From NCBI GenBank assembly GCA_024639825.1, contig JAHEGH010000011.1:7840-63993 (forward strand): DNA of 56,154 bases, given 5' to 3'. The translations under genes and the position numbers were made by a program. The notes beneath the pieces are model-generated. The model was given only the letters and a program-made list of their open reading frames with translations, made no database searches and was not told the origin of the DNA. The stretch is from Gammaproteobacteria bacterium. Its GTDB lineage: Bacteria; Pseudomonadota; Gammaproteobacteria; Steroidobacterales; Woeseiaceae. Below, piece by piece: positions 1 to 56,154 of this stretch; within the stretch, counting starts at the first letter, position 1, and each line of letters starts with the position of its first letter.

Positions 1-18
1 TGCTATATTCAGGCGACT

Positions 19-1119
19 ATGAAATTACGCTACAAAATTTTGAGCGGCCTGTTCGGCCTGCTGGCGGTCGCCATCGTGGCGCTGGGCATCGTGATCGGCT
101 ATACGGCTCCCTGCGAGACGGCACCGCAGAGCGCCTCAGGCGGCGCGCAGATGAAGGCGATTGTCTACCGCTGCTATGGGTCGCCGGATGTGCTGGCGTT
201 TGAGGACGTGGCCAGGCCTGAGCCGGGTGAGAATGACGTTCTGGTCAAGGTTGAGGCAGCGTCCGTGAATCCGCTCGACTGGCACTTCATGCGCGGTTCG
301 CCGTACCTGATGCGACTCGGCACCGGCATCGGATCGCCAAATGACAGTCGCATGGGCAGGGACTTTGCCGGCGTTGTCACGGCCGTCGGCAAGCAGGTTA
401 CCGAGTTCAAACCCGGCGACGAAGTCTTTGGAGGAGGCAGCGGAGCGTTTGCCGAGTACCTCCTTGTTTCCGAAGACAGGGCCATCGCCCACATTCCGGT
501 CGGAGTGTCCTTTGAGCAGGCGGCGTCACTGCCGGTTGCCGCGCTAACGGCCCTGCAGTCCCTGCGCGACAAGGGTGGTCTTCAGCCAGGACAAAAAGTA
601 CTGATCAACGGTGCGTCGGGTGGTGTTGGTACCTTCGCCGTGCAGATCGCCAAGTCGATGGGTGCCGAAGTGCACGGCGTTTGTAGCACGCGCAATGTCG
701 CACTCGTGCGTTCATTGGGTGCCGATCGCGTATTCGACTACAAGAAAGAAGATGTTACCGAAAGCGGCGAGGTCTACGACCTGATCATAGACATGGTCGG
801 CAATCATTCCTTATCGAAGCTTCGTGGGGTGATGAGCCCCGACGGTAAGCTCGTAATTGTTGGCGGACCGTCGGGCAACTGGATAGCACCACTGAAGCGA
901 CCGATCGCCGTGCTGTTATCAGGGCCGTTTGTCGACCAGGAACTGATCATGGTACTAGCCAGACTCAGGGCAGACGATCTCGCTGAAGTCGCAGAACTGG
1001 TGCAGAGCGGTGCAGTCAAGCCGGTCATCGATCGCCGGTTTGCCCTGCAGGATCTACCAGCGGCCATCACTTACTCCGAGGAAGGGCGCGCTCGCGGCAA
1101 AATCCTCATCGAGTTCTGA
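19..1119 (+). CDS. Membrane-anchored NAD(P)-dependent MDR oxidoreductase
   Basis: This 366-aa protein belongs to the zinc-independent medium-chain dehydrogenase/reductase family (quinone oxidoreductase-like). The GroES-like half starts at about residue 45 (MKAIVYRCYG) and the Rossmann half carries the NAD(P) motif NGASGGVGTFAVQ near residue 200. I do not see the Cys/His set of a catalytic zinc site, so a reductase of quinones, enones or aldehydes is more likely than an alcohol dehydrogenase. Residues 9-30 form a hydrophobic segment placed before the normal family start, which would anchor the enzyme to the inner membrane. An internal ATG at 151 would give a soluble family-length form, so both starts are possible; the upstream frame is open and the hydrophobic segment looks genuine. 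Its stop overlaps the next start (TGATG), suggesting translational coupling with the MFS gene. The substrate is unknown. Confidence 0.82.
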   Translation: MKLRYKILSGLFGLLAVAIVALGIVIGYTAPCETAPQSASGGAQMKAIVYRCYGSPDVLAFEDVARPEPGENDVLVKVEAASVNPLDWHFMRGSPYLMRLGTGIGSPNDSRMGRDFAGVVTAVGKQVTEFKPGDEVFGGGSGAFAEYLLVSEDRAIAHIPVGVSFEQAASLPVAALTALQSLRDKGGLQPGQKVLINGASGGVGTFAVQIAKSMGAEVHGVCSTRNVALVRSLGADRVFDYKKEDVTESGEVYDLIIDMVGNHSLSKLRGVMSPDGKLVIVGGPSGNWIAPLKRPIAVLLSGPFVDQELIMVLARLRADDLAEVAELVQSGAVKPVIDRRFALQDLPAAITYSEEGRARGKILIEF

Positions 1120-2441
1120 TGCTCGCCTTCCTGCGCAAGACTCCGGCGGCCCCGGTCGCCAGAGATACGTCGGACCCGGAGGTGGCGTCCGAGCTGCGCC
1201 GCCGCCAGTGGGCCGTGTTCTTCGCGATCACCGTGGGCTACGGCTTCTACTATGTGTGTCGCCTGAGTTTCAGCGTGGCCAAGAAGCCAATGGCTGATGC
1301 CGGCATCTTCGATGCAGCGGAGATGGGCATTATCGGGTCGGCACTGTTCTTTGCGTACGCGTTCGGCAAACTGGCCAATGGCATCCTCGCGGATCGCGTG
1401 AACGTCAGGCGCTTCATGGCGATGGGCCTGTTCATATCTGCACTCATAAACCTTGCGCTCGGTTTCACCACGGCATTCTGGGCGTTCTTGATTCTCTGGG
1501 GATTCAACGGCTGGTTTCAGGCCTTCGGCGCGGGCTCGAGTGTCGTAACCATCACTCACTGGTATAGCGGCAAGGAACGCGGGACGTTCTATGGCATGTG
1601 GGCCAGCAGTCACAACCTCGGCGAGGCGATAACGTTCATCGGCACGGCTTTCGTGATTACGAGCTTCGGCTGGATGTGGGGTTTTCGCGTGGCGGGCGCA
1701 GTTTGCATTTTGATGAGCCTGTTTATTCTGCGTTTCCTGTATGAGCGCCCGGACGTTTACGGTCTGCCCGTGGTGACCAAGCCCGAGCCGCCAGAACTCG
1801 CCAAGTTGAGTACCAGCAGAAAGCAGTGGCAGGTCGTCACGAATCCAGCGGTCTGGATCCTTGCGGTCTCGAGCGCCTGCTTCTACGTGACACGCTACGC
1901 CGTCAACAGCTGGGGTATTTTCTTCCTGGAGGCTGAGAAGGGCTACACCACAATAGAAGCGAGTTCGATCGTCTCGGCTAACGCCATTGCGGGCATCTTC
2001 GGCACGTTCTTCTCGGGCCTCCTGTCGGACCGATTCTTTAACGGCAGACGTAACTTGCCAGCACTGATTTTCGGCGTCATCTACGCGCTGGCCATCGCTT
2101 TATTTGTGCTCGGCCCGGCGGATCCCTTCATCGATACGCTGGCGATGGTGTTCTTCGGCGTGGCCCTGGGTGTGCTGATGGTCTACCTGGGCGGGCTCAT
2201 GGCAGTCGATATTTGCTCGAAAGAAGTGTCGGGCTCCGTACTCGGAATCGTCGGGCTTGCGAGCTATATTGGCGCCGGATTGCAGGACATTATCAGCGGT
2301 CAGTTGATTGATGGCGGCAAGACCGTGGTTAACGGTGAGACGATTTACAATTTCGATGCGGCCGGCGCGTTATGGATTGGCTCGGCTGTGGTGTCGTTGC
2401 TGCTCGCCACCCTGGTCTGGAACGTCAGGTCGCCGGATTGA
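1119..2441 (+). CDS. MFS transporter, organophosphate:phosphate antiporter (GlpT/UhpC-like) type
   Basis: A 440-aa polytopic membrane protein with about 12 hydrophobic segments. It resembles the OPA branch of the major facilitator superfamily: the N-terminal part has the YYVCRLSFSVAKKPM region with the arginine that in GlpT binds phosphate, and the second half has a matching arginine in YVTRYAVNSWG. The signature GKLANGILADRVNVRR lies between helices 2 and 3. Family members exchange glycerol-3-phosphate or sugar phosphates for inorganic phosphate, and UhpC-like members act as sensors. Substrate here cannot be read from sequence. The start codon overlaps the upstream stop, and the gene is followed without a gap by a HAD hydrolase. 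That arrangement would fit import and then dephosphorylation of a phosphorylated compound, which is inference. Confidence 0.85.
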   Translation: MLAFLRKTPAAPVARDTSDPEVASELRRRQWAVFFAITVGYGFYYVCRLSFSVAKKPMADAGIFDAAEMGIIGSALFFAYAFGKLANGILADRVNVRRFMAMGLFISALINLALGFTTAFWAFLILWGFNGWFQAFGAGSSVVTITHWYSGKERGTFYGMWASSHNLGEAITFIGTAFVITSFGWMWGFRVAGAVCILMSLFILRFLYERPDVYGLPVVTKPEPPELAKLSTSRKQWQVVTNPAVWILAVSSACFYVTRYAVNSWGIFFLEAEKGYTTIEASSIVSANAIAGIFGTFFSGLLSDRFFNGRRNLPALIFGVIYALAIALFVLGPADPFIDTLAMVFFGVALGVLMVYLGGLMAVDICSKEVSGSVLGIVGLASYIGAGLQDIISGQLIDGGKTVVNGETIYNFDAAGALWIGSAVVSLLLATLVWNVRSPD

Positions 2442-3040
2442 GGTTGAGCGACACCCGTCCCGTATTGCTGCTCGATCTGGGCGGCGTTCTTGCAGACCTC
2501 GGTGATCCTGTTGCTGCGATGGGGCTCGACCTGACGCTACCCGAGTTCTGGGCCACCTGGACCTCATCACCGATCGTACGCGCGCTCGAGACGGGTCAGA
2601 TGAACGAAAAAGAGTTTCTGCAGGCGATCCCGGCAGTCCTGGGGTGCTCCGGCGAAGAAACATTTGGGCCGCGCTTCCACGCGTGGCAACTGACGTTATT
2701 TCCGGGCGTTGGCGATCTCGTTCAGGAAGCAGCACAGCGATATCGTGTGGCGTTGTTGTCGAATACCAACGAGATTCACTGGCGGCAGGTCACGACGGCC
2801 TCGCGCGTATTCGAATTATTTGAGCGCGTCTTTCTTTCCTACGAGACCGGCCACTACAAGCCGGAGCACGCCGCATTTAGAGACGTAACAGCGTTCTTCG
2901 ATTGCGCGCCGGGCGATGTTCTCTTTGTCGATGACTCGGAGCCCAACATTGCAGCCGCTCGCAAGTTTGGCATCGACGCGCATAGAGTTGTGGGGGTTGC
3001 TGAACTGCGAGAATTACTCGGCGAAGCCAATAGTGCCTAA
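2438..3040 (+). CDS. HAD-superfamily IA hydrolase (YihX-like phosphatase)
   Basis: A HAD-type hydrolase of about 200 aa. Motif I is LLLDLGGVL, motif II is ALLSNTN, the motif III lysine is in KPEHAAF, and motif IV is VLFVDDSEPN. This pattern matches the YihX/epoxide-hydrolase-N-like group of sugar-phosphate phosphatases; note that DLGGV replaces the usual DxDGT, so the second Asp of motif I is absent, as is common in that group. The frame is open from 2372, but that would overlap the transporter by 70 bp; the TTG at 2438 (overlapping the TGA of the MFS gene) or the TTG at 2444 is the probable start. The 3' end overlaps the convergent prpE by 27 bp. Substrate unknown. Confidence 0.78.
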   Translation: MRLSDTRPVLLLDLGGVLADLGDPVAAMGLDLTLPEFWATWTSSPIVRALETGQMNEKEFLQAIPAVLGCSGEETFGPRFHAWQLTLFPGVGDLVQEAAQRYRVALLSNTNEIHWRQVTTASRVFELFERVFLSYETGHYKPEHAAFRDVTAFFDCAPGDVLFVDDSEPNIAAARKFGIDAHRVVGVAELRELLGEANSA

Positions 3041-4906
3041 TGCTTTCTGAATTTCTTCAAGCACTACCGGGTCTTCGATCGTGGCCGGAACTTTGTACTC
3101 CTCGCTGTCGGCAATCTTGCGCATCGTCCCACGGAGTATTTTTCCGGAGCGCGTTTTCGGCAGACGTTCAACGACAATAGCGTTCTTGAACGCTGCGACA
3201 GGGCCAACCTGCTCACGAACGAGGGAAACGGCTTCTCTGACAATCTCGCTGCGGTCGCGGACGACACCCGCCTTAAGCACCAGGAAGCCAACGGGCAGCT
3301 GGCCTTTGAGCTTGTCCGCCGCGCCGATTACCGCGCATTCCGCAACATCGGAATGTCCGGCAAGCACTTCCTCAAGCGAGCCTGTCGACAGTCGGTGACC
3401 GGCCACGTTGATGACATCGTCGGTTCTCGACATGACGTTGACGTAGCCGTCTTTGTCAATGAAGCCGGCATCGCCCGTTTCGTAGTAACCGGGGAACGTC
3501 TCGAGGTAGGAGGAACGGAATCGGTCCTGGGCCTGCCAGAGTCCCGTCAGAGATCCGGGCGGAAGCGGTAGTTTGCAGGCAATCGCGCCGGGCTCACCGG
3601 GTTCGACCTCCTCCCCGTTACTATGTAGTGCACGTACATCCCAGCCGGGCGCGGCCGGACCGACCGAGCCAGGTTTCACGGGAAGACGTTCGATGCCGAC
3701 ACAGTTGGCCGCTATTGCCCAACCAGTCTCTGTCTGCCACCAGTGATCGATAACCGGAATACCGAGTTTATCCTCGGCCCAGTGAAGTGTGTCGGGGTCA
3801 CAGCGCTCGCCTGCCAGGAACAGCGTTCTGAGATTGGCAAGGTCGTATTTCTGAATCAGTTTACCGTCCGGGTCTTGCTGCTTGATAGCTCGAAACGCCG
3901 TTGGCGCCGTGAACATGGTCGCGACATTGTGCTCCGACACAACGCGCCAGAAGGCTCCGGCGTCCGGCGTTCCGACCGGCTTGCCTTCGTACAGAACCGT
4001 CGTGTTGCCATGCAACAACGGGCCGTAAATGATGTAGGAGTGGCCAACGACCCAACCGATGTCGGAAGCGGCCCAGTACACTTCGCCCGGATCCACGCCG
4101 TAAATATTTTTCATCGACCAGTGCAACGCGACGGCATGACCGCCGTTGTCGCGAACGATGCCCTTGGGCTGGCCCGTCGTCCCTGAGGTGTAGAGCAGGT
4201 AGAGCGGGTCGGTCGCTTCAACCGACACGCAGCCATGCGGCTCAGCCGTGGCCATGGCTTCCTGCCAGTCGACGTCTCTTCCCGCGATCATGCTGGCAGC
4301 GACTTGAGGCCTCTGAAAAATGACGCAATGCGAGGGTTTGTGACTCGACAGTTCGATAGCTTCGTCAAGCAGGGGTTTGTACTCGACCAGACGCGATGGT
4401 TCGATACCGCAAGATGCAGACACAATGGCCTTGGGTTTTGCATCGACGATCCGCGTCGCCAGTTCGTTGGCTGCAAAGCCACCGAAAACGACAGAGTGCA
4501 CGGCGCCGAGGCGGGCACAGGCAAGCACGGCGACGATCGCCTCAGGGATCATCGGCATGTAGACGATGACACGATCGCCCTTATTGACGCCTTGCGCGGC
4601 AAGGACGCCTGCGAAACCTGCCACCTCGGAAAGAAGTTCCGAGTAGCTGATCGTACGCTTGCTATCTGTTACCGCACTGTCATAGATAATTGCCGCCTGG
4701 TCACCGCGCCCGCGTTCGACGTGACGATCAACGGCGTTGTAACAGGTATTCAGCCGGCCGCCGGTAAACCAGCGGTAGGTCATGGGATCAGGGTTGTCGA
4801 GAACGCTGTCCCAGCGTTTGTCCCAATCAATTCCTTCAGCGGCTTCTGCCCAGAATTCTTCCGGGTTTTCTATCGAGGCGCGGTGTGTTTCAGAGTAGGT
4901 TGTCAT
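3014..4906 (-). CDS. prpE: Propionyl-CoA synthetase
   Basis: A 630-aa AMP-forming acyl-CoA synthetase of the Acs/PrpE group. It would activate propionate (and more weakly acetate) to the CoA ester through an acyl-AMP intermediate in the cytosol. The N-terminal ACAS domain is at residues 1-60, the P-loop-like YTSGTTGQPKG motif at about 240, and the C-terminal swinging domain holds DDVINVAGHRLSTG, where PrpE differs from Acs. The acetylatable catalytic lysine lies in PKTRSGKILRGTMRK near the C terminus. LNTCYNAVDRHVERG near residue 55 is also typical of PrpE. Length is normal for the family. It is transcribed alone on the minus strand, convergent with and overlapping the HAD gene. No prpBCD genes are in view. 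No acs gene occurs next to the acetate module 2 kb away, so this enzyme may be its local CoA ligase (inference). Confidence 0.88.
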   Translation of the reverse strand: MTTYSETHRASIENPEEFWAEAAEGIDWDKRWDSVLDNPDPMTYRWFTGGRLNTCYNAVDRHVERGRGDQAAIIYDSAVTDSKRTISYSELLSEVAGFAGVLAAQGVNKGDRVIVYMPMIPEAIVAVLACARLGAVHSVVFGGFAANELATRIVDAKPKAIVSASCGIEPSRLVEYKPLLDEAIELSSHKPSHCVIFQRPQVAASMIAGRDVDWQEAMATAEPHGCVSVEATDPLYLLYTSGTTGQPKGIVRDNGGHAVALHWSMKNIYGVDPGEVYWAASDIGWVVGHSYIIYGPLLHGNTTVLYEGKPVGTPDAGAFWRVVSEHNVATMFTAPTAFRAIKQQDPDGKLIQKYDLANLRTLFLAGERCDPDTLHWAEDKLGIPVIDHWWQTETGWAIAANCVGIERLPVKPGSVGPAAPGWDVRALHSNGEEVEPGEPGAIACKLPLPPGSLTGLWQAQDRFRSSYLETFPGYYETGDAGFIDKDGYVNVMSRTDDVINVAGHRLSTGSLEEVLAGHSDVAECAVIGAADKLKGQLPVGFLVLKAGVVRDRSEIVREAVSLVREQVGPVAAFKNAIVVERLPKTRSGKILRGTMRKIADSEEYKVPATIEDPVVLEEIQKALGTIGFAE

Positions 4907-5099
4907 GACGATCCTGCGGATTTACGAACTCCTCCAGTTTAGGGCTGCGAGCGCCCGCTAGCCATTGGACAAAAGGCGAATACTGCCTAAACTTGCCTGT
5001 TCCGGGCCTCAGGCTGTTAGGTGTCATGCACGCTTCTCGACGTAGTTATTCGGCGCGACTGGTATCTTGGCAGCCATATACGGCCCGAGCGAACCAAGT

Positions 5100-5999
5100 G
5101 TGAATAACCACGATTCAAATAAAGCGGTTCCAGCTGTGGCAAATATCAAACTGCTCACGGTCATCGCACTGATTGCATTCGCAGCCAATCCGCTGCTCTG
5201 CCGGCTGGCCCTCGGACAACAACTCATCGACGCCGCAAGTTTCACGTCCGTCAGGATTATTTCGGGGGCGGTGACACTGGCGTTAATCATGCTACCTCGG
5301 TGGCGCAGGCACAGACGAGGCTCGGTTAATTGGTGGTCTGTTTCGATGCTGTTTATTTATATGGTCTTTTTTTCATTCGCGTATCTCTCGCTCAGCGCCG
5401 GCACGGGCACATTACTATTGTTTGGTGCGGTCCAGCTGACCATGTTCATAGCCGCAATGCGCGATGGCGAACGCTTCACCTTGTTGTCCTGGGTCGGATT
5501 CCTTCTGGCCTCAATTGGACTGATCTACCTTGTGTCGCCGGGGATAACGTCACCTGATCCGCTGGGTGCCGCCCTGATGGTCGTTGCCGGGGTTGCATGG
5601 GGAGGCTATTCGTTGTTGGGCAGAAGCGTTTCGGACCCTCTGGAATCAACCGCACTGAATTTCATCTACTCAGTCCCCTTGGCGATCATTGTGGCGCTTT
5701 TATTCATGAATGATTTTCACTACACCTGGATCGGACTAAGCCTGGCAGCGGCTTCGGGAGCGATTGCGTCTGGTCTCGGCTATGCCGTCTGGTACGCAGC
5801 GCTGAGAGGTCTTACCGCTAGTCGTGCGGCAACCGTACAGTTGTCTGTCCCAACAATTGCGGCATTCGGCGGTATTGTCTTTCTTTCAGAAACTGCCTCA
5901 TTGCGTCTCATTGTGGCCTCAGTGCTAACACTCGGCGGCATCGCTATCGTTCTGGCTCAGCGGTCGCCGGCGAGTGCTCCGCCAAAGCATCGGACCTGA
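5100..5999 (+). CDS. EamA-family (DMT superfamily) transporter
   Basis: A protein of about 299 aa with ten predicted hydrophobic helices arranged as two EamA repeats. The first repeat starts at IKLLTVIALIAFAANPLLCR and the second at DPLGAALMVVAGVAWGGYSLLGR. Members of the drug/metabolite transporter superfamily export or exchange small metabolites across the inner membrane; no specificity can be assigned. The frame is open from a TTG at 5067, but the GTG at 5100 leaves a short cytosolic N terminus before helix 1 and is preferred; neither has a strong ribosome binding site. It is monocistronic and divergent from prpE. The roughly 190-bp spacer between them should hold both promoters, and I recognise no operator in it. 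Confidence 0.8.
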   Translation: MNNHDSNKAVPAVANIKLLTVIALIAFAANPLLCRLALGQQLIDAASFTSVRIISGAVTLALIMLPRWRRHRRGSVNWWSVSMLFIYMVFFSFAYLSLSAGTGTLLLFGAVQLTMFIAAMRDGERFTLLSWVGFLLASIGLIYLVSPGITSPDPLGAALMVVAGVAWGGYSLLGRSVSDPLESTALNFIYSVPLAIIVALLFMNDFHYTWIGLSLAAASGAIASGLGYAVWYAALRGLTASRAATVQLSVPTIAAFGGIVFLSETASLRLIVASVLTLGGIAIVLAQRSPASAPPKHRT

Positions 6000-6042
6000 T
6001 TGTTACGACGTCGCCTGCTTTCGAGCCCGGCAGACTCGCAAA

Positions 6043-6066
6043 CCCTGGGACAAGTCCCTGTCAGGG
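6043..6066. terminator. Possible intergenic stem-loop between convergent genes
   Basis: Between the EamA gene and the convergent small membrane-protein gene there are nested inverted repeats: an inner GGGAC-AA-GTCCC (6047-6058) and outer CCCTG/CAGGG arms. There is no T-tract on either side, so it is only a weak terminator candidate. It overlaps nothing coding. Confidence 0.3.
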
Positions 6067-6067
6067 G

Positions 6068-6535
6068 CTACTCGCCGGGAAAGAGGAACACGGTCGGTAT
6101 TTCTGCGTACCAGGTCGCGCCATCTGCGGTAACCGCGACACGAATGGTCGATGTATCACCCTGTGGGTAATCGATGCGAGTCGTCCAGTGCAGTGCTTCA
6201 GCGCTTGTCGCAGCCATAGGCGAGGGCAGTGCTGCTGTCCCGCCATTGACGAGGCCGAGGGTTGCGCTCTGCAGCGGGAAGGCCGACGTCATTTCGAGCT
6301 GGATGCTGCCTGACGTTACGGAGGTCGGTCGAATGCTTAACCTGAAATCCGAATTCTCCAGGTCGCACTGGCCGCTATCGTAGCGGCAGTTCGATTTCGC
6401 AATCAGTGAGTAGGCGGCACCTTCCTCGGCGGCGTGCGGCCGCTCACCGATGAAGTAGTCGACTGAGATCCAGGCCATGATGGCGAGTACGGGGGCCACG
6501 AGCATCGCGACAATTACGTGTTTGTTTGTGAACAT
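6068..6535 (-). CDS. Hypothetical membrane-anchored periplasmic protein
   Basis: A 155-aa protein with one N-terminal hydrophobic helix (about residues 8-28, HVIVAMLVAPVLAIMAWISVDYFIG) followed by a soluble domain rich in beta-prone stretches and containing two cysteines (NCRYDSGQCD) that could pair in the periplasm. The layout recalls FixH-like or other small Ig-like periplasmic modules, but I do not recognise the family. It lies on the same strand downstream of actP, behind a strong terminator (6553-6582), so it probably has its own promoter or depends on read-through. The start ATG is at 6533-6535. Confidence 0.6.
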   Translation of the reverse strand: MFTNKHVIVAMLVAPVLAIMAWISVDYFIGERPHAAEEGAAYSLIAKSNCRYDSGQCDLENSDFRLSIRPTSVTSGSIQLEMTSAFPLQSATLGLVNGGTAALPSPMAATSAEALHWTTRIDYPQGDTSTIRVAVTADGATWYAEIPTVFLFPGE

Positions 6536-6552
6536 GAGCTACATCCTACAGC

Positions 6553-6582
6553 AAAAAAAAGGGGGGTCGAACGACCCCCCCC
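6553..6582 (-). terminator. Rho-independent terminator of the actP operon
   Basis: Read on the minus strand, seven G, a GTCG/CGAC core and a matching C run form a very GC-rich hairpin (plus coordinates 6561-6582), directly followed by eight T (A-tract 6553-6560 on the plus strand). It begins about 20 bp after the actP stop. The T-tract lies only on the minus-strand exit side. Confidence 0.9.
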
Positions 6583-6601
6583 TGAAGATTGATTCAAAGA
6601 A

Positions 6602-8332
6602 TCAATGTGCTATTGGTGCATTTGCGCCAGATGGCACGCGGATGTGCTCGACCAGCTCCATGATTTCCTGCGGCGGTGGTGCCGTCATCTTGGCAACCGC
6701 AAATGCGACTGCAAAGTTGACGATTGCTCCAACGGCGCCGAAGGCGTTTGGCTCGATGCCAAGGAACCAGTTCTGCGGCATGTCGCCCATGAACGACGTG
6801 CTCGCAATGAACATGATGCCTTTGTGCTGGAATACGTACAGCAGCGTTACGCCGAGACCCGCAATCATTCCGGCGATGGCACCTTCCTTATTCATGCGCT
6901 TGTAGAAAATGCCCATCATCAGTGCCGGGAAGATGGACGATGCTGCAAGTCCGAAGGCCAGAGCGACGGTACCGGCTGCAAAGTCCGGTGGATTGAACCC
7001 GAGGTACCCGGCCAACATGATTGCGCCGGCCATTGCCACACGACTTGCCATGAGCTCTTGCTGTTCTGTGACGTCGGGCTTGAACACGCCCTTCAGCAAG
7101 TCATGTGATATCGCGGAGGATATAGCAAGTAGCAAACCAGCAGCAGTGGATAGTGCCGCGGCCAGACCGCCGGCAGCAACGAGAGCGATTACCCAGTTAG
7201 GCAGACCGGCAATTTCCGGGTTGGCGAGTACCATGATGTCGCGGTCGACCTTGGTCATCTCGTTCGTTTCCGCATTGGCTGAGTACTGAATCATGCCGTC
7301 GCCATTCTTGTCTTCGAATGCCAGCAGGCCGGTAGCCTCCCAGTTCTTGATCCAGTTAGGACGTTCTTCGTACACCAGGTGTCCGCCTGTCGAAGGCTGG
7401 ATCGTCTCGATCAGGTTCAGGCGTGCCATTGCAGCAACGGACGGTGCCGTCGTGTAGAGGATTGCGATGAACACAAGGGCCCAACCCGCAGAACTGCGAG
7501 CGTCCTTGACTTTGGGAACCGTGAAGAAACGAATGATGACGTGAGGCAGACCAGCGGTACCGATCATTAGCGACAACGTATACATGAACATATTCGTCAG
7601 ACTTAATCTGACATTGGTCGTGTATTCGAGGAAGCCGAGGTCTCGTAGCACCTGGTCGAGTCGGTCGAGCAGGTAAACTTCGGAGCCGGACATGGTTGAA
7701 CCGAGTCCCAGCTGCGGAATCGGGTTGCCTGTCAGGTTCAGTGAGATGAAGATTGCCGGAATGGTATAGGCAAGAATCAGTACGCAGTACTGAGCGATCT
7801 GCGTGTACGTGATGCCTTTCATGCCGCCCATAACCGCGTAGACAAATACGATACCCATGCCGATCATCAGGCCGTGGTCGTAGTCCACCTGGAGGAAGCG
7901 GGAGAATGCAACGCCGATACCTTTCATCTGGCCGATTACGTAAGTTACCGACGCGACGATCAGGCAGATCACAGCAACGATACGTGCAGCCTTTGAGTAG
8001 TACCGTTCGCCGATAAACTCGGGCACTGTGAACTTGCCGAACTTACGCAGGTAAGGGGCCAGCAGCATTGCAAGAAGCACGTAGCCACCGGTCCATCCCA
8101 TGAGGAAGACGGATCCGCCATAGCCCATAAAGGCAATGAGGCCGGCCATCGAGATAAACGATGCGGCCGACATCCAGTCCGCGGCCGTTGCCATGCCGTT
8201 CGCGATAGGATTCACGTGGCCGCCGGCGACGTAGAAGTCTTTCGTGGTCGAGGCACGAGCCCAGATGGCAATACCGATGTAAATCGCGAAAGTGAAGCCG
8301 ACGATTAAGTATGTTGTAGTTTGAAGTGTCAT
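6602..8332 (-). CDS. actP: Sodium:solute symporter, acetate permease ActP type (large subunit)
   Basis: A 576-aa protein of the SSS family with about 13 transmembrane helices, matching the subfamily of proteobacterial sodium:solute symporters paired with a small DUF4212 subunit (VC_2705-type). It should import acetate and perhaps other short-chain monocarboxylates with sodium. Recognisable stretches include the ATAADWMSAASFISMAGLIAFMGYGG region of helices 1-2, GTAGLPHVIIRFFTVPKVKDAR in the middle, and AAALSTAAGLLLAISSAISHDL near residue 400. The periplasmic loop at about 320-370 is hydrophilic. It follows the small-subunit gene by 9 bp and both run away from the CrbS-like kinase gene, as expected for a transporter controlled by that two-component system. 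The operon ends at the hairpin at 6553-6582. Confidence 0.9.
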   Translation of the reverse strand: MTLQTTTYLIVGFTFAIYIGIAIWARASTTKDFYVAGGHVNPIANGMATAADWMSAASFISMAGLIAFMGYGGSVFLMGWTGGYVLLAMLLAPYLRKFGKFTVPEFIGERYYSKAARIVAVICLIVASVTYVIGQMKGIGVAFSRFLQVDYDHGLMIGMGIVFVYAVMGGMKGITYTQIAQYCVLILAYTIPAIFISLNLTGNPIPQLGLGSTMSGSEVYLLDRLDQVLRDLGFLEYTTNVRLSLTNMFMYTLSLMIGTAGLPHVIIRFFTVPKVKDARSSAGWALVFIAILYTTAPSVAAMARLNLIETIQPSTGGHLVYEERPNWIKNWEATGLLAFEDKNGDGMIQYSANAETNEMTKVDRDIMVLANPEIAGLPNWVIALVAAGGLAAALSTAAGLLLAISSAISHDLLKGVFKPDVTEQQELMASRVAMAGAIMLAGYLGFNPPDFAAGTVALAFGLAASSIFPALMMGIFYKRMNKEGAIAGMIAGLGVTLLYVFQHKGIMFIASTSFMGDMPQNWFLGIEPNAFGAVGAIVNFAVAFAVAKMTAPPPQEIMELVEHIRVPSGANAPIAH

Positions 8333-8341
8333 ATCTCGCCC

Positions 8342-8599
8342 CTATTCGTCGTCTTCATGAACATTGTGCTCTTTATCGAGCTTGCCCATGCGCTTAGCGT
8401 AGAAGAAGATCAACGCGATAAACACGTAGATAGATCCCTGTTGTGCGAACCAGAAGCCGAGCTTGTAACCACCGATCTTAATAGCGTTCAGCGGCTCGAC
8501 GAGAATGATTCCGAACAGGTAAGAAACGACAAACCAGATCACGAGGCATAGCCCTACGAGTTTCAGGTTTGAGGTCCAGTAGCTGCTGTTCTTAGACAT
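8342..8599 (-). CDS. DUF4212 sodium:solute symporter small subunit
   Basis: An 85-aa membrane protein with two hydrophobic helices (about residues 12-34 and 44-66) and a charged C terminus. This is the DUF4212 family, found almost always directly upstream of ActP-like symporters and thought to be their accessory subunit. It has ATG at 8597-8599 and ends 9 bp before actP. The 129-bp spacer upstream (8600-8728) separates it from the divergent histidine kinase and must contain promoters for both directions. Confidence 0.88.
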   Translation of the reverse strand: MSKNSSYWTSNLKLVGLCLVIWFVVSYLFGIILVEPLNAIKIGGYKLGFWFAQQGSIYVFIALIFFYAKRMGKLDKEHNVHEDDE

Positions 8600-8728
8600 A
8601 CGTTTCCCCTTGTTTGCGGGTTCTTTTATGAATTATGCGCAGCTGAATCTAGCAAACGCCCTATGTCGCGGGCATTCGACGATAGTAGTAGACTGCCTCC
8701 ACAACAATAAGAACGGGGGGTCTTCAGG

Positions 8729-11700
8729 TTGATTAGCTGGTGGGTATTGCTGGTTCTGTCTCTCGGCTATGTGACGGTGCTGTTCGCCATCGCGTACTGG
8801 GGCGATAACGTTGAGCAACGCCGCTTCTCCCGGTTTAGCCGGTCCCTGGTCTACAGCCTCACACTGGCCGTCTACTGTACGTCCTGGACGTTCTATGGCG
8901 CTGTCGGGACGGCGGCGGAGAGCGGGTGGGGCTATCTGCCCATCTATATTGGTCCGATGGCCGTCATATTTTTCGGCTGGCCGTTGATCGACCGCATCGT
9001 GGCGATCAGCAAGCGTCAGAATCTGACCTCCATCGCGGATTTCATCGCTGCGCGCTACGGCAAGGCCCAGAGTCTGGCGGTCCTGATCACACTTATTGCG
9101 ACGATCGGTTCGGTGCCATACATCGCACTGCAACTGAAAGCAGTCGTCAGCAGCTTCGTTATTGTGTCCGACTACTCCATGTACGTCGGCGCCGAATACG
9201 ATACGGCGCTGGTGGTTGCGACGGCGCTGGCGATTTTCGCCATTCTGTTCGGCACGCGCAAGATTGATGTTACAGAGCATCATGAAGGCATGATGCTCGC
9301 CATCGCGTTCGAGTCGGTGGTCAAACTATTGGCTTTCACCGCTGTCGGTGTGTTCGCAGTGGTATTGCTAGGCGGCGTTGACGGGGAGGTCACCGCGACA
9401 GCGGCACGTGCGGACACCGTGTTTCGTATGGATCGGCTCCCGGATATGTTTGTTACGCAATTGATACTGGCGAGTGCAGCGATCTTTTGCTTGCCACGTC
9501 AGTTTCACGTTGCCATCGTGGAAGCCCATAAGGATGCGAACATCAAGGCGGCGCGCTGGGCATTTCCGCTCTACCTCCTCGTTTTCACCATACTTATCGT
9601 GCCAATTACACTGGCGGGCCTGAAGATTTTGCCGTCAGGTGTTTTCAGGGGTGACAGCTTTGTCCTCGCCCTGCCCATGGAACACGGTAACGACTTGCTG
9701 ACAGTTCTCGCGTTTCTGGGTGGCTTTTCGGCAGCCACAGGCATGGTAATTGTGGCCTGCGTGGCCCTGTCCACTATGATCAGCAATGAAATTGTGATGC
9801 CCGCGTTATTGCGGATCAAGGCGCTGGGATTATCAGAGCGTTCCGACTACTCGCGATTGCTCATCCACATTCGTCGCGGTTCCATTGTCGGCATTACCGT
9901 ACTCGCCTATTTCTACTACCTGGCAATGGACCGGTCGGCCGCGCTGGCAAGTACCGGATTGTTATCCTTCGCAGCCGCTGCCCAATTCATGCCGTTGATC
10001 CTTCTGGGGATGTTCTGGCAACGTTCGACGCGTGTGGGTGCCTTTGCCGGCCTGCTGACAGGTTTCGTGCTATGGGCCTACACGCTGTTTCTTCCCACAT
10101 TGGCCAGATCCGGCGTCTTTAGCGCAGATTTCATCGAGCAAGGGCTGTTCCAGGTTGCCTGGCTACGGCCCGAAGCCCTGCTGTTCGACGTCCAGTCCAA
10201 TCCGCTGACGCACGGTGTCGCCTGGTCACTGACTGGCAACATAGTGGTATTCGTTGTCTGGTCGCTGTTTACCCGGCAGTCGATGTTGGAAAAAATCCAG
10301 GCGAGGGCGTTTGCCAGCCCAATCACCCGGGGTCGCGACGCGCGTCCGCTACCGACGGCGTCGGACCTGACCAACGCGGATCTCAGGGCGCTGGCAGACC
10401 GGTTTCTCGGCGAAGCACACGCACAGCGGTCGTTCGCTGATTTCGCCGAGCAGGAAAAACTGAAGATCGTGCCGTCAATGCCCGCGGACAGGCAACTCCT
10501 GCAGTTCACTGAACGCTTGCTGGCCGGCGCCATCGGGGCAGCCTCTGCCCGCGTGGTCATCACGACAGCCCTGCGCAAGACGGGTATGGAAATTGGCGAT
10601 GTCGTCTTGCTCCTGGATGAAACGTCCCAGGCGGTGCGCTTCAATCGTGAGCTGACCGAAACGACACTGGAGAATATTGCGCAGGGTGTGAGCGTTGTCG
10701 ATGCGTCGCAACGACTGATCGGCTGGAACAGGCGTTACGTCGAACTCATGGATTACCCGGACGGTATGGTCCATGTTGGCGAGTCAGTTGCGGAGCTTAT
10801 TCGTTTCAACGCTGAGCGCGGGCGCTTCGGCGAGGGTGATATCGAGCAGCATGTGGACAAGCGCATTAAATATCTGCGCGACGGCTCAGCCTACAAGTAC
10901 CAGAGCACATTTCCAGACGGCAGGGTGATCGAGATTCGTGGTCAGCCGATGTCGGATGGTGGATTTGTTTCAACCTACACTGACATTACCGAGTTCAAAT
11001 CCGCTGAGAACGCGCTCGTCGAAGCAAAGGAATCGCTGGAGGCGCGAGTGGCGGATCGCACCGCGGAACTTGAAGACGCGATGTTTGCGTTGCAGGGTGC
11101 AAAGGCCGAGGCGGAAGAGGCCAATATCTCGAAGACCCGTTTCCTCGCAGCGGCAGCACACGACCTCCTGCAGCCGCTGAATGCCGCAAAATTGTTCGCC
11201 GCACTGCTCAATGAACATCGTGATGAGATGACAAGCGAGCAAAGCAAGCTGGTCGCCCGTGTAGAAAGCGGACTCCTCAGTGTTGAAGATCTGCTAAGCG
11301 CACTGCTCGATATCTCTCGGCTCGATACGGCGGCACCGGAACCCGATCGTGTGCATTTTTACGTGCGAGACATATATAGGGCGCTCGAAACGCAGTTCTC
11401 CGAGACGTTCAAGGAACAGGGGCTGGAGCTGCGATTTGCGGAAACCGACCTCTGTGTTTACTCGGACCCGGCCCTGTTGCGTCGTATCTTGCAGAATTTT
11501 GTCAGCAATGCCCGGCGTTACACACGTGAAGGTGGGGTGCTCATAGGCTGTCGGCGATATGGCAGCAAGATCGCAATTCAGGTCATAGACACTGGCGTAG
11601 GCATCGCCGAGCGGGACCAGAAAGCTGTGTTCCAGGAGTTTCATCGCCTCTCGGAGGGTGCCGACCGCAACAAGCGGGGCCTTGGGCTTGGGCTCGCAAT

Positions 11701-12253
11701 CGTTGATCGTATCGCCAGGCTACTCGGTCACGAGGTCTCCCTGCGTTCCGAGCTTGGGAATGGCAGTTGTTTCGAGGTTCTTGTGCCGCGCGGGAAAGAA
11801 ACACATATTCGCTCGAAAACGTCCCCTGAGGGCGAGCAGCGATCGGCAACATCAATCGACCGCCAGTTCATTCTGTGTGTCGATAATGAACAGGACATCC
11901 TCGACGGCATGAGTGGCTTGCTGGAGCGATGGGGCGCCAGGCCCGTCACCGCCTGTGGACAGGCTGACGCGCTCAGCGAGTTGGAACGACTGCGGGCCGA
12001 GCATGACCAGCTGCCGGCCTTACTGCTGGTGGACTATCACCTCGATGACAAGGTGATTGGCCTTGATGTGATTAGTGCCCTGCGCGCTGCCTCGGGTACG
12101 GAGCTACCAGCCGTCATACTGACGGCAGACTATTCGAAGGAAGTCTCTGCACTCGTGCGGGCCGCTGGTCACGCGCTGCTGCATAAACCGGTCAAACCTG
12201 CAGCCCTACGAGCCTTGATTAACCGCATACTAAGTCGCCGCGTTAGCGCTTGA
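8729..12253 (+). CDS. Symporter-domain hybrid sensor histidine kinase (CrbS-like)
   Basis: A 1174-aa protein with, in order, an N-terminal SSSF/SLC5-type module with about 13 helices (1-500), a linker, a PAS-like domain (about 640-755; ENIAQGVSVVDASQ), a coiled coil, HisKA with phosphoacceptor His811 in AAAHDLLQPLNA, an HATPase domain (N-box ILQNFVSNARRY near 920; GVGIAERD; GLGLGLAIV) and a C-terminal receiver with Asp1102 in LLVDYHLDD. This is the architecture of CrbS and its relatives, which sense acetate-type carboxylates and, through the LuxR-type regulator CrbR, activate acs and actP. Start is TTG (8729) with a G-rich Shine-Dalgarno run at 8715-8720. The 3' end overlaps the convergent response regulator by 24 bp. 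Whether the symporter module still transports is unknown. Confidence 0.9.
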   Translation: MISWWVLLVLSLGYVTVLFAIAYWGDNVEQRRFSRFSRSLVYSLTLAVYCTSWTFYGAVGTAAESGWGYLPIYIGPMAVIFFGWPLIDRIVAISKRQNLTSIADFIAARYGKAQSLAVLITLIATIGSVPYIALQLKAVVSSFVIVSDYSMYVGAEYDTALVVATALAIFAILFGTRKIDVTEHHEGMMLAIAFESVVKLLAFTAVGVFAVVLLGGVDGEVTATAARADTVFRMDRLPDMFVTQLILASAAIFCLPRQFHVAIVEAHKDANIKAARWAFPLYLLVFTILIVPITLAGLKILPSGVFRGDSFVLALPMEHGNDLLTVLAFLGGFSAATGMVIVACVALSTMISNEIVMPALLRIKALGLSERSDYSRLLIHIRRGSIVGITVLAYFYYLAMDRSAALASTGLLSFAAAAQFMPLILLGMFWQRSTRVGAFAGLLTGFVLWAYTLFLPTLARSGVFSADFIEQGLFQVAWLRPEALLFDVQSNPLTHGVAWSLTGNIVVFVVWSLFTRQSMLEKIQARAFASPITRGRDARPLPTASDLTNADLRALADRFLGEAHAQRSFADFAEQEKLKIVPSMPADRQLLQFTERLLAGAIGAASARVVITTALRKTGMEIGDVVLLLDETSQAVRFNRELTETTLENIAQGVSVVDASQRLIGWNRRYVELMDYPDGMVHVGESVAELIRFNAERGRFGEGDIEQHVDKRIKYLRDGSAYKYQSTFPDGRVIEIRGQPMSDGGFVSTYTDITEFKSAENALVEAKESLEARVADRTAELEDAMFALQGAKAEAEEANISKTRFLAAAAHDLLQPLNAAKLFAALLNEHRDEMTSEQSKLVARVESGLLSVEDLLSALLDISRLDTAAPEPDRVHFYVRDIYRALETQFSETFKEQGLELRFAETDLCVYSDPALLRRILQNFVSNARRYTREGGVLIGCRRYGSKIAIQVIDTGVGIAERDQKAVFQEFHRLSEGADRNKRGLGLGLAIVDRIARLLGHEVSLRSELGNGSCFEVLVPRGKETHIRSKTSPEGEQRSATSIDRQFILCVDNEQDILDGMSGLLERWGARPVTACGQADALSELERLRAEHDQLPALLLVDYHLDDKVIGLDVISALRAASGTELPAVILTADYSKEVSALVRAAGHALLHKPVKPAALRALINRILSRRVSA

Positions 12254-12919
12254 ATCGGTTTCGGCTACGGGCAACGTGCTGGTTCTCAGGCGTTCCACGG
12301 CGAGTACTGCCTGGGTTCGATTGTTTACGTGCATTTTGCGCAGGATTGCCGTGACGTGAGCTTTGATCGTCGCTTCCGACACCCCGAGTTGGTAGGCAAT
12401 CTGTTTGTTCAGCAGGCCCTCGCCAAGCATCATCAGTACACGAAACTGGTGCGGCGTTAACGAGCTCAGCGCTGCGGCGATTTCGGCCTCCTCGCTGTCG
12501 AGTCGGTCATCCTGCAGATTGATGCCGTCTGGAACCCAGACTTCGCCGTCGAGCACCGCGCGTATGCCTGCTTCCAGCGTCGAGATCGCCGATGACTTCG
12601 GTATAAAACCACTCGCGCCATGCTGTATCGACCGCCGGATAACTGCCGGATCATCCATGGCCGAAACGATGACGGTGGGTAAGGATTCGTGTTTGCTGCG
12701 AATGTACGCGAGCGCGGAAAAGCCGCTGACGCCCGGCATATTCAGATCCAGCAGCAGGAGGTCAGCTTCCGGATTGCCCTCCACGACAGCCTGAAGCGTA
12801 TCGAGGCTGTCCGCCTCGATAATATCGGCATCCTCGACGCAGTTGCCGATTGCGTGGATCAGCGCTTCCCGGAAAAGAGGATGGTCATCCGCAACGATGA
12901 ATGTGCTCTTGTTCGTCAC
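12230..12919 (-). CDS. NarL/FixJ-family response regulator (CrbR-like)
   Basis: A 229-aa response regulator with an N-terminal receiver (acidic pair DD11-12, phosphoacceptor Asp58 in LLLLDLNMPG, switch Ser in VIVSAMDD, Lys in GFIPKSS) and a C-terminal LuxR helix-turn-helix (about 150-215; LTPHQFRVLMMLGEGLLNKQIAYQLGVSEATIKAHV). It lies tail-to-tail with the CrbS-like kinase and is its likely partner. Targets would be the actP operon and possibly the divergent dcaP gene, whose upstream region carries an inverted repeat at 12963-12976. The overlap with the kinase 3' end is 24 bp, so transcription of one could interfere with the other. Confidence 0.87.
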   Translation of the reverse strand: MTNKSTFIVADDHPLFREALIHAIGNCVEDADIIEADSLDTLQAVVEGNPEADLLLLDLNMPGVSGFSALAYIRSKHESLPTVIVSAMDDPAVIRRSIQHGASGFIPKSSAISTLEAGIRAVLDGEVWVPDGINLQDDRLDSEEAEIAAALSSLTPHQFRVLMMLGEGLLNKQIAYQLGVSEATIKAHVTAILRKMHVNNRTQAVLAVERLRTSTLPVAETDSSANAAT

Positions 12920-12962
12920 ACCGCATAGATTACCGCAACTGTTGCGCGTCGTGGCGATACAT

Positions 12963-12976
12963 TAGACCTTGGTCTA
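12963..12976. promoter_or_regulatory. Inverted repeat TAGACC-TT-GGTCTA, candidate operator
   Basis: A perfect 6-bp inverted repeat with a 2-bp spacer lies in the 158-bp divergent spacer between the response-regulator gene and dcaP. It is 44 bp from the regulator start and about 100 bp upstream of the dcaP start. A short symmetric site of this kind suits a dimeric LuxR-type regulator. I did not find a second copy upstream of the actP operon, so assignment to the CrbR-like protein is only a hypothesis. Confidence 0.4.
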
Positions 12977-13077
12977 TCGGTGTGCCGGATTCGACTATTG
13001 GATAATGGTCAGCACAGAAGCAGTGACTGAATATCCACCGTGATTACAACTCTACTTCGAGAATTGGGGGAAAACTA

Positions 13078-14244
13078 ATGACGAAGTTCAAATTACAAAC
13101 TACTTTGGCCGGCGCTGCACTCGCTCTCTTTGCGAGCTCCGGAACTGCGCTTGCGGATGACGATGGCGCGACGACGACTTACAAGTTTGGCGGCTACGCG
13201 AAGTTCGACACCATGTTCAGTGATTACAGCGATGGCACGCCGGACGGCAACAGCCTGATGCGCCAGTTCTACTATGCGCCCCAGATTCCGATCGGTCCCG
13301 GGACAGGCAGCAGTGACATGACGACTGATTTCCAGGCCAGGGAATCTCGCCTGAACTTCCGCGTCGATCACAAGACGGCCGGTGGCAAAAGCGTCACTGC
13401 CTTCCTCGAAATGGATTTCTTCACTCACAGCGATGGCAACGAAGTCGTATCAAACTCCTATAGTCCACGTTTGCGCCACGCGTTCATCAAGTACGACAAG
13501 TGGACGTTTGGCCAGACCTGGTCGACCTTCCAGGACGTGGGTGCGCTGCCCGAGGCGCTCGACTTTGTCGGTCCGGCCGAGTCCACGACCTTCATTCGCC
13601 AGTCAATGATTCGCTACACGACGGGCAACCTGGAACTCGCGGTTGAGAATCCGCAGACATTCGTTTCCGGTGGCACCCGCGATCTCTCCTCAATGCCGGA
13701 CCTGATTGGGCGTTACACGTTCAAGCTGGATGGCGGCAGTTACGTCAAGCTGGCCGGCCTGATGCGCAGCCTGAAGATTCAAGATACCGGCAACGGTTCG
13801 CAGGAAGACGCGACGGCTTGGGGCATCTCCGCTTCGACCAAGTTCGTGTTAGGCAACGGCAACGACCTGCGCGCCATGGTCAACTTTGGTGACGGCATCG
13901 GTCGTTACGTCGGGCTCGGTTTCGTCCCGGACGGCTACATTGACGACACCACCAATAAGATCGAAACGGCCGAGAGCCTCTCGTGGTTCGTCGCGTATCG
14001 GGCTGTATGGAACGACCAGTGGCGTTCGAACTTCATGTACGGCACGAACTCCATCGATTACAACGACGATGTCCAGGCAGCGACCCTTAATGACAACGCC
14101 TCGAGCTTCCACGTGAACCTCATTCGCACCGTGCTGCCGAAGCTGGACGTCGGCGCCGAGGTCATCTGGGGCGAGCGCGAGACGGTCAATGGCGTGGACG
14201 GCGATTTCACGCGTTTCATGTTGTCAGCCAAGTACGCATTCTAA
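13078..14244 (+). CDS. DcaP-family trimeric outer-membrane porin
   Basis: A 388-aa outer-membrane protein with a signal peptide (about 1-27, cleaved near GTALA-DDD) and a beta-barrel region starting with TYKFGGYAKFDTMFSDYSDG, a hallmark of DcaP-like porins. It ends in ...SAKYAF, with the terminal Phe typical of barrel assembly signals. DcaP proteins form trimeric channels for dicarboxylates and other negatively charged small molecules, so uptake of carboxylates across the outer membrane fits the acetate module around it. A good ribosome binding site (GGGGGAAAA) lies just before the ATG. The gene appears monocistronic, with a hairpin terminator at 14275-14307. Confidence 0.88.
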   Translation: MTKFKLQTTLAGAALALFASSGTALADDDGATTTYKFGGYAKFDTMFSDYSDGTPDGNSLMRQFYYAPQIPIGPGTGSSDMTTDFQARESRLNFRVDHKTAGGKSVTAFLEMDFFTHSDGNEVVSNSYSPRLRHAFIKYDKWTFGQTWSTFQDVGALPEALDFVGPAESTTFIRQSMIRYTTGNLELAVENPQTFVSGGTRDLSSMPDLIGRYTFKLDGGSYVKLAGLMRSLKIQDTGNGSQEDATAWGISASTKFVLGNGNDLRAMVNFGDGIGRYVGLGFVPDGYIDDTTNKIETAESLSWFVAYRAVWNDQWRSNFMYGTNSIDYNDDVQAATLNDNASSFHVNLIRTVLPKLDVGAEVIWGERETVNGVDGDFTRFMLSAKYAF

Positions 14245-14274
14245 ATATCCCCCGAAGCACCATTCGGGTCATTC

Positions 14275-14307
14275 ACTGGCGGTGTCGGCAACGGCATCGC
14301 CAGTTTT
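14275..14307 (+). terminator. Rho-independent terminator after the dcaP-like gene
   Basis: A 12-bp stem (14275-14286 with 14293-14304; two G-T/A-C type irregularities) closes a 6-base loop and is followed by four T. It lies 30 bp after the porin stop codon and 32 bp before the next start, separating the two transcripts at least partly. Confidence 0.7.
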
Positions 14308-14338
14308 CACATTACAGCAGGCGTGTCAGAATACGGGT

Positions 14339-16177
14339 ATGAAGGAAATCCCAGAGATCGCCCAGTTTCTTCGTGAGCTACCCGGGTTCGATATTCTCGA
14401 CGACGCCCAGATCGCCAATTGTGCGAAGAACATCGATATCGCCTACTACAGGCAGGGTGACGATATCCTCACAGCCGGGAGCGAGAATCGCTGCTTGCAC
14501 ATCATCCGCAGCGGTGCGGTCGAGTTGCGCGACGATGCCGGCCAGATGATGGCCCGGTTGGCTGAGCGCGATTGCTTCGGCTTTCCGTCGCTGATGCGTC
14601 AGACACCGGCTCGCAATCACTCCATCGCGATGGAAGATACGCTGGTGTACCACCTGGATGGCACGGCGTTCGCACGCGCACGCCATGCCAGCGTTGGGTT
14701 TGATACCTGGTTTATCCGGGCCCTCTCTGATCGCCTGACGATGCACCCGCCGCCACCCACATTTCGCGGCGTGTCCGGCCAGCAGGTACGAAGCCTCATT
14801 ACGCGCCCGCCCGTCAGCATTGGCATGAACGCATCGATCCGCGAGACCGCGCAAAAAATGGTCGAGGAACGCGTATCCGCGATGCTTATCAGTGATGGTA
14901 CCGCCGTAGCGGGCATTATTACCGATCGCGACATACGTGAGCGTATTGTGGCCACTGGCATCGACGGAAGCCATCCGGTTACTGAGGTGATGACGGTGTC
15001 TCCGGTTACGCTTGACGGCGATGCGAATGCCTATGAGGCGGCAATCGTCATGATGCAGAGCAACATTCATCACCTCCCGGTCACATCGGGCGGGAAGATA
15101 CTCGGAATGGTGTCCCGTAGCGACTTCATGCGGCTGGAAACAGAACACCCCCTGTACCTTGTCAGCGATATCGGCAAGCAGAAGACGGCGGCCGGTGTGG
15201 TTGAGGTTTGCCGGCGCATGCCGGCATTGATCATCGGTCAGATAGAGGCGGATGCAAACGGCGAACTGCTGGGCAAGTTCATTACCATGATCACCGACAC
15301 GGTCACGCGGCAGCTACTGCGTATTGCCGAAGCTGAGTTTGGTCCGCCGCCGTGCGACTATGCATGGGTAGCACTTGGTTCCCAGGGTCGATTTGAGCAG
15401 TCCGCCAAGAGCGATCAGGACAACGCACTGGTGCTGTCTAATGACGCAAAGGAGACCGACGACGAGTACTTCGCCTCCATCGCGAAGGTCGTTAACGACG
15501 GCCTCGATGCCTGCGGCTACGTCTACTGTCCCGGGGACGTAATGGCCTCCAATCCGAAGTGGCGAAGACCACTGCGGGATTGGAAGCAGTACTTCCACAA
15601 GTGGATCACGGTGCCCGAAGAAAAGGCGTTGATGCATGCGAACATTTTCTTTGACCTGCGTTGCATTGCCGGTAGCTCCGAACTGGTGGATGCACTCAAG
15701 AAAAGTGTCCAGAAAGATGCGCGAAAGAACGAGATCTTCCTTGCACTCATGGCCAAAAACGCGATGACCTACCAGCCGCCGCTCGGGTTCTTCCGGCAAT
15801 TCGTTCTGGATAAGTCCGGCGAGCACAAGAACACGCTGGATATTAAGATGCACGGCATTATGCCCATCGTCGAGATTGCGAGGATTCGTTCGCTGGCAGC
15901 CGGCGAACTGCGTATCTGCACGCGCAATCGCCTGTTGGCGGCGGCAAAGGCAAAAGAAATCACTGAGACCGATGCAGCCAACCTGATTGACGCGCTCGAC
16001 TTCATCGAGAAGCTGCGTATCGAGCATCAAAGCCGGCAACTGCAGGCAGGCAAGCAACCCGATAATCACCTGGCACCTGAAGAGCTTTCGCCGCTGGTAC
16101 GTCAGAACCTCAAGTCGGCCTTCTCGCAGGTGAGAGTCAGCCAGTCGGCACTGCTGAATCGATTCCACCTGGCATGA
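14339..16177 (+). CDS. cNMP-binding/CBS/DUF294 nucleotidyltransferase-like signalling protein
   Basis: A 612-aa cytosolic protein. Domains in order: cyclic-nucleotide-binding fold (about 1-115), a tandem CBS pair (about 150-275; TAVAGIITDRDIRERIV and GGKILGMVSRSDFMR), a DUF294 nucleotidyltransferase-like domain (about 300-440; GSQGRFEQSAKSDQDNALVL, with the G-S and D-x-D pattern of GlnD-like uridylyltransferases) and the DUF294 C-terminal domain (to 610). Such proteins usually neighbour ActP-type symporters and the exonuclease found next, and are assumed to tune carboxylate uptake in response to a nucleotide; the reaction is unproven. The frame is open from 14189, but the ATG at 14339 starts the recognisable domain. 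The stop overlaps the next start (ATGA). Confidence 0.87.
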   Translation: MKEIPEIAQFLRELPGFDILDDAQIANCAKNIDIAYYRQGDDILTAGSENRCLHIIRSGAVELRDDAGQMMARLAERDCFGFPSLMRQTPARNHSIAMEDTLVYHLDGTAFARARHASVGFDTWFIRALSDRLTMHPPPPTFRGVSGQQVRSLITRPPVSIGMNASIRETAQKMVEERVSAMLISDGTAVAGIITDRDIRERIVATGIDGSHPVTEVMTVSPVTLDGDANAYEAAIVMMQSNIHHLPVTSGGKILGMVSRSDFMRLETEHPLYLVSDIGKQKTAAGVVEVCRRMPALIIGQIEADANGELLGKFITMITDTVTRQLLRIAEAEFGPPPCDYAWVALGSQGRFEQSAKSDQDNALVLSNDAKETDDEYFASIAKVVNDGLDACGYVYCPGDVMASNPKWRRPLRDWKQYFHKWITVPEEKALMHANIFFDLRCIAGSSELVDALKKSVQKDARKNEIFLALMAKNAMTYQPPLGFFRQFVLDKSGEHKNTLDIKMHGIMPIVEIARIRSLAAGELRICTRNRLLAAAKAKEITETDAANLIDALDFIEKLRIEHQSRQLQAGKQPDNHLAPEELSPLVRQNLKSAFSQVRVSQSALLNRFHLA

Positions 16178-16842
16178 ACTACTCCTGGTTGAATACCAGG
16201 CGCTGGTTTCTCGGCCGCAGAAAAGTCGCGTCGCCGTTCGATGCGTTATTGAATGCGGAGCTTCCCGCCAGCGCTGCGTCATTCGATGCAGTGGAGTTCG
16301 TCAGCCTCGATATTGAAACGACCGGCCTCGATGCGGCCACTGCCGATATGCTCAGCGTCGGCTGGGTTCTGGTCCGCGAGGGAAGGGTCGATTTACGGAC
16401 AGCCGAGACCTTTATTGTCCGTCCGAGCGGCGGTGTCGGTGACAGTGCGTCCGTACACGGATTGACGGACACGGTTGTCGGCACTGGCCTGGATTGGGGA
16501 ATCGCGCTCGACAGGATCGTGCGGGTTCTGACAGGCCGTGTTCTGCTCGTACACCACGCCGGCCTGGACAAAGTCCTGCTGGATCGCATGTGCCTGCAGC
16601 GCTTTGGCTACCGCCTGCCGGTTCCGGTTGTCGATACGCTCGCGCTGGAGCATCGCCGCCTCAAGCGACACCATCACCTGGAAAACAACAGCTCGCTGCG
16701 ACTTGCAGACCTGCGCGACGAGTATGGGTTGCCGAGGTACTCAGCACACGATTGTCTTGTCGACGCGATCGCCACCGCCGAACTGCTGCTGGCAATCGTA
16801 GCGAAGCGTCGGTCCACGACCCTGGATGACCTGCTCGGGTAG
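16174..16842 (+). CDS. DEDDh 3'-5' exonuclease (DNA polymerase III epsilon-like)
   Basis: A 222-aa exonuclease of the DnaQ-like DEDDh family. ExoI is FVSLDIETTGLD near residue 45, ExoII surrounds HHAGLDKVLLDRM near 128, and ExoIII is YSAHDCLVDAIATAELL near 190, giving the catalytic acidic residues and histidine. It is shorter than or equal to stand-alone epsilon-like proteins and lacks a polymerase-binding tail. It is translationally coupled (ATGA overlap) to the DUF294 gene, a pairing I know from other gammaproteobacterial actP loci. Its role there is unknown; it could degrade a small nucleotide rather than DNA. It ends 10 bp from the convergent oxidoreductase operon. Confidence 0.85.
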   Translation: MNYSWLNTRRWFLGRRKVASPFDALLNAELPASAASFDAVEFVSLDIETTGLDAATADMLSVGWVLVREGRVDLRTAETFIVRPSGGVGDSASVHGLTDTVVGTGLDWGIALDRIVRVLTGRVLLVHHAGLDKVLLDRMCLQRFGYRLPVPVVDTLALEHRRLKRHHHLENNSSLRLADLRDEYGLPRYSAHDCLVDAIATAELLLAIVAKRRSTTLDDLLG

Positions 16843-16852
16843 GGAAGTCGGA

Positions 16853-17746
16853 CTAAACCGGGTATTCCCGGGCCAGCATCCGCAGCCGGTGTATTCGATC
16901 CACGCAGGAGCGGCGCGTTGCATCGAGGTCGATGTCCTCGTCCTTGAAGCGGCGCTGCCGGTGGAAGTACTCGGCCGGATCGGAACCGTCGGGTTCGACC
17001 GTGACTCGGTAACGTGCGCCGTCGAACACTTCGTAAACGGGGAACAGACCGCTCGCGACCGCGATGCGTACCAGTTCCACAGTGTCCTCGGGTTCCGATT
17101 TCCAGCCGGTGGGGCACGGAGAGTGCATTAGCAGGAAGCGCATGCCGGTCATCGACAGTGCGGTAGCGAGTTTGCGGGAGAAGTCCTCGGGATGGGCCAT
17201 GGACAGCGTTGCAGCGTACGGAATGCCATGGGCAGTCATGATCGCCATGATGTTTTTCTTGGCTTCTGATTTCCCCGTTGGCGTCGTCGTCGTACGTGCA
17301 CCAATCGGCGTGGCGGAGGATCGTTGTCCACCCGTGTTGCCGTAGATTTCGTTGTCGTAGCAGATGTAAATAATGTTTTCGTTACGTTCTGCTGCTCCCG
17401 AAAGTGTGGCAAGGCCAATATCGTAGGTACCGCCATCGCCGGCCCAGCAAATCACCTGGCCGGGCTCGTCGTTGAGGTCGCGAACACTCGCGTAACCAGA
17501 GGCAACAGCCGGAGATGACGCAAATGTCGCTGCAATGGTCGGCACGCCGTAACTTGTCGTGGGGAACGCACCCGCGGTGACGATGCCGCAACATGCCGGG
17601 ATGACGAGTGAGCAGCTATCGTTGGCCTCGGCGAGGGCGCGGCCCAGCATGGTCAGGCCAACGCTCATTCCACAGCCGCCACAGTTCGTATTACCCGGAC
17701 GCAGCAAGCAGGAGTCGGACTTTTGCAGTGGTGCGGTCGCGTTCAT
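16853..17746 (-). CDS. 2-oxoacid:acceptor oxidoreductase beta subunit (PorB-like)
   Basis: A 297-aa thiamine-diphosphate-binding subunit. The N terminus has cysteines (LLRPGNTNCGGCGMSVG) that ligate a [4Fe-4S] cluster, and the ThDP motif runs from CWAGDGGTYDIGLATLSGA to YICYDNEIYGNTGGQRS near residues 95-145, followed by SSATPIGARTT as in pyruvate-type enzymes. It would decarboxylate a 2-oxoacid together with the alpha subunit and pass electrons to the fused ferredoxin/flavin chain. The start codon overlaps the alpha-subunit stop (ATGA), so the two are translationally coupled. The substrate could be pyruvate or an aromatic 2-oxoacid such as phenylglyoxylate. Confidence 0.87.
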   Translation of the reverse strand: MNATAPLQKSDSCLLRPGNTNCGGCGMSVGLTMLGRALAEANDSCSLVIPACCGIVTAGAFPTTSYGVPTIAATFASSPAVASGYASVRDLNDEPGQVICWAGDGGTYDIGLATLSGAAERNENIIYICYDNEIYGNTGGQRSSATPIGARTTTTPTGKSEAKKNIMAIMTAHGIPYAATLSMAHPEDFSRKLATALSMTGMRFLLMHSPCPTGWKSEPEDTVELVRIAVASGLFPVYEVFDGARYRVTVEPDGSDPAEYFHRQRRFKDEDIDLDATRRSCVDRIHRLRMLAREYPV

Positions 17747-18936
17747 TGCAGCGTCTCCTTGCCGGTTTCGATGCCCATCCAGACAGGATCGCCAGCAACC
17801 TCGCGTGACGCCAGATCGGCCAGGATCTGGTCGATGACAGACGGCGTGACGTCTTCACCGCAAAGGCCCGTCAGGTAATTCTGAATGAGCACGTCGTTGC
17901 GGTGGCCCTGGAACGCGGCGCGAGTGTCCTGCCAGAACACACCACCAGAACCTGCGGCATAATTGCGATCGAGTACGGCCACACGCCTTGCGGACCCACA
18001 GGCTTCACGAATTGCCGCAGCCGGGAAGGGGCGGAACATCTTGATTTTGATCAGGCCGATTTTCTCGCCGGCCGCCCGGCGTTTACGTACGACCTCGCGC
18101 GCTGTCGTCGCCATGGTCCCTGTTGCTACCAGAACAGTGTCAGCATCATCGGTCCCATCCGTCTGGATCACGTCACCTGGGTCGCGACCGAAAACGTCCC
18201 TGAAGCTCTGCCGGCACTCCTGGTAGACGTCCGGAACACGCTTCATGGCCTCATCGATCTCGAGGCGCTGCGACAGGTCTTCATGCGGCCAGACCATGCC
18301 GCCTATCGTTCGTGCTTCGTCGTAGCGCAAACGGTGTGGCAGCTGGAGGTCCGGCAGGTAACTGTCGACCAGTGCCTGCTCGGGCAGCGTCGTTTCGGTC
18401 TGCGTATGCGAGACGATGAACGCATCCATGCAAGTCAATACAGGCAGCAATATTCTGCGGTCTTCGGCGAGGCGGAATGCCAGCAACGTGGTGTCCAGCA
18501 CCTCCTGGTTGGATTCGCAATAGAACTGTAACCAGGCAAAGTCCCGCAGCATCAGCGTGTCGCCCTGGTCAGCCCAGATATTCCAGGGGGGGCCGAGCGT
18601 GCGATTGACGGCGACCATAACGATAGGCAGGCGGTAGTAGCCGGCGACCATGACGTTCTCTGTCATGTAAGCGAGGCCGTTCGAGGAACTGGCCGTGAAT
18701 GCACGAGCACCCGCAAGCGATGCTCCGATGGAAACGGCCATCGCACTGTGCTCGCTTTCGACCGGTACGATACGTGCCTTGCTGAACGGGAACCTGGCCA
18801 CGTACTCGACGATTTCCGTTTGCGGCGTAATTGGGTAGATACCGCAGGCTGCGCCACGTGCCGTCCGATTGGCCTCGCCGGCAGCGCTTAATGCGTATCC
18901 CGCGGCATGGTTACCAGTGACCACCTGTACTGTCAT
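17743..18936 (-). CDS. 2-oxoacid:acceptor oxidoreductase alpha subunit (PorA-like)
   Basis: A 397-aa alpha subunit containing the pyrimidine-binding domain (GNHAAGYALSAAGEANRTARGAACG at 8; GIYPITPQTEIVEYV at 32) and the second domain II-type fold near 270-370 (VLVATGTMATTAREVVRKRR; GLIKIKMFRPFPAAAI; VAVLDRNYAAGSGG). This is the normal layout for the alpha subunit of four-subunit pyruvate- or other 2-oxoacid:ferredoxin oxidoreductases, which make acyl-CoA, CO2 and reduced carrier. It lies 18 bp after the fused gamma/flavin/ferredoxin gene and overlaps the beta-subunit start by 4 bp, forming one three-gene operon. Confidence 0.87.
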   Translation of the reverse strand: MTVQVVTGNHAAGYALSAAGEANRTARGAACGIYPITPQTEIVEYVARFPFSKARIVPVESEHSAMAVSIGASLAGARAFTASSSNGLAYMTENVMVAGYYRLPIVMVAVNRTLGPPWNIWADQGDTLMLRDFAWLQFYCESNQEVLDTTLLAFRLAEDRRILLPVLTCMDAFIVSHTQTETTLPEQALVDSYLPDLQLPHRLRYDEARTIGGMVWPHEDLSQRLEIDEAMKRVPDVYQECRQSFRDVFGRDPGDVIQTDGTDDADTVLVATGTMATTAREVVRKRRAAGEKIGLIKIKMFRPFPAAAIREACGSARRVAVLDRNYAAGSGGVFWQDTRAAFQGHRNDVLIQNYLTGLCGEDVTPSVIDQILADLASREVAGDPVWMGIETGKETLQ

Positions 18937-18954
18937 TGTTGTTCTCCGGGCATG

Positions 18955-21201
18955 CTACAGATGATTCATAACGATGACGTTGCGAGGGCACTCCGCAGCA
19001 CAGACGCCGCAACCTTTGCAGTACGAATAGTCAAACTCGAAGCCGTGACCAACCCGCTTGAGTAGTCCCTCCGGGCAAAACGTCAAGCAGAGATCGCACT
19101 CGTTGCAGACGCCACAGGATAGACAGCGAGCGGCCTCGGCGGTGTCGTCGAGGCCCAAGTGCACCTCGTCGAAGGTGCAACGTCTTTCCTCGAGCGGAAG
19201 GGCGTCGCCCGCGGCGACTGCCTGGCGTTCGAAGAGGTGTAGTTTCATGGCATCGGCGCGGATGACTTCGTCATGCCAGATGTCGACATCGCGCGTTGCA
19301 TCGGCGTGCCTGGTGATCTCGACATGGTCGCCGCTCAGGACGTTGTGAATGTGCACAGCCGACCGCCGACCGCTGCCGATGGCTCCGGCCACGGTGCCTT
19401 CGCGTGTCGCAAGATCGCCGACAGCGAATACGGGCGTTTCGAGCAGTCCGAGTAATTGTGTGCCTTCTCTGACCTCTGTTCCTTCCGGGAACACTGAAAC
19501 GTCTGGCGACTGGCCAAGCGCGAGAATGATGCGATGGCAGCTCAGGTCGAAATCCGAACCGTCGACCTCCTGCGGTGAGCGACGTCCGGACTCATCCGGT
19601 TCGCCAAGCGCCATGCGCCTGCAGGTCAGTCGATAGTGCCGGCGGATACCGTCGGTCGGTTCTTCGTGCAAGGCCATGGGTTGCGTCAGGTAGTCGATCG
19701 CGATGCCTTCTTCCAGTGTCTCGTCAATTTCCTCGCTGATCGCAGGCATTTCCTTGCGAGTCCGGCGGTAGACAACGCGCACACTCGCGGCGCCGAGACG
19801 GAGCGCTGAACGGGCAGCATCCATCGCGGTGTTGCCGCCGCCAATGACGACGACATCTTCGTCGTCAACGCGAATTTCCTGGCGATGCACGCGATCGAGG
19901 AAGTCGATGCCTTGCGCGACCGCAACGGCGCTGTTCATGCCGAGTTTCAGGTCACGCAGTGCCTGCTGGCCGGTTGCAACCAGCACAGCGTCGTTATCCC
20001 GCGCGAGGTCGAGTAGCGTCTGCCGATCGATCACGTGATCGGTTTCAACTTCGACGCCGAGACCCAGAATGCGGTCGATCTCGTTCGAAACGACGGTATC
20101 GGGCAGGCGGAACTCGGGAATGCCTGTACGTAACAGACCACCGATCTCCGTACCCGACTCGAAGACCTTCACACGGTAGCCGACGCGCGCGAGATGCCAG
20201 GCCGCCGTCAGCCCCGCGGGACCGGAGCCAACGATAGCAATCTTCTCGTCGCGTTCTGCGGACGGCTTGATATCGACCTGTCCATTGTCACCGGCAAAGC
20301 GTTCCAATTGCCTTACGTTGACCGCACCATCGAGTTCGATGCGGTTGCACTTTTCCATACACGGGGCGGGACAGGCTCTTCCGCAGACCGAGGGGAACGG
20401 TGACGTGCGCAGCAGAATTTCAAGGGCCTCATCGACCTTTTCATCTGCCAACGCTTTGAGGAAACCCTGTACGTTGTTGCCCGCCGGGCAAATGTGGTTG
20501 CAGGGAGGAATCATCTGTTGTCGCTGTGGTTGTTCAGTTGCCCACTGGCCAGTCTTGATTGCGGGCGCGGCCATTTCGGCAGCTTGCAGAATACTGCGAC
20601 CTTGCGCCGTGTCAGGCGCTGCGGCGACGTTGTCAAACGGCTCGGTGTTGACCGGCGTGTCGACAAGGCGGACCTCATCGTAGGCGCGACTGGCGGCTAC
20701 GAGGTTTGCGCCAACGAAGCCGAGGTGTTCCAGCGACGCGGTAATCTCGTGCAGCGGGATTTCCAGCATCCGGCCCACGGCGCCGGCGAGCGCTGTGTTA
20801 ACGATGGGTACGCTGCGAGTACCAAGACCATTTGCACGCGCGATCGAAGTGGCATCCACCGTTGCGACACGGTTGTGCGGGAATTGCTCCGTGAAGTCGC
20901 CAGGTGGCTGCGGCGAATTAAGCAGGATCCAGCCGCCGGCTTTGAGTCCTGCAGCAATCTGTGCGCCGATCAACGTCGGGTCGAGCACAATGATGTGATC
21001 GGGCTCGTAGATCAGGTTGCGATTAGTGATGGTTTCGTCGGAGTAGCGACAAAACGCCTGTACCGGAGCACCGGATCGTTCTGCTGCGTAGAGGCCGAAA
21101 GCCTGAACCGACTGGCCCTGTAAGAAACGCGACGTTGCGATGAGTTTCGCGAGAGTGACGCCGCCCTGGCCGCCTCGGCCATGGATTCGAATTTCAATCA
21201 T
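18955..21201 (-). CDS. Fused 2-oxoacid oxidoreductase gamma subunit, GltD-like flavoprotein and 2[4Fe-4S] ferredoxin
   Basis: A 748-aa fusion. Residues 1-190 are a PorG-type gamma subunit (IHGRGGQGGVTLAKL, with ERSGAPVQAFCRYS). A linker leads to a GltD/Fer4_20 cysteine-rich domain (about 234-300; CNHICPAGNN, VCGRACPAPCMEKC), an FAD Rossmann fold (IAIVGSGPAGLTAA at 321), an NAD(P) Rossmann fold (VVVIGGGNTAMDAA at 450, with VYRRTRKEMPA) and a C-terminal delta-like ferredoxin (CLSCGVCNECDLCLTFCPE at 693; CKGCGVCAAECP at 728). The chain would carry electrons from the ThDP site to NAD(P)+, making the complex an NAD(P)-linked 2-oxoacid dehydrogenase. Phenylglyoxylate:NAD+ oxidoreductase has similar parts as separate subunits. 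The ATG is at 21199-21201. The 144 bp upstream shows no obvious operator. Confidence 0.87.
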   Translation of the reverse strand: MIEIRIHGRGGQGGVTLAKLIATSRFLQGQSVQAFGLYAAERSGAPVQAFCRYSDETITNRNLIYEPDHIIVLDPTLIGAQIAAGLKAGGWILLNSPQPPGDFTEQFPHNRVATVDATSIARANGLGTRSVPIVNTALAGAVGRMLEIPLHEITASLEHLGFVGANLVAASRAYDEVRLVDTPVNTEPFDNVAAAPDTAQGRSILQAAEMAAPAIKTGQWATEQPQRQQMIPPCNHICPAGNNVQGFLKALADEKVDEALEILLRTSPFPSVCGRACPAPCMEKCNRIELDGAVNVRQLERFAGDNGQVDIKPSAERDEKIAIVGSGPAGLTAAWHLARVGYRVKVFESGTEIGGLLRTGIPEFRLPDTVVSNEIDRILGLGVEVETDHVIDRQTLLDLARDNDAVLVATGQQALRDLKLGMNSAVAVAQGIDFLDRVHRQEIRVDDEDVVVIGGGNTAMDAARSALRLGAASVRVVYRRTRKEMPAISEEIDETLEEGIAIDYLTQPMALHEEPTDGIRRHYRLTCRRMALGEPDESGRRSPQEVDGSDFDLSCHRIILALGQSPDVSVFPEGTEVREGTQLLGLLETPVFAVGDLATREGTVAGAIGSGRRSAVHIHNVLSGDHVEITRHADATRDVDIWHDEVIRADAMKLHLFERQAVAAGDALPLEERRCTFDEVHLGLDDTAEAARCLSCGVCNECDLCLTFCPEGLLKRVGHGFEFDYSYCKGCGVCAAECPRNVIVMNHL

Positions 21202-21345
21202 AGTGGCACCGGTAGCAATATATAGCGTCTCGATGCTCAGCCAAATAAGTAGATGCCGCTGAAACCAGTGGCTTGCCGATGCGGTTTAACTTATTAAAAA
21301 TAAAGGAGTTTTAGGCGTTTCCAGCGGCACTCAGCGACCACCCGG

Positions 21346-22686
21346 TCAGGCCGGCCCGGCAGTCTCTCTTGGAAGGTAACGAACAAGCATCGCGAACTCA
21401 TTGATGGCACTCATGTCAGTGCCGTCCGGCAACGGAATTTTCACTACGTGCCCGGAGCCCGGTGCGACATCGACTGCCTGGTCGTCCTTGTTTCTTATCT
21501 CCGGCAGGTCGAACGTGATGTTGCCCGACGGCGTCACGAGTTCCATCAGGTCACCCGCAAAGAAGCGGTTCTTGACGTCGATGGTCAGCCACCGGTCATT
21601 GATATCCAGCATTTCCCCGACCAGTTGCTGCCGGTCTGAGGCGGAGGCGCCCTGTTCGTAGTTCTGGTATTCCTTTGGCGGGTGGCGTCGATAGAACCCT
21701 TCGGTATAGCCGCGATTGGACAGGCCTTCGAGCTCGTCCATCATGCCCATGTCGAATTCACGTCCGGCCGCGGCATCCTCGATCGCGCGGTGATACACCT
21801 GCGTTGTGCGTGCTGTGTAGTAGGCGGATTTGGTGCGACCCTCAATCTTCAGGGAGTCGATGCCCATCTGCGCCAGTTCATGCACGTGTTGCACGGCGCG
21901 CAAATCGCGGGAGTTCATGATGTAGGTGCCGTGCTCGTCTTCGTAGGCGGGCATCAGTTCACCTGGCCGCGTTTCTTCCTCGAGCAGGGCGGCTTTCATC
22001 TCCACCGGCTCCGTTTTTGCGGGTTCGAACTTAACCGGGACGACATCACCGGTGCTCGTCTCGCGTCCCTCGTAGGCGTTGTACTTCCAGCGACAGGTGT
22101 TGGTGCACGCGCCCTGGTTCGAATCACGGTGCGACAGGTAGCCCGACAGCAGGCAGCGGCCGGAGTACGCGATGCACAGGGCCCCATGGACAAAAACTTC
22201 GAGTTCCATGTCCGGGCACTCTTCGCGAATCTGGGCGACTTCTTTGAGTGACAGCTCGCGCGACAGAATGATGCGGGTCAGGCCCATTGCCTGCCAGAAT
22301 TTGACCGACGCATAGTTGACGACGTTGGATTGCACTGACAGGTGAATCGGGACGTGCGGGAACGCCTCGCGCACCATCATGATCAGGCCTGGGTCAGACA
22401 TGATCAGGGCATCCGGTCCCATAGCGATGATCGGTTCGAGATCGCGCATGTAATTCTTGAGCTTGTTGTTGTGCGGGGCGATGTTGCTGGCCAGGAAGAA
22501 CAGCTTGCCGGCGGCGTGCGCTTCCTCGATGCCCTGCGCGAGGACTTCTTCCTTGCTGAACTCATTATTGCGTACGCGCAGGCTGTAGCGCGGCTGACCC
22601 GCGTACACGGCATCAGCGCCGTACGCGAAAGCGAAGCGCATGTTCTTCAAAGTGCCGGCAGGGGAAAGTAATTCGGGTTTCTTCAT
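21346..22686 (-). CDS. trhP: tRNA 5-hydroxyuridine hydroxylation protein (peptidase U32 family)
   Basis: A 446-aa U32-family protein closely resembling E. coli YegQ, renamed TrhP, which is needed for prephenate-dependent 5-hydroxylation of uridine 34 in tRNA. The start KPELLSPAGTLKNMRFAFAYGADAVYAG is the family signature, and the conserved cysteine cluster CIAYSGRC...CTNTC (about 168-197) probably holds an iron-sulfur cluster. Length is normal. It is monocistronic, divergent from the cytochrome gene at 22811, and shares a 124-bp spacer with it. No unusual features. Confidence 0.92.
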   Translation of the reverse strand: MKKPELLSPAGTLKNMRFAFAYGADAVYAGQPRYSLRVRNNEFSKEEVLAQGIEEAHAAGKLFFLASNIAPHNNKLKNYMRDLEPIIAMGPDALIMSDPGLIMMVREAFPHVPIHLSVQSNVVNYASVKFWQAMGLTRIILSRELSLKEVAQIREECPDMELEVFVHGALCIAYSGRCLLSGYLSHRDSNQGACTNTCRWKYNAYEGRETSTGDVVPVKFEPAKTEPVEMKAALLEEETRPGELMPAYEDEHGTYIMNSRDLRAVQHVHELAQMGIDSLKIEGRTKSAYYTARTTQVYHRAIEDAAAGREFDMGMMDELEGLSNRGYTEGFYRRHPPKEYQNYEQGASASDRQQLVGEMLDINDRWLTIDVKNRFFAGDLMELVTPSGNITFDLPEIRNKDDQAVDVAPGSGHVVKIPLPDGTDMSAINEFAMLVRYLPRETAGPA

Positions 22687-22810
22687 GGGATGGGCGTCGT
22701 CGAAAACGGGGCATTATACGCGTCCGGTAGGTAAAACCTCGGATATCTGACGAGGCGCTGAAGACGTATATGAATGTTAATTAGAGACATCTAATACGAA
22801 GGATGGATTC

Positions 22811-23875
22811 ATGTTCCGGAAAAAGTGCCCCTGCGTCATGTTAGCCCTGTTGGCGGCGATGCTCGCCGCGCCTGCTGTCGCTGCCGATAGTGCAGAAGGT
22901 AAGGCGATTTTTGAATCGACCTGCGCTGTATGCCATGGGATGACTGGCCGACCCGATCCGGACAGCCCCGTGGTCAAAGGTCTCGGCGTATTGCCGGCGG
23001 ACCTGTCGGACCCGCTTTTTAACAGCCGTGAAGCAGCGGGCGACTGGGAGATGGTCATCAAGTACGGCGGCCATGCCATGGGTCTTGGTCAAAAAATGCC
23101 GGCCCACAAGGACGCACTGACTGACGGGCAGATTGCGAATGTGGTGGCCTATGGCAAGTCGCTGGTCGACACGAGCGCGTATCCGCCGGGTGAGATGAAC
23201 CTGTTCCTCCCGACGCGAACCAAGAAGGCGTTTCCTGAAGATGAAGTCGTCTACAAGGGCCGTTACACCGACCAGGCGGGCGACAATCCACTAAAGAGCG
23301 TGCTGGAGATCGAAAAACGGTTTGGCCAACGAGGGCAGGGCATCCTTGAGCTCGTCCACGTTAACGACGCTGTCCGAAGCGAACTAACAGACGTCGAAGT
23401 TGGCTATAAACATGCTCTATCGTGGAGTACGGAGCATATTCTCTCGGGTGCGATTATCTACGCAGTGCCCGTGGACTCGAGTGACAGCGACGGTGAACTA
23501 CAGACCTATCTCGCCTACGGCACCGCATTATCGCCGTCATGGATACTGCAAAGCAGTTTGCGGCTGAAATTCCCGATGGACAAGGCCAGCGATGGTGAGA
23601 TGGAACTCGCCGGCGCCATCCACTACGTCCATTCGCCATGGCCGCGGCGTGTGTTCCCGGGTCTGGAGATCATCGCGGAGAACCCCTTCAGGTCCCGCAA
23701 CGGGGACCTTGAATGGACTGTACTGCCGCAGGTGCGCATTGGTCTGACGCGTGGTGGTCATGTGGCGCTGAACCTCGCTGTCGAGCTGCCGCTCTCTGGT
23801 CAGTCCTGGGATAAGCGTGCGTACCTAACCCTACTGTGGGACTTTGCGGATGGTGGATTCTTCAAAGGCTGGTAA
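22811..23875 (+). CDS. Cytochrome c domain fused to a predicted beta-rich (outer-membrane-like) domain
   Basis: A 354-aa exported protein. It has a signal peptide (about 1-25, cleaved near VAA-DSAEG), a class I cytochrome c domain with one haem site (CAVCH, about 38-42) and a candidate Met ligand in GQKMPAHKD near 95, ending at about residue 115. The remaining 240 residues have alternating hydrophobic strands (LEWTVLPQVRIGLTRGGHVALNLAVELPL, YLTLLWDF) and finish in an aromatic residue, which suggests an outer-membrane beta-barrel. I do not recognise the second domain. It is preceded by ordinary promoter-sized space and divergent from trhP. The nearest relatives by eye are cytochromes that precede porin-like domains in denitrifiers, but function cannot be assigned. 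Confidence 0.72.
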   Translation: MFRKKCPCVMLALLAAMLAAPAVAADSAEGKAIFESTCAVCHGMTGRPDPDSPVVKGLGVLPADLSDPLFNSREAAGDWEMVIKYGGHAMGLGQKMPAHKDALTDGQIANVVAYGKSLVDTSAYPPGEMNLFLPTRTKKAFPEDEVVYKGRYTDQAGDNPLKSVLEIEKRFGQRGQGILELVHVNDAVRSELTDVEVGYKHALSWSTEHILSGAIIYAVPVDSSDSDGELQTYLAYGTALSPSWILQSSLRLKFPMDKASDGEMELAGAIHYVHSPWPRRVFPGLEIIAENPFRSRNGDLEWTVLPQVRIGLTRGGHVALNLAVELPLSGQSWDKRAYLTLLWDFADGGFFKGW

Positions 23876-24000
23876 AAAACTAGTTTGTGAAATTAACAGT
23901 GTAAAATTCTTTTTGTAAAATTTTAGACAATACTTTCGTAGTATCAGGTCAAGGCTTCTATACGGGGAAGCTTCAAACCAGATCCTACGGGAGGATTGCA

Positions 24001-24462
24001 ATGCAACAGACAACACTGCAGACGAAGGAAACCCAGCCAGGTATTTTAGCCACCGAGCTGTGCCGCCAGCCGCAAAGAGATGCCGGCCTGCTCGAGAACA
24101 CCGCTAAAATCCTCGACAACCTCATTCCTCTCAGGAACGCGAGCCATGCCGACGTGGTTGAGTACCGGGTAGAGATCCCCATGCGCTACGCCGAATGCCA
24201 CGCTGTGCTGGCCGATGGCACAAAGGTTCGCTTTATGAATCCTCGCAAGTTCCTCGGCTGGTCAAGCCACGAGGCGCGTCGTTCACTGTTGTTCCGCAAC
24301 AACGACATCACTCTCGAAGTCGAAGTCGATAATCACGCGGCCGAGAAAGAGCGCAGCACCGTGCGCAGCATCAATCTTCAGGCGGCGATGCGTGAAGGGG
24401 CAAACCGGATCAAGAAGTTTATCGGGATTGACGGCGGCCAGCTTATTCTGCCGGCGATGTAA
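24001..24462 (+). CDS. Small protein resembling the insertion domain of malate synthase G
   Basis: A 153-aa soluble protein with a strong ribosome binding site (GGGAGGA) just upstream. Residues about 35-108 (ILDNLIPLRNASHADVVEYRV, LADGTKVRFMNPRKFLGW, SLLFRNNDITLEVEVD) resemble, from memory, the beta-domain that is inserted in the TIM barrel of malate synthase G (which reads like PLRNGSH..., ADG...F.GY, LLRNNGLH.EI.ID). The catalytic barrel is absent, so it cannot be an active malate synthase. The rest is helical. The upstream 125 bp is AT-rich with two copies of GTAAAATT. The 3' end overlaps the convergent HAD phosphatase gene by 20 bp. A regulatory or partner-binding role is possible but unproven. 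Confidence 0.6.
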   Translation: MQQTTLQTKETQPGILATELCRQPQRDAGLLENTAKILDNLIPLRNASHADVVEYRVEIPMRYAECHAVLADGTKVRFMNPRKFLGWSSHEARRSLLFRNNDITLEVEVDNHAAEKERSTVRSINLQAAMREGANRIKKFIGIDGGQLILPAM

Positions 24463-25144
24463 GGCGGTAAATTTCCTGGAAGTCCATGGCGGTCAGGTCG
24501 TCGATGACGAGCGCCGCCTCCTCGAAGTTGTGTCCTGAGGTATAGATGCCAGGCGTAATTACGGTTGCGATTCCCGCCGCAACCGACGCCAGGAGCCCGT
24601 TTCTCGAATCTTCGATGGCAATGCACGCCCTGGCAGGCAAATTCAACTTATCCAGCGCCAGCTCGTAAACATCGGGCGCTGGCTTCTTGTTGGCCACGCT
24701 GTCACCTGCACAGATTGTCTCGAAACAGGCATCACCCCCCAGCGTGGCTTTCAGCAGAGCATCCACATTGGCTGGCGTCGTTGTTGTCGCGATGGCCAGG
24801 CGGAATCCCTGCTTTTTTGCGTCTTCTAGCAACGCACGAATTCCGGGTCGCAGCGATACCTCACCACCCGTGACCATCGCCGTGTAATGTCGGGTCTTCG
24901 CCGCATGCAGCGTGGGGATGAACTCATCGAGCGTGTCGGTCGCAACCCCGGAGCCCCCGAATGACTCGATGTAGTAGCGTATCCGTTCCTTGCCACCGGT
25001 AACTTCGAGCAATTTTGCATAGAGTGCCTGGTCCCACTGCCAGTCCAGACCGGCATCGGCAAACGCCCGATTGAAGGCGCGCCGATGGGTTTCTTCGGTT
25101 TCCGACAGGGTGCCGTCAACGTCAAAAATAATAGCTCTGTCCAC
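24443..25144 (-). CDS. HAD-superfamily phosphatase, CbbY/Gph/beta-phosphoglucomutase-like
   Basis: A 233-aa HAD hydrolase with motif I IIFDVDGTLSETEETHR at residue 5, a C1 helical cap of the CbbY type, motif II AIATTTTPAN near 117, the motif III lysine in KKPAPDVYELA and motif IV CIAIEDSRNGLLAS. The residues around the nucleophile Asp and the second Asp are intact, so it should be an active phosphatase (phosphoglycolate or sugar phosphate) or mutase. It starts 4 bp after the stop of the aldehyde dehydrogenase gene, so the two are co-transcribed. Substrate cannot be decided from sequence. Confidence 0.83.
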   Translation of the reverse strand: MDRAIIFDVDGTLSETEETHRRAFNRAFADAGLDWQWDQALYAKLLEVTGGKERIRYYIESFGGSGVATDTLDEFIPTLHAAKTRHYTAMVTGGEVSLRPGIRALLEDAKKQGFRLAIATTTTPANVDALLKATLGGDACFETICAGDSVANKKPAPDVYELALDKLNLPARACIAIEDSRNGLLASVAAGIATVITPGIYTSGHNFEEAALVIDDLTAMDFQEIYRLTSPAE

Positions 25145-25148
25145 GGGA

Positions 25149-26735
25149 CTACCTTACTGGCGGCGTTTCCCACGCATCGGGCATCGGGCCGTTGTCCGAG
25201 ATGATCTCGCGATGGGCGCTCCAGGTGATCTGAATGGCTTCCGGCGTACCGATGCCGGCACCGCGCGGATCGCCACTCGGGCCAAACCAATGATTTTGCG
25301 GCGCACCTGTCGTGCGCGCGCGCATGCCGCAATACGTCGTGCCATTCACCGTAGCGCCGAGTACCTTCTGCTGGAACAGGATATCCGCGCTGACGACAGC
25401 GGCCGTCAGGTGGTTCTGCATCTGCTCGCACATCGCGAGCACAGTATCGATTTCGTCGTCGCCATAAGTGACCACAATCTGAAACGGTCCAAACAATTCC
25501 CGTGCGACCACATCGAATGCTTCACCCTGCATGGCGGTCAGCGGGACCCTGATAGCCGTTGGCTCATAGGCGCCGAAACAGTCAGGAATTGAATGGCCGG
25601 TTAACGGTTTGCCACCGAATAGCAGCTCTGTGCCTTCCACCGCCAGGACGGCGTCGATGTGTCCCTTGATCTGCTTGTCCGTCCATGAAAGCACCGGACC
25701 GACGGTCAGATCGTCAAGGCTGCGGCGTGCCGCGAGTTCCTTGAGTTTGGGGAACAGCTCATCCGCCCAGTTGTCGTGTATGAACAGCGCGCTTTGTGCC
25801 GAACACTTCTGGCCTGTCGCGTTGTATGCGTCTTCATCGCACTGCCACGCCACGTAATCAAGCCAGTCTTCGTCGTAGTCAGGTCCGATAATCTTCCAGT
25901 CAAACCCGGCGTCCTCGAGACGCACGCGGCCGTTCAAAGTCTCTGCGACGCGTTCGGCGACCGTACTTGATCCCGTGAATTGTGCGAGTCGAATCGTATC
26001 TGCCGCTTCTGTAATCAGCTCGCCCATCTTCTCGCCCCGACAATGCACGTAGTCGAGGTCGGCCGGGTCGAGCCCACAGTGAATCAGCATACGGATGAAC
26101 TGATCGAACACCACGCTAACCTTGGAGTCGACCTTGACCAGCGGTCGATTGCCCATGAACAATGCGCCCAGGGTTTGCAGCGCTGGAATTTCGAGCGGAA
26201 AGTTGAACGGTGCGACGACCACAACCGGGCCAAATGGCCAGCGGTAGCCACGTGATTCCTGTCCCTGGTGGTCGCCCGGGTTGGAGAAGCCGCGCGCAAG
26301 AAAGCGCACCCCGTCACCCGCGAAATTCTCGAGGAACACTCGAGTAACGCGCACTTCGGCGAGGCATTGCGCCCAGCTCTTGGGCATCACACGTTGTGTC
26401 AGCTTGGTGAAAAACTCCTCGACTTCCGGTGTGGCGAGCAGGGCGGCCGAACGGGCGCAGACGCTGCCCAGGTGTACATAGCGGTCATTGTTGCGGAGCG
26501 GGTTGTGCAGCCCGGACTTCGGGCAGCTTTCGAGGCCCTCTATGAAGGGCGCCATATCCTGCGTGTCCGGAACCTGGAGAAAGGCTTCACCGTTCATCGG
26601 GTCGACGATATCCTTGCGATAGGTGCCGACGTCTGTCCACTGGCCGCCGGCCAGGTTTTGCAGCCGGCCCGGCTCGCTGCCTGTCATACCCGCAAACGGA
26701 TCGACCGTTGCGAACTTCTTCCACGATGCTGTCAT
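25149..26735 (-). CDS. ALDH12-type delta-1-pyrroline-5-carboxylate dehydrogenase
   Basis: A 528-aa aldehyde dehydrogenase. Its sequence follows the plant/protist ALDH12 (mitochondrial P5C dehydrogenase) closely: PFNFPLEIPALQTLGALFMG at 176, KVDSKVSVVFDQ at 201, LEDAGFDWKIIGPD with the general-base Glu274, the nucleophile Cys311 in ATGQKCSAQSA, and RTTGAPQNHWFGPSGDPRG plus GIGTPEAIQITW near the C terminus. Family members oxidise P5C (glutamate semialdehyde) to glutamate with NAD+. It is unlike PutA, the usual bacterial P5C dehydrogenase, and no proline dehydrogenase is adjacent. A PaaN (phenylacetate) assignment is the main alternative and fits less well. Located 54 bp downstream of the beta-helix cytochrome gene on the same strand. 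Confidence 0.78.
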   Translation of the reverse strand: MTASWKKFATVDPFAGMTGSEPGRLQNLAGGQWTDVGTYRKDIVDPMNGEAFLQVPDTQDMAPFIEGLESCPKSGLHNPLRNNDRYVHLGSVCARSAALLATPEVEEFFTKLTQRVMPKSWAQCLAEVRVTRVFLENFAGDGVRFLARGFSNPGDHQGQESRGYRWPFGPVVVVAPFNFPLEIPALQTLGALFMGNRPLVKVDSKVSVVFDQFIRMLIHCGLDPADLDYVHCRGEKMGELITEAADTIRLAQFTGSSTVAERVAETLNGRVRLEDAGFDWKIIGPDYDEDWLDYVAWQCDEDAYNATGQKCSAQSALFIHDNWADELFPKLKELAARRSLDDLTVGPVLSWTDKQIKGHIDAVLAVEGTELLFGGKPLTGHSIPDCFGAYEPTAIRVPLTAMQGEAFDVVARELFGPFQIVVTYGDDEIDTVLAMCEQMQNHLTAAVVSADILFQQKVLGATVNGTTYCGMRARTTGAPQNHWFGPSGDPRGAGIGTPEAIQITWSAHREIISDNGPMPDAWETPPVR

Positions 26736-26788
26736 GCTGGATGTCCTGGATGGTGATTTCGGCGCATTGTACTCGACCTTACTGGCTG

Positions 26789-28282
26789 TTACTTCTTCAC
26801 CTGTAACATGAACTGGGCGGCGGCCATCCGAACTTCCTCGGAAAGGTAGTTTTGCGGCGGCATTTCGGGATAGTCGTCACGCTTCTTGGTTGGACTGGTA
26901 ATGTAGTCGACGATGCCCTGTGGGTTGTCGGCGTACAGCGCCTGAATGATTTGGGTCGGTGGCCCGACCATCTTGATGCTGTAGGAATGGCAGCCGGCAC
27001 ACACGCCATAGTAGGCGCGCTTGCCCATATCCTCTGCTGCAATCTCGCGCCGTTCAGCCGGCTCTTCCAGCAGGTATGTGGTGACCGCGGCCGTGGTCGT
27101 AAATCCGCAGGTACCAAAATCCTTGAGTCCGACAGTCACGTATTTGTCGTGGTCGAGGATGCAACTGTTACTGCTGTTGCCGATGTTCAGAATCTGAACG
27201 TCACCGTCGACGAGTTCGAGAGTTTTAAGTGCGGTGATCTCGGGAATGGTGTTGTAGCCATTGTTCCACATCATGTTGTCGAGAATAGAAATCTCATCCG
27301 AGTTCGGATCGGCATCGGGGTCCAGCGTAACGTTCGGGGCATTCATATGGTCTGTAATCAGGATGCCGATCACCTGGTTGCCCGTAATAATGTTGCCTTC
27401 GATCGTCGTCTGGTCACCGGCCATATTCAGGATGCCCGTACCGGCTGGAATACCGGCTACCGTTGAGCCGGGAATGCCGAAGTTCGGAGTGTTGTTATTC
27501 ACGATGAAGTTGTTGCGCACGATCGTGTCAAACGTCGTCTTGATCGGCAGGCCCGGCGTAATAAACACGAGAATGCCGCCTGTATTGTCATGCGCGTAGT
27601 TGCTCTCGACGATGGAGTGACGGGAGTTTTCGATTTCGATGCCGGCGACATTGTTGAAGACTTCATTGTGCGAGACATGGATGTTGTCGCACATGCCGAC
27701 GTAAATGGCAGCGTCCTCAATGCCGCTAAGGACGTTGTGAGTGACGAGGCCATTGGTACCGAACTCGGGAAAGATGCCGTATACGCCGGTGTCAATAATC
27801 CTGTTGTTGCGGATCAGGAAGTTGTTACCTGCCTGCCCCATGATGGCGTTGCCTTTGTAATGCTGGATCTGCAGATTCTCGACTGTGATGTCATTGCCGG
27901 AATACAGGACTGCGTCGTTGAGCTTCGATGCGCCTTCCATGACTGGCCAGGCATCATCAATAACGACGCCGCTTAACACGATGTCGTCTTTGTCGATGTA
28001 GACGGTTTCGTGATACATACCGGGGAAGATCTTGATGACATCCCCGGATTGCGCGACAGCAACGGCCGCCTGGATTGAGTCACCGTTACGAACCTCATGG
28101 ACGGCCCCGGCGCCCGAACCCCCAACAGACCGCGTCAATGCGCCGCCGGTCGTCTCGACTCGGTAACGCGAGCTGTCGCCAATCACGGTGCCGCGGTTGT
28201 CGCCCGCGAACTTCATGCCGCCGATGACGCCGGCAACGAGCAGTGCGATGGCCGCAGAAACCAAACCCAGTTTCTTACCCAT
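26789..28282 (-). CDS. Exported right-handed beta-helix protein fused to a C-terminal cytochrome c
   Basis: A 497-aa extracytoplasmic protein. Residues 6-26 form a signal/anchor helix. Residues about 65-360 consist of parallel beta-helix coils, rich in Asn ladders and Gly (for example NDITVENLQIQHYKGNAIMGQAG, NNFLIRNNRIIDTGVYGI, DNIHVSHNEVFNNVAGIEIE). Residues about 410-497 are a small cytochrome c with haem site CAGCH (428-432) and a probable Met474 ligand in YPEMPPQN. Beta-helix proteins of this kind often act on polysaccharides or serve as metal/cofactor scaffolds; here the fused haem implies electron transfer. It is the last gene of an operon with a MauG-like dihaem protein and a dihaem cytochrome. 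Confidence 0.85.
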   Translation of the reverse strand: MGKKLGLVSAAIALLVAGVIGGMKFAGDNRGTVIGDSSRYRVETTGGALTRSVGGSGAGAVHEVRNGDSIQAAVAVAQSGDVIKIFPGMYHETVYIDKDDIVLSGVVIDDAWPVMEGASKLNDAVLYSGNDITVENLQIQHYKGNAIMGQAGNNFLIRNNRIIDTGVYGIFPEFGTNGLVTHNVLSGIEDAAIYVGMCDNIHVSHNEVFNNVAGIEIENSRHSIVESNYAHDNTGGILVFITPGLPIKTTFDTIVRNNFIVNNNTPNFGIPGSTVAGIPAGTGILNMAGDQTTIEGNIITGNQVIGILITDHMNAPNVTLDPDADPNSDEISILDNMMWNNGYNTIPEITALKTLELVDGDVQILNIGNSSNSCILDHDKYVTVGLKDFGTCGFTTTAAVTTYLLEEPAERREIAAEDMGKRAYYGVCAGCHSYSIKMVGPPTQIIQALYADNPQGIVDYITSPTKKRDDYPEMPPQNYLSEEVRMAAAQFMLQVKK

Positions 28283-28304
28283 GTTTTCTTCCCCTGGTCT
28301 TATT

Positions 28305-29513
28305 CTAGTTCGATTGGCTCAAGCGAGTTGTCAGCGCCTCGGGCAGTGTACCGATTGGCAGCAGGCCTGACGGTACCGCCTCTGGAATATGCGGTTTAAA
28401 GCGCTCATCGCTGAGGGTGCCGAGAAAATCGACAAGGCGATCAAGTTCGTCGTTGCTCAGGTTCGGCTCCCAGATATGCCAGTGCACGCTAACGCGTGTC
28501 TTTTCCTCGTCGGGCAGCGCGTGGCCGCGACCGAGCGTGTAGAACTCGGCGGCCTCACGAAGTGTAGCGAAAGTTCCGGAATGCATATACGGCGCCGTTT
28601 GTGCAACATTGCGCAGGCTTGGCACCTTGAAGCCGCCGCGCAGCCCTGGATTCTCATTAACTGTTTCGGCCCCGGGATCGAACGCCCGTCCGTTCGGTTC
28701 CTGGACGCCAATGACTGCGATTTGCCGATTCGTAAACAGCGGCGGCGTGTGGCATTCGGCGCAACGCGCGACAAATGAGCGGAAGACGTTCATGCCTGCC
28801 TTTTCCGGTTCAGTCAGGGCATCGTGAAAACCATGCGCGTACTGGTCGTAGCGACTGTTCAGGGAAACCAGCGATGTCTGGAATGCCGCGATCGCGGTGT
28901 AAATCTGACCGAGCGTGGGTGCACCTTTACTGCCGGGGTAAGCATCGCGGAACAGGCGCAAATAAGTGTCATTCGCAGTGATGTCGGCCAGCAGTTGCAC
29001 CGGACTGGTGCCCATTTCGTTCGCAGCGTACAAAGGTCCTTGCATCTGCTCCTCAAGCGAGCTCGCACGTGCATCCCAGAAAAACGTGTTCAGGAACGCA
29101 ACATTCCAGAGGCTGGGGGCGGCGCGGTTGACCTCCGCACCGCCAATGCCAACGCTGCGCGGACGGCCGTCCGTAAAGCCGAGGTCCGGGTGGTGACAGC
29201 TGGCACAGGAGACACTGTTGTCGCCGGATAAGAGGGGATCGAAAAACAGGTAGCGACCCAGGTCAACCTGTTGCGGTGAAAATCCATCGCGCGCTTCAGG
29301 CAAGCCTGTCTTCGGCCCGCCCACACCGGCGTGGCGCAGCGAATCGTAGTTCTGGTACAGCGTGCGCAACTCGCAGGCGTTAGCGTCGGTCAGTTCAAAT
29401 CCGGGTGGACAGTAGTCCCGCAGCTCGATGGATGTATCGGCAGGTACCGGTACGCACAAGGCGAGTGCGACGACACCTGCCAGGTATCTCCTACTGCTGC
29501 GCGCCTTGCTCAT
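28305..29513 (-). CDS. MauG-like / cytochrome c peroxidase-family dihaem protein
   Basis: A 402-aa exported dihaem protein (signal peptide about 8-25). The two haem sites are CASCHH (103-108) and CAECH (251-255). FFWDARASSLEEQ near 144 and NVAQTAPYMHSGTF near 302 follow the bacterial CCP/MauG family. Where classical bacterial peroxidases have a Met ligand to the high-potential haem, this protein appears to have Tyr325 (REAAEFYTLG), the MauG-type change, which suggests oxidation of a protein or organic substrate rather than plain H2O2 removal (inference). The N terminus overlaps the upstream cytochrome gene by 23 bp; the next gene starts 22 bp downstream. I would not call it ccpA. Confidence 0.83.
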   Translation of the reverse strand: MSKARSSRRYLAGVVALALCVPVPADTSIELRDYCPPGFELTDANACELRTLYQNYDSLRHAGVGGPKTGLPEARDGFSPQQVDLGRYLFFDPLLSGDNSVSCASCHHPDLGFTDGRPRSVGIGGAEVNRAAPSLWNVAFLNTFFWDARASSLEEQMQGPLYAANEMGTSPVQLLADITANDTYLRLFRDAYPGSKGAPTLGQIYTAIAAFQTSLVSLNSRYDQYAHGFHDALTEPEKAGMNVFRSFVARCAECHTPPLFTNRQIAVIGVQEPNGRAFDPGAETVNENPGLRGGFKVPSLRNVAQTAPYMHSGTFATLREAAEFYTLGRGHALPDEEKTRVSVHWHIWEPNLSNDELDRLVDFLGTLSDERFKPHIPEAVPSGLLPIGTLPEALTTRLSQSN

Positions 29514-30120
29514 TCAGGAAGGCAGCAATATCGGTGAGTTCGTCCTCGGAAACCGTCTTGGCCATCATCGCCATTTGCTTGCCATACGTGGAGTCCTCGT
29601 GCGCTCCGCGCATGCTTTCCTGGAATTTCCCGACCTGGCGAATCAGGTACCAGTCGCCGATGACGGTCAGGCGAGGCGTGAACAAGGCCTCGTTACCCCA
29701 GCCCTGGCCCCCATGACAGGCGCCACATTTGCCTGTGAACAACTTCTGGCCATTAACAACGTCGCCTTCGATGGTCGCTGCGGGTTGCGTCGCAGGCATA
29801 GCTGCGATGTAGGCTGCAACGTTTGCAACAGCGTCGCCATCCGTCAGCATGGCTGCCATCGGCAGCATCTGTGCGCCGGTTGTGTCGCCCGGCTCCTTTC
29901 CGCGTCGGCCATTCTTGAAATCCCACAGCTGGCGTGCGAGATAGGATTCGGACTGGCCGGCGATACCCGGGGCGTTAAGTGCCGCGTTGCCTGCACCATT
30001 CTCACCGTGACAGGCTATGCAGGCCGCATAGAGCGCCTCGCCGGATTCAGCGTCGCCAGCAGCGGCGAGACCAGGAATAAGAAGGACCGTTAGCAGAAGA
30101 ATCGGTGGTCGAAAGTTCAT
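29491..30120 (-). CDS. Dihaem cytochrome c (c4/c-class I tandem)
   Basis: A 209-aa periplasmic protein with a signal peptide (about 1-21) and two class I cytochrome domains. The haem sites are CIACH (about 34-38) and CGACH (about 132-136), with candidate Met ligands in AQMLPMAAML and YGKQMAMMA. Cytochromes c4 shuttle electrons in the periplasm to terminal oxidases or peroxidases. It is the first gene of the c4/MauG/beta-helix operon and overlaps the MauG-like gene by 23 bp, so it is the natural electron partner of that protein. The short 85-bp spacer to the divergent FAD gene holds the promoters. Confidence 0.87.
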   Translation of the reverse strand: MNFRPPILLLTVLLIPGLAAAGDAESGEALYAACIACHGENGAGNAALNAPGIAGQSESYLARQLWDFKNGRRGKEPGDTTGAQMLPMAAMLTDGDAVANVAAYIAAMPATQPAATIEGDVVNGQKLFTGKCGACHGGQGWGNEALFTPRLTVIGDWYLIRQVGKFQESMRGAHEDSTYGKQMAMMAKTVSEDELTDIAAFLNEQGAQQ

Positions 30121-30205
30121 TGTCTGTGCGTTCCGGAGGTGTCAATATCGATGAGCCATCAAGTTTGGACAAACGTACAACTGAAAACAAGTACGGGATA
30201 AGCGT

Positions 30206-31795
30206 ATGCCAGGGCAGGAAAGCGAAATCGTCATTGTCGGTGCAGGAATTGCAGGATTGGTCGCGGCGTACGAGTGCCTGGAGCAGGGCAGGACGGTAAC
30301 AATCATCGATCGCCATTCGAAGGAAAATATCGGTGGGCTGGCACGCACTGCATTCGGAGGTATGGCGCTTGTCGGCACACCGTTACAACGCAAGATGGGT
30401 ATCAAGGACAGTCCTGGGTTGGCACTGTCAGATTGGCGCTCCTTCGCTGAGTTCGATGATACGGATATATGGCCCGACAAGTGGGCCGAGGCCTACGTCG
30501 AGCAGAGTGCGGAAAAAGTCTTCCATTGGTTGCGGGAAAAGGGCCTGCGATTCATGCCGGCGGTCAACTGGGTGGAGCGTGGCAACTTTGTGCCGGGGAA
30601 CAGTGTGCCTCGGTACCACATTCTGTGGGGTACCGGCCGCGGCCTTGTCGAACGCTTCGCAGACCTGCTTTCGGGGCACCGCAACGCCGGCAAGCTGCGT
30701 TACGTGTTTGGTTGTCGCGTAGACGATCTCGTCGTAGACAACAGCCGTGTTGTCGGTTGCCGGGGCGTAATTGAGGCGACGGGTGAAGAGTGCGAGTTTC
30801 GTGGTGACCAGACGATGGTCGCGACGGGTGGCATCAACGGCAATCTGCAGAAGGTGCGAGACAACTGGTACTGGGGCGATGCGCCGGATGACCTATTAAA
30901 CGGCTCACATCCATTCTGTGATGGCGCGATGCACGATGTCGTTGAACGACAGGGTGGCGTTGTTACTCATCTCGAGAACATGTGGAACTATGCGGCAGGC
31001 ATTCCGCACCCCTTCCCACAGTTTGAGGGTCATGGTCTAAGCCTGATTCCGTGCAAATCCGCGTTGTGGCTCGATCATACGGGCAAGCGCATTGGTCCCG
31101 AGCCACTCATAACGGGTTTTGATACGAATGACATGTGTGGACGCTTGTCGTCCATGGAGAAATCCTGGAGCTGGCAGATTCTCAACTGGCGTATTGCCGC
31201 CAGGGAGTTCGCGATCTCGGGTTCCGAACACAACCCGCACATTCGTGACAGCAGGTTGCTGCCGTTTCTGAAAGAAACGTTGCTCGGTAACCACCGGCTG
31301 GTCCGGCAAATGCAGGAGGAGAGCGATCACTTTATTGTGGCTGATCGCCTGCCCGATCTGGTTGAGCAGATGAATGCACTTGACGGCGACAACCTGGTAG
31401 AGCTCGACAATGTTTCCTATTCGATTGACACGTTTGACGACAATGTTCGCCGCGGTCCCGGGCTGTGGAATGACGACCAGATTCGCCGCATCGTACATGC
31501 CCGCGCCTGGCGATCTGATCGAATCCGCACCTGCAAGCCTAAACCCCTGATGGACCACGGGCCGCTGATTGCCATCAAGCTGCGCCTGATAACACGCAAG
31601 AGCCTCGGGGGCATCCAGACGGACCTGGCGAGTCGTGCGCTCGATCGTAACGGCAGTCCGATCGCAGGGCTATACGCGATTGGTGAGGCGGCCGGTTTCG
31701 GGGGCGGTGGTGCCAGTGGCCGACGTTCGCTGGAAGGCACATTCCTGTCGGGCTGTATCCTGACGGCGAGGGCGGCTGCAGAGTCACTTGACTAA
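30206..31795 (+). CDS. FAD-binding dehydrogenase (fumarate reductase/3-ketosteroid dehydrogenase-like fold)
   Basis: A 529-aa flavoprotein with an N-terminal dinucleotide fold (EIVIVGAGIAGLVAAYECLEQGRTVTIID at 6-34) and a C-terminal FAD loop GLYAIGEAAGFGGGGASGRRSLEGTFLSGCI near 490-520. This is the layout of the FAD-dependent oxidoreductase/fumarate reductase group, which includes 3-ketosteroid-delta1-dehydrogenases and other enzymes that introduce or reduce C=C bonds. No signal peptide is visible, so it acts in the cytosol. The substrate is unknown. It stands alone on the plus strand and is divergent from the cytochrome operon by 85 bp and convergent with the AlaX-like gene, 31 bp away. Length is normal. 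Confidence 0.8.
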   Translation: MPGQESEIVIVGAGIAGLVAAYECLEQGRTVTIIDRHSKENIGGLARTAFGGMALVGTPLQRKMGIKDSPGLALSDWRSFAEFDDTDIWPDKWAEAYVEQSAEKVFHWLREKGLRFMPAVNWVERGNFVPGNSVPRYHILWGTGRGLVERFADLLSGHRNAGKLRYVFGCRVDDLVVDNSRVVGCRGVIEATGEECEFRGDQTMVATGGINGNLQKVRDNWYWGDAPDDLLNGSHPFCDGAMHDVVERQGGVVTHLENMWNYAAGIPHPFPQFEGHGLSLIPCKSALWLDHTGKRIGPEPLITGFDTNDMCGRLSSMEKSWSWQILNWRIAAREFAISGSEHNPHIRDSRLLPFLKETLLGNHRLVRQMQEESDHFIVADRLPDLVEQMNALDGDNLVELDNVSYSIDTFDDNVRRGPGLWNDDQIRRIVHARAWRSDRIRTCKPKPLMDHGPLIAIKLRLITRKSLGGIQTDLASRALDRNGSPIAGLYAIGEAAGFGGGGASGRRSLEGTFLSGCILTARAAAESLD

Positions 31796-31826
31796 AGCCG
31801 CGCGATCCAATCCGAAACTGTCCGGA

Positions 31827-32525
31827 TCAATCATCGAGGTGCAAATTCACGCGCCGGTTGTGACGGCCTTTCTTCTCCACTTTACCGATGCGGACGGCGC
31901 CAACTTCGGACGTTGAGCGGAGATGTGTGCCTCCACAGGGTTGCAGGTCGATTCCTTCGATCTCCAAAAGGCGAATAGCGCCGCGGCCACGCGGCGGCTG
32001 CACGGACATCGTACGCACCAGCTCTGGGTTGGCGTCCAGTTCTTCCTCGCTGATCCAGCGGCAACGTACCGCATGATCTGCGGCGACAAGCGCTGCAAGC
32101 GCGGCGCCAACGGCTTCCTTGTCGATTGTGTCTTCCATGTCGAAGTCGAGGCGGCTTTTCTCTGCGCTGATGTTGCTGCCGGTAACGCCGTAGTGCAAAA
32201 CGGTGCCAAGCAAATGCATCGCGGTATGCATGCGCATGTGCCGGTAGCGTCGATCCCAGTCAATGGTCAGCTCCACGCTGGTGCCAACGGCAGGACCGCT
32301 AGCGCCGTCTTCCAGCATGTGCACGATGTCTCCATCGACATAGCGAGTATCGAGGATTCTTGCTGTACCACCGTCCCACGAGAGCGAACCGGTATCGCCG
32401 GGCTGCCCTCCACCCAGAGGATAGAAAATTGTCTGGTCAAGTCTGACGAAACCGGCGCCACTTGCCGTGACGGTGGCCGCGCAGGACTTCAGGTACGAGT
32501 CCTCACGAAACAGGTCTTTAGTCAA
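31827..32525 (-). CDS. Alanyl-tRNA editing protein, AlaX type
   Basis: A 232-aa stand-alone editing domain homologous to the AlaRS C-terminal editing region. The zinc-binding motifs are intact: HTAMH (100-104) and CGGTH near 197. It also has the YPLGGGQPGDTG start near 35. AlaX proteins hydrolyse mischarged Ser-tRNA(Ala) or Gly-tRNA(Ala); the specific type (M or S) cannot be assigned with certainty. It overlaps the stop of the lipase gene (ATGA-type overlap at 32522-32525), so it is carried at the end of a lipid-degradation operon. That coupling has no obvious biochemical reason. Confidence 0.88.
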   Translation of the reverse strand: MTKDLFREDSYLKSCAATVTASGAGFVRLDQTIFYPLGGGQPGDTGSLSWDGGTARILDTRYVDGDIVHMLEDGASGPAVGTSVELTIDWDRRYRHMRMHTAMHLLGTVLHYGVTGSNISAEKSRLDFDMEDTIDKEAVGAALAALVAADHAVRCRWISEEELDANPELVRTMSVQPPRGRGAIRLLEIEGIDLQPCGGTHLRSTSEVGAVRIGKVEKKGRHNRRVNLHLDD

Positions 32526-33370
32526 AGATGAGCCTCCAGCCAGCCGCTCATATCCTTGAGCACCGCGTCCTGCTCCGGCTCGTTGAAGATTTCATGATAC
32601 AGGCCGGGATAGGTTTTCAACGTCTTGTCCGTGGAACTGACGGCCTCGTAAAGCTCCGCCGAACCGGCCGGCGACGTCAACTGATCGTCCTCGCCATGCA
32701 TGAGCATGATCGGGAGGTTTATTGCTGCAGCTCTTGCCACGGTGTCGTGCATGGCTGCCGACATTTCAGATAGCAGTCGAGCAGAGAGCTTGCCGTGATG
32801 AACCAGTGGGTCATTCATGTATGCAGCGACGACAGCCTGGTCCCGGCTTACACCGCTCGCGTCGAGCTGTATTAAAGGCACTGTGGGCACAATTGCCGAC
32901 AAGAGCCGAATCAATGCGATGACGATGGCGGGTGGCGACTGGTCAGATTTGATTGCAGGCCCCGACAGGACTGCGGCCCGGAAAGCAGACTGGTGATCGA
33001 GCAGGAACGCGGTGGCGATAAGTCCGCCCATGCTGTGCCCGAGAAGGAATAAGGGCTGCTGGGGGTGCTCGTTACGTGCTTTCTCGAGCAACGCCGCAAC
33101 GCCGTCGAGATAAACGCTGAAACGTTCCACAAATCCAGCATGGCCATCGGACTTACCATGCCCATAATGGTCAAGCGTAAAAACTGCAAAACCGCGTTGG
33201 GTCAGGTGTTTTGCGACGTGCGTATAACGGCTGCTGTGCTCGCCAAGCCCGTGGATAAGCAATACGATTGCCTGTGGTTCCGCGTCAGGAAGCCATGATT
33301 GCTGATACAGCCGACTGGAGCCACGTGCGGCTGTGTGCGAAACATTCAGAAAGCCTTCAGAGTGCCGCAA
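32522..33370 (-). CDS. Monoacylglycerol lipase-like alpha/beta hydrolase
   Basis: A hydrolase of about 282 aa in the monoglyceride lipase/lysophospholipase family. The nucleophile Ser lies in LLGHSMGGLIA, the oxyanion stretch is IHGLGEHSSRY, and the catalytic His/Asp pair is suggested by MLMHGEDDQLTSP and LYHEIFNEPEQD. It would release fatty acids from monoacylglycerols in the cytosol or at the membrane. The frame is open back to 33469, but that overlaps the patatin gene by 113 bp. The TTG at 33368-33370 has a clear GGAGAG ribosome binding site about 7 bases upstream, inside the patatin 3' end, and gives a family-length protein. Confidence 0.83.
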   Translation of the reverse strand: MRHSEGFLNVSHTAARGSSRLYQQSWLPDAEPQAIVLLIHGLGEHSSRYTHVAKHLTQRGFAVFTLDHYGHGKSDGHAGFVERFSVYLDGVAALLEKARNEHPQQPLFLLGHSMGGLIATAFLLDHQSAFRAAVLSGPAIKSDQSPPAIVIALIRLLSAIVPTVPLIQLDASGVSRDQAVVAAYMNDPLVHHGKLSARLLSEMSAAMHDTVARAAAINLPIMLMHGEDDQLTSPAGSAELYEAVSSTDKTLKTYPGLYHEIFNEPEQDAVLKDMSGWLEAHL

Positions 33371-34832
33371 TCTTCTTCTCTCCAAACTGTTCGAGATGCT
33401 CTTCTTCGTAGCCGCGAAGAATCGGGTCCAGCGTCCGGCTGATGAGCGTCTGGATGCGGATGCGCTCAATCTGCGACCAGGTTGAGCGTTCGCCTTCCTG
33501 CATCAGCTCAGCGATTTCTTCGTGCGTTCGCCAGGACAGGGCCCGGAAAGGATTATGCAGCTTGGTCAAAGGCAGAATCGTAATGTCGCCGACGTAACTC
33601 TGGTTCATGACTGACAACAGAGAGTTCGCAACCCGCTTGACGTCCGGCACGGCTGACAGGGGTTTGTCGAGAACGGTAGCGCTGGCATTCACCCACGTCT
33701 TGGCGCTGGAAAATACCGCATGTTTTAGCGCCGACCAGGTATCGGGTTTACGCTCACGATCGTTGATGAACGGAATGACCATGGGGTTGGTCTGGCTCAC
33801 AATGTAATGATTAACGCCGTAGAGCCGGGCCAGGCGTTTGGCGGGCAGATCTTCGCTCAGCGAACCGTCGACCCAGCGACGCGAGCCGTGATACATCTGC
33901 CGCTCGCCGGCGTCGTTCTTTGCCATGAGTGTAACGGGAGGGAAAAAACCAGGGAATGCTGTCGATGCGAGTACGGCCTCGCGCATGAAAACATTCGGCG
34001 ACGTATCGGCATTGAGCAGCCGCGAGCGCTGCAGGGCTTCTGCGGGAGCGACCGACACGTTCATGTGACGGCCGGTGCGTTCCGCGGCTTCCTGAAATGT
34101 GTAGTCGGGAAGAAACAACTCCAGCATAGCCCAGACTTCATCCGCCGTGACACGCTCCGGGCTTATGAACGACGTAATGGCGTCCAGCATGCCCGCCGGG
34201 GATTGCGCACCTGGCATTTGTCCGGGGTCGAAAAAATCGCCGAGCTCGTCGTCGGAGCTGGCGCACATGACCGCGCCGACAAACGCGCCACCGCTCGATC
34301 CGGAAATGATATCCGGCAGCAGCCCCTGTTCCCAAAGCGCCTTGACCACACCGAGATGGAAGAACAGCAGGGTGCCGGAACCGCTCATCATCAAGGCCGA
34401 ACGGCCAAAGCAGTGGCTCGCCCGCCGGAAGAAATCGAGTTTTTCCTCGAAGCGGATGTCGTCAACCTTCGGGTTGGCGAGGTGTATCAGCGACTCAGTG
34501 ATTTCCTCCACGTATTCGCGGATCAAGTCCTTCGTTCCGAACTTTGTCTTGCCGTAAAGCGCGCTGCTTCCCATACCGCCAAGATTGCCGTGGATGCCCT
34601 CGTTAAGCGTAAATAGCAGGGCGCTGTTATCACCCTTTTTGCGTATCAGGCGCAGTTGATCGAGACGTGCGCGAATCGAGGCGAAGTCGAAGTGTTTGGA
34701 TTCGTCAATGGATTGCCATCGGTCGGTGCCCGACGCCTTATCGTGTTCCATGGCGGCCTGTTTCCATTCCTCATAACTCGCCGCCGCGTCCATGGCAGCT
34801 TCGAGTTTTTTGAGGCGTGTACTAAACACCAT
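33357..34832 (-). CDS. Patatin-like phospholipase with N-terminal DUF3336 domain
   Basis: A 491-aa lipid acyl hydrolase. The N-terminal DUF3336 region (about 1-135) is found in yeast Tgl-type and bacterial homologues. The patatin domain starts near 150 with GSGTLLFFHLGVVKAL, carries the nucleophile Ser in ISGSSGGAFVGA and the catalytic Asp in RRWVDGSLSED. It should hydrolyse phospholipid or triacylglycerol esters at membranes. It starts 12 bp after the acyl-CoA synthetase stop, with an AGAGGA ribosome binding site, and its 3' end overlaps the monoacylglycerol lipase start by 14 bp. Together with those neighbours it forms a lipid-to-acyl-CoA operon. Confidence 0.87.
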   Translation of the reverse strand: MVFSTRLKKLEAAMDAAASYEEWKQAAMEHDKASGTDRWQSIDESKHFDFASIRARLDQLRLIRKKGDNSALLFTLNEGIHGNLGGMGSSALYGKTKFGTKDLIREYVEEITESLIHLANPKVDDIRFEEKLDFFRRASHCFGRSALMMSGSGTLLFFHLGVVKALWEQGLLPDIISGSSGGAFVGAVMCASSDDELGDFFDPGQMPGAQSPAGMLDAITSFISPERVTADEVWAMLELFLPDYTFQEAAERTGRHMNVSVAPAEALQRSRLLNADTSPNVFMREAVLASTAFPGFFPPVTLMAKNDAGERQMYHGSRRWVDGSLSEDLPAKRLARLYGVNHYIVSQTNPMVIPFINDRERKPDTWSALKHAVFSSAKTWVNASATVLDKPLSAVPDVKRVANSLLSVMNQSYVGDITILPLTKLHNPFRALSWRTHEEIAELMQEGERSTWSQIERIRIQTLISRTLDPILRGYEEEHLEQFGEKKIAAL

Positions 34833-34844
34833 TTGGATCCTCTG

Positions 34845-36524
34845 TCAGGCAGCACCCCTGAGTGCTTCGGCCATGTAGGCACGCATCTCAATCTTACGGA
34901 TCTTCCCGGTCACTGTCATTGGAAACTCTTCGACAAAACGCACGTAGCGCGGGATCTTGAAGTGTGAGATCTGGCCCTTGCAGAACTCCCGGATGTCTTC
35001 TTCGGTTGCGGTCTGGCCGTCTTTCAGCTGAATCCAGGCGCATACTTCCTCGCCCATTTTTGGATCCTCGACGCCGAATACCTGTGCCTCGCTGATCTTC
35101 GGATGTGTGTACAGGAACTCTTCAATTTCTCGCGGGTAGATGTTCTCGCCGCCGCGGATGATCATGTCCTTGATGCGGCCTGTGATGCGAACGTAACCAT
35201 GCTCGTTCATCGTGCCGAGATCGCCAGAATGAAGCCATCCGTCAATAATGGTCTCGGCTGTCTTCTCTTCGTCATCCCAGTATCCTTTCATAACCGAATA
35301 GCCGCGCGTACAGATTTCACCCTGTTCGCCTATCGGGACAACGTGGTCCTCGGCGTCGACAATCTTGATCTCGACATAGGGAATCGGTCTGCCGACCGTC
35401 TGCGTGCGATTCTCCATCGAATCTTCGGGCAGGGTCATATGATTGATCGGACTGACTTCCGTCTGGCCGTAACCGATCAGCACGTTCTCCATATGCATGT
35501 CTCGGATTATGCGCTTCATCAACTCTTCCGGGCAGGGTGCTCCTGCGATAATGCCGGTACGCAGCGTTGAAAGGTCGAACTGGTCGAAATCCGGATGATC
35601 CAGTTCGGTTACAAACATCGTCGGCACACCGTGCAGCGCCGTGCACTTTTCTGCCTCGACTGCCTCCAGCGTGGACAGCGGGTCGTAGACGGGACTGGCG
35701 AAGACCATTGTTGCGCCATGCGACACCGCGGCGAGCACGCCGAGCACCATGCCGAAGCAGTGATAAAGCGGCACCGGAATGCAAAGCTTGTCGTCCGGTG
35801 TCAACGCCATGCCTTTGCCGGCTTCGTGGCCATTATTCAGAATGTTCACATGCGTCAGCGTGGCGCCTTTGGGGTTGCCGGTGGTGCCGCTGGTAAATTG
35901 GATATTGATGGCATCATCAGGACGCAGCTGATGTTCAAACTGGGCCATGCGCTCGTGCGCGCTCGCGTCTCCCAATGAACAGACCTCTGCAAAATTGAAC
36001 ATGCCCGGTGACGCCGTGTCACCCATGCGAACGACAGTCGTCAGCTGCGGCAATTTCTGTGCGCGCAGGTAGCCAGGCTCACAGGTTGCGATCTCCGGTG
36101 CCAGTGTATTCAGCATTTTCAGGTATTCGCTGGACTTGAATTGCTCGGCTGCAATGATTGCCTTACAGCCAACCTTGTTCAGGACAAATTCGAGCTCGAA
36201 CAGGCGGTACGCAGGATTAATGCATACCATGATCGCGCCGATCTTCGCGGTCGCAAACTGGGTCAGCACCCATTCGTAACTGTTGGGTCCCCAGATGCCG
36301 ACGCGGTCACCGGGTTCGATGCCGAGACCGATCAGCCCTGCGGCCAGGCGGCCAACCTGTTCCTGAAATTCACGATAGGTCCAGCGGATATCCTGATGGC
36401 GTACAACCAGGGCCAGGGTGTCCGGATTTTCATCGACGACGCGGTCGAAGCAGCGGCCTATGGTCTCGTACAACAGCTGGCCGGAACCCTCGCCCGTCAT
36501 GTAGCTTTGGGTCAGTTTTTTCAT
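34845..36524 (-). CDS. Acyl-CoA synthetase (AMP-forming), medium/long-chain type
   Basis: An AMP-dependent ligase of about 559 aa. The P-loop IQFTSGTTGNPKGATLTH is near 180, the substrate region YGQTEVSPINHM near 350, the adenylate motif YWDDEEKTAETIIDGWLHSGDLG near 405, and the C-terminal catalytic lysine in TVTGKIRKIEM. It activates fatty acids released by the lipases downstream for beta-oxidation or PHA formation. A TTG at 36542 would add six residues; the ATG at 36524 (MKKLTQSYM) is preferred, although neither has a strong ribosome binding site. It is the first gene of the lipase operon and divergent from the cNMP-binding gene by under 90 bp. Confidence 0.86.
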   Translation of the reverse strand: MKKLTQSYMTGEGSGQLLYETIGRCFDRVVDENPDTLALVVRHQDIRWTYREFQEQVGRLAAGLIGLGIEPGDRVGIWGPNSYEWVLTQFATAKIGAIMVCINPAYRLFELEFVLNKVGCKAIIAAEQFKSSEYLKMLNTLAPEIATCEPGYLRAQKLPQLTTVVRMGDTASPGMFNFAEVCSLGDASAHERMAQFEHQLRPDDAINIQFTSGTTGNPKGATLTHVNILNNGHEAGKGMALTPDDKLCIPVPLYHCFGMVLGVLAAVSHGATMVFASPVYDPLSTLEAVEAEKCTALHGVPTMFVTELDHPDFDQFDLSTLRTGIIAGAPCPEELMKRIIRDMHMENVLIGYGQTEVSPINHMTLPEDSMENRTQTVGRPIPYVEIKIVDAEDHVVPIGEQGEICTRGYSVMKGYWDDEEKTAETIIDGWLHSGDLGTMNEHGYVRITGRIKDMIIRGGENIYPREIEEFLYTHPKISEAQVFGVEDPKMGEEVCAWIQLKDGQTATEEDIREFCKGQISHFKIPRYVRFVEEFPMTVTGKIRKIEMRAYMAEALRGAA

Positions 36525-36610
36525 GGCGATATTGTCTATCAAACGTGCGAGGCCAGTAATGTGGCTAACCCCAATTGACCCCGTATTTGCCGCAGCGGAT
36601 AGTATTTACC

Positions 36611-37090
36611 ATGAACGATAAAGCAAATCTCATTGCCGGCTCGTCGCTTGGCGCCGAGCTCTCCGATAGCGAAGTTGAGATCCTGGGAGGGCTCATGGAC
36701 GAGCGCAGCCTGGTCGATGACGAGTTCCTGTTTGAGGACGGTATGGCGGATGACTCACTACATATCATCCTGACCGGCAAGGTCGAAGTGGTCAAACGAA
36801 CCGGGGATGATAATTTTGCGAGTCTTGCGGTTCTGCGTGAAGGGGAATTGGCCGGAGAGCTGAGCTTCATAGACGGCGCACCGCACACGGTCGGCCTGCG
36901 GGCCCTATGTGAGACGCGTGTCCTGTCCCTGAAGCGTACGGCATTTGAGGGGATCATCGACTCGAACCCGCAGCTGGTCTACAAGGTCATGCGGGCTGTG
37001 GCGCGCTCTGCTCATCGTATCGTGCATCGCATGAATACCGAGTTTGTTGAGCTCTCAAATTACATATTCAAGCAGCATGGCCGGTATTGA
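36611..37090 (+). CDS. Stand-alone cyclic nucleotide-binding domain protein
   Basis: A protein of about 159 aa consisting of one Crp/cNMP-binding fold (DSLHIILTGKVEVVKRTGDDNFASLAVLREGELAGELSFIDGAPHTVGLRA, about 46-100) plus a C-terminal helix. The ligand-binding pocket has GELSFIDGAPHTV, resembling the cAMP phosphate-binding cassette GE...RT but with H in place of the Arg, so cAMP binding is doubtful. There is no helix-turn-helix, so it is not a Crp-type regulator. The ATG at 36611 is preferred over the TTG at 36575. Such proteins may regulate a partner or bind another ligand. A bidirectional hairpin terminator follows at 37112-37138. Confidence 0.75.
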   Translation: MNDKANLIAGSSLGAELSDSEVEILGGLMDERSLVDDEFLFEDGMADDSLHIILTGKVEVVKRTGDDNFASLAVLREGELAGELSFIDGAPHTVGLRALCETRVLSLKRTAFEGIIDSNPQLVYKVMRAVARSAHRIVHRMNTEFVELSNYIFKQHGRY

Positions 37091-37111
37091 TTCGATACGG
37101 CTTGGGGTATG

Positions 37112-37138
37112 AAAAGGGCGCCTTACGGCGCCCTTTTT
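37112..37138. terminator. Bidirectional rho-independent terminator
   Basis: A GGGCGCC/GGCGCCC stem (37116-37122 with 37127-37133) with a 4-base loop, flanked by A4 on the left and T5 on the right. It lies between the cNMP-binding gene and the convergent EF-G-like gene (ending at 37154), and can stop transcripts from both sides. Confidence 0.85.
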
Positions 37139-37153
37139 GTTTGCCCGTTTTGT

Positions 37154-39190
37154 CTACTCGGCGGCCGCGGCCTCTTTGAGTTGCTTCATCTCGCTGGCCG
37201 GTACCTCTGCATAGTGACTAAAGTCCATTGTGAAGCTGCCATCGCCACCCGTGAGCGATTTCAGTCGCGAATGATAGCCTTGCAGCTCATGTAGAGGCGC
37301 CTGTCCTGAGACCACCAGACGGCCGTCAGGCAAGGCGTCGGTGCCGCTGATCATGCCACGCATGCCCGACAGGTCGCCCGTAACACCGCCGACACAGTCA
37401 CTCGGAATGGTGAAGTCGACCTGGACAATGGGCTCCATAACGATGGGTCGTGCCTTGGCAACGGCGTCGACAAACGCCTTTTTGCCAGCCTGTACGAACG
37501 CGATTTCCTTGGAATCCACCGAATGGTGTTTGCCATCGTAAACCGTGACCTTGATGTCCTGCATCGGATAGCCGTGTATGGCGCCTTCCTTCATGACCTG
37601 GCGTACGCCATTCTCAACCGCCGGGATAAACTGGTAGGGGATGGCTCCGCCGACAACCTTGTTCTCGAACTCAAAACCAGTGCCCGCCGGCAGTGGCTCG
37701 ACACGCAGGTAGACCTCACCGAACTGGCCCGCGCCGCCGGTTTGTTTCTTGTGACGGTGATGCCCTTCAGCCTTGCCCGTAATTGTCTCGCGGTAGGCGA
37801 TCGACGGGAGCGACGTCACAATTTCAAGACCATGGCGATCCTTTATCTGCTGCAATACGGTCGCGAGGTGCAGCTCACCCAGCCCCCGCAGGACGACCTC
37901 GTTCAACGTGGCGTTGTGCTCTACATGAAGGGACGGATCTTCCGCTTCCGCGACGTGCAGGGCGTCTGACGTCTTCTGGGCGTCGGCATCGTTCTTTGGC
38001 CGAATGGCGAGACCGAACATGGGCTGCGGCAGCTTAACGGGCTTCAGGTGAAAATGGTCTTCGTCGTGCGAGTCGTGCAGCACGGCATCGTAGTGAGCAT
38101 CCTCAACACGCGGTACGGCGCAGATGTCGCCCGGTACGCCGACCTCGGCCTTCGTATGCGTTTCGCCGTTGACCTTCAGTAACTGTGTTGCCTTGAATGG
38201 CTTGCGGGCGTCGCCAACAAACAGCTGGTTGCCGGCCTTGATGGTGCCCTGGTGAATGCGGAATACACCGAGTCGACCCTTGAAGGTATCGATGTTGACC
38301 ATGAATACATGTGCGATCGCATGCAGCTCGGGATCCGGTTTGACCTTGGCTTCCTTTGCGTCTGCACCTTCACCGCTGAGAAATTTGGGAGGGTTTGCCT
38401 CGGTTGGGTTGGGCATCAGGTGTTCGAAAATCTGCAGCAACTGGCGAATACCGACGCCGGTCTCAGCGGAAACAAAACAGACGGGTACAAGGTGCTCTTC
38501 GCGCAGCGCCTTTTCGAAAGGATCATGCAGTTGCTCGGGCTGCAGGTCCTCTCCCTGCTCGAGATACAGCTCCATTAGGTCCTCGTCGACCTCGACAACC
38601 TGATCGACGATTTGCGTGTGCGCTTCTGCGACGGAACTGAACGCGGTTGCGTCGCCCTCGGGCTGGAAGAAGCAGTCGACGACGGCGGTACCGTCGGCTG
38701 ACGGCAGGTTGATCGGCAGGCACTCAGGACCGAAAGCTTCCTGAATGTCGTTGAATACTTTTTCGAGGTTTACATCCTCGGCGTCAATCTGGTTGACGAT
38801 AATCATGCGGCACATGCGTCTTTCGTGTGCTGCCTTCATCATGCGGCGGGCGATCATCTCGACGCCAGCCTGGGCGTTGATAACAATTGCTGCCGTTTCA
38901 GCGGCCGGCATGACCGAGAGGGCGCGCCCGTAGAAGTCGCGGTATCCCGGGGTATCGATCAGGTTGATGTGAATTCCATCGTGATCGAGGTGTAAGACTG
39001 AGTTGACCTGCGAGTGTCCGATTTCCTTCTCGCGTGGTGTGTAGTCGGAAACGGTGGTGCCTTTTTCGATCGAGCCTTTTTCCGCGAGTTTTCCGCCAGC
39101 AAACAGCAGGGCTTCTGTTAGCAGGGTCTTTCCCGCGTGGCTCGGTCCCACCAGGCAGACGTTACGGATATCAGCAGTAGAATAGGGCAT
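37154..39190 (-). CDS. Elongation factor G paralogue (EF-G-like GTPase)
   Basis: A 678-aa translational GTPase with G1 GPSHAGKT near 15, G2/switch region TVSDYTPREKEIGHS, G3 DTPGY and the following domains II-V of EF-G (including GDLSGMRGMISGTDA near 610). The G4 motif reads NQID instead of NKxD, as in some divergent EF-G-like proteins. It lacks the str operon context (no rpsL, rpsG or tuf), so it is a paralogue rather than the housekeeping fusA. Paralogues of this type (FusA2/EF-G-like) are thought to act in ribosome recycling or stress, but that cannot be told here. It ends near the hairpin at 37112-37138. Confidence 0.85.
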   Translation of the reverse strand: MPYSTADIRNVCLVGPSHAGKTLLTEALLFAGGKLAEKGSIEKGTTVSDYTPREKEIGHSQVNSVLHLDHDGIHINLIDTPGYRDFYGRALSVMPAAETAAIVINAQAGVEMIARRMMKAAHERRMCRMIIVNQIDAEDVNLEKVFNDIQEAFGPECLPINLPSADGTAVVDCFFQPEGDATAFSSVAEAHTQIVDQVVEVDEDLMELYLEQGEDLQPEQLHDPFEKALREEHLVPVCFVSAETGVGIRQLLQIFEHLMPNPTEANPPKFLSGEGADAKEAKVKPDPELHAIAHVFMVNIDTFKGRLGVFRIHQGTIKAGNQLFVGDARKPFKATQLLKVNGETHTKAEVGVPGDICAVPRVEDAHYDAVLHDSHDEDHFHLKPVKLPQPMFGLAIRPKNDADAQKTSDALHVAEAEDPSLHVEHNATLNEVVLRGLGELHLATVLQQIKDRHGLEIVTSLPSIAYRETITGKAEGHHRHKKQTGGAGQFGEVYLRVEPLPAGTGFEFENKVVGGAIPYQFIPAVENGVRQVMKEGAIHGYPMQDIKVTVYDGKHHSVDSKEIAFVQAGKKAFVDAVAKARPIVMEPIVQVDFTIPSDCVGGVTGDLSGMRGMISGTDALPDGRLVVSGQAPLHELQGYHSRLKSLTGGDGSFTMDFSHYAEVPASEMKQLKEAAAAE

Positions 39191-39623
39191 GAGCTTGTCC
39201 TCTCAGTCTTGTTTGCCGACAGCATAGCGCACGGTGCGCGGCGCTAGTATTTCGGTTTTACACGTTCCGCGGACCCTGCAGCCAGTCATGCGCGCTAAGA
39301 AAAATATTCCGATTTTTCAAGAACTTGATAGATTCGGGTCCCATTATTCTGACGGCGGGTCAAATAATTTTGAAAAGAATAACGCATTCAGAAACAACTT
39401 ATTGGTGCCGTACCCGTATCCAGGAAATTTCGGGCCTTTCGTCCCAGGCAATGACCGTTGTCCAGGGGTTGTTGTTCGTCGGCGCCATGGTTTCCTTGAA
39501 ATTCTTGTGCAGGGCTCGAGGTGCGTAATAGGCATTCCATTCAAAGACGTAGCCATACCTTGTAGTTCTGAGCTTGCCAACACTATCGTGATAGTCTGGC
39601 AAAAAAACAGGAGTGGCTGTGTC
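39191..39623. other. 433-bp non-coding spacer with AT-rich patch and possible gene remnant
   Basis: Between the EF-G-like gene and the M20 peptidase there are about 430 bp with lower GC content than the flanks (39290-39400 is particularly AT-rich). On the minus strand, 39399-39570 reads without stop as GYVFEWNAYYAPRALHKNF...NNNPWTTVIAWDER, which has protein-like composition but no start or neighbouring domain. I cannot identify it; it may be a gene remnant or chance. The plus strand is also open from 39234, but without protein-like content. No repeat or operator was recognised. Confidence 0.35.
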
Positions 39624-41054
39624 ATGTTCAGGTTGTTGATAAGCATCGTTTGTCTGCTTGCAGCGGGTTCCGTGTTCGGGCAGGCGCACAGCTCGTCCTA
39701 CACAAAGGACTACCAGCGCGAAGCGCACGACATTTTCGATGCCATCATAGGGATGCGCACCGCAGCGGGGCACGGTAACGTGCCGGCAATGGCTGAGTAC
39801 CTGGCCGACCGTTTCCGCAAGGGGGGGTTCGATGAAGAGGATATTCATATCGTGCCCCATACCGTGGAAACCGGCGAAAAAGTTGCGTCACTGGTCGTTC
39901 GTTATCGTGGCAACGGGCTGGCGAACAGGAAGCCCGTGCTGTTGCTCGCACATATGGACGTCGTCGATGCAATTCGATCGGACTGGGTGCGCGATCCGTA
40001 CACGCTGATAGAGGAAGATGGTTTCTTCTTCGGCCGTGGTACGAGGGATAACAAGACCGGCGTGGCGATGCTTACAGCCACCTTTCTGCGACTGCAACGT
40101 GAGAATTTCACGCCGACGCGGGACTTCATCATCGCCTTCACCGGTGACGAAGAAACCAACATGGAGACGATTCGCTCGCTCGTCACCGAGCACCGTGCGC
40201 TGGTAGACGCTGAATACGTCCTAAATACTGATGCGGGCGGCGGCTACCGGGACCATGATCACGATCCTGTGGCATACCTGTTGCAGGCGGCCGAGAAGAC
40301 CTATGTGACCTACGAGCTGACTATTCGCAATCCGGGCGGGCACAGCTCGCGGCCGCGGGCAGACAACGCCATTTACGAGCTGGCAACGGTTCTTAAGAAC
40401 ATCGAGGCCTATCGTTTCCCGATTCGTACTAACGAAATTTCCCTGGGCTATTTCAGGGAGATGTCGACCCTGGTAGACGGAGAACTTGGTGCGGCGATGG
40501 CTGAGTTTGCACGCGATCCCGGCAATGCAGATGCGCAGGCCGTTCTTGAGGCCACTCCTGGCGAGGTCGGTGTGACCCGTACCACCTGCGTCGCCACGAT
40601 GCTGTCTGCCGGGCATGCCGAGAATGCGTTACCCCAGACTGCCACGGCGACGGTGAATTGCAGGGTATTCCCAGGCGTACCGGTGACCGAGGTGGAGGCG
40701 CAGCTCATGCAGGCGGCCGACAATCCGGCACTCGAGATTAGCGTTGCCTACAAACCCATGGAGGGCCCGATGTCGCCGCTGCAGGAAGCGGTGACGGCAA
40801 CCGTAGGTAACGCGGCGAATGCTTTTCATGGCACGGTACCCCTTGTTCCGTACATGGCAGCAAGCGCGACAGATAGCCTGCATACCCGGCTTGCGGGCAT
40901 GCCATCTTATGGTGCGATGGGTCTGTTCATGCGCCAGGAAGATATATTTTCCCATGGCCTGAACGAACGTGTGCCCGTCGATTCATTTTATCTCGCGCTG
41001 GAGTTCTGGCACCAGATCCTGACCGAACTCGGCAGCGAACGCGCAGCCCGCTAA
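39624..41054 (+). CDS. Exported M20/M25/M40-family metallopeptidase
   Basis: A 476-aa zinc peptidase with a signal peptide (MFRLLISIVCLLAAGSVFGQ). The zinc-binding set is visible: LLAHMDVVDA near 105, GRGTRDNKTGVAM near 137, the catalytic GDEETNM near 170, and the C-terminal HGLNERVPVD near 445; the dimerisation domain lies around 200-330. Such exported aminoacylases/carboxypeptidases cleave peptides or N-acyl amino acids in the periplasm. The ATG at 39624 has an AGGAG site at 39609-39613. The open frame extends to 39234, but that part has no recognisable domain. Monocistronic. Substrate unknown. Confidence 0.86.
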   Translation: MFRLLISIVCLLAAGSVFGQAHSSSYTKDYQREAHDIFDAIIGMRTAAGHGNVPAMAEYLADRFRKGGFDEEDIHIVPHTVETGEKVASLVVRYRGNGLANRKPVLLLAHMDVVDAIRSDWVRDPYTLIEEDGFFFGRGTRDNKTGVAMLTATFLRLQRENFTPTRDFIIAFTGDEETNMETIRSLVTEHRALVDAEYVLNTDAGGGYRDHDHDPVAYLLQAAEKTYVTYELTIRNPGGHSSRPRADNAIYELATVLKNIEAYRFPIRTNEISLGYFREMSTLVDGELGAAMAEFARDPGNADAQAVLEATPGEVGVTRTTCVATMLSAGHAENALPQTATATVNCRVFPGVPVTEVEAQLMQAADNPALEISVAYKPMEGPMSPLQEAVTATVGNAANAFHGTVPLVPYMAASATDSLHTRLAGMPSYGAMGLFMRQEDIFSHGLNERVPVDSFYLALEFWHQILTELGSERAAR

Positions 41055-41063
41055 CAAGCCTGG

Positions 41064-41093
41064 AAAAAAAGAGGCGCCCATGATGGGCGCCTC
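41064..41093 (-). terminator. Rho-independent terminator of the octahaem cytochrome gene
   Basis: Read on the minus strand, an 11-bp GC-rich stem (GAGGCGCCCAT and its complement, plus coordinates 41071-41093) with a very short loop is followed by seven T (A-tract 41064-41070 on plus). It lies about 40 bp after the stop of the cytochrome gene and 17 bp after the convergent peptidase gene. The T-tract is only on the minus-strand exit, but the hairpin may also slow plus-strand transcription. Confidence 0.88.
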
Positions 41094-41131
41094 CGAATTG
41101 CCGTTCAATGTTAATCGCGGCAAGGGGAACC

Positions 41132-42781
41132 TTAAGGTCTTACTCCGTCAATGGCGGGGTCGCCGGTCCAGCCGAGAGCTACCCAGTCAATCTGGCCACT
41201 GAGGTGGCAGTCGCCACAATCGGCGTCCATGCCCCAGGCTTGCTCCTTCGGAGCAACTTCGTGGTTAACTGACAGGTACATCTCAGTGTCGACGAAACCA
41301 AAATCTCCGCTCTGGTACGGCTGACCTGTTACAGCAGCTGCGTCCAGCAGTGCGAGATCCCAGTCAAACTTACCCCAGTACGGGTTCGGTCCGCCGGCCA
41401 GGCCGAACAGGTGTGGAACCATGATGCGATCGTTCACAACGTCAGCAACCTGGTTGCCGATCATCTTCTTGAACGGGTAGATCATGGCGCCTGGATCAGT
41501 GTAGTCACCCATCGGTTCAGCCAGGACCACAGGTTCGGCCGTGTACGTGTCGTTCGCACCCAATAGCATCTTGCTGTACTTGCCATTGAAGAAACGCAGT
41601 TCCGGTCGAACGTTGTTCGCCCAGACGAAGTCGCCTTTCTTCTTGTCGTAGGTCGGACGACCGGTAACCGGGTCAACCGGAATCGGGTCGATATCCTGAC
41701 CTGCAGTTTCCCAATACCACTCGACCTTCGTCGATGTGTTACGCGCGAATGTCGGGATATGGCAGACCTGGCAAGCGAGACGCTGATGGAGGTTGTTAGA
41801 GAACACGAGCTCAACCGTCGATCCGGCATGAATGTTGTTCAGATCGCCGTGGCAGTCGTCGCATTGTTTCATGTCGCCTTCGTCAACCGAGTGATACGGC
41901 ATGCCGCCGATACCGTGTGACAGCATGTTGCCGTCGGCATCGCGTTGCACCGCGTGGCAGGCCACGCATTCGAGGTTGCCGCCGTCCGTACCCATGTGCA
42001 CGTCGAACTCGCGCGTTGTGTTGGCAATCGCCATGGCGAGGTCGCCGTGCTTGACGTTGTCGCCGCCACCCGCTTTCGCGTGGCAGTCGATGCAGTTGTC
42101 AATCGTCGGCGTGCCGCCGTTCATGGCGACGCTTTGTGCGACGAGGTCAAGGTTTACCGTATCAGCTGGAAGTCCTGCCGTCGTCGGCGCCTTCGCGTAG
42201 GTCGCGGTCTGGTCGTGGCACACGAGGCAGTCAATGTTTTCGGTATCGCCGAAATCATAACTGGCATCTTTGTAGTTGTAGCCAGCATGGCACTGGGTAC
42301 AGCGTGCTTCGTTGGTCGCGACGGCGATACAGAAGTTGTTGAGCACGTCGTTCTTGCCGTGGATTTCGTTTTCAAAACCTTCGATGTTCGTCGCCACACC
42401 TTCCCACTTGAAGTGAGCGGTGTTGAGGACTTCATCAGCCAGCTTGCCGTGGCAATTCAGGCAGGACTTTGTACCTTCGTAAGGATGCTCCAGGAAATAG
42501 CCCTTGTGCAGCTGGTCGTTTGCGTAGGCGCCAGACGCGTAGGCATTGCAGTCGTAAACATCGACAACGCCATCGCCATTGATGTCTTCATCGGGATCAC
42601 CAATACCATTGTTGTTCAGGTCCCAGCAGGCCTGTCCAGCGGCACCGTCGGCACCGTCAGCACCATTGGTGCCGCTAGCTCCGGCGGCACCGTCGCTGCC
42701 TTCGCAACCTGCCAGTCCCAAGCCGAAAGCAAAGGCGAGCAGGAGAAAGCTGTGTCTAAAAACTCCATGCCTTGTGGTCAT
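41132..42781 (-). CDS. Octahaem c-type cytochrome lipoprotein (octahaem tetrathionate reductase-like)
   Basis: A 549-aa lipoprotein: signal peptide ending in the lipobox LAGC (about residue 26), a Gly-rich collagen-like linker (GAAGASGTNGADGADGAAG), a calcium-binding-type EF-hand stretch (DLNNNGIGDPDEDINGDGVVD) and eight CXXCH haem sites (CLNCH, CTQCH, CLVCH, CIDCH, CVACH, CDDCH, CQVCH, CGDCH). Order and spacing resemble octahaem tetrathionate reductase (OTR) family cytochromes, which reduce tetrathionate, nitrite or hydroxylamine at least in vitro. The N-terminal lipidation implies it sits on the membrane, possibly at the outer surface. Start is the second ATG (42781) with GGAG 8 bases upstream; the first ATG (42799) lacks a good ribosome site. 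It has a strong terminator and a palindrome-rich upstream region. Confidence 0.8.
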   Translation of the reverse strand: MTTRHGVFRHSFLLLAFAFGLGLAGCEGSDGAAGASGTNGADGADGAAGQACWDLNNNGIGDPDEDINGDGVVDVYDCNAYASGAYANDQLHKGYFLEHPYEGTKSCLNCHGKLADEVLNTAHFKWEGVATNIEGFENEIHGKNDVLNNFCIAVATNEARCTQCHAGYNYKDASYDFGDTENIDCLVCHDQTATYAKAPTTAGLPADTVNLDLVAQSVAMNGGTPTIDNCIDCHAKAGGGDNVKHGDLAMAIANTTREFDVHMGTDGGNLECVACHAVQRDADGNMLSHGIGGMPYHSVDEGDMKQCDDCHGDLNNIHAGSTVELVFSNNLHQRLACQVCHIPTFARNTSTKVEWYWETAGQDIDPIPVDPVTGRPTYDKKKGDFVWANNVRPELRFFNGKYSKMLLGANDTYTAEPVVLAEPMGDYTDPGAMIYPFKKMIGNQVADVVNDRIMVPHLFGLAGGPNPYWGKFDWDLALLDAAAVTGQPYQSGDFGFVDTEMYLSVNHEVAPKEQAWGMDADCGDCHLSGQIDWVALGWTGDPAIDGVRP

Positions 42782-42928
42782 TGGTAATTCTCCAATCATG
42801 AGTGGTTAAAGCGTGTGGCGTGCAGATTCAGGAATAGAATCGGCCCGGTAAGATTCAGAGCACGGGCAGGTAGCGCGAACGCGCTTTTTGGTGCGGTGAG
42901 CATTTTTTTTACTTACGGTGAGCCCGGC

Positions 42929-42960
42929 ATTAGTAATTTCGCGTATGCGAATATACTAAT
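42929..42960. promoter_or_regulatory. 32-bp imperfect palindrome, candidate operator
   Basis: Outer arms ATTAGTA (42929-42935) and TACTAAT (42954-42960) and inner arms TTCGC (42938-42942) and GCGAA (42947-42951) share one centre around GTAT (42943-42946); only the 2-bp steps between arms do not pair. The element is about 150 bp upstream of the octahaem cytochrome start and 106 bp upstream of the TetR start. Its regulator is unknown. Confidence 0.5.
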
Positions 42961-43033
42961 GTTCAACGCGTATCTTCCTCTTCCCACATGAAATCTCAAT
43001 ACGCTTAAGCGAGAATTTTCGTAGGGAATTTCC

Positions 43034-43053
43034 CCTACCGTTTAAACGGTAGG
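43034..43053. promoter_or_regulatory. 20-bp perfect palindrome, probable TetR-regulator operator
   Basis: The sequence CCTACCGTTTAAACGGTAGG is identical to its reverse complement. It ends 12 bp before the TTG start of the PhaD-like TetR gene and overlaps its likely ribosome binding site (AGGA at 43051-43054). A preceding GTAGGG (43021-43026) gives a second partial symmetry with the left arm. This is the expected position for TetR autorepression. Confidence 0.6.
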
Positions 43054-43065
43054 ACCTGCATTGAA

Positions 43066-43725
43066 TTGGCGGCGTTTTTGCCCCATCGTAAGGAAATGAG
43101 AGGGGATACCCGCAACCGCATCCTGGTAGCCAGCCTGCTGCTGTTCAATGAACACGGTGAGCCCGCGACGACAACCAACGAGATCGCTGACGAGGTCGAC
43201 ATCAGTCCGGGCAATCTTCACTACCACTTCAGGAAAAAGGAGCAGGTCGTCACGGCGTTACTCGATGAGTTCCAGGCCGATGCAAAGCGAGTATTGCAGC
43301 CGCCGGCACGTGGCGTCGTCACGATCGACGACTTCTGGGTATTCCTGCACCTGCTGCTGGAGTGTACTGCAGCCTACCGATTTCTTTTCAGGGATCTCGA
43401 GTCGCTGAGCGAGCGCTATCCCCGCGTGCAGCGGGTCCTGGGACACTTCGCAAAAGGTCTAGCCGCCATCTTCGAGATTTACCTGCGCGAATTGTCGACG
43501 AGTGGTTTGCTGATCGTCGGCGATGATGATGCAGCCATCATTGCGCGCAACCTGGCCGTCATCGCGCTGTTCTCAGAACGGTTTGACGGGCTAACGGGGC
43601 AGGAGATGACGGCAGATGATGCAGCGTTGCGGGTGGCGGGCTCTATTTTGAACGCGCTCAAACCGCTTACTGCGGACGATGCTGCAGCTCATATTGAGGA
43701 TCTGGCTGCGCACTACGACGCCTAG
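43066..43725 (+). CDS. TetR-family regulator, PhaD-like
   Basis: A 219-aa TetR regulator. The helix-turn-helix (TRNRILVASLLLFNEHGEPATTTNEIADEVDISPGNLHYHFRKKEQVVTALL) and the following DFWVFLHLLLECTAAYRFLFRDLESLSERYPRV resemble Pseudomonas PhaD, the activator/repressor of PHA storage genes that senses a CoA intermediate. It is convergent with two phasin-type genes and near a third PHA protein, which supports this call. The start may be TTG 43066 with AGGA at 43051, or ATG 43096, whose only AAGGA is 1 bp away and so is a poor site; alignment with PhaD fits either. The 20-bp palindrome at 43034-43053 lies across the ribosome site region. PhaD naming is by resemblance only. Confidence 0.8.
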   Translation: MAAFLPHRKEMRGDTRNRILVASLLLFNEHGEPATTTNEIADEVDISPGNLHYHFRKKEQVVTALLDEFQADAKRVLQPPARGVVTIDDFWVFLHLLLECTAAYRFLFRDLESLSERYPRVQRVLGHFAKGLAAIFEIYLRELSTSGLLIVGDDDAAIIARNLAVIALFSERFDGLTGQEMTADDAALRVAGSILNALKPLTADDAAAHIEDLAAHYDA

Positions 43726-43731
43726 CGCAAA

Positions 43732-43760
43732 TAAAAAAGGACCGCGCACGCGCGGTCCTT
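43732..43760 (-). terminator. Rho-independent terminator of the phasin genes
   Basis: Read on minus: a 10-bp stem AAGGACCGCG/CGCGGTCCTT (plus 43737-43746 with 43751-43760) with a 4-base loop and an exit T-tract (TTTTTT, A-tract on the plus strand around 43733-43738, partly within the stem). It stands between the convergent TetR gene and the phasin-type gene at 43787. Confidence 0.8.
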
Positions 43761-43786
43761 CAGTAAAAAAGCTGCTTGAAGGGGGG

Positions 43787-44194
43787 TTAGGCAGCTTTCT
43801 TGAACGTGTCGCGCACTTTGTCGCGCGCATCTTCGACTTTCTCTTCTACGTCATCGCGAATGTCTTCGACTTTGCCTTCCCATTTGCCGAAAACCTTCTC
43901 GCCTTCTTTCGCGTACTTTTCGAAGGTCTTGTCGAATTCACTGAGTCTCTTATCGAGTTCCTTCTGTACGAAGGAGAACAGGCCAAGGCTGGCCATGAAA
44001 GTCTTGTTGGCAACCTTGAACGGTACGCCGATTGGACTCTTCTCGAGTTTCTCGAAAACGGTTTTTTCAGGAGCCACTTTCTTCGCACGAGGCTTCCGGG
44101 CCGGTGCCTTTCTAGCCACAGGTTTCTTGACTTGGGCTTTGGCTACTGGGGCTTTCTTTTCCGGTACTTGTTTTACTTCAACTTTGTCGGTCAT
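43787..44194 (-). CDS. Phasin-like granule-associated protein with Lys/Ala/Pro-rich N terminus
   Basis: A 135-aa protein with a basic, AKP-rich N-terminal segment (KKPVARKAPARKPRAKK, about 23-40) and an amphipathic helical C-terminal half (about 55-135) with a long charged coiled-coil-like stretch (ELDKRLSEFDKTFEKYAKEGEKVF, KVEDIRDDVEEKVEDARDKVRD). The composition matches PHA granule proteins: a granule-binding helical part and a histone-H1-like tail as in PhaF, here with the tail at the N terminus. It lies 10 bp downstream of the phasin gene at 44205 on the same strand. Assignment to the phasin family is by context and composition. Confidence 0.65.
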   Translation of the reverse strand: MTDKVEVKQVPEKKAPVAKAQVKKPVARKAPARKPRAKKVAPEKTVFEKLEKSPIGVPFKVANKTFMASLGLFSFVQKELDKRLSEFDKTFEKYAKEGEKVFGKWEGKVEDIRDDVEEKVEDARDKVRDTFKKAA

Positions 44195-44204
44195 GTCAGT
44201 CGTC

Positions 44205-44708
44205 CTACTTGCTGGTCTTCTTTACGGTTTTGGCAGCCTTCTTCTTCGCTGCCGGTTTCTTGGTGGTCCGCTTGCGGGTCGTTTTCGTCTTCGCCGCTGT
44301 CGTACCTTGCTCATTCAGAAGCCGGATGATCTTGTTCAGCTTCTTGTTAATCGCGTCGATGTCGTTCTTGCTGGGGACATTCAGGCGATCCATCGCATCC
44401 GCGACGCGCGTATCGAAGGCGCTCTGGAGCTTGTTCAATGTTGACTTATCACGGACCTGGTCAAGCAGTCCGGTCGCCTTGGACTGCGCGTCCTCGGCCA
44501 TGTCGCGAATGGTGTCCTGAACATCGTCGATTAGCGATTCGGTCTTTGTCGTCGTCTTCTTGCGGAACTTCTCGCCTTCCTTGATCAGCGATTCAAAGCG
44601 CTTCGCGCCCTTTTTCTGCGCATCTGACAGGGCGCCGAGTCCGGCCATGAAGGCGTGCTCAAGCTGCTCGGCCACGTCGTTGGCGCGCTTGTCGTTGTCT
44701 TTTGCCAT
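44205..44708 (-). CDS. Phasin family protein (PhaI/PhaF type)
   Basis: A 167-aa protein with a phasin-like helical N-terminal region (about 1-110; VAEQLEHAFMAGLGALSDAQKKGAKRFESLIKEGEKF) and a Lys/Thr/Ala-rich tail (about 135-167; TKTTRKRTTKKPAAKKKAAKTVKK) of the PhaF type that can bind DNA. It coats polyhydroxyalkanoate granules and may help to distribute them between daughter cells. The ATG is at 44706-44708. It is the first gene of the two-gene phasin operon, divergent from the PHA-system gene by about 100 bp. Confidence 0.82.
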   Translation of the reverse strand: MAKDNDKRANDVAEQLEHAFMAGLGALSDAQKKGAKRFESLIKEGEKFRKKTTTKTESLIDDVQDTIRDMAEDAQSKATGLLDQVRDKSTLNKLQSAFDTRVADAMDRLNVPSKNDIDAINKKLNKIIRLLNEQGTTAAKTKTTRKRTTKKPAAKKKAAKTVKKTSK

Positions 44709-44807
44709 GGTATTGCTCCAGGGGTTATCTCATTTCGATGATTGAATACTAGCTGTTAGGATTAGGGTGATCACACTAACAACCGGGGCGCGACAGGCAT
44801 CAATGGA

Positions 44808-45074
44808 ATGAGAATTCGACGACACCACAACCTGGGACTCGAGGAAGCCCGCAAACGCGCCGACCTCATAGCGGAGGACCTGCAACAGCAGTTCTCCCTG
44901 CGATCAAGCTGGGAGGGCGACGTAATGCAGGTAAAAGGTAACGGCGTGAATGGCCAGCTCAGCGTTGACGATACGCACTTCGAACTCGACGTGAGACTCG
45001 GCTTCGCACTCAAGCTAATGGAGGGGCCAATTCGTTCGGCGATCGAGAAAATGATCGATGAAGAACTGGCCTAA
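44808..45074 (+). CDS. Polyhydroxyalkanoic acid system family protein
   Basis: An 88-aa protein (MRIRRHHNLGLEEARKRADLIAEDLQQQFSL...) that matches the small PHA granule-region family found next to phasin and PHA synthase genes. Its function is not established. The conserved N-terminal RHHNLGLEEAR and the central WEGDVMQVKG patch are visible. It lies alone on the plus strand, divergent from the phasins, and its stop overlaps that of the convergent amidohydrolase by 4 bp. No phaC, phaA or phaB is in the window. Confidence 0.82.
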   Translation: MRIRRHHNLGLEEARKRADLIAEDLQQQFSLRSSWEGDVMQVKGNGVNGQLSVDDTHFELDVRLGFALKLMEGPIRSAIEKMIDEELA

Positions 45075-46660
45075 TTCGCCTTTTGGTTTTCCACCATGGC
45101 CGCGACATCGGCCAGTAGTGCTTTCGCGTCGTACACGATGCCGTCCTTGATCGTATATTTGACCCCGCCGACGCGACCGGGCTTACCTGTCGCATCATCC
45201 AGTTTCATCGCACCCGTCCCGTAAAGGACCTTCAGGTTCTCGAGCGGGTTCTCGTCGACGATAAGCAGATCGGCCAGTAGTCCGGCGCGCACCACGCCGA
45301 ATTCGATCTCTCTGCCGCTCGGTTTGAAGAGTTCTTCGGCACCATGCAGGGTTGCAGCCCGAATCACTTCAAGCGGATGGAATCCGGCTTCCTGCAACAT
45401 TTCGAGCTCGAGAATCGTACCGAATCCATATAACTGGTAGATAAAGCCGGAATCGGACCCGACGGTGACGCGGCCGCCGCGATTCTTGTAGTCATTCAGG
45501 AACTGCATCCAGACGTGGTAGAAGTTTCGCCACGCAATTTCGTCCTCGGTGGTCCAGTAGAACCAGTAGGCACCGTGGCTTTCACGGCTCGGTTTGAAAA
45601 ACTCCCACTGCGTTGGCAGCGTGTAGGTCTCATGCCAGTCCGCGTTGCGCGCGCGCATGACATCACGACCAGCCGAGTAGATGGTCATGGTGGGATTAAT
45701 CGTGAAGTCGAGTTCGAGAAACTCGTCCAGCAGCGCATTCCATTTCTCAGAGCCGCGTCCCGCGATCAGGTTCCATTGGCGAGCGACCTGGCCAAAACGG
45801 TGCTGCTCGTTGCCGTAATTCATGTCGACGGGCCACGGTTGCACATCGTGGTTTTCATACATGGCCTCGAACAGCCCGTAGTAGTGCGTCAGCGTGCCGA
45901 GCCCCCGTCGGGCGGCGTCCTGGGCATTCATCTGGGCAACGCCCATCTGTCCGAGATGTGCGACCGAGCCGAGCTTGAGCTTGCTGGCTTCGTCCAGCAG
46001 CGCTTCCATGATGGCGGGTCGATGGGAGCCGAGCTTCAGGCCGTCGATGCCGGCGCGCGCCGCGTAGCGCACCCATTTGCGCGCGTCATCCGGTGTCAGG
46101 ATTCGCTTGTCGGCATATTCCTTACCCGAGCCCATGGTGTGATACGAGAAAATGCGCGGCGCGGTTATGGCGTTGCTCGCGCTGCGCTCCTTCTCGGCGA
46201 GCGAGAATTCCATCCTGCCACTTGGCACGCCCCGCACGGTCGTAATGCCGTGGCCGAGCCACAGCTTGTAGGTGTACTCAGCTTCTGGCGCCTTGGTCGC
46301 ACCACCGGTGTGCGTGTGAGTATCAATAATGCCAGGCATGACGTAGGCACCGTGTGCATCGATTTCGTGCGTCGCATTGCCAGGTCGCGCGTCTTCCTTA
46401 ATTTCCAGTCCCGGGTAGCCGACCGTGACTACGTCGGCAATGCGGTTGCCCTCGATGACGATGTCGACCGGCCCTATGGGCGGTGCACCGGTGCCGTCTA
46501 TAAGTGTTGCGCCGCGGATGATGAGGCGATCGTAAGGCCCGTCGCCCTCGGCACGGTCTGGCGCCGGAATCATTTGCGGAGCGTCGTCCTGCGCCAGCGC
46601 GGGCAGGGCGAGTACAGAGATGAGTAAGGCGGTGCCGAGGCGTGCTGTCATTCTTGTCAC
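45071..46660 (-). CDS. Exported metal-dependent amidohydrolase
   Basis: A 529-aa amidohydrolase with a signal peptide (MTRMTARLGTALLISVLALPALAQ) and the metal-binding HTHTGG motif (GIIDTHTHTGG near 112) of the imidazolonepropionase/dihydroorotase-like superfamily, followed by later histidines (for example VAHLGQMGVAQ, LTHYYGLFEA) and the closing GLLADLLIVDENPLENL near 488. It should hydrolyse amide or cyclic C-N bonds in the periplasm, perhaps of peptides or nucleobase-like compounds. GTG at 46660 with GGGAG about 8 bases upstream is the preferred start; ATG at 46675 is an alternative. It begins 28 bp downstream of the TonB receptor stop and is probably co-transcribed with it. Confidence 0.8.
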   Translation of the reverse strand: MTRMTARLGTALLISVLALPALAQDDAPQMIPAPDRAEGDGPYDRLIIRGATLIDGTGAPPIGPVDIVIEGNRIADVVTVGYPGLEIKEDARPGNATHEIDAHGAYVMPGIIDTHTHTGGATKAPEAEYTYKLWLGHGITTVRGVPSGRMEFSLAEKERSASNAITAPRIFSYHTMGSGKEYADKRILTPDDARKWVRYAARAGIDGLKLGSHRPAIMEALLDEASKLKLGSVAHLGQMGVAQMNAQDAARRGLGTLTHYYGLFEAMYENHDVQPWPVDMNYGNEQHRFGQVARQWNLIAGRGSEKWNALLDEFLELDFTINPTMTIYSAGRDVMRARNADWHETYTLPTQWEFFKPSRESHGAYWFYWTTEDEIAWRNFYHVWMQFLNDYKNRGGRVTVGSDSGFIYQLYGFGTILELEMLQEAGFHPLEVIRAATLHGAEELFKPSGREIEFGVVRAGLLADLLIVDENPLENLKVLYGTGAMKLDDATGKPGRVGGVKYTIKDGIVYDAKALLADVAAMVENQKAN

Positions 46661-46687
46661 TGAAGCGTCTCCCATCGAGAGATGAAG

Positions 46688-48703
46688 TCACCAGCGGCGT
46701 CGAATTGTCGCGGTGAGGTTGCGTCCGGGTGCGTCGATTCCGGATCCATGTGTCCGGTATTGTTTGTCCGTCAAATTATCAGCACTGATGGTGACTTGCC
46801 AGCCATTGTCGCTCAACCACGATCCGCTGGCGCCAAGGCTTGCCCATCCCGCTGTGCCGTTCGGGTCGATACGAGGGTCCCCCACATCGCGATTACTCAG
46901 GCGGTCCTGACGCGCAGCCGCCCGCAGCCAGGCCTCAAATTGCCAACGGTCGGCGAGGTTGTACCTGAGGACAAGATTGCCGTTCAGGGGTGGCACACGG
47001 TCGGCGGCCTCGTCTACGGTGCCGATGCGCTGCTCACCTCGTGCGTAGTTAAGCACAGCCTGCATGCTCAGACGGTCCGTGAGTTCCGCCTCCAGGCTCG
47101 CTTCGATGCCATGAATCGACGACGACGCGGCATTGACACTCTGCACAATGTCCCGCCCGTCCGGCGTCAGGACACCCGTAGACACCGACACCACCCGATC
47201 CGTATAGCGCAATGCGAACAGCATGATTTCGAACTGCCAGCGCGCGGACCGATGTCGCAGGCCCAGATCCCCGTGGGTCACACTCTCGGCATCCAGGCTT
47301 GTATTAGGAATGTTGAAGCGGTTCCCCGGTCGATCGCCAAGCGTGCCCAGGTCGGCAATGTTGGGTGCCCGGAACCCAGCCCCCGCGTTGGCCACCAGCT
47401 GCAGGGTCTCAGTGACATCGAAAATCCAGCCGAGGTCGCCGCTAAGGCGGGAAGGTTCGATGGTTGTCCCGTCAGGCAAGTCGATCCGCACGTCGCTGAG
47501 GCGTAGTCCGGCGCTCAGACTATGACGATCCGCGAGATGCCACACGATGTTGCCAAACAGACCTGCCTGCAGAATCGTTGAGCCGTCCGGAAAGCGCGGC
47601 GCCAGCGTGCTGAACGTGCCATCGACGACGTTTATCGCGTTTCGCGTGCTACGAACCTCGTCGTGGTAGAGGTCGACACCGGCGATCCACGACAGCGAAC
47701 CCCAATCCGAAGAGGCGTTGACTGTGAGTCCGTAAAGATCACTGCGGTTGTTCTCGACGCGCCGGTCATCTGCATTGAAGTTGCGCGTAATGCGATCGTC
47801 GACGATGCGCTGCCAGGCGGCGTCGATCTTCCAGTCGATACCGGAAGATGCGATGAGATCGTGCTGTACGTGGGCGAACAGTCGCTGGTTAGGAGCGAAC
47901 AGAAATTCGGATGAGGCCGGTTCGGTCTGGCCGTAGCCTGCGACGAGTTCATCGACGCGCGGTGTTTCCGGCTGTTCGAGGAACTGCAGGTCGACAAACC
48001 AGCGGCGCTCATCGGTGGGCCGCCCGCGTACGACGGCACGCAGGCCCTTCGAGGTGTAGCCGCTTGGCCCGATTCGCTCGCCGCCGCCAACTCGGCGATC
48101 GCCGGTCGTGAGGTATTCGGCGCTCACTGACGAACTCAGTTGGCGGGTGCCAAAGTCGAGTGTAGCCCGGATGGATTTTTGCAGCTCAGCTGAATCAAAT
48201 GTGGCAATTACGTCACCCGCATAGTCGAACTGGCTGGATTCGAAGTCAGGCAGACGCGAGACAGACTGAACGACTCCGCCGACGGCTTCGCTGCCATAGA
48301 GTGACGCGGGCGTACCTCGTATTACTTCGAGTCGTTCGACAGACGTTGTCGGCACAAGTGCAAACCAGGGTGTCGGTGCTGTGCGGAACATGGCGTTGCT
48401 GAGCCGCATGCCATCGACAAGGTGGAGGACCGCCGAGCCTTTCAGGCCGCGGATTACTGCGGCACCTTGTCCGGGCGTGGTCTGCTGAATATGCACACCG
48501 GCAACATCGCGCAGTGCGTCCGTCGCCAGTTTTGCTGCGGTGACAGACTCGGCATCGGCCGTTGAGACACTCGCAGATACGTCGCTGGAATCAACTGCGC
48601 GGCGAGTAGCCGTGACGACGATATGCTCTATTGCACTGTCGGCCGCTACAGGGGTTGTCGCCGCCAGCAGGACCGACGCGAAAATCAGGGATCGCAGATT
48701 CAA
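46688..48703 (-). CDS. TonB-dependent outer-membrane receptor
   Basis: A protein of about 671 aa. A signal peptide region (NLRSLIFASVLLAATTPVAADS) is followed by a TonB box-like IEHIVVTATRR, a plug domain (about 45-150; RDVAGVHIQQTTPGQGAAVIRGLKGSAVLHLVDGMRLSNAMF) and a 22-strand barrel. The C terminus ends in ATIRRRW, an aromatic barrel signal. The substrate (siderophore, vitamin B12, or small organic) cannot be inferred. The open frame extends to 48826, but that overlaps the upstream 5'-nucleotidase gene by more than 100 bp; TTG at 48703, just after that stop, is the likely start, though without a clear ribosome site. The neighbouring 5'-nucleotidase and amidohydrolase suggest a nucleotide or organophosphate scavenging role (inference). 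Confidence 0.82.
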   Translation of the reverse strand: MNLRSLIFASVLLAATTPVAADSAIEHIVVTATRRAVDSSDVSASVSTADAESVTAAKLATDALRDVAGVHIQQTTPGQGAAVIRGLKGSAVLHLVDGMRLSNAMFRTAPTPWFALVPTTSVERLEVIRGTPASLYGSEAVGGVVQSVSRLPDFESSQFDYAGDVIATFDSAELQKSIRATLDFGTRQLSSSVSAEYLTTGDRRVGGGERIGPSGYTSKGLRAVVRGRPTDERRWFVDLQFLEQPETPRVDELVAGYGQTEPASSEFLFAPNQRLFAHVQHDLIASSGIDWKIDAAWQRIVDDRITRNFNADDRRVENNRSDLYGLTVNASSDWGSLSWIAGVDLYHDEVRSTRNAINVVDGTFSTLAPRFPDGSTILQAGLFGNIVWHLADRHSLSAGLRLSDVRIDLPDGTTIEPSRLSGDLGWIFDVTETLQLVANAGAGFRAPNIADLGTLGDRPGNRFNIPNTSLDAESVTHGDLGLRHRSARWQFEIMLFALRYTDRVVSVSTGVLTPDGRDIVQSVNAASSSIHGIEASLEAELTDRLSMQAVLNYARGEQRIGTVDEAADRVPPLNGNLVLRYNLADRWQFEAWLRAAARQDRLSNRDVGDPRIDPNGTAGWASLGASGSWLSDNGWQVTISADNLTDKQYRTHGSGIDAPGRNLTATIRRRW

Positions 48704-48707
48704 GATA

Positions 48708-50387
48708 TCAGTACTGGCAATTCGCGGGCTGGCCGTCAGGCAGGTTCCAATTAGGCGCGCTGTGTGTCCGGAAATCTTCAGGACCAATTGTATCGGGGCC
48801 TGCGCGGAACCAGTCGACGAGCGCATCGCGTGTGAGCGGCATGTCGTAGCGCAGTTCGAAACCGCCCTCGGGTATAGCGGTAGTCAGGATATCGTCACCG
48901 CCCAGTGCGAGAAAATCATTCGCTACTACGCGGATTCGATCGTCGTCGCTAATTACCCGGCCATCGTCCAGGCGCATTTCAATGTTCATCTGAGCGTCGT
49001 TACAGCTGACAAACACGCGCATGCCGGCAAATCCTGGCACGCGGTGTGTACCCGCCGTCCTGGCAATGACGCCACGCAGGTCCCGGCCGGATAGCTCATG
49101 AACAGTGACGATGTTGTCGAACGGGAACATCGCAAATACTGCGCCATAGGTCAGCTCGCCGGCGGGGAGGCCAGCACGGATACCACCGAACACATTGTGA
49201 ATCGCGATGTCAGCGTCGAACGAATCCAGCATGGCCCGGGTCATCAGGTTGCCGATTGCCGACTCGATATCCGGCACGAGCTCAAATGGCCCGGTCAGGG
49301 TAACCCCGAGCTTCTCCTGCTTAAGCGCTTCTGCGCGTGCGATGGCCAGCCTGGCCACGCGCTCTACATCGGGGTTTGCTATCAGCGGAAAGCCTTCGTA
49401 CTGATCGCGCGTTCCTGGTGCTGTTTGTTGCGGTGCGAAGACCTGGCGGGAGACAAGTTCCTGCCGGTTTCGATCTACCTGGAAGTCGACGCGACCAAAG
49501 CTGTACGTGTTTGAGTAGTTGGAGGTGATGGGGATGTTATTGGCGATATGGGCAATAGGGTTATGGTTGTGCCCGCCAATGATGTAGTCGACAAGGCCCG
49601 GCTCGAGCGCGTTTGCAAGGCGCATTACTTCGGCGGACATGTTGCACGACGATAAGTCCTGACGATCAGAAAAATCCGTGCACTTGCCACCGGCATGAGC
49701 TGCAACAATCACCAGCACAGCGCCATCGTCTCGCAGCTGCCTTGCCACCGTCGTAATCGTTTCCGCAAGTGGTGCTATCTCGAGTCCGGTCACGTTGGCG
49801 GCTATCGTCGTCGTCAGCGCGTTGGCCGTCATGACGCCGACAATGCCTACCTTGATACCGGCCGCCTCAATCATGACCGAGGGCCGCACATTTTCCCAGT
49901 CGACTGGTGTGCCCGTTGAGGAATCGATCAGGTTTGCTGTGAGCAGCGGGAATCGTGCTTCGCTGGCACGCCGCTTGAGGTTGCCGCGCGGATCCTCGCC
50001 GGCCTCGACGGGAACCGCGTGTTGGCCCTCCGGCCCGAAGTCGAACTCATGATTGCCTATTGCTGCGGCGGTCACTCCCATTGCGTTATAGGCTTCAACG
50101 ACAGCGGCTCCTTCGCCCAGATTGGACTCGAGCGTTCCCTGCCACATATCGCCCGCATCGATAAGCAGCACTGCGCCGCCATCGGCGGCCCGCGCCTGGC
50201 GCAGCGCATCGACGTAAGCGGATAAAGTGACCAGTCCACCAACCTGATCGTTGGCGACGAGGGCGCCATGCACGTCGTTTGTTCCAATAATCGAGATTGT
50301 AACGTCGTCACGGGCGACAGGCCCGGACACGCAGGCGGCAACGGAAAGCGCGAAAAGCGCGATAAACAGGGGACGAATGGTTGTCAT
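48708..50387 (-). CDS. 5'-nucleotidase/UshA-family metallophosphatase lipoprotein
   Basis: A 559-aa phosphohydrolase with a signal peptide and lipobox (LSVAAC, about 14-19). The N-terminal calcineurin-like metallophosphatase domain carries IIGTNDVHGAL near 34, GNHEFDFG near 110, and GGHNHNP near 275; the C-terminal 5'-nucleotidase domain (about 365-520; AMLDSFDADIAIHNVFGGIRAGL, FPFDNIVTVHELSG) follows. Such enzymes dephosphorylate nucleotides or other phosphate monoesters outside the cytoplasm. It is first in a minus-strand run with the TonB receptor and amidohydrolase, with stop and downstream start nearly touching. Confidence 0.88.
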   Translation of the reverse strand: MTTIRPLFIALFALSVAACVSGPVARDDVTISIIGTNDVHGALVANDQVGGLVTLSAYVDALRQARAADGGAVLLIDAGDMWQGTLESNLGEGAAVVEAYNAMGVTAAAIGNHEFDFGPEGQHAVPVEAGEDPRGNLKRRASEARFPLLTANLIDSSTGTPVDWENVRPSVMIEAAGIKVGIVGVMTANALTTTIAANVTGLEIAPLAETITTVARQLRDDGAVLVIVAAHAGGKCTDFSDRQDLSSCNMSAEVMRLANALEPGLVDYIIGGHNHNPIAHIANNIPITSNYSNTYSFGRVDFQVDRNRQELVSRQVFAPQQTAPGTRDQYEGFPLIANPDVERVARLAIARAEALKQEKLGVTLTGPFELVPDIESAIGNLMTRAMLDSFDADIAIHNVFGGIRAGLPAGELTYGAVFAMFPFDNIVTVHELSGRDLRGVIARTAGTHRVPGFAGMRVFVSCNDAQMNIEMRLDDGRVISDDDRIRVVANDFLALGGDDILTTAIPEGGFELRYDMPLTRDALVDWFRAGPDTIGPEDFRTHSAPNWNLPDGQPANCQY

Positions 50388-50478
50388 TGCAGTTCTTGTA
50401 CGAATTTACAGTCGGCAAGTCTACCCTGTGTCGGGGCTGGCGCGAAATCGAACATCTTGGGTCCCTTTGTGCCGTATC

Positions 50479-51141
50479 ATGGTGTCTATGGAAGCTCACA
50501 AACCGCATCACGAGTACGGTGTCCTCGAGGAAATTATCCACGCGTCAACGCATGGCGTGGGCGTGCTGCTCAGTATTGGTGGCCTCTCCTGGATGCTGTA
50601 CCTGTCCATCGCGGCAGCTGATCCCTGGCGGATCGTTGCGAGCGCGATCTATGGGACCACACTGATCGCGCTGTTCCTCGCCTCGACGGTCTATCATTCC
50701 ATGTACGCCTCGAGACATCGCAATATCTTCAAGCTGCTGGATCACTGCGCTATCTACTTGCTAATCGCGGGAACCTACACACCTTTCCTGCTAGTGGCGA
50801 TGCGTACGGATACCGGATGGTGGCTGTTCGGCACCATCTGGGCACTGGCTACTGCCGGTATCGTCAAAAAGCTGTGGTTCCGAAACCGCTTCCCGAAGAT
50901 CGCGCTCGCAAGCTACCTGGCGATGGGCTGGCTGGTTGTAATCGCGGCGCCGCAGATGGCTGAAGCCATCGGGCCCGATGGCATGGCCTGGCTGTTTGCC
51001 GGCGGCATCAGTTACTCAGTCGGCGCGATCTTCTACGCCTTCGAACGCATACCGTTCAACCATGCCATTTGGCACGTCTTCGTGCTGGGTGGCGGCATCT
51101 GCCATTTCCTCGGTGTTGTCTGGTACGTACTGCCCGGCTAG
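50479..51141 (+). CDS. Haemolysin III (HlyIII/YqfA/PAQR-like) family membrane protein
   Basis: A 220-aa protein with seven hydrophobic helices. Conserved family residues are visible: EEIIHASTHGVGV near 20, STVYHSMYASRHRNIFKLLDHCAIYLLIAGTYTPFLL (about 76-110) and the C-terminal HAIWHVFVLGGGICHFLGV. Despite the name, bacterial HlyIII-like proteins are membrane proteins of unclear role, related to PAQR receptors and possibly zinc-dependent hydrolases; the histidines are intact. The ATG at 50479 (MVSMEAHK) is preferred; the frame is open further upstream. It is divergent from the 5'-nucleotidase and followed closely by a TauE/SafE gene. Confidence 0.83.
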   Translation: MVSMEAHKPHHEYGVLEEIIHASTHGVGVLLSIGGLSWMLYLSIAAADPWRIVASAIYGTTLIALFLASTVYHSMYASRHRNIFKLLDHCAIYLLIAGTYTPFLLVAMRTDTGWWLFGTIWALATAGIVKKLWFRNRFPKIALASYLAMGWLVVIAAPQMAEAIGPDGMAWLFAGGISYSVGAIFYAFERIPFNHAIWHVFVLGGGICHFLGVVWYVLPG

Positions 51142-51153
51142 TCGAATCGAGAG

Positions 51154-51912
51154 ATGGAACTGCTCGCCAGCCTGGGTGAAATCGACCGCGCATCATACGC
51201 GATTGTACTGGGCAGCTTTCTTGCGGCGATTAGCAACGCAGCATTCGCAAACGGCGGTGCGATGATTATCCTTGCCGTTACCAGCAGCGTGTTGCCCGTG
51301 TCGGCCATTGTGCCACTGCATTCGACTCTGCTGATTGGTTCGACGGCATCCCGTGCCCTGGTATTTCGCGAACACATTGACTGGCGAATTGCCGGTCCCT
51401 TCCTGCTTGGCAGCATCCTTGCCGTCGCAATTGCGGCAAGAATTTACATCCGACTACCGGAAACGATCATCGCGTCTGCGATCGGTATCGTGATGCTGGT
51501 GGCAATCTGGCTGCCGGGCATCAGCTGGCGCCCGAAGTTTCGGCATCCGTGGGCGATCGTTGGTTTCATACATTCATTTTTCTCGACGCTGTTCGCCTAC
51601 GGTGCGCTGTTGCATGCGGTCATCCTGCATACCGGCCTGAAGCGGCGGCAGGTCGTTGCGACGATGGCCGCAAGCCTGACGGGAATGGGGATATTCAAGA
51701 TTGCAGGCTACGCGGCAAACGGTTTTGATTACCGACCCTACCTCATGACGATCATCCTATCGGTCCTCGTCGCGGTTGTGGGTACCTGGGTCGGCAAGCT
51801 CCTCATCGATCGAATTTCGGAGACCGTTTTTCGTGCAGTATTTCGTTTGCTGGTAACGCTGACTGCGGTACGGTTGATCGTTACAGCGATCGTGTCGGCG
51901 GGTCAGGCGTAG
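51154..51912 (+). CDS. TauE/SafE-family transporter
   Basis: A 252-aa membrane protein with about eight helices in two repeat halves; the first repeat begins SYAIVLGSFLAAISNAAFANGGAMI and the second HPWAIVGFIHSFFSTLFAYGALLHAVILHTGL. Members export sulfite, sulfoacetate or other small organic anions. It starts 12 bp after the HlyIII stop and its ATG has a nearby purine-rich site, so the two genes are probably co-transcribed. The substrate is unknown. The stop is 2 bp from the convergent lipoprotein gene end, which leaves no room for a separate terminator. Confidence 0.83.
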   Translation: MELLASLGEIDRASYAIVLGSFLAAISNAAFANGGAMIILAVTSSVLPVSAIVPLHSTLLIGSTASRALVFREHIDWRIAGPFLLGSILAVAIAARIYIRLPETIIASAIGIVMLVAIWLPGISWRPKFRHPWAIVGFIHSFFSTLFAYGALLHAVILHTGLKRRQVVATMAASLTGMGIFKIAGYAANGFDYRPYLMTIILSVLVAVVGTWVGKLLIDRISETVFRAVFRLLVTLTAVRLIVTAIVSAGQA

Positions 51913-51914
51913 AG

Positions 51915-52499
51915 CTACCAGTCAAGATCGCGAAGAAATGCGATCAGCGCATCGGATGATCCCTTGGGAGAGTCCCAGGGAACATAGCGCTGCGGTCGTG
52001 TTGCGCCCGCGCGCAGTTCCAGGTCCCGCGATTCAGCAATCAGGCGCATCTGGTCGACAGTCACGCGATAGTAGCCGTCCAGGGCCGAAGCGACAGGCTT
52101 AACGTAGACGTCGTCGGAGGCGCCAATAGAACCGGGAGTCCATCCTTTGACCTCGAGGTTGAGTGGTTCTCCGTCTGCGTAGAGGACGATAGCTTCGAAA
52201 TCGTCCATCTTCCGGCCGCGTTCGGCCGAGTCCGATGATCCCCAGATCCCGAGCCACAGGAAATACTCGCGCTGGCCCATATTGTTGATCTGGATAGGGC
52301 CGACGTAAACGTAGTCGCGTCCAAAGGCGGAATTTGCAGACATGTCGCGGTACATGACGATCGGTGCGGACGCCCGCTTAATGGTCACCCCGGTCTCCGG
52401 ATCGAGCCGCTGCAGCACGGTTGTATCGTTGCCAGCGCAGCTCGTGAGCAGGGCCAGCGCCAAGGCGGCACAGGAAAGTCTCAGGCGATCTATCGTCAT
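51915..52499 (-). CDS. Small lipoprotein of unknown function, third gene of the multihaem operon
   Basis: A 194-aa lipoprotein with signal peptide and lipobox LLTSC (about 17-21), followed by a soluble domain with many beta-prone stretches (REYFLWLGIWGS, DGYYRVTVDQMRLIAES). I do not recognise its family. It begins 10 bp after the stop of the SPOR/barrel gene with an AAGG site 8 bases upstream of the ATG, so it is in the operon of the repeat cytochrome. It may help insert or attach the barrel or the cytochrome, which is inference from its place. Convergent with the TauE/SafE gene, separated by 2 bp. Confidence 0.68.
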   Translation of the reverse strand: MTIDRLRLSCAALALALLTSCAGNDTTVLQRLDPETGVTIKRASAPIVMYRDMSANSAFGRDYVYVGPIQINNMGQREYFLWLGIWGSSDSAERGRKMDDFEAIVLYADGEPLNLEVKGWTPGSIGASDDVYVKPVASALDGYYRVTVDQMRLIAESRDLELRAGATRPQRYVPWDSPKGSSDALIAFLRDLDW

Positions 52500-52509
52500 G
52501 CGTCGGACC

Positions 52510-54945
52510 TTAGTAATACAACTGGTAACCGAGACTAATGAAGTACGATTCCTGATCCTGGTTCAGGTCAGAGTTCGTCATATCACGGCTCGAGAATCGT
52601 TTACCGGCATCGAGCTCAATACGACCCCGACGACCCATACGATACTGCAGACGAAGACCCGGCGTATAGGTCAACTGGGTACTCATATCAGACAGTATTT
52701 CGCGGTAATCCACCCGCAGACGGGGATTGATGCGCCAGTTGCGCCCGATGGGAAAACGCGTGTCGAGACTAATGGTGTAAATGTCAGCTGAATCAGATGT
52801 TGCATAGCGCAGACTGAAAATACCGACATCGCCCTCGCGAAAGAGCCCGCTCGAAACGAGATCGGTCGAAAAGTAACTGTACTCCGCTTCAGTTGTGGCA
52901 GGTGCGTCGCCGCTTGCAGGCATGGCATCGACGATCGATCGGTTTGCGTTGATATTCAGCTGCAGGTGCGGCGTTAATGGACGCGACAGCCCAAGCGTCG
53001 TACCCGTCGTCATCGGTGAGCGGTCCAGGGCCTGTTGCCGGATCTGTACCTCGGTCAATGTCTGTGCGAGAAGGCCAAAGTCCTGGCTACGTTGGCCCAG
53101 CAATGCATTGCCGAGACTCAGGAATGGGCTGCGGCGGCGATCCAGTGAGCCGCTTAACGTGAGCTTGCCAGGCAGACGCCAGCTACCCTGGGCGAACGCA
53201 CTGCTGAGCTCGCTGAAGGCTGTGTCGTAATCGACCGAACCCCAGGCGGACACCGAGTCACCGAAGTAGCGCACCTCCGTTCCAACAGCCTGCCGATCGG
53301 TAAAGCTGTCTATTTCCTGCTGCAGATAGAACACCCCGAATTCGACGTTGTTGCTAAAGGGCGTGAAGTTCGAGCTGACGCCGTAGAACTGCCGAGATTG
53401 TTCGTCGGAGTTTGCAGTCGAGTACACCGGCTGACCCGCAACCGCATCGAACCGTATGCGGTCATTTAGCGAATAGGTGACGTTCAGACCGTCGAAGCGG
53501 CCAAGTACGCCACCTGTACTACGGGTTTGCCGCCCGAGCCGCCCGCGCAGTCGGGTTTGGGTGTCGTAGAGGTCGGCATAAAGATAGGACAGGCGGAAAT
53601 CATTTCCAGACGATCGCGTGACTTCATCAAGGAGGTCGTAGCGATGTCCGCCTGTCAGGCGCGTTGAAAAATCAAAGCGCTGACCCCGGCGGCGTGCGTC
53701 GATGGAAATGTCTGAATACAGTGATGACTGGCTCGTGACCTCTTCCTGATCGTTGAGCTGGTTGGCGTCGCGGCGATAATGCTGGGCCATGAAGGTGCGT
53801 ACCTTCCAGAGGCTGGGTTCACGCCCGGCCGACCCGGAGCCGCCTGCTGATTGTCCGGGTGAGCCGGTGGAGGCAGCGAGAAGCGCGGCAAGGCGTTGTT
53901 GCACCCGTTCAGCCCCCGGTCCGTCCGGATACTTGGCGAGGTAACGCTCGTACTCGGCCTTGGCATGGGCAACCTGGCCGTTACGTTCACGGGCAAGAGC
54001 CAGGTATTCCTGCGCCGCCTGGTGCTGGTCGCTTGCCGGTTGCTGCAACACCTTGGTATAGATCTGGACGGCGCGGGAAATCTCCCCGGCTGTCATTGCG
54101 CGTTTCGCATCCGCCATCAATTCGCCTGACTCACCATCCGCGATGGGTTCCACAGCAGGGGCGGGAGGCTGGCTGGCCACCTCGATCGGCTCGACGGCGG
54201 CGCCTTCCGTTGCTTCACGATCTATCCATGCCGTCGGATACTGGCCGCGGACATCGCGCAATACTTTCGACGCTGCTGTCGCAGAGTCGAAGTAGCCGAC
54301 GCGCATCCGGTACCAGGTCTTGCCGTCAATTTCGGTTTCCGTGATAAACAGTTTTTGCCCCGCCGCCAGCGTCATCACCGGTATGTCAGCGGCGCCCGGG
54401 TAGCGCAACGAGGATTCCAGGTTGATTACAAATCGTGCCGGTGGCGCTTTGACGCGGTTGACCTGGCGTCCCACTGCGCCACTCGATGTCGATACAGTGG
54501 CTGCCGGGCTGGCGTTGTGTAAGACACGAACGACAACCGTCTCACTCAGGTTGCCGGGTGTGACCAGAAAGTGAACTTCATTTGAGAAGCTCAGGCGCAG
54601 CTGCTTTTGTGCCGGACGTTCTCCGTCGTACTCGATGTGGACGAGGCCGATCTCATCGGCGCCCGGTGGCCGGTGAATCTCGCGACTGTCGGCGAGTGAC
54701 GGCGGCACGCCATGACAGATCGATGTCGTTTCGAGGTCGATCGAGAGGGCGTCGCCTTTCGCCTTGGGAAGATGCCCGAGGTACGTCACATCGCACCCAA
54801 GGCGAATCGTTATCTCGGTGTAAACATCACCCGAGCTGATATTGCTGGACGTGATGAAACCGGGCGCCGCATGCGAGGTCGACCAGGCCAGTGCCTGAAT
54901 CACGACCGCTGCGAAAATCGGGAGTGTTGGACGTAGCGGCAGCAT
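52510..54945 (-). CDS. SPOR/TPR outer-membrane beta-barrel protein paired with multihaem cytochrome
   Basis: A protein of about 811 aa. After a signal peptide (about 1-27, STSHA-APG) comes an AMIN-like beta domain (about 30-140), a SPOR-like segment (RFVINLESSLRYPGAADIPVMTL, TWYRMRVGYFDSATAASKVLRDV, about 175-240), TPR helices (about 280-360; AMTAGEISRAVQIYTKVL, AQEYLALARERNGQVAHAKAEYERYLAKYP) and, from about 390, an outer-membrane barrel ending in ...ISLGYQLYY. The combination suggests periplasmic peptidoglycan contact plus a barrel that could hold a cytochrome in the outer membrane. Start ATG at 54945 overlaps the stop of the upstream cytochrome gene (TAATG) with GGGGAG close by; the frame also opens further upstream. 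Coupled to the repeat cytochrome. Confidence 0.72.
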   Translation of the reverse strand: MLPLRPTLPIFAAVVIQALAWSTSHAAPGFITSSNISSGDVYTEITIRLGCDVTYLGHLPKAKGDALSIDLETTSICHGVPPSLADSREIHRPPGADEIGLVHIEYDGERPAQKQLRLSFSNEVHFLVTPGNLSETVVVRVLHNASPAATVSTSSGAVGRQVNRVKAPPARFVINLESSLRYPGAADIPVMTLAAGQKLFITETEIDGKTWYRMRVGYFDSATAASKVLRDVRGQYPTAWIDREATEGAAVEPIEVASQPPAPAVEPIADGESGELMADAKRAMTAGEISRAVQIYTKVLQQPASDQHQAAQEYLALARERNGQVAHAKAEYERYLAKYPDGPGAERVQQRLAALLAASTGSPGQSAGGSGSAGREPSLWKVRTFMAQHYRRDANQLNDQEEVTSQSSLYSDISIDARRRGQRFDFSTRLTGGHRYDLLDEVTRSSGNDFRLSYLYADLYDTQTRLRGRLGRQTRSTGGVLGRFDGLNVTYSLNDRIRFDAVAGQPVYSTANSDEQSRQFYGVSSNFTPFSNNVEFGVFYLQQEIDSFTDRQAVGTEVRYFGDSVSAWGSVDYDTAFSELSSAFAQGSWRLPGKLTLSGSLDRRRSPFLSLGNALLGQRSQDFGLLAQTLTEVQIRQQALDRSPMTTGTTLGLSRPLTPHLQLNINANRSIVDAMPASGDAPATTEAEYSYFSTDLVSSGLFREGDVGIFSLRYATSDSADIYTISLDTRFPIGRNWRINPRLRVDYREILSDMSTQLTYTPGLRLQYRMGRRGRIELDAGKRFSSRDMTNSDLNQDQESYFISLGYQLYY

Positions 54946-56154
54946 TACCACTCCCCGGCCGAGATGCTGTGGCAACCGCTCTGCGCACAGTTGCTATCAT
55001 TGTTGATGCCATTGTGCTTGTCTACGCCGGGGCGATAGTCGTTGAAGTGGCAACCGGCGCAATCAGGCTGGTAGACAGGCGTAGGCCAGTTCACGGTCTC
55101 CGAATTACCCTGATGGCAACGCGTGCAGTCGAGATTGCCGCGATGATCCAGCGGCTCGTAGCCCAGACCCATGTGCTGGTAGATATGCGGAGTCCATCCA
55201 TTGGTCGTATGGCAGTCATTGCACTCAAGGGTCGTCACAAAGTGTTGCTGACCCTTGCCGGTCGCCGTGTTGCCATCATGGCAGGAGGAACAGGAACCCA
55301 GGACCTGGGCGTGGTCGACGGTTGTTACCGGTATCCAGGTGATCGGCGAGTGACAGTCCTCACAAATGTCTGTCGTCAGGATATGCGTCGGGCCTGTACC
55401 CGTAGCTTGCGTCCCGTCGTGACAGCTGATGCAGTTGTTGGTGATGTTCGTATGGTCAAAGGTTGCTGGCGTCCAGGCGATCGTCGTGTGGCAGTCATCG
55501 CAGTTGTCGCTGCTGGTGAAGTGGGTCGGGTGCTTGCCTTCGGCGATGTTGCCATCGTGGCAGGAGGAGCAGATACCAATGACCTGGGTGTGATCGACCA
55601 TATCGGCCGGCGCAAATGTCACGTTGTTGTGGCAGTCCTCACAAATATCGGTCGTATTGATATGCGTCGGATTCTTGCCCGTCGCATCGGTGCCGTTGTG
55701 GCAGCTGATGCAGTTGTTGGTGATATTGGTGTGATCGAAGTTGGCCGGGATCCACGCGTTGGTCGTATGGCAGTCGTCGCAGTTATCGCCACTGGTAATG
55801 TGGGTCGGGTGCTTGCCGATCGCCGTGGTGCCGTCATGGCAGGAGAAGCAGGTGCCAATGACCTGGGTGTGGTCGACCAGGTCGGCCGGCACAAATGTCA
55901 CGTTGTTATGGCAGTCCTCACAAATATCGGTGGTATTGATATGCGTCGGATTCTTGCCTGTCGCATCGGTGCCGTTGTGGCAGCTGATGCAGTTGTTGGT
56001 GAAATTGGTGTGATCGAAGTTGGCCGGGATCCACGCGTTGGTCGTATGGCAGTCGTCGCAGTTATCGCCACTGGTAATGTGGGTCGGGTGCTTGCCGATC
56101 GCCGTGGTGCCGTTATGGCAGGAGAAGCAGGTGCCAATGACCTGGGTGTGGTCG
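54945..56154 (-). CDS. Large multihaem cytochrome with tandem tetrahaem repeats (5' end beyond window)
   Basis: This reading frame enters from the right edge, so the N terminus, signal peptide and total haem number are missing. The visible 402 residues hold 16 canonical CXXCH sites, plus one CX4CH (CAQSGCH) near the C terminus. Up to 55303 it consists of 93-residue units, each with four haem sites spaced as CxSCH-(about 17)-CDDCH-(about 18)-CISCH-(about 17)-CEDCH and fixed GK-PTH and DHT elements. The last 110 residues carry a further four sites and the CX4CH site. Homologous repeat cytochromes of the CXXCH-doubled/cytochrome c3-like type carry electrons over long distances at the outer surface of some bacteria. 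The stop overlaps the start of the SPOR barrel gene. Extracellular localisation is inferred. Confidence 0.85.
   Translation of the reverse strand, partial: DHTQVIGTCFSCHNGTTAIGKHPTHITSGDNCDDCHTTNAWIPANFDHTNFTNNCISCHNGTDATGKNPTHINTTDICEDCHNNVTFVPADLVDHTQVIGTCFSCHDGTTAIGKHPTHITSGDNCDDCHTTNAWIPANFDHTNITNNCISCHNGTDATGKNPTHINTTDICEDCHNNVTFAPADMVDHTQVIGICSSCHDGNIAEGKHPTHFTSSDNCDDCHTTIAWTPATFDHTNITNNCISCHDGTQATGTGPTHILTTDICEDCHSPITWIPVTTVDHAQVLGSCSSCHDGNTATGKGQQHFVTTLECNDCHTTNGWTPHIYQHMGLGYEPLDHRGNLDCTRCHQGNSETVNWPTPVYQPDCAGCHFNDYRPGVDKHNGINNDSNCAQSGCHSISAGEW
55303..56139. repeat. 279-bp tandem repeat array (three full units) within the multihaem gene
   Basis: Units start at 55303, 55582 and 55861 (279 bp each, 93 codons); a further unit begins at 56140 and runs past the window edge. 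The units at 55582 and 55861 are nearly identical at DNA level (about a dozen differences by eye), while the 55303 unit is more divergent. All keep the reading frame. This pattern points to recent duplication or gene conversion, not to a CRISPR. Confidence 0.9.

Follow-up and report, generated by a model that had tools for sequence, protein, structure and literature searches.

A conserved PCC3 porin-cytochrome cluster, a predicted electron conduit, in a Woeseiaceae bacterium

The window, a stretch of 56,154 nucleotides from a Woeseiaceae bacterium, ends in three genes on the (-) strand, which encode a repeat multihaem cytochrome, a porin with SPOR, TPR and beta-barrel parts, and a lipoprotein. 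Matched to the published description by gene content, haem numbers and inner-membrane protein (IMP) motifs, these genes and those on a second contig of the same genome (C154) are a PCC3 porin-cytochrome cluster, and comparison with relatives indicates that the cluster is real and well conserved. The window holds the downstream half of the operon, which probably works as an electron conduit between the outside and the inner membrane. The original prediction of a porin-cytochrome operon is borne out by the completed cytochrome, the conserved synteny with the barrel and the PCC3 gene content. Its view that the architecture lay outside the described systems has to be given up, as the same four core genes already make up PCC3 in the main text of He et al. 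(2017; PMC5566968). The features are listed in Table 1.

Table 1. Positions of the features in the window, and contigs of relatives on which mtrB and the porin gene occur together
Feature	Position	Strand	Basis or remark
Large multihaem cytochrome, 3' part, predicted extracellular	54945..56154 (ORF 54945-56153)	(-)	402 of at least 780 residues; open at window edge
Tandem DNA repeat	55350..56154	(.)	279-bp unit, 93 aa, 4 haem sites
Junction overlap	56047..56154	(.)	108 bp identical to first 108 bases of contig C154, same genome
PCC3 porin, 811 aa	52510..54945	(-)	Domain matches and AlphaFold2; start codon overlaps cytochrome stop
Porin N-domain, residues 31-142, predicted periplasmic beta domain	54520..54855	(-)	AlphaFold2 model; without Pfam match
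SPOR-like domain, porin residues 171-244	54214..54435	(-)	Pfam SPOR over cut-off; DamX match
TPR helices, porin residues 272-360	53866..54132	(-)	Pfam and AlphaFold2 model
Outer-membrane beta barrel, porin residues 380-810	52516..53808	(-)	22 predicted strands, AlphaFold2
Lipoprotein gene, 194 aa, no assigned function	51915..52499	(-)	Lipobox; relatives' loci
mtrB and porin on one contig (relatives)	G097:C3, G035:C77, G048:C50, G086:C6, G104:C39		

The right edge of the window is the end of contig C91 (base 63,993), and a search of the genome with positions 51915-56154 gave matches in C91 and C154 only. The cytochrome frame runs on across the junction into C154 as far as an ATG, where a hydropathy scan shows a hydrophobic, signal-peptide-like N terminus. 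The joined protein has at least 780 residues with at least 31 CXXCH sites and one CX4CH; because the 108-bp join lies inside a repeat, units may be missing and the number of repeats is a lower bound. Over the two contigs the gene order is TPR protein, IMP, 21-haem cytochrome, tandem-repeat cytochrome, SPOR/TPR barrel and lipoprotein, with a ferredoxin-FAD gene divergent from the PCC3 genes on C154. Here the cluster is split over C91 and C154; L036 and L045 are examples of relatives in which it is intact. The translational coupling noted earlier was confirmed, the cytochrome stop (54947-54945) and the porin ATG (54945-54943) overlapping in TAATG, as was the lipoprotein ATG 10 bp past the porin stop.

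A recount of the large cytochrome agreed with the 16 CXXCH sites and one CX4CH first read in the 402 residues of the window, and 2000 residue shuffles of this piece gave a mean of 0.25 CXXCH and a maximum of 4. Pfam matches on the same piece were Cytochrome_C7 and Paired_CXXCH_1. The tandem DNA repeat is present in 2.9 copies with 89% match, and the haem sites are spaced at 23/23/23/24 residues. The joined protein also has 37 His outside CXXCH (36 without that of the CX4CH site), enough for a second ligand per haem. As the cytochrome pieces contain no enzyme domain, an ordinary periplasmic enzyme was rejected. None of the three contrary results named with the original prediction (a missing signal peptide, an enzyme domain, absent synteny) appeared.

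The complete large cytochromes of relatives carry from 5 to 53 CXXCH sites in 49 ORFs, a set of 50 from which L116 (8 CXXCH, a fragment without an N terminus) was left out. Five of the 49 (L094, L096, L104, L122 and L137) have only five haems and still adjoin the barrel. A similar five-haem start is common to the 13 ORFs with an N terminus among 14 ORFs listed, and among the same 14, six short cytochromes of 5 or 9 haems are without the C-terminal end bearing a CX3-4CH site. The five-haem ORF of L096 may be frame-shifted, with one more CXXCH in another frame; in L104, no further CXXCH was found in any frame between the five-haem ORF and the porin. From this pattern we infer that the large cytochrome consists of a five-haem docking module and an extendable arm. 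The opening text of the N-module occurs also in the 21-haem cytochromes, so the two proteins may have a common origin there. This text pattern was unused as a count because it matched most 21-haem cytochromes, as was a profile of the C-terminal cap, which also matched the repeats. A further cytochrome gene with 26 CXXCH plus 1 lies near two of the five-haem loci (L094:3808-6327 and L096:5571-8267).

A length this free would also suit a charge store rather than a wire, and the accessible text of a study of Gallionellaceae suggests charge storage for PCC3 (PMC10734462). We consider this role of the large cytochrome very improbable, since it does not account for the IMP, for the conservation of the barrel or for the near constancy of the periplasmic cytochrome.

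The remaining PCC3 genes lie on C154. The periplasmic-type cytochrome (520 aa, 21 CXXCH) is encoded upstream of the large cytochrome on the same strand, and its gene overlaps the next by four bases. Its CXXCH number hardly varies among 72 complete ORFs (21 in 65, 18 in 4, 24 in 2 and 22 in 1), which fits a wire spanning the periplasm. The IMP (301 aa, same strand as the cytochromes) contains WX3HX13H twice and SGXXG, as W94/H98/H112, W276/H280/H294 and S135/G136/G139, and these residues are invariant in 18/18 sequences. A simple hydropathy scan showed one clear membrane segment in it, in contrast to the five transmembrane helices in the main-text description of the PCC3 protein, which is about 300 aa long and without annotation (PMC5566968). 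No Pfam family matched the IMP over its cut-off, its fold search of the PDB gave no match better than E 0.15, and a search of plasmids yielded weak matches in six records. At L111:8099-8887, an additional IMP-like gene of reduced length (262 aa) lies close to the normal one. The TPR gene (137 aa) lies upstream of the IMP gene on the same strand, and the divergent ferredoxin-FAD protein (438 aa) has a 4Fe-4S ferredoxin domain, an FAD/NAD(P) oxidoreductase domain and an N-terminal hydrophobic segment.

This content agrees with the main text of He et al. (2017), in which the components of PCC3 are a porin, cytochromes of an extracellular and a periplasmic kind, and an IMP that bears two WX3HX13H motifs and SGXXG (PMC5566968). 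As in that description, the IMP, the 21-haem periplasmic cytochrome, the large repeat cytochrome and the barrel are found here in one cluster, in this case in a Woeseiaceae bacterium. The haem sites number at least 31 CXXCH plus one CX4CH and 21, compared with the main-text medians of 34 extracellular and 21 periplasmic, with up to 85 in one extracellular protein (PMC5566968). In Gallionellaceae PCC3, the available account gives the periplasmic cytochrome 21, 24 or 27 sites and the outer one 10-35 (PMC10734462). A variable outer arm is thus already known from that study; the 5- and 9-haem forms and the near-constant 21 go beyond it, as far as its available text extends.

Porin homologues were found in 41/107 genomes of the family. 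The regions around the porin were inspected in sets of 20 and 7, and a second set held 80 named loci of 289 found with the IMP profile; many species are common to both locus sets, so they are not independent. The 80 loci are without the type clusters Slit_0867-0870 and Slit_1446-1449, and the closest among them were Chromatiales and Woeseiaceae MAGs. A 21-haem cytochrome homologue was present in 71/71 IMP-selected loci with room downstream. The synteny on which the original prediction depended was found as well, the porin being present in 40/40 IMP-selected loci with 7 kb downstream (on the opposite strand in L096, L112 and L133). The ferredoxin-FAD gene lies within 6.5 kb in 60/67 loci, on the opposite strand in 54 of these 60. 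A strong IMP match (E < 1e-60) occurred in 40/41 porin genomes and 0/66 others, and the ferredoxin-FAD gene (E <= 1e-90) in 35/41 and in 1/66 without the porin. The ferredoxin-FAD gene is missing from six porin genomes (G021, G067, G071, G073, G075 and G085), and the porin match of G021, G067, G071 and G085 is of a divergent 32-36% type.

Some loci depart from this pattern. In L056-L062 the PCC3 genes are of another, divergent type, whose large cytochromes have 5 or 9 haems only, and the ferredoxin-FAD gene was not found in the stretches available for these loci; genome G011 has both types. An Acidobacteriota bin (L083) and a Candidatus Planktophila lacus bin (L132) contain PCC3 loci like those of proteobacterial relatives. 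The scores of L083 are similar to those of the Woeseiaceae set and L132 resembles L131; both are probably mis-binned contigs.

The combination of SPOR, TPR and barrel in one product, as first proposed, was confirmed for the porin, with Pfam SPOR at 25.7 bits against a cut-off of 21 and all three parts visible in an AlphaFold2 model. The TPR matches in Pfam were below their cut-offs. The model, built from 44 sequences, has a mean pLDDT of 85.7. It shows a beta N-domain, the SPOR-like domain and five TPR helices, and we counted 22 strands in its barrel; a pTM of 0.55 makes the placement of the domains relative to each other uncertain. Published strand counts for PCC3 barrels range up to 42 in the main text of He et al. 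(PMC5566968). In 48 porin ORFs longer than 600 aa, sub-profiles matched the N-domain in 46, SPOR in 38, and TPR and barrel in all 48; Pfam alone found SPOR in 31/44 homologues (E <= 0.01) and TPR_9 in 32/44. In the N-domain, C51, H58 and C77 are kept in 35-36 of 44 homologues, and Cys51 and Cys77 possibly form a disulphide.

The original prediction also had the barrel contact peptidoglycan through SPOR, and of this the SPOR fold itself stands. The porin position aligned to the Gln of DamX, which we take to be the glycan-binding Gln, is Asn in this porin (N175); Asn stands there in 27/34 homologues and Gln in 3/34, which argues against standard glycan binding. The conserved W211 (33/34) and two Arg, R213 (28/34) and a second, mostly conserved one (25/34), argue for glycan binding. 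The SPOR region is absent from 10/44 homologues, so the system can do without it. Solved SPOR domains contact glycan by a Gln, a ligand residue and no definition of the fold in the available text (PMC6895207). Contact of the porin with peptidoglycan through SPOR is plausible from these residues, and it is weakened by the usual Asn and by the homologues without the domain.

With TPR matched in 48/48 ORFs, the TPR-barrel might instead serve chiefly as a channel through which the surface cytochrome is secreted or assembled, like the Slam, BcsC and PgaA types, and not as the housing of a wire. Pfam TPR_Slam matched 1/44 members (E 0.008), and cellulose synthase subunit C and pilus ushers were among the fold matches, at low TM-scores. 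However, the best 50 of 383 PDB fold matches (E <= 0.001) were porins, ushers and other barrels with a query TM of at most 0.31, that is, generic barrels, and the persistence of short, five-haem partners next to the barrel points to structural pairing. A main role in export therefore seems unlikely, and housing of the wire remains our preferred reading.

The lipoprotein gene follows the porin in 31/43 loci, and the lipobox Cys21 is the sole invariant column in 32 aligned relatives. Its fold matches reach at best E 0.01 (invasion associated protein b) with TM 0.28-0.48, and a function is not claimed from them.

The porin is distinct from that of MtrCAB, MtoAB and PioAB, which likewise join a porin to multihaem cytochromes. 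It has no match to TIGR03509 (MtrB family) at E <= 0.1, and the proposed comparison of barrel profiles gave no similarity to the MtrB of its own genome (hhalign probability 1.1%); no MtrB title appears among the 50 of 383 fold matches listed. Against the cut-off of 192 bits for TIGR03508 (DmsE/MtrA), the pieces of the large cytochrome scored 69 and 72 and the 21-haem cytochrome 24. As these family tests and the profile comparison failed, membership in Mtr/Mto was rejected, and the genome's own mtrCAB is separate. OmbB-OmaB-OmcB of Geobacter (Pcc), compared by its main-text description, is alike in general plan, with a barrel and inner and outer cytochromes, and its cytochromes have 8 and 12 haems (PMC5566968). 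PCC4 shares the IMP motifs and, by the same text, differs in having three periplasmic cytochromes and no extracellular one (PMC5566968).

The available PCC3 descriptions are without mention of SPOR, TPR or N-domain parts in the barrel, the downstream lipoprotein, the upstream TPR gene or the divergent ferredoxin-FAD gene. The words 'ferredoxin', 'flavoprotein', 'lipoprotein', 'peptidoglycan' and 'tpr' occur 0 times in the main text of He et al., the supplements of which may hold such genes (PMC5566968). Our literature search, supplements aside, likewise found no description of a SPOR/TPR barrel in porin-cytochrome clusters. Papers on Woeseiaceae, in their accessible parts, speak of mtr genes or FeGenie porin-cytochromes, and no Woeseiaceae paper was found among the PCC3 full-text matches available. 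The cell-wall-facing barrel parts and the ferredoxin-FAD companion may thus be new additions to what these texts describe.

About 20 kb from the PCC3 genes, C154 carries mtrC, mtrA and mtrB over their family cut-offs (L147:9690-15057 = C154:24689-30056). Their neighbours are fumarate reductase genes and the genes for an 11-haem protein and for a membrane protein with 5 haems, whose match to NrfH stays below the cut-off; hypD and hypF are also on C154. Across the family, MtrB was found in 29/41 genomes with the porin and 25/66 without it (p = 0.0014). Of 28 relatives carrying both genes, 5 have mtrB and the porin gene on the same contig, 26-46 kb from each other, as though part of the family had a recurrent electron-transfer island. 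The two genes are on different contigs in the other 23/28, where some porin contigs are long (G062, G049), so this linkage is not general. Genes for the RuBisCO large subunit and a phosphoribulokinase-family protein are located some 5 and 8 kb away from the IMP gene (L005:8409-12359, C154). No RuBisCO gene was found at the matching place in L036 and L037, whose genomes have one on another contig. RuBisCO occurred in 8/41 genomes with the porin and 6/66 without it (p = 0.15), no significant link, so uptake for autotrophy is weakly supported.

These neighbours bear on the direction of electron flow, which could be either, and we slightly favour uptake. Outward use, with partner cells or Fe(III)/Mn(IV) minerals as the acceptors of respiratory electrons, is a real possibility, short of an even chance; mtrCAB, the NrfH-like protein (below cut-off) and the fumarate reductase genes on C154 speak for it, as do the co-occurrence of MtrB with the porin and the five one-contig relatives. 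On the other side, mtrB is on another contig in most relatives, even with a long porin contig, RuBisCO and phosphoribulokinase-family genes are on C154, and the first PCC3 clusters to be reported came from Fe(II) oxidisers, according to the main text of He et al. (PMC5566968). In the accounts available, the function of published PCC3 members is unverified (PMC12442390), both PCC3 clusters of S. lithotrophicus ES-1 were downregulated on Fe(II) vs thiosulfate, which counts against the conduit reading (PMC8788666), and PCC3 is named, with no tested role, in a proteome table and in a comparison of Leptothrix (PMC12016527, PMC13386937).

In the conduit that we favour, the repeat cytochrome would exchange electrons with a donor or acceptor outside the cell. 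Its conserved five-haem module at the N terminus would dock at or in the barrel, and the repeats would reach outwards. Electrons would then travel along the 21-haem cytochrome as a periplasm-spanning wire. The IMP, which would bind two haems b, would receive electrons from this wire or give them to it, and at the inner membrane its partners would be quinones or the ferredoxin-FAD protein. The barrel would be held to the cell wall, to the periplasmic wire or to both by the N-domain, SPOR and TPR parts of the porin.

A bolder reading, which we regard as doubtful, makes PCC3 a full outside-to-NAD(P)H machine, in which a wall-anchored barrel clamps the 21-haem wire of constant length, a modular surface arm made of a five-haem plug and 0 to about 48 further haems sets the reach, and the IMP directly feeds the ferredoxin-FAD reductase of the inner membrane, which is inherited together with it. 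If this were true, electrons from outside would bypass the usual complexes on their way to NAD(P)H or ferredoxin.

In summary, PCC3 is a widespread, predicted electron conduit, and its conserved parts, apparently undescribed in the texts available, make its mechanism easier to test. The wall-facing module on the barrel is one handle, and the minimal five-haem variant, small enough for structural work, is another. The almost exclusive ferredoxin-FAD partner suggests where the electrons go, and the mtrCAB neighbourhood offers a further handle in some marine-sediment bacteria.
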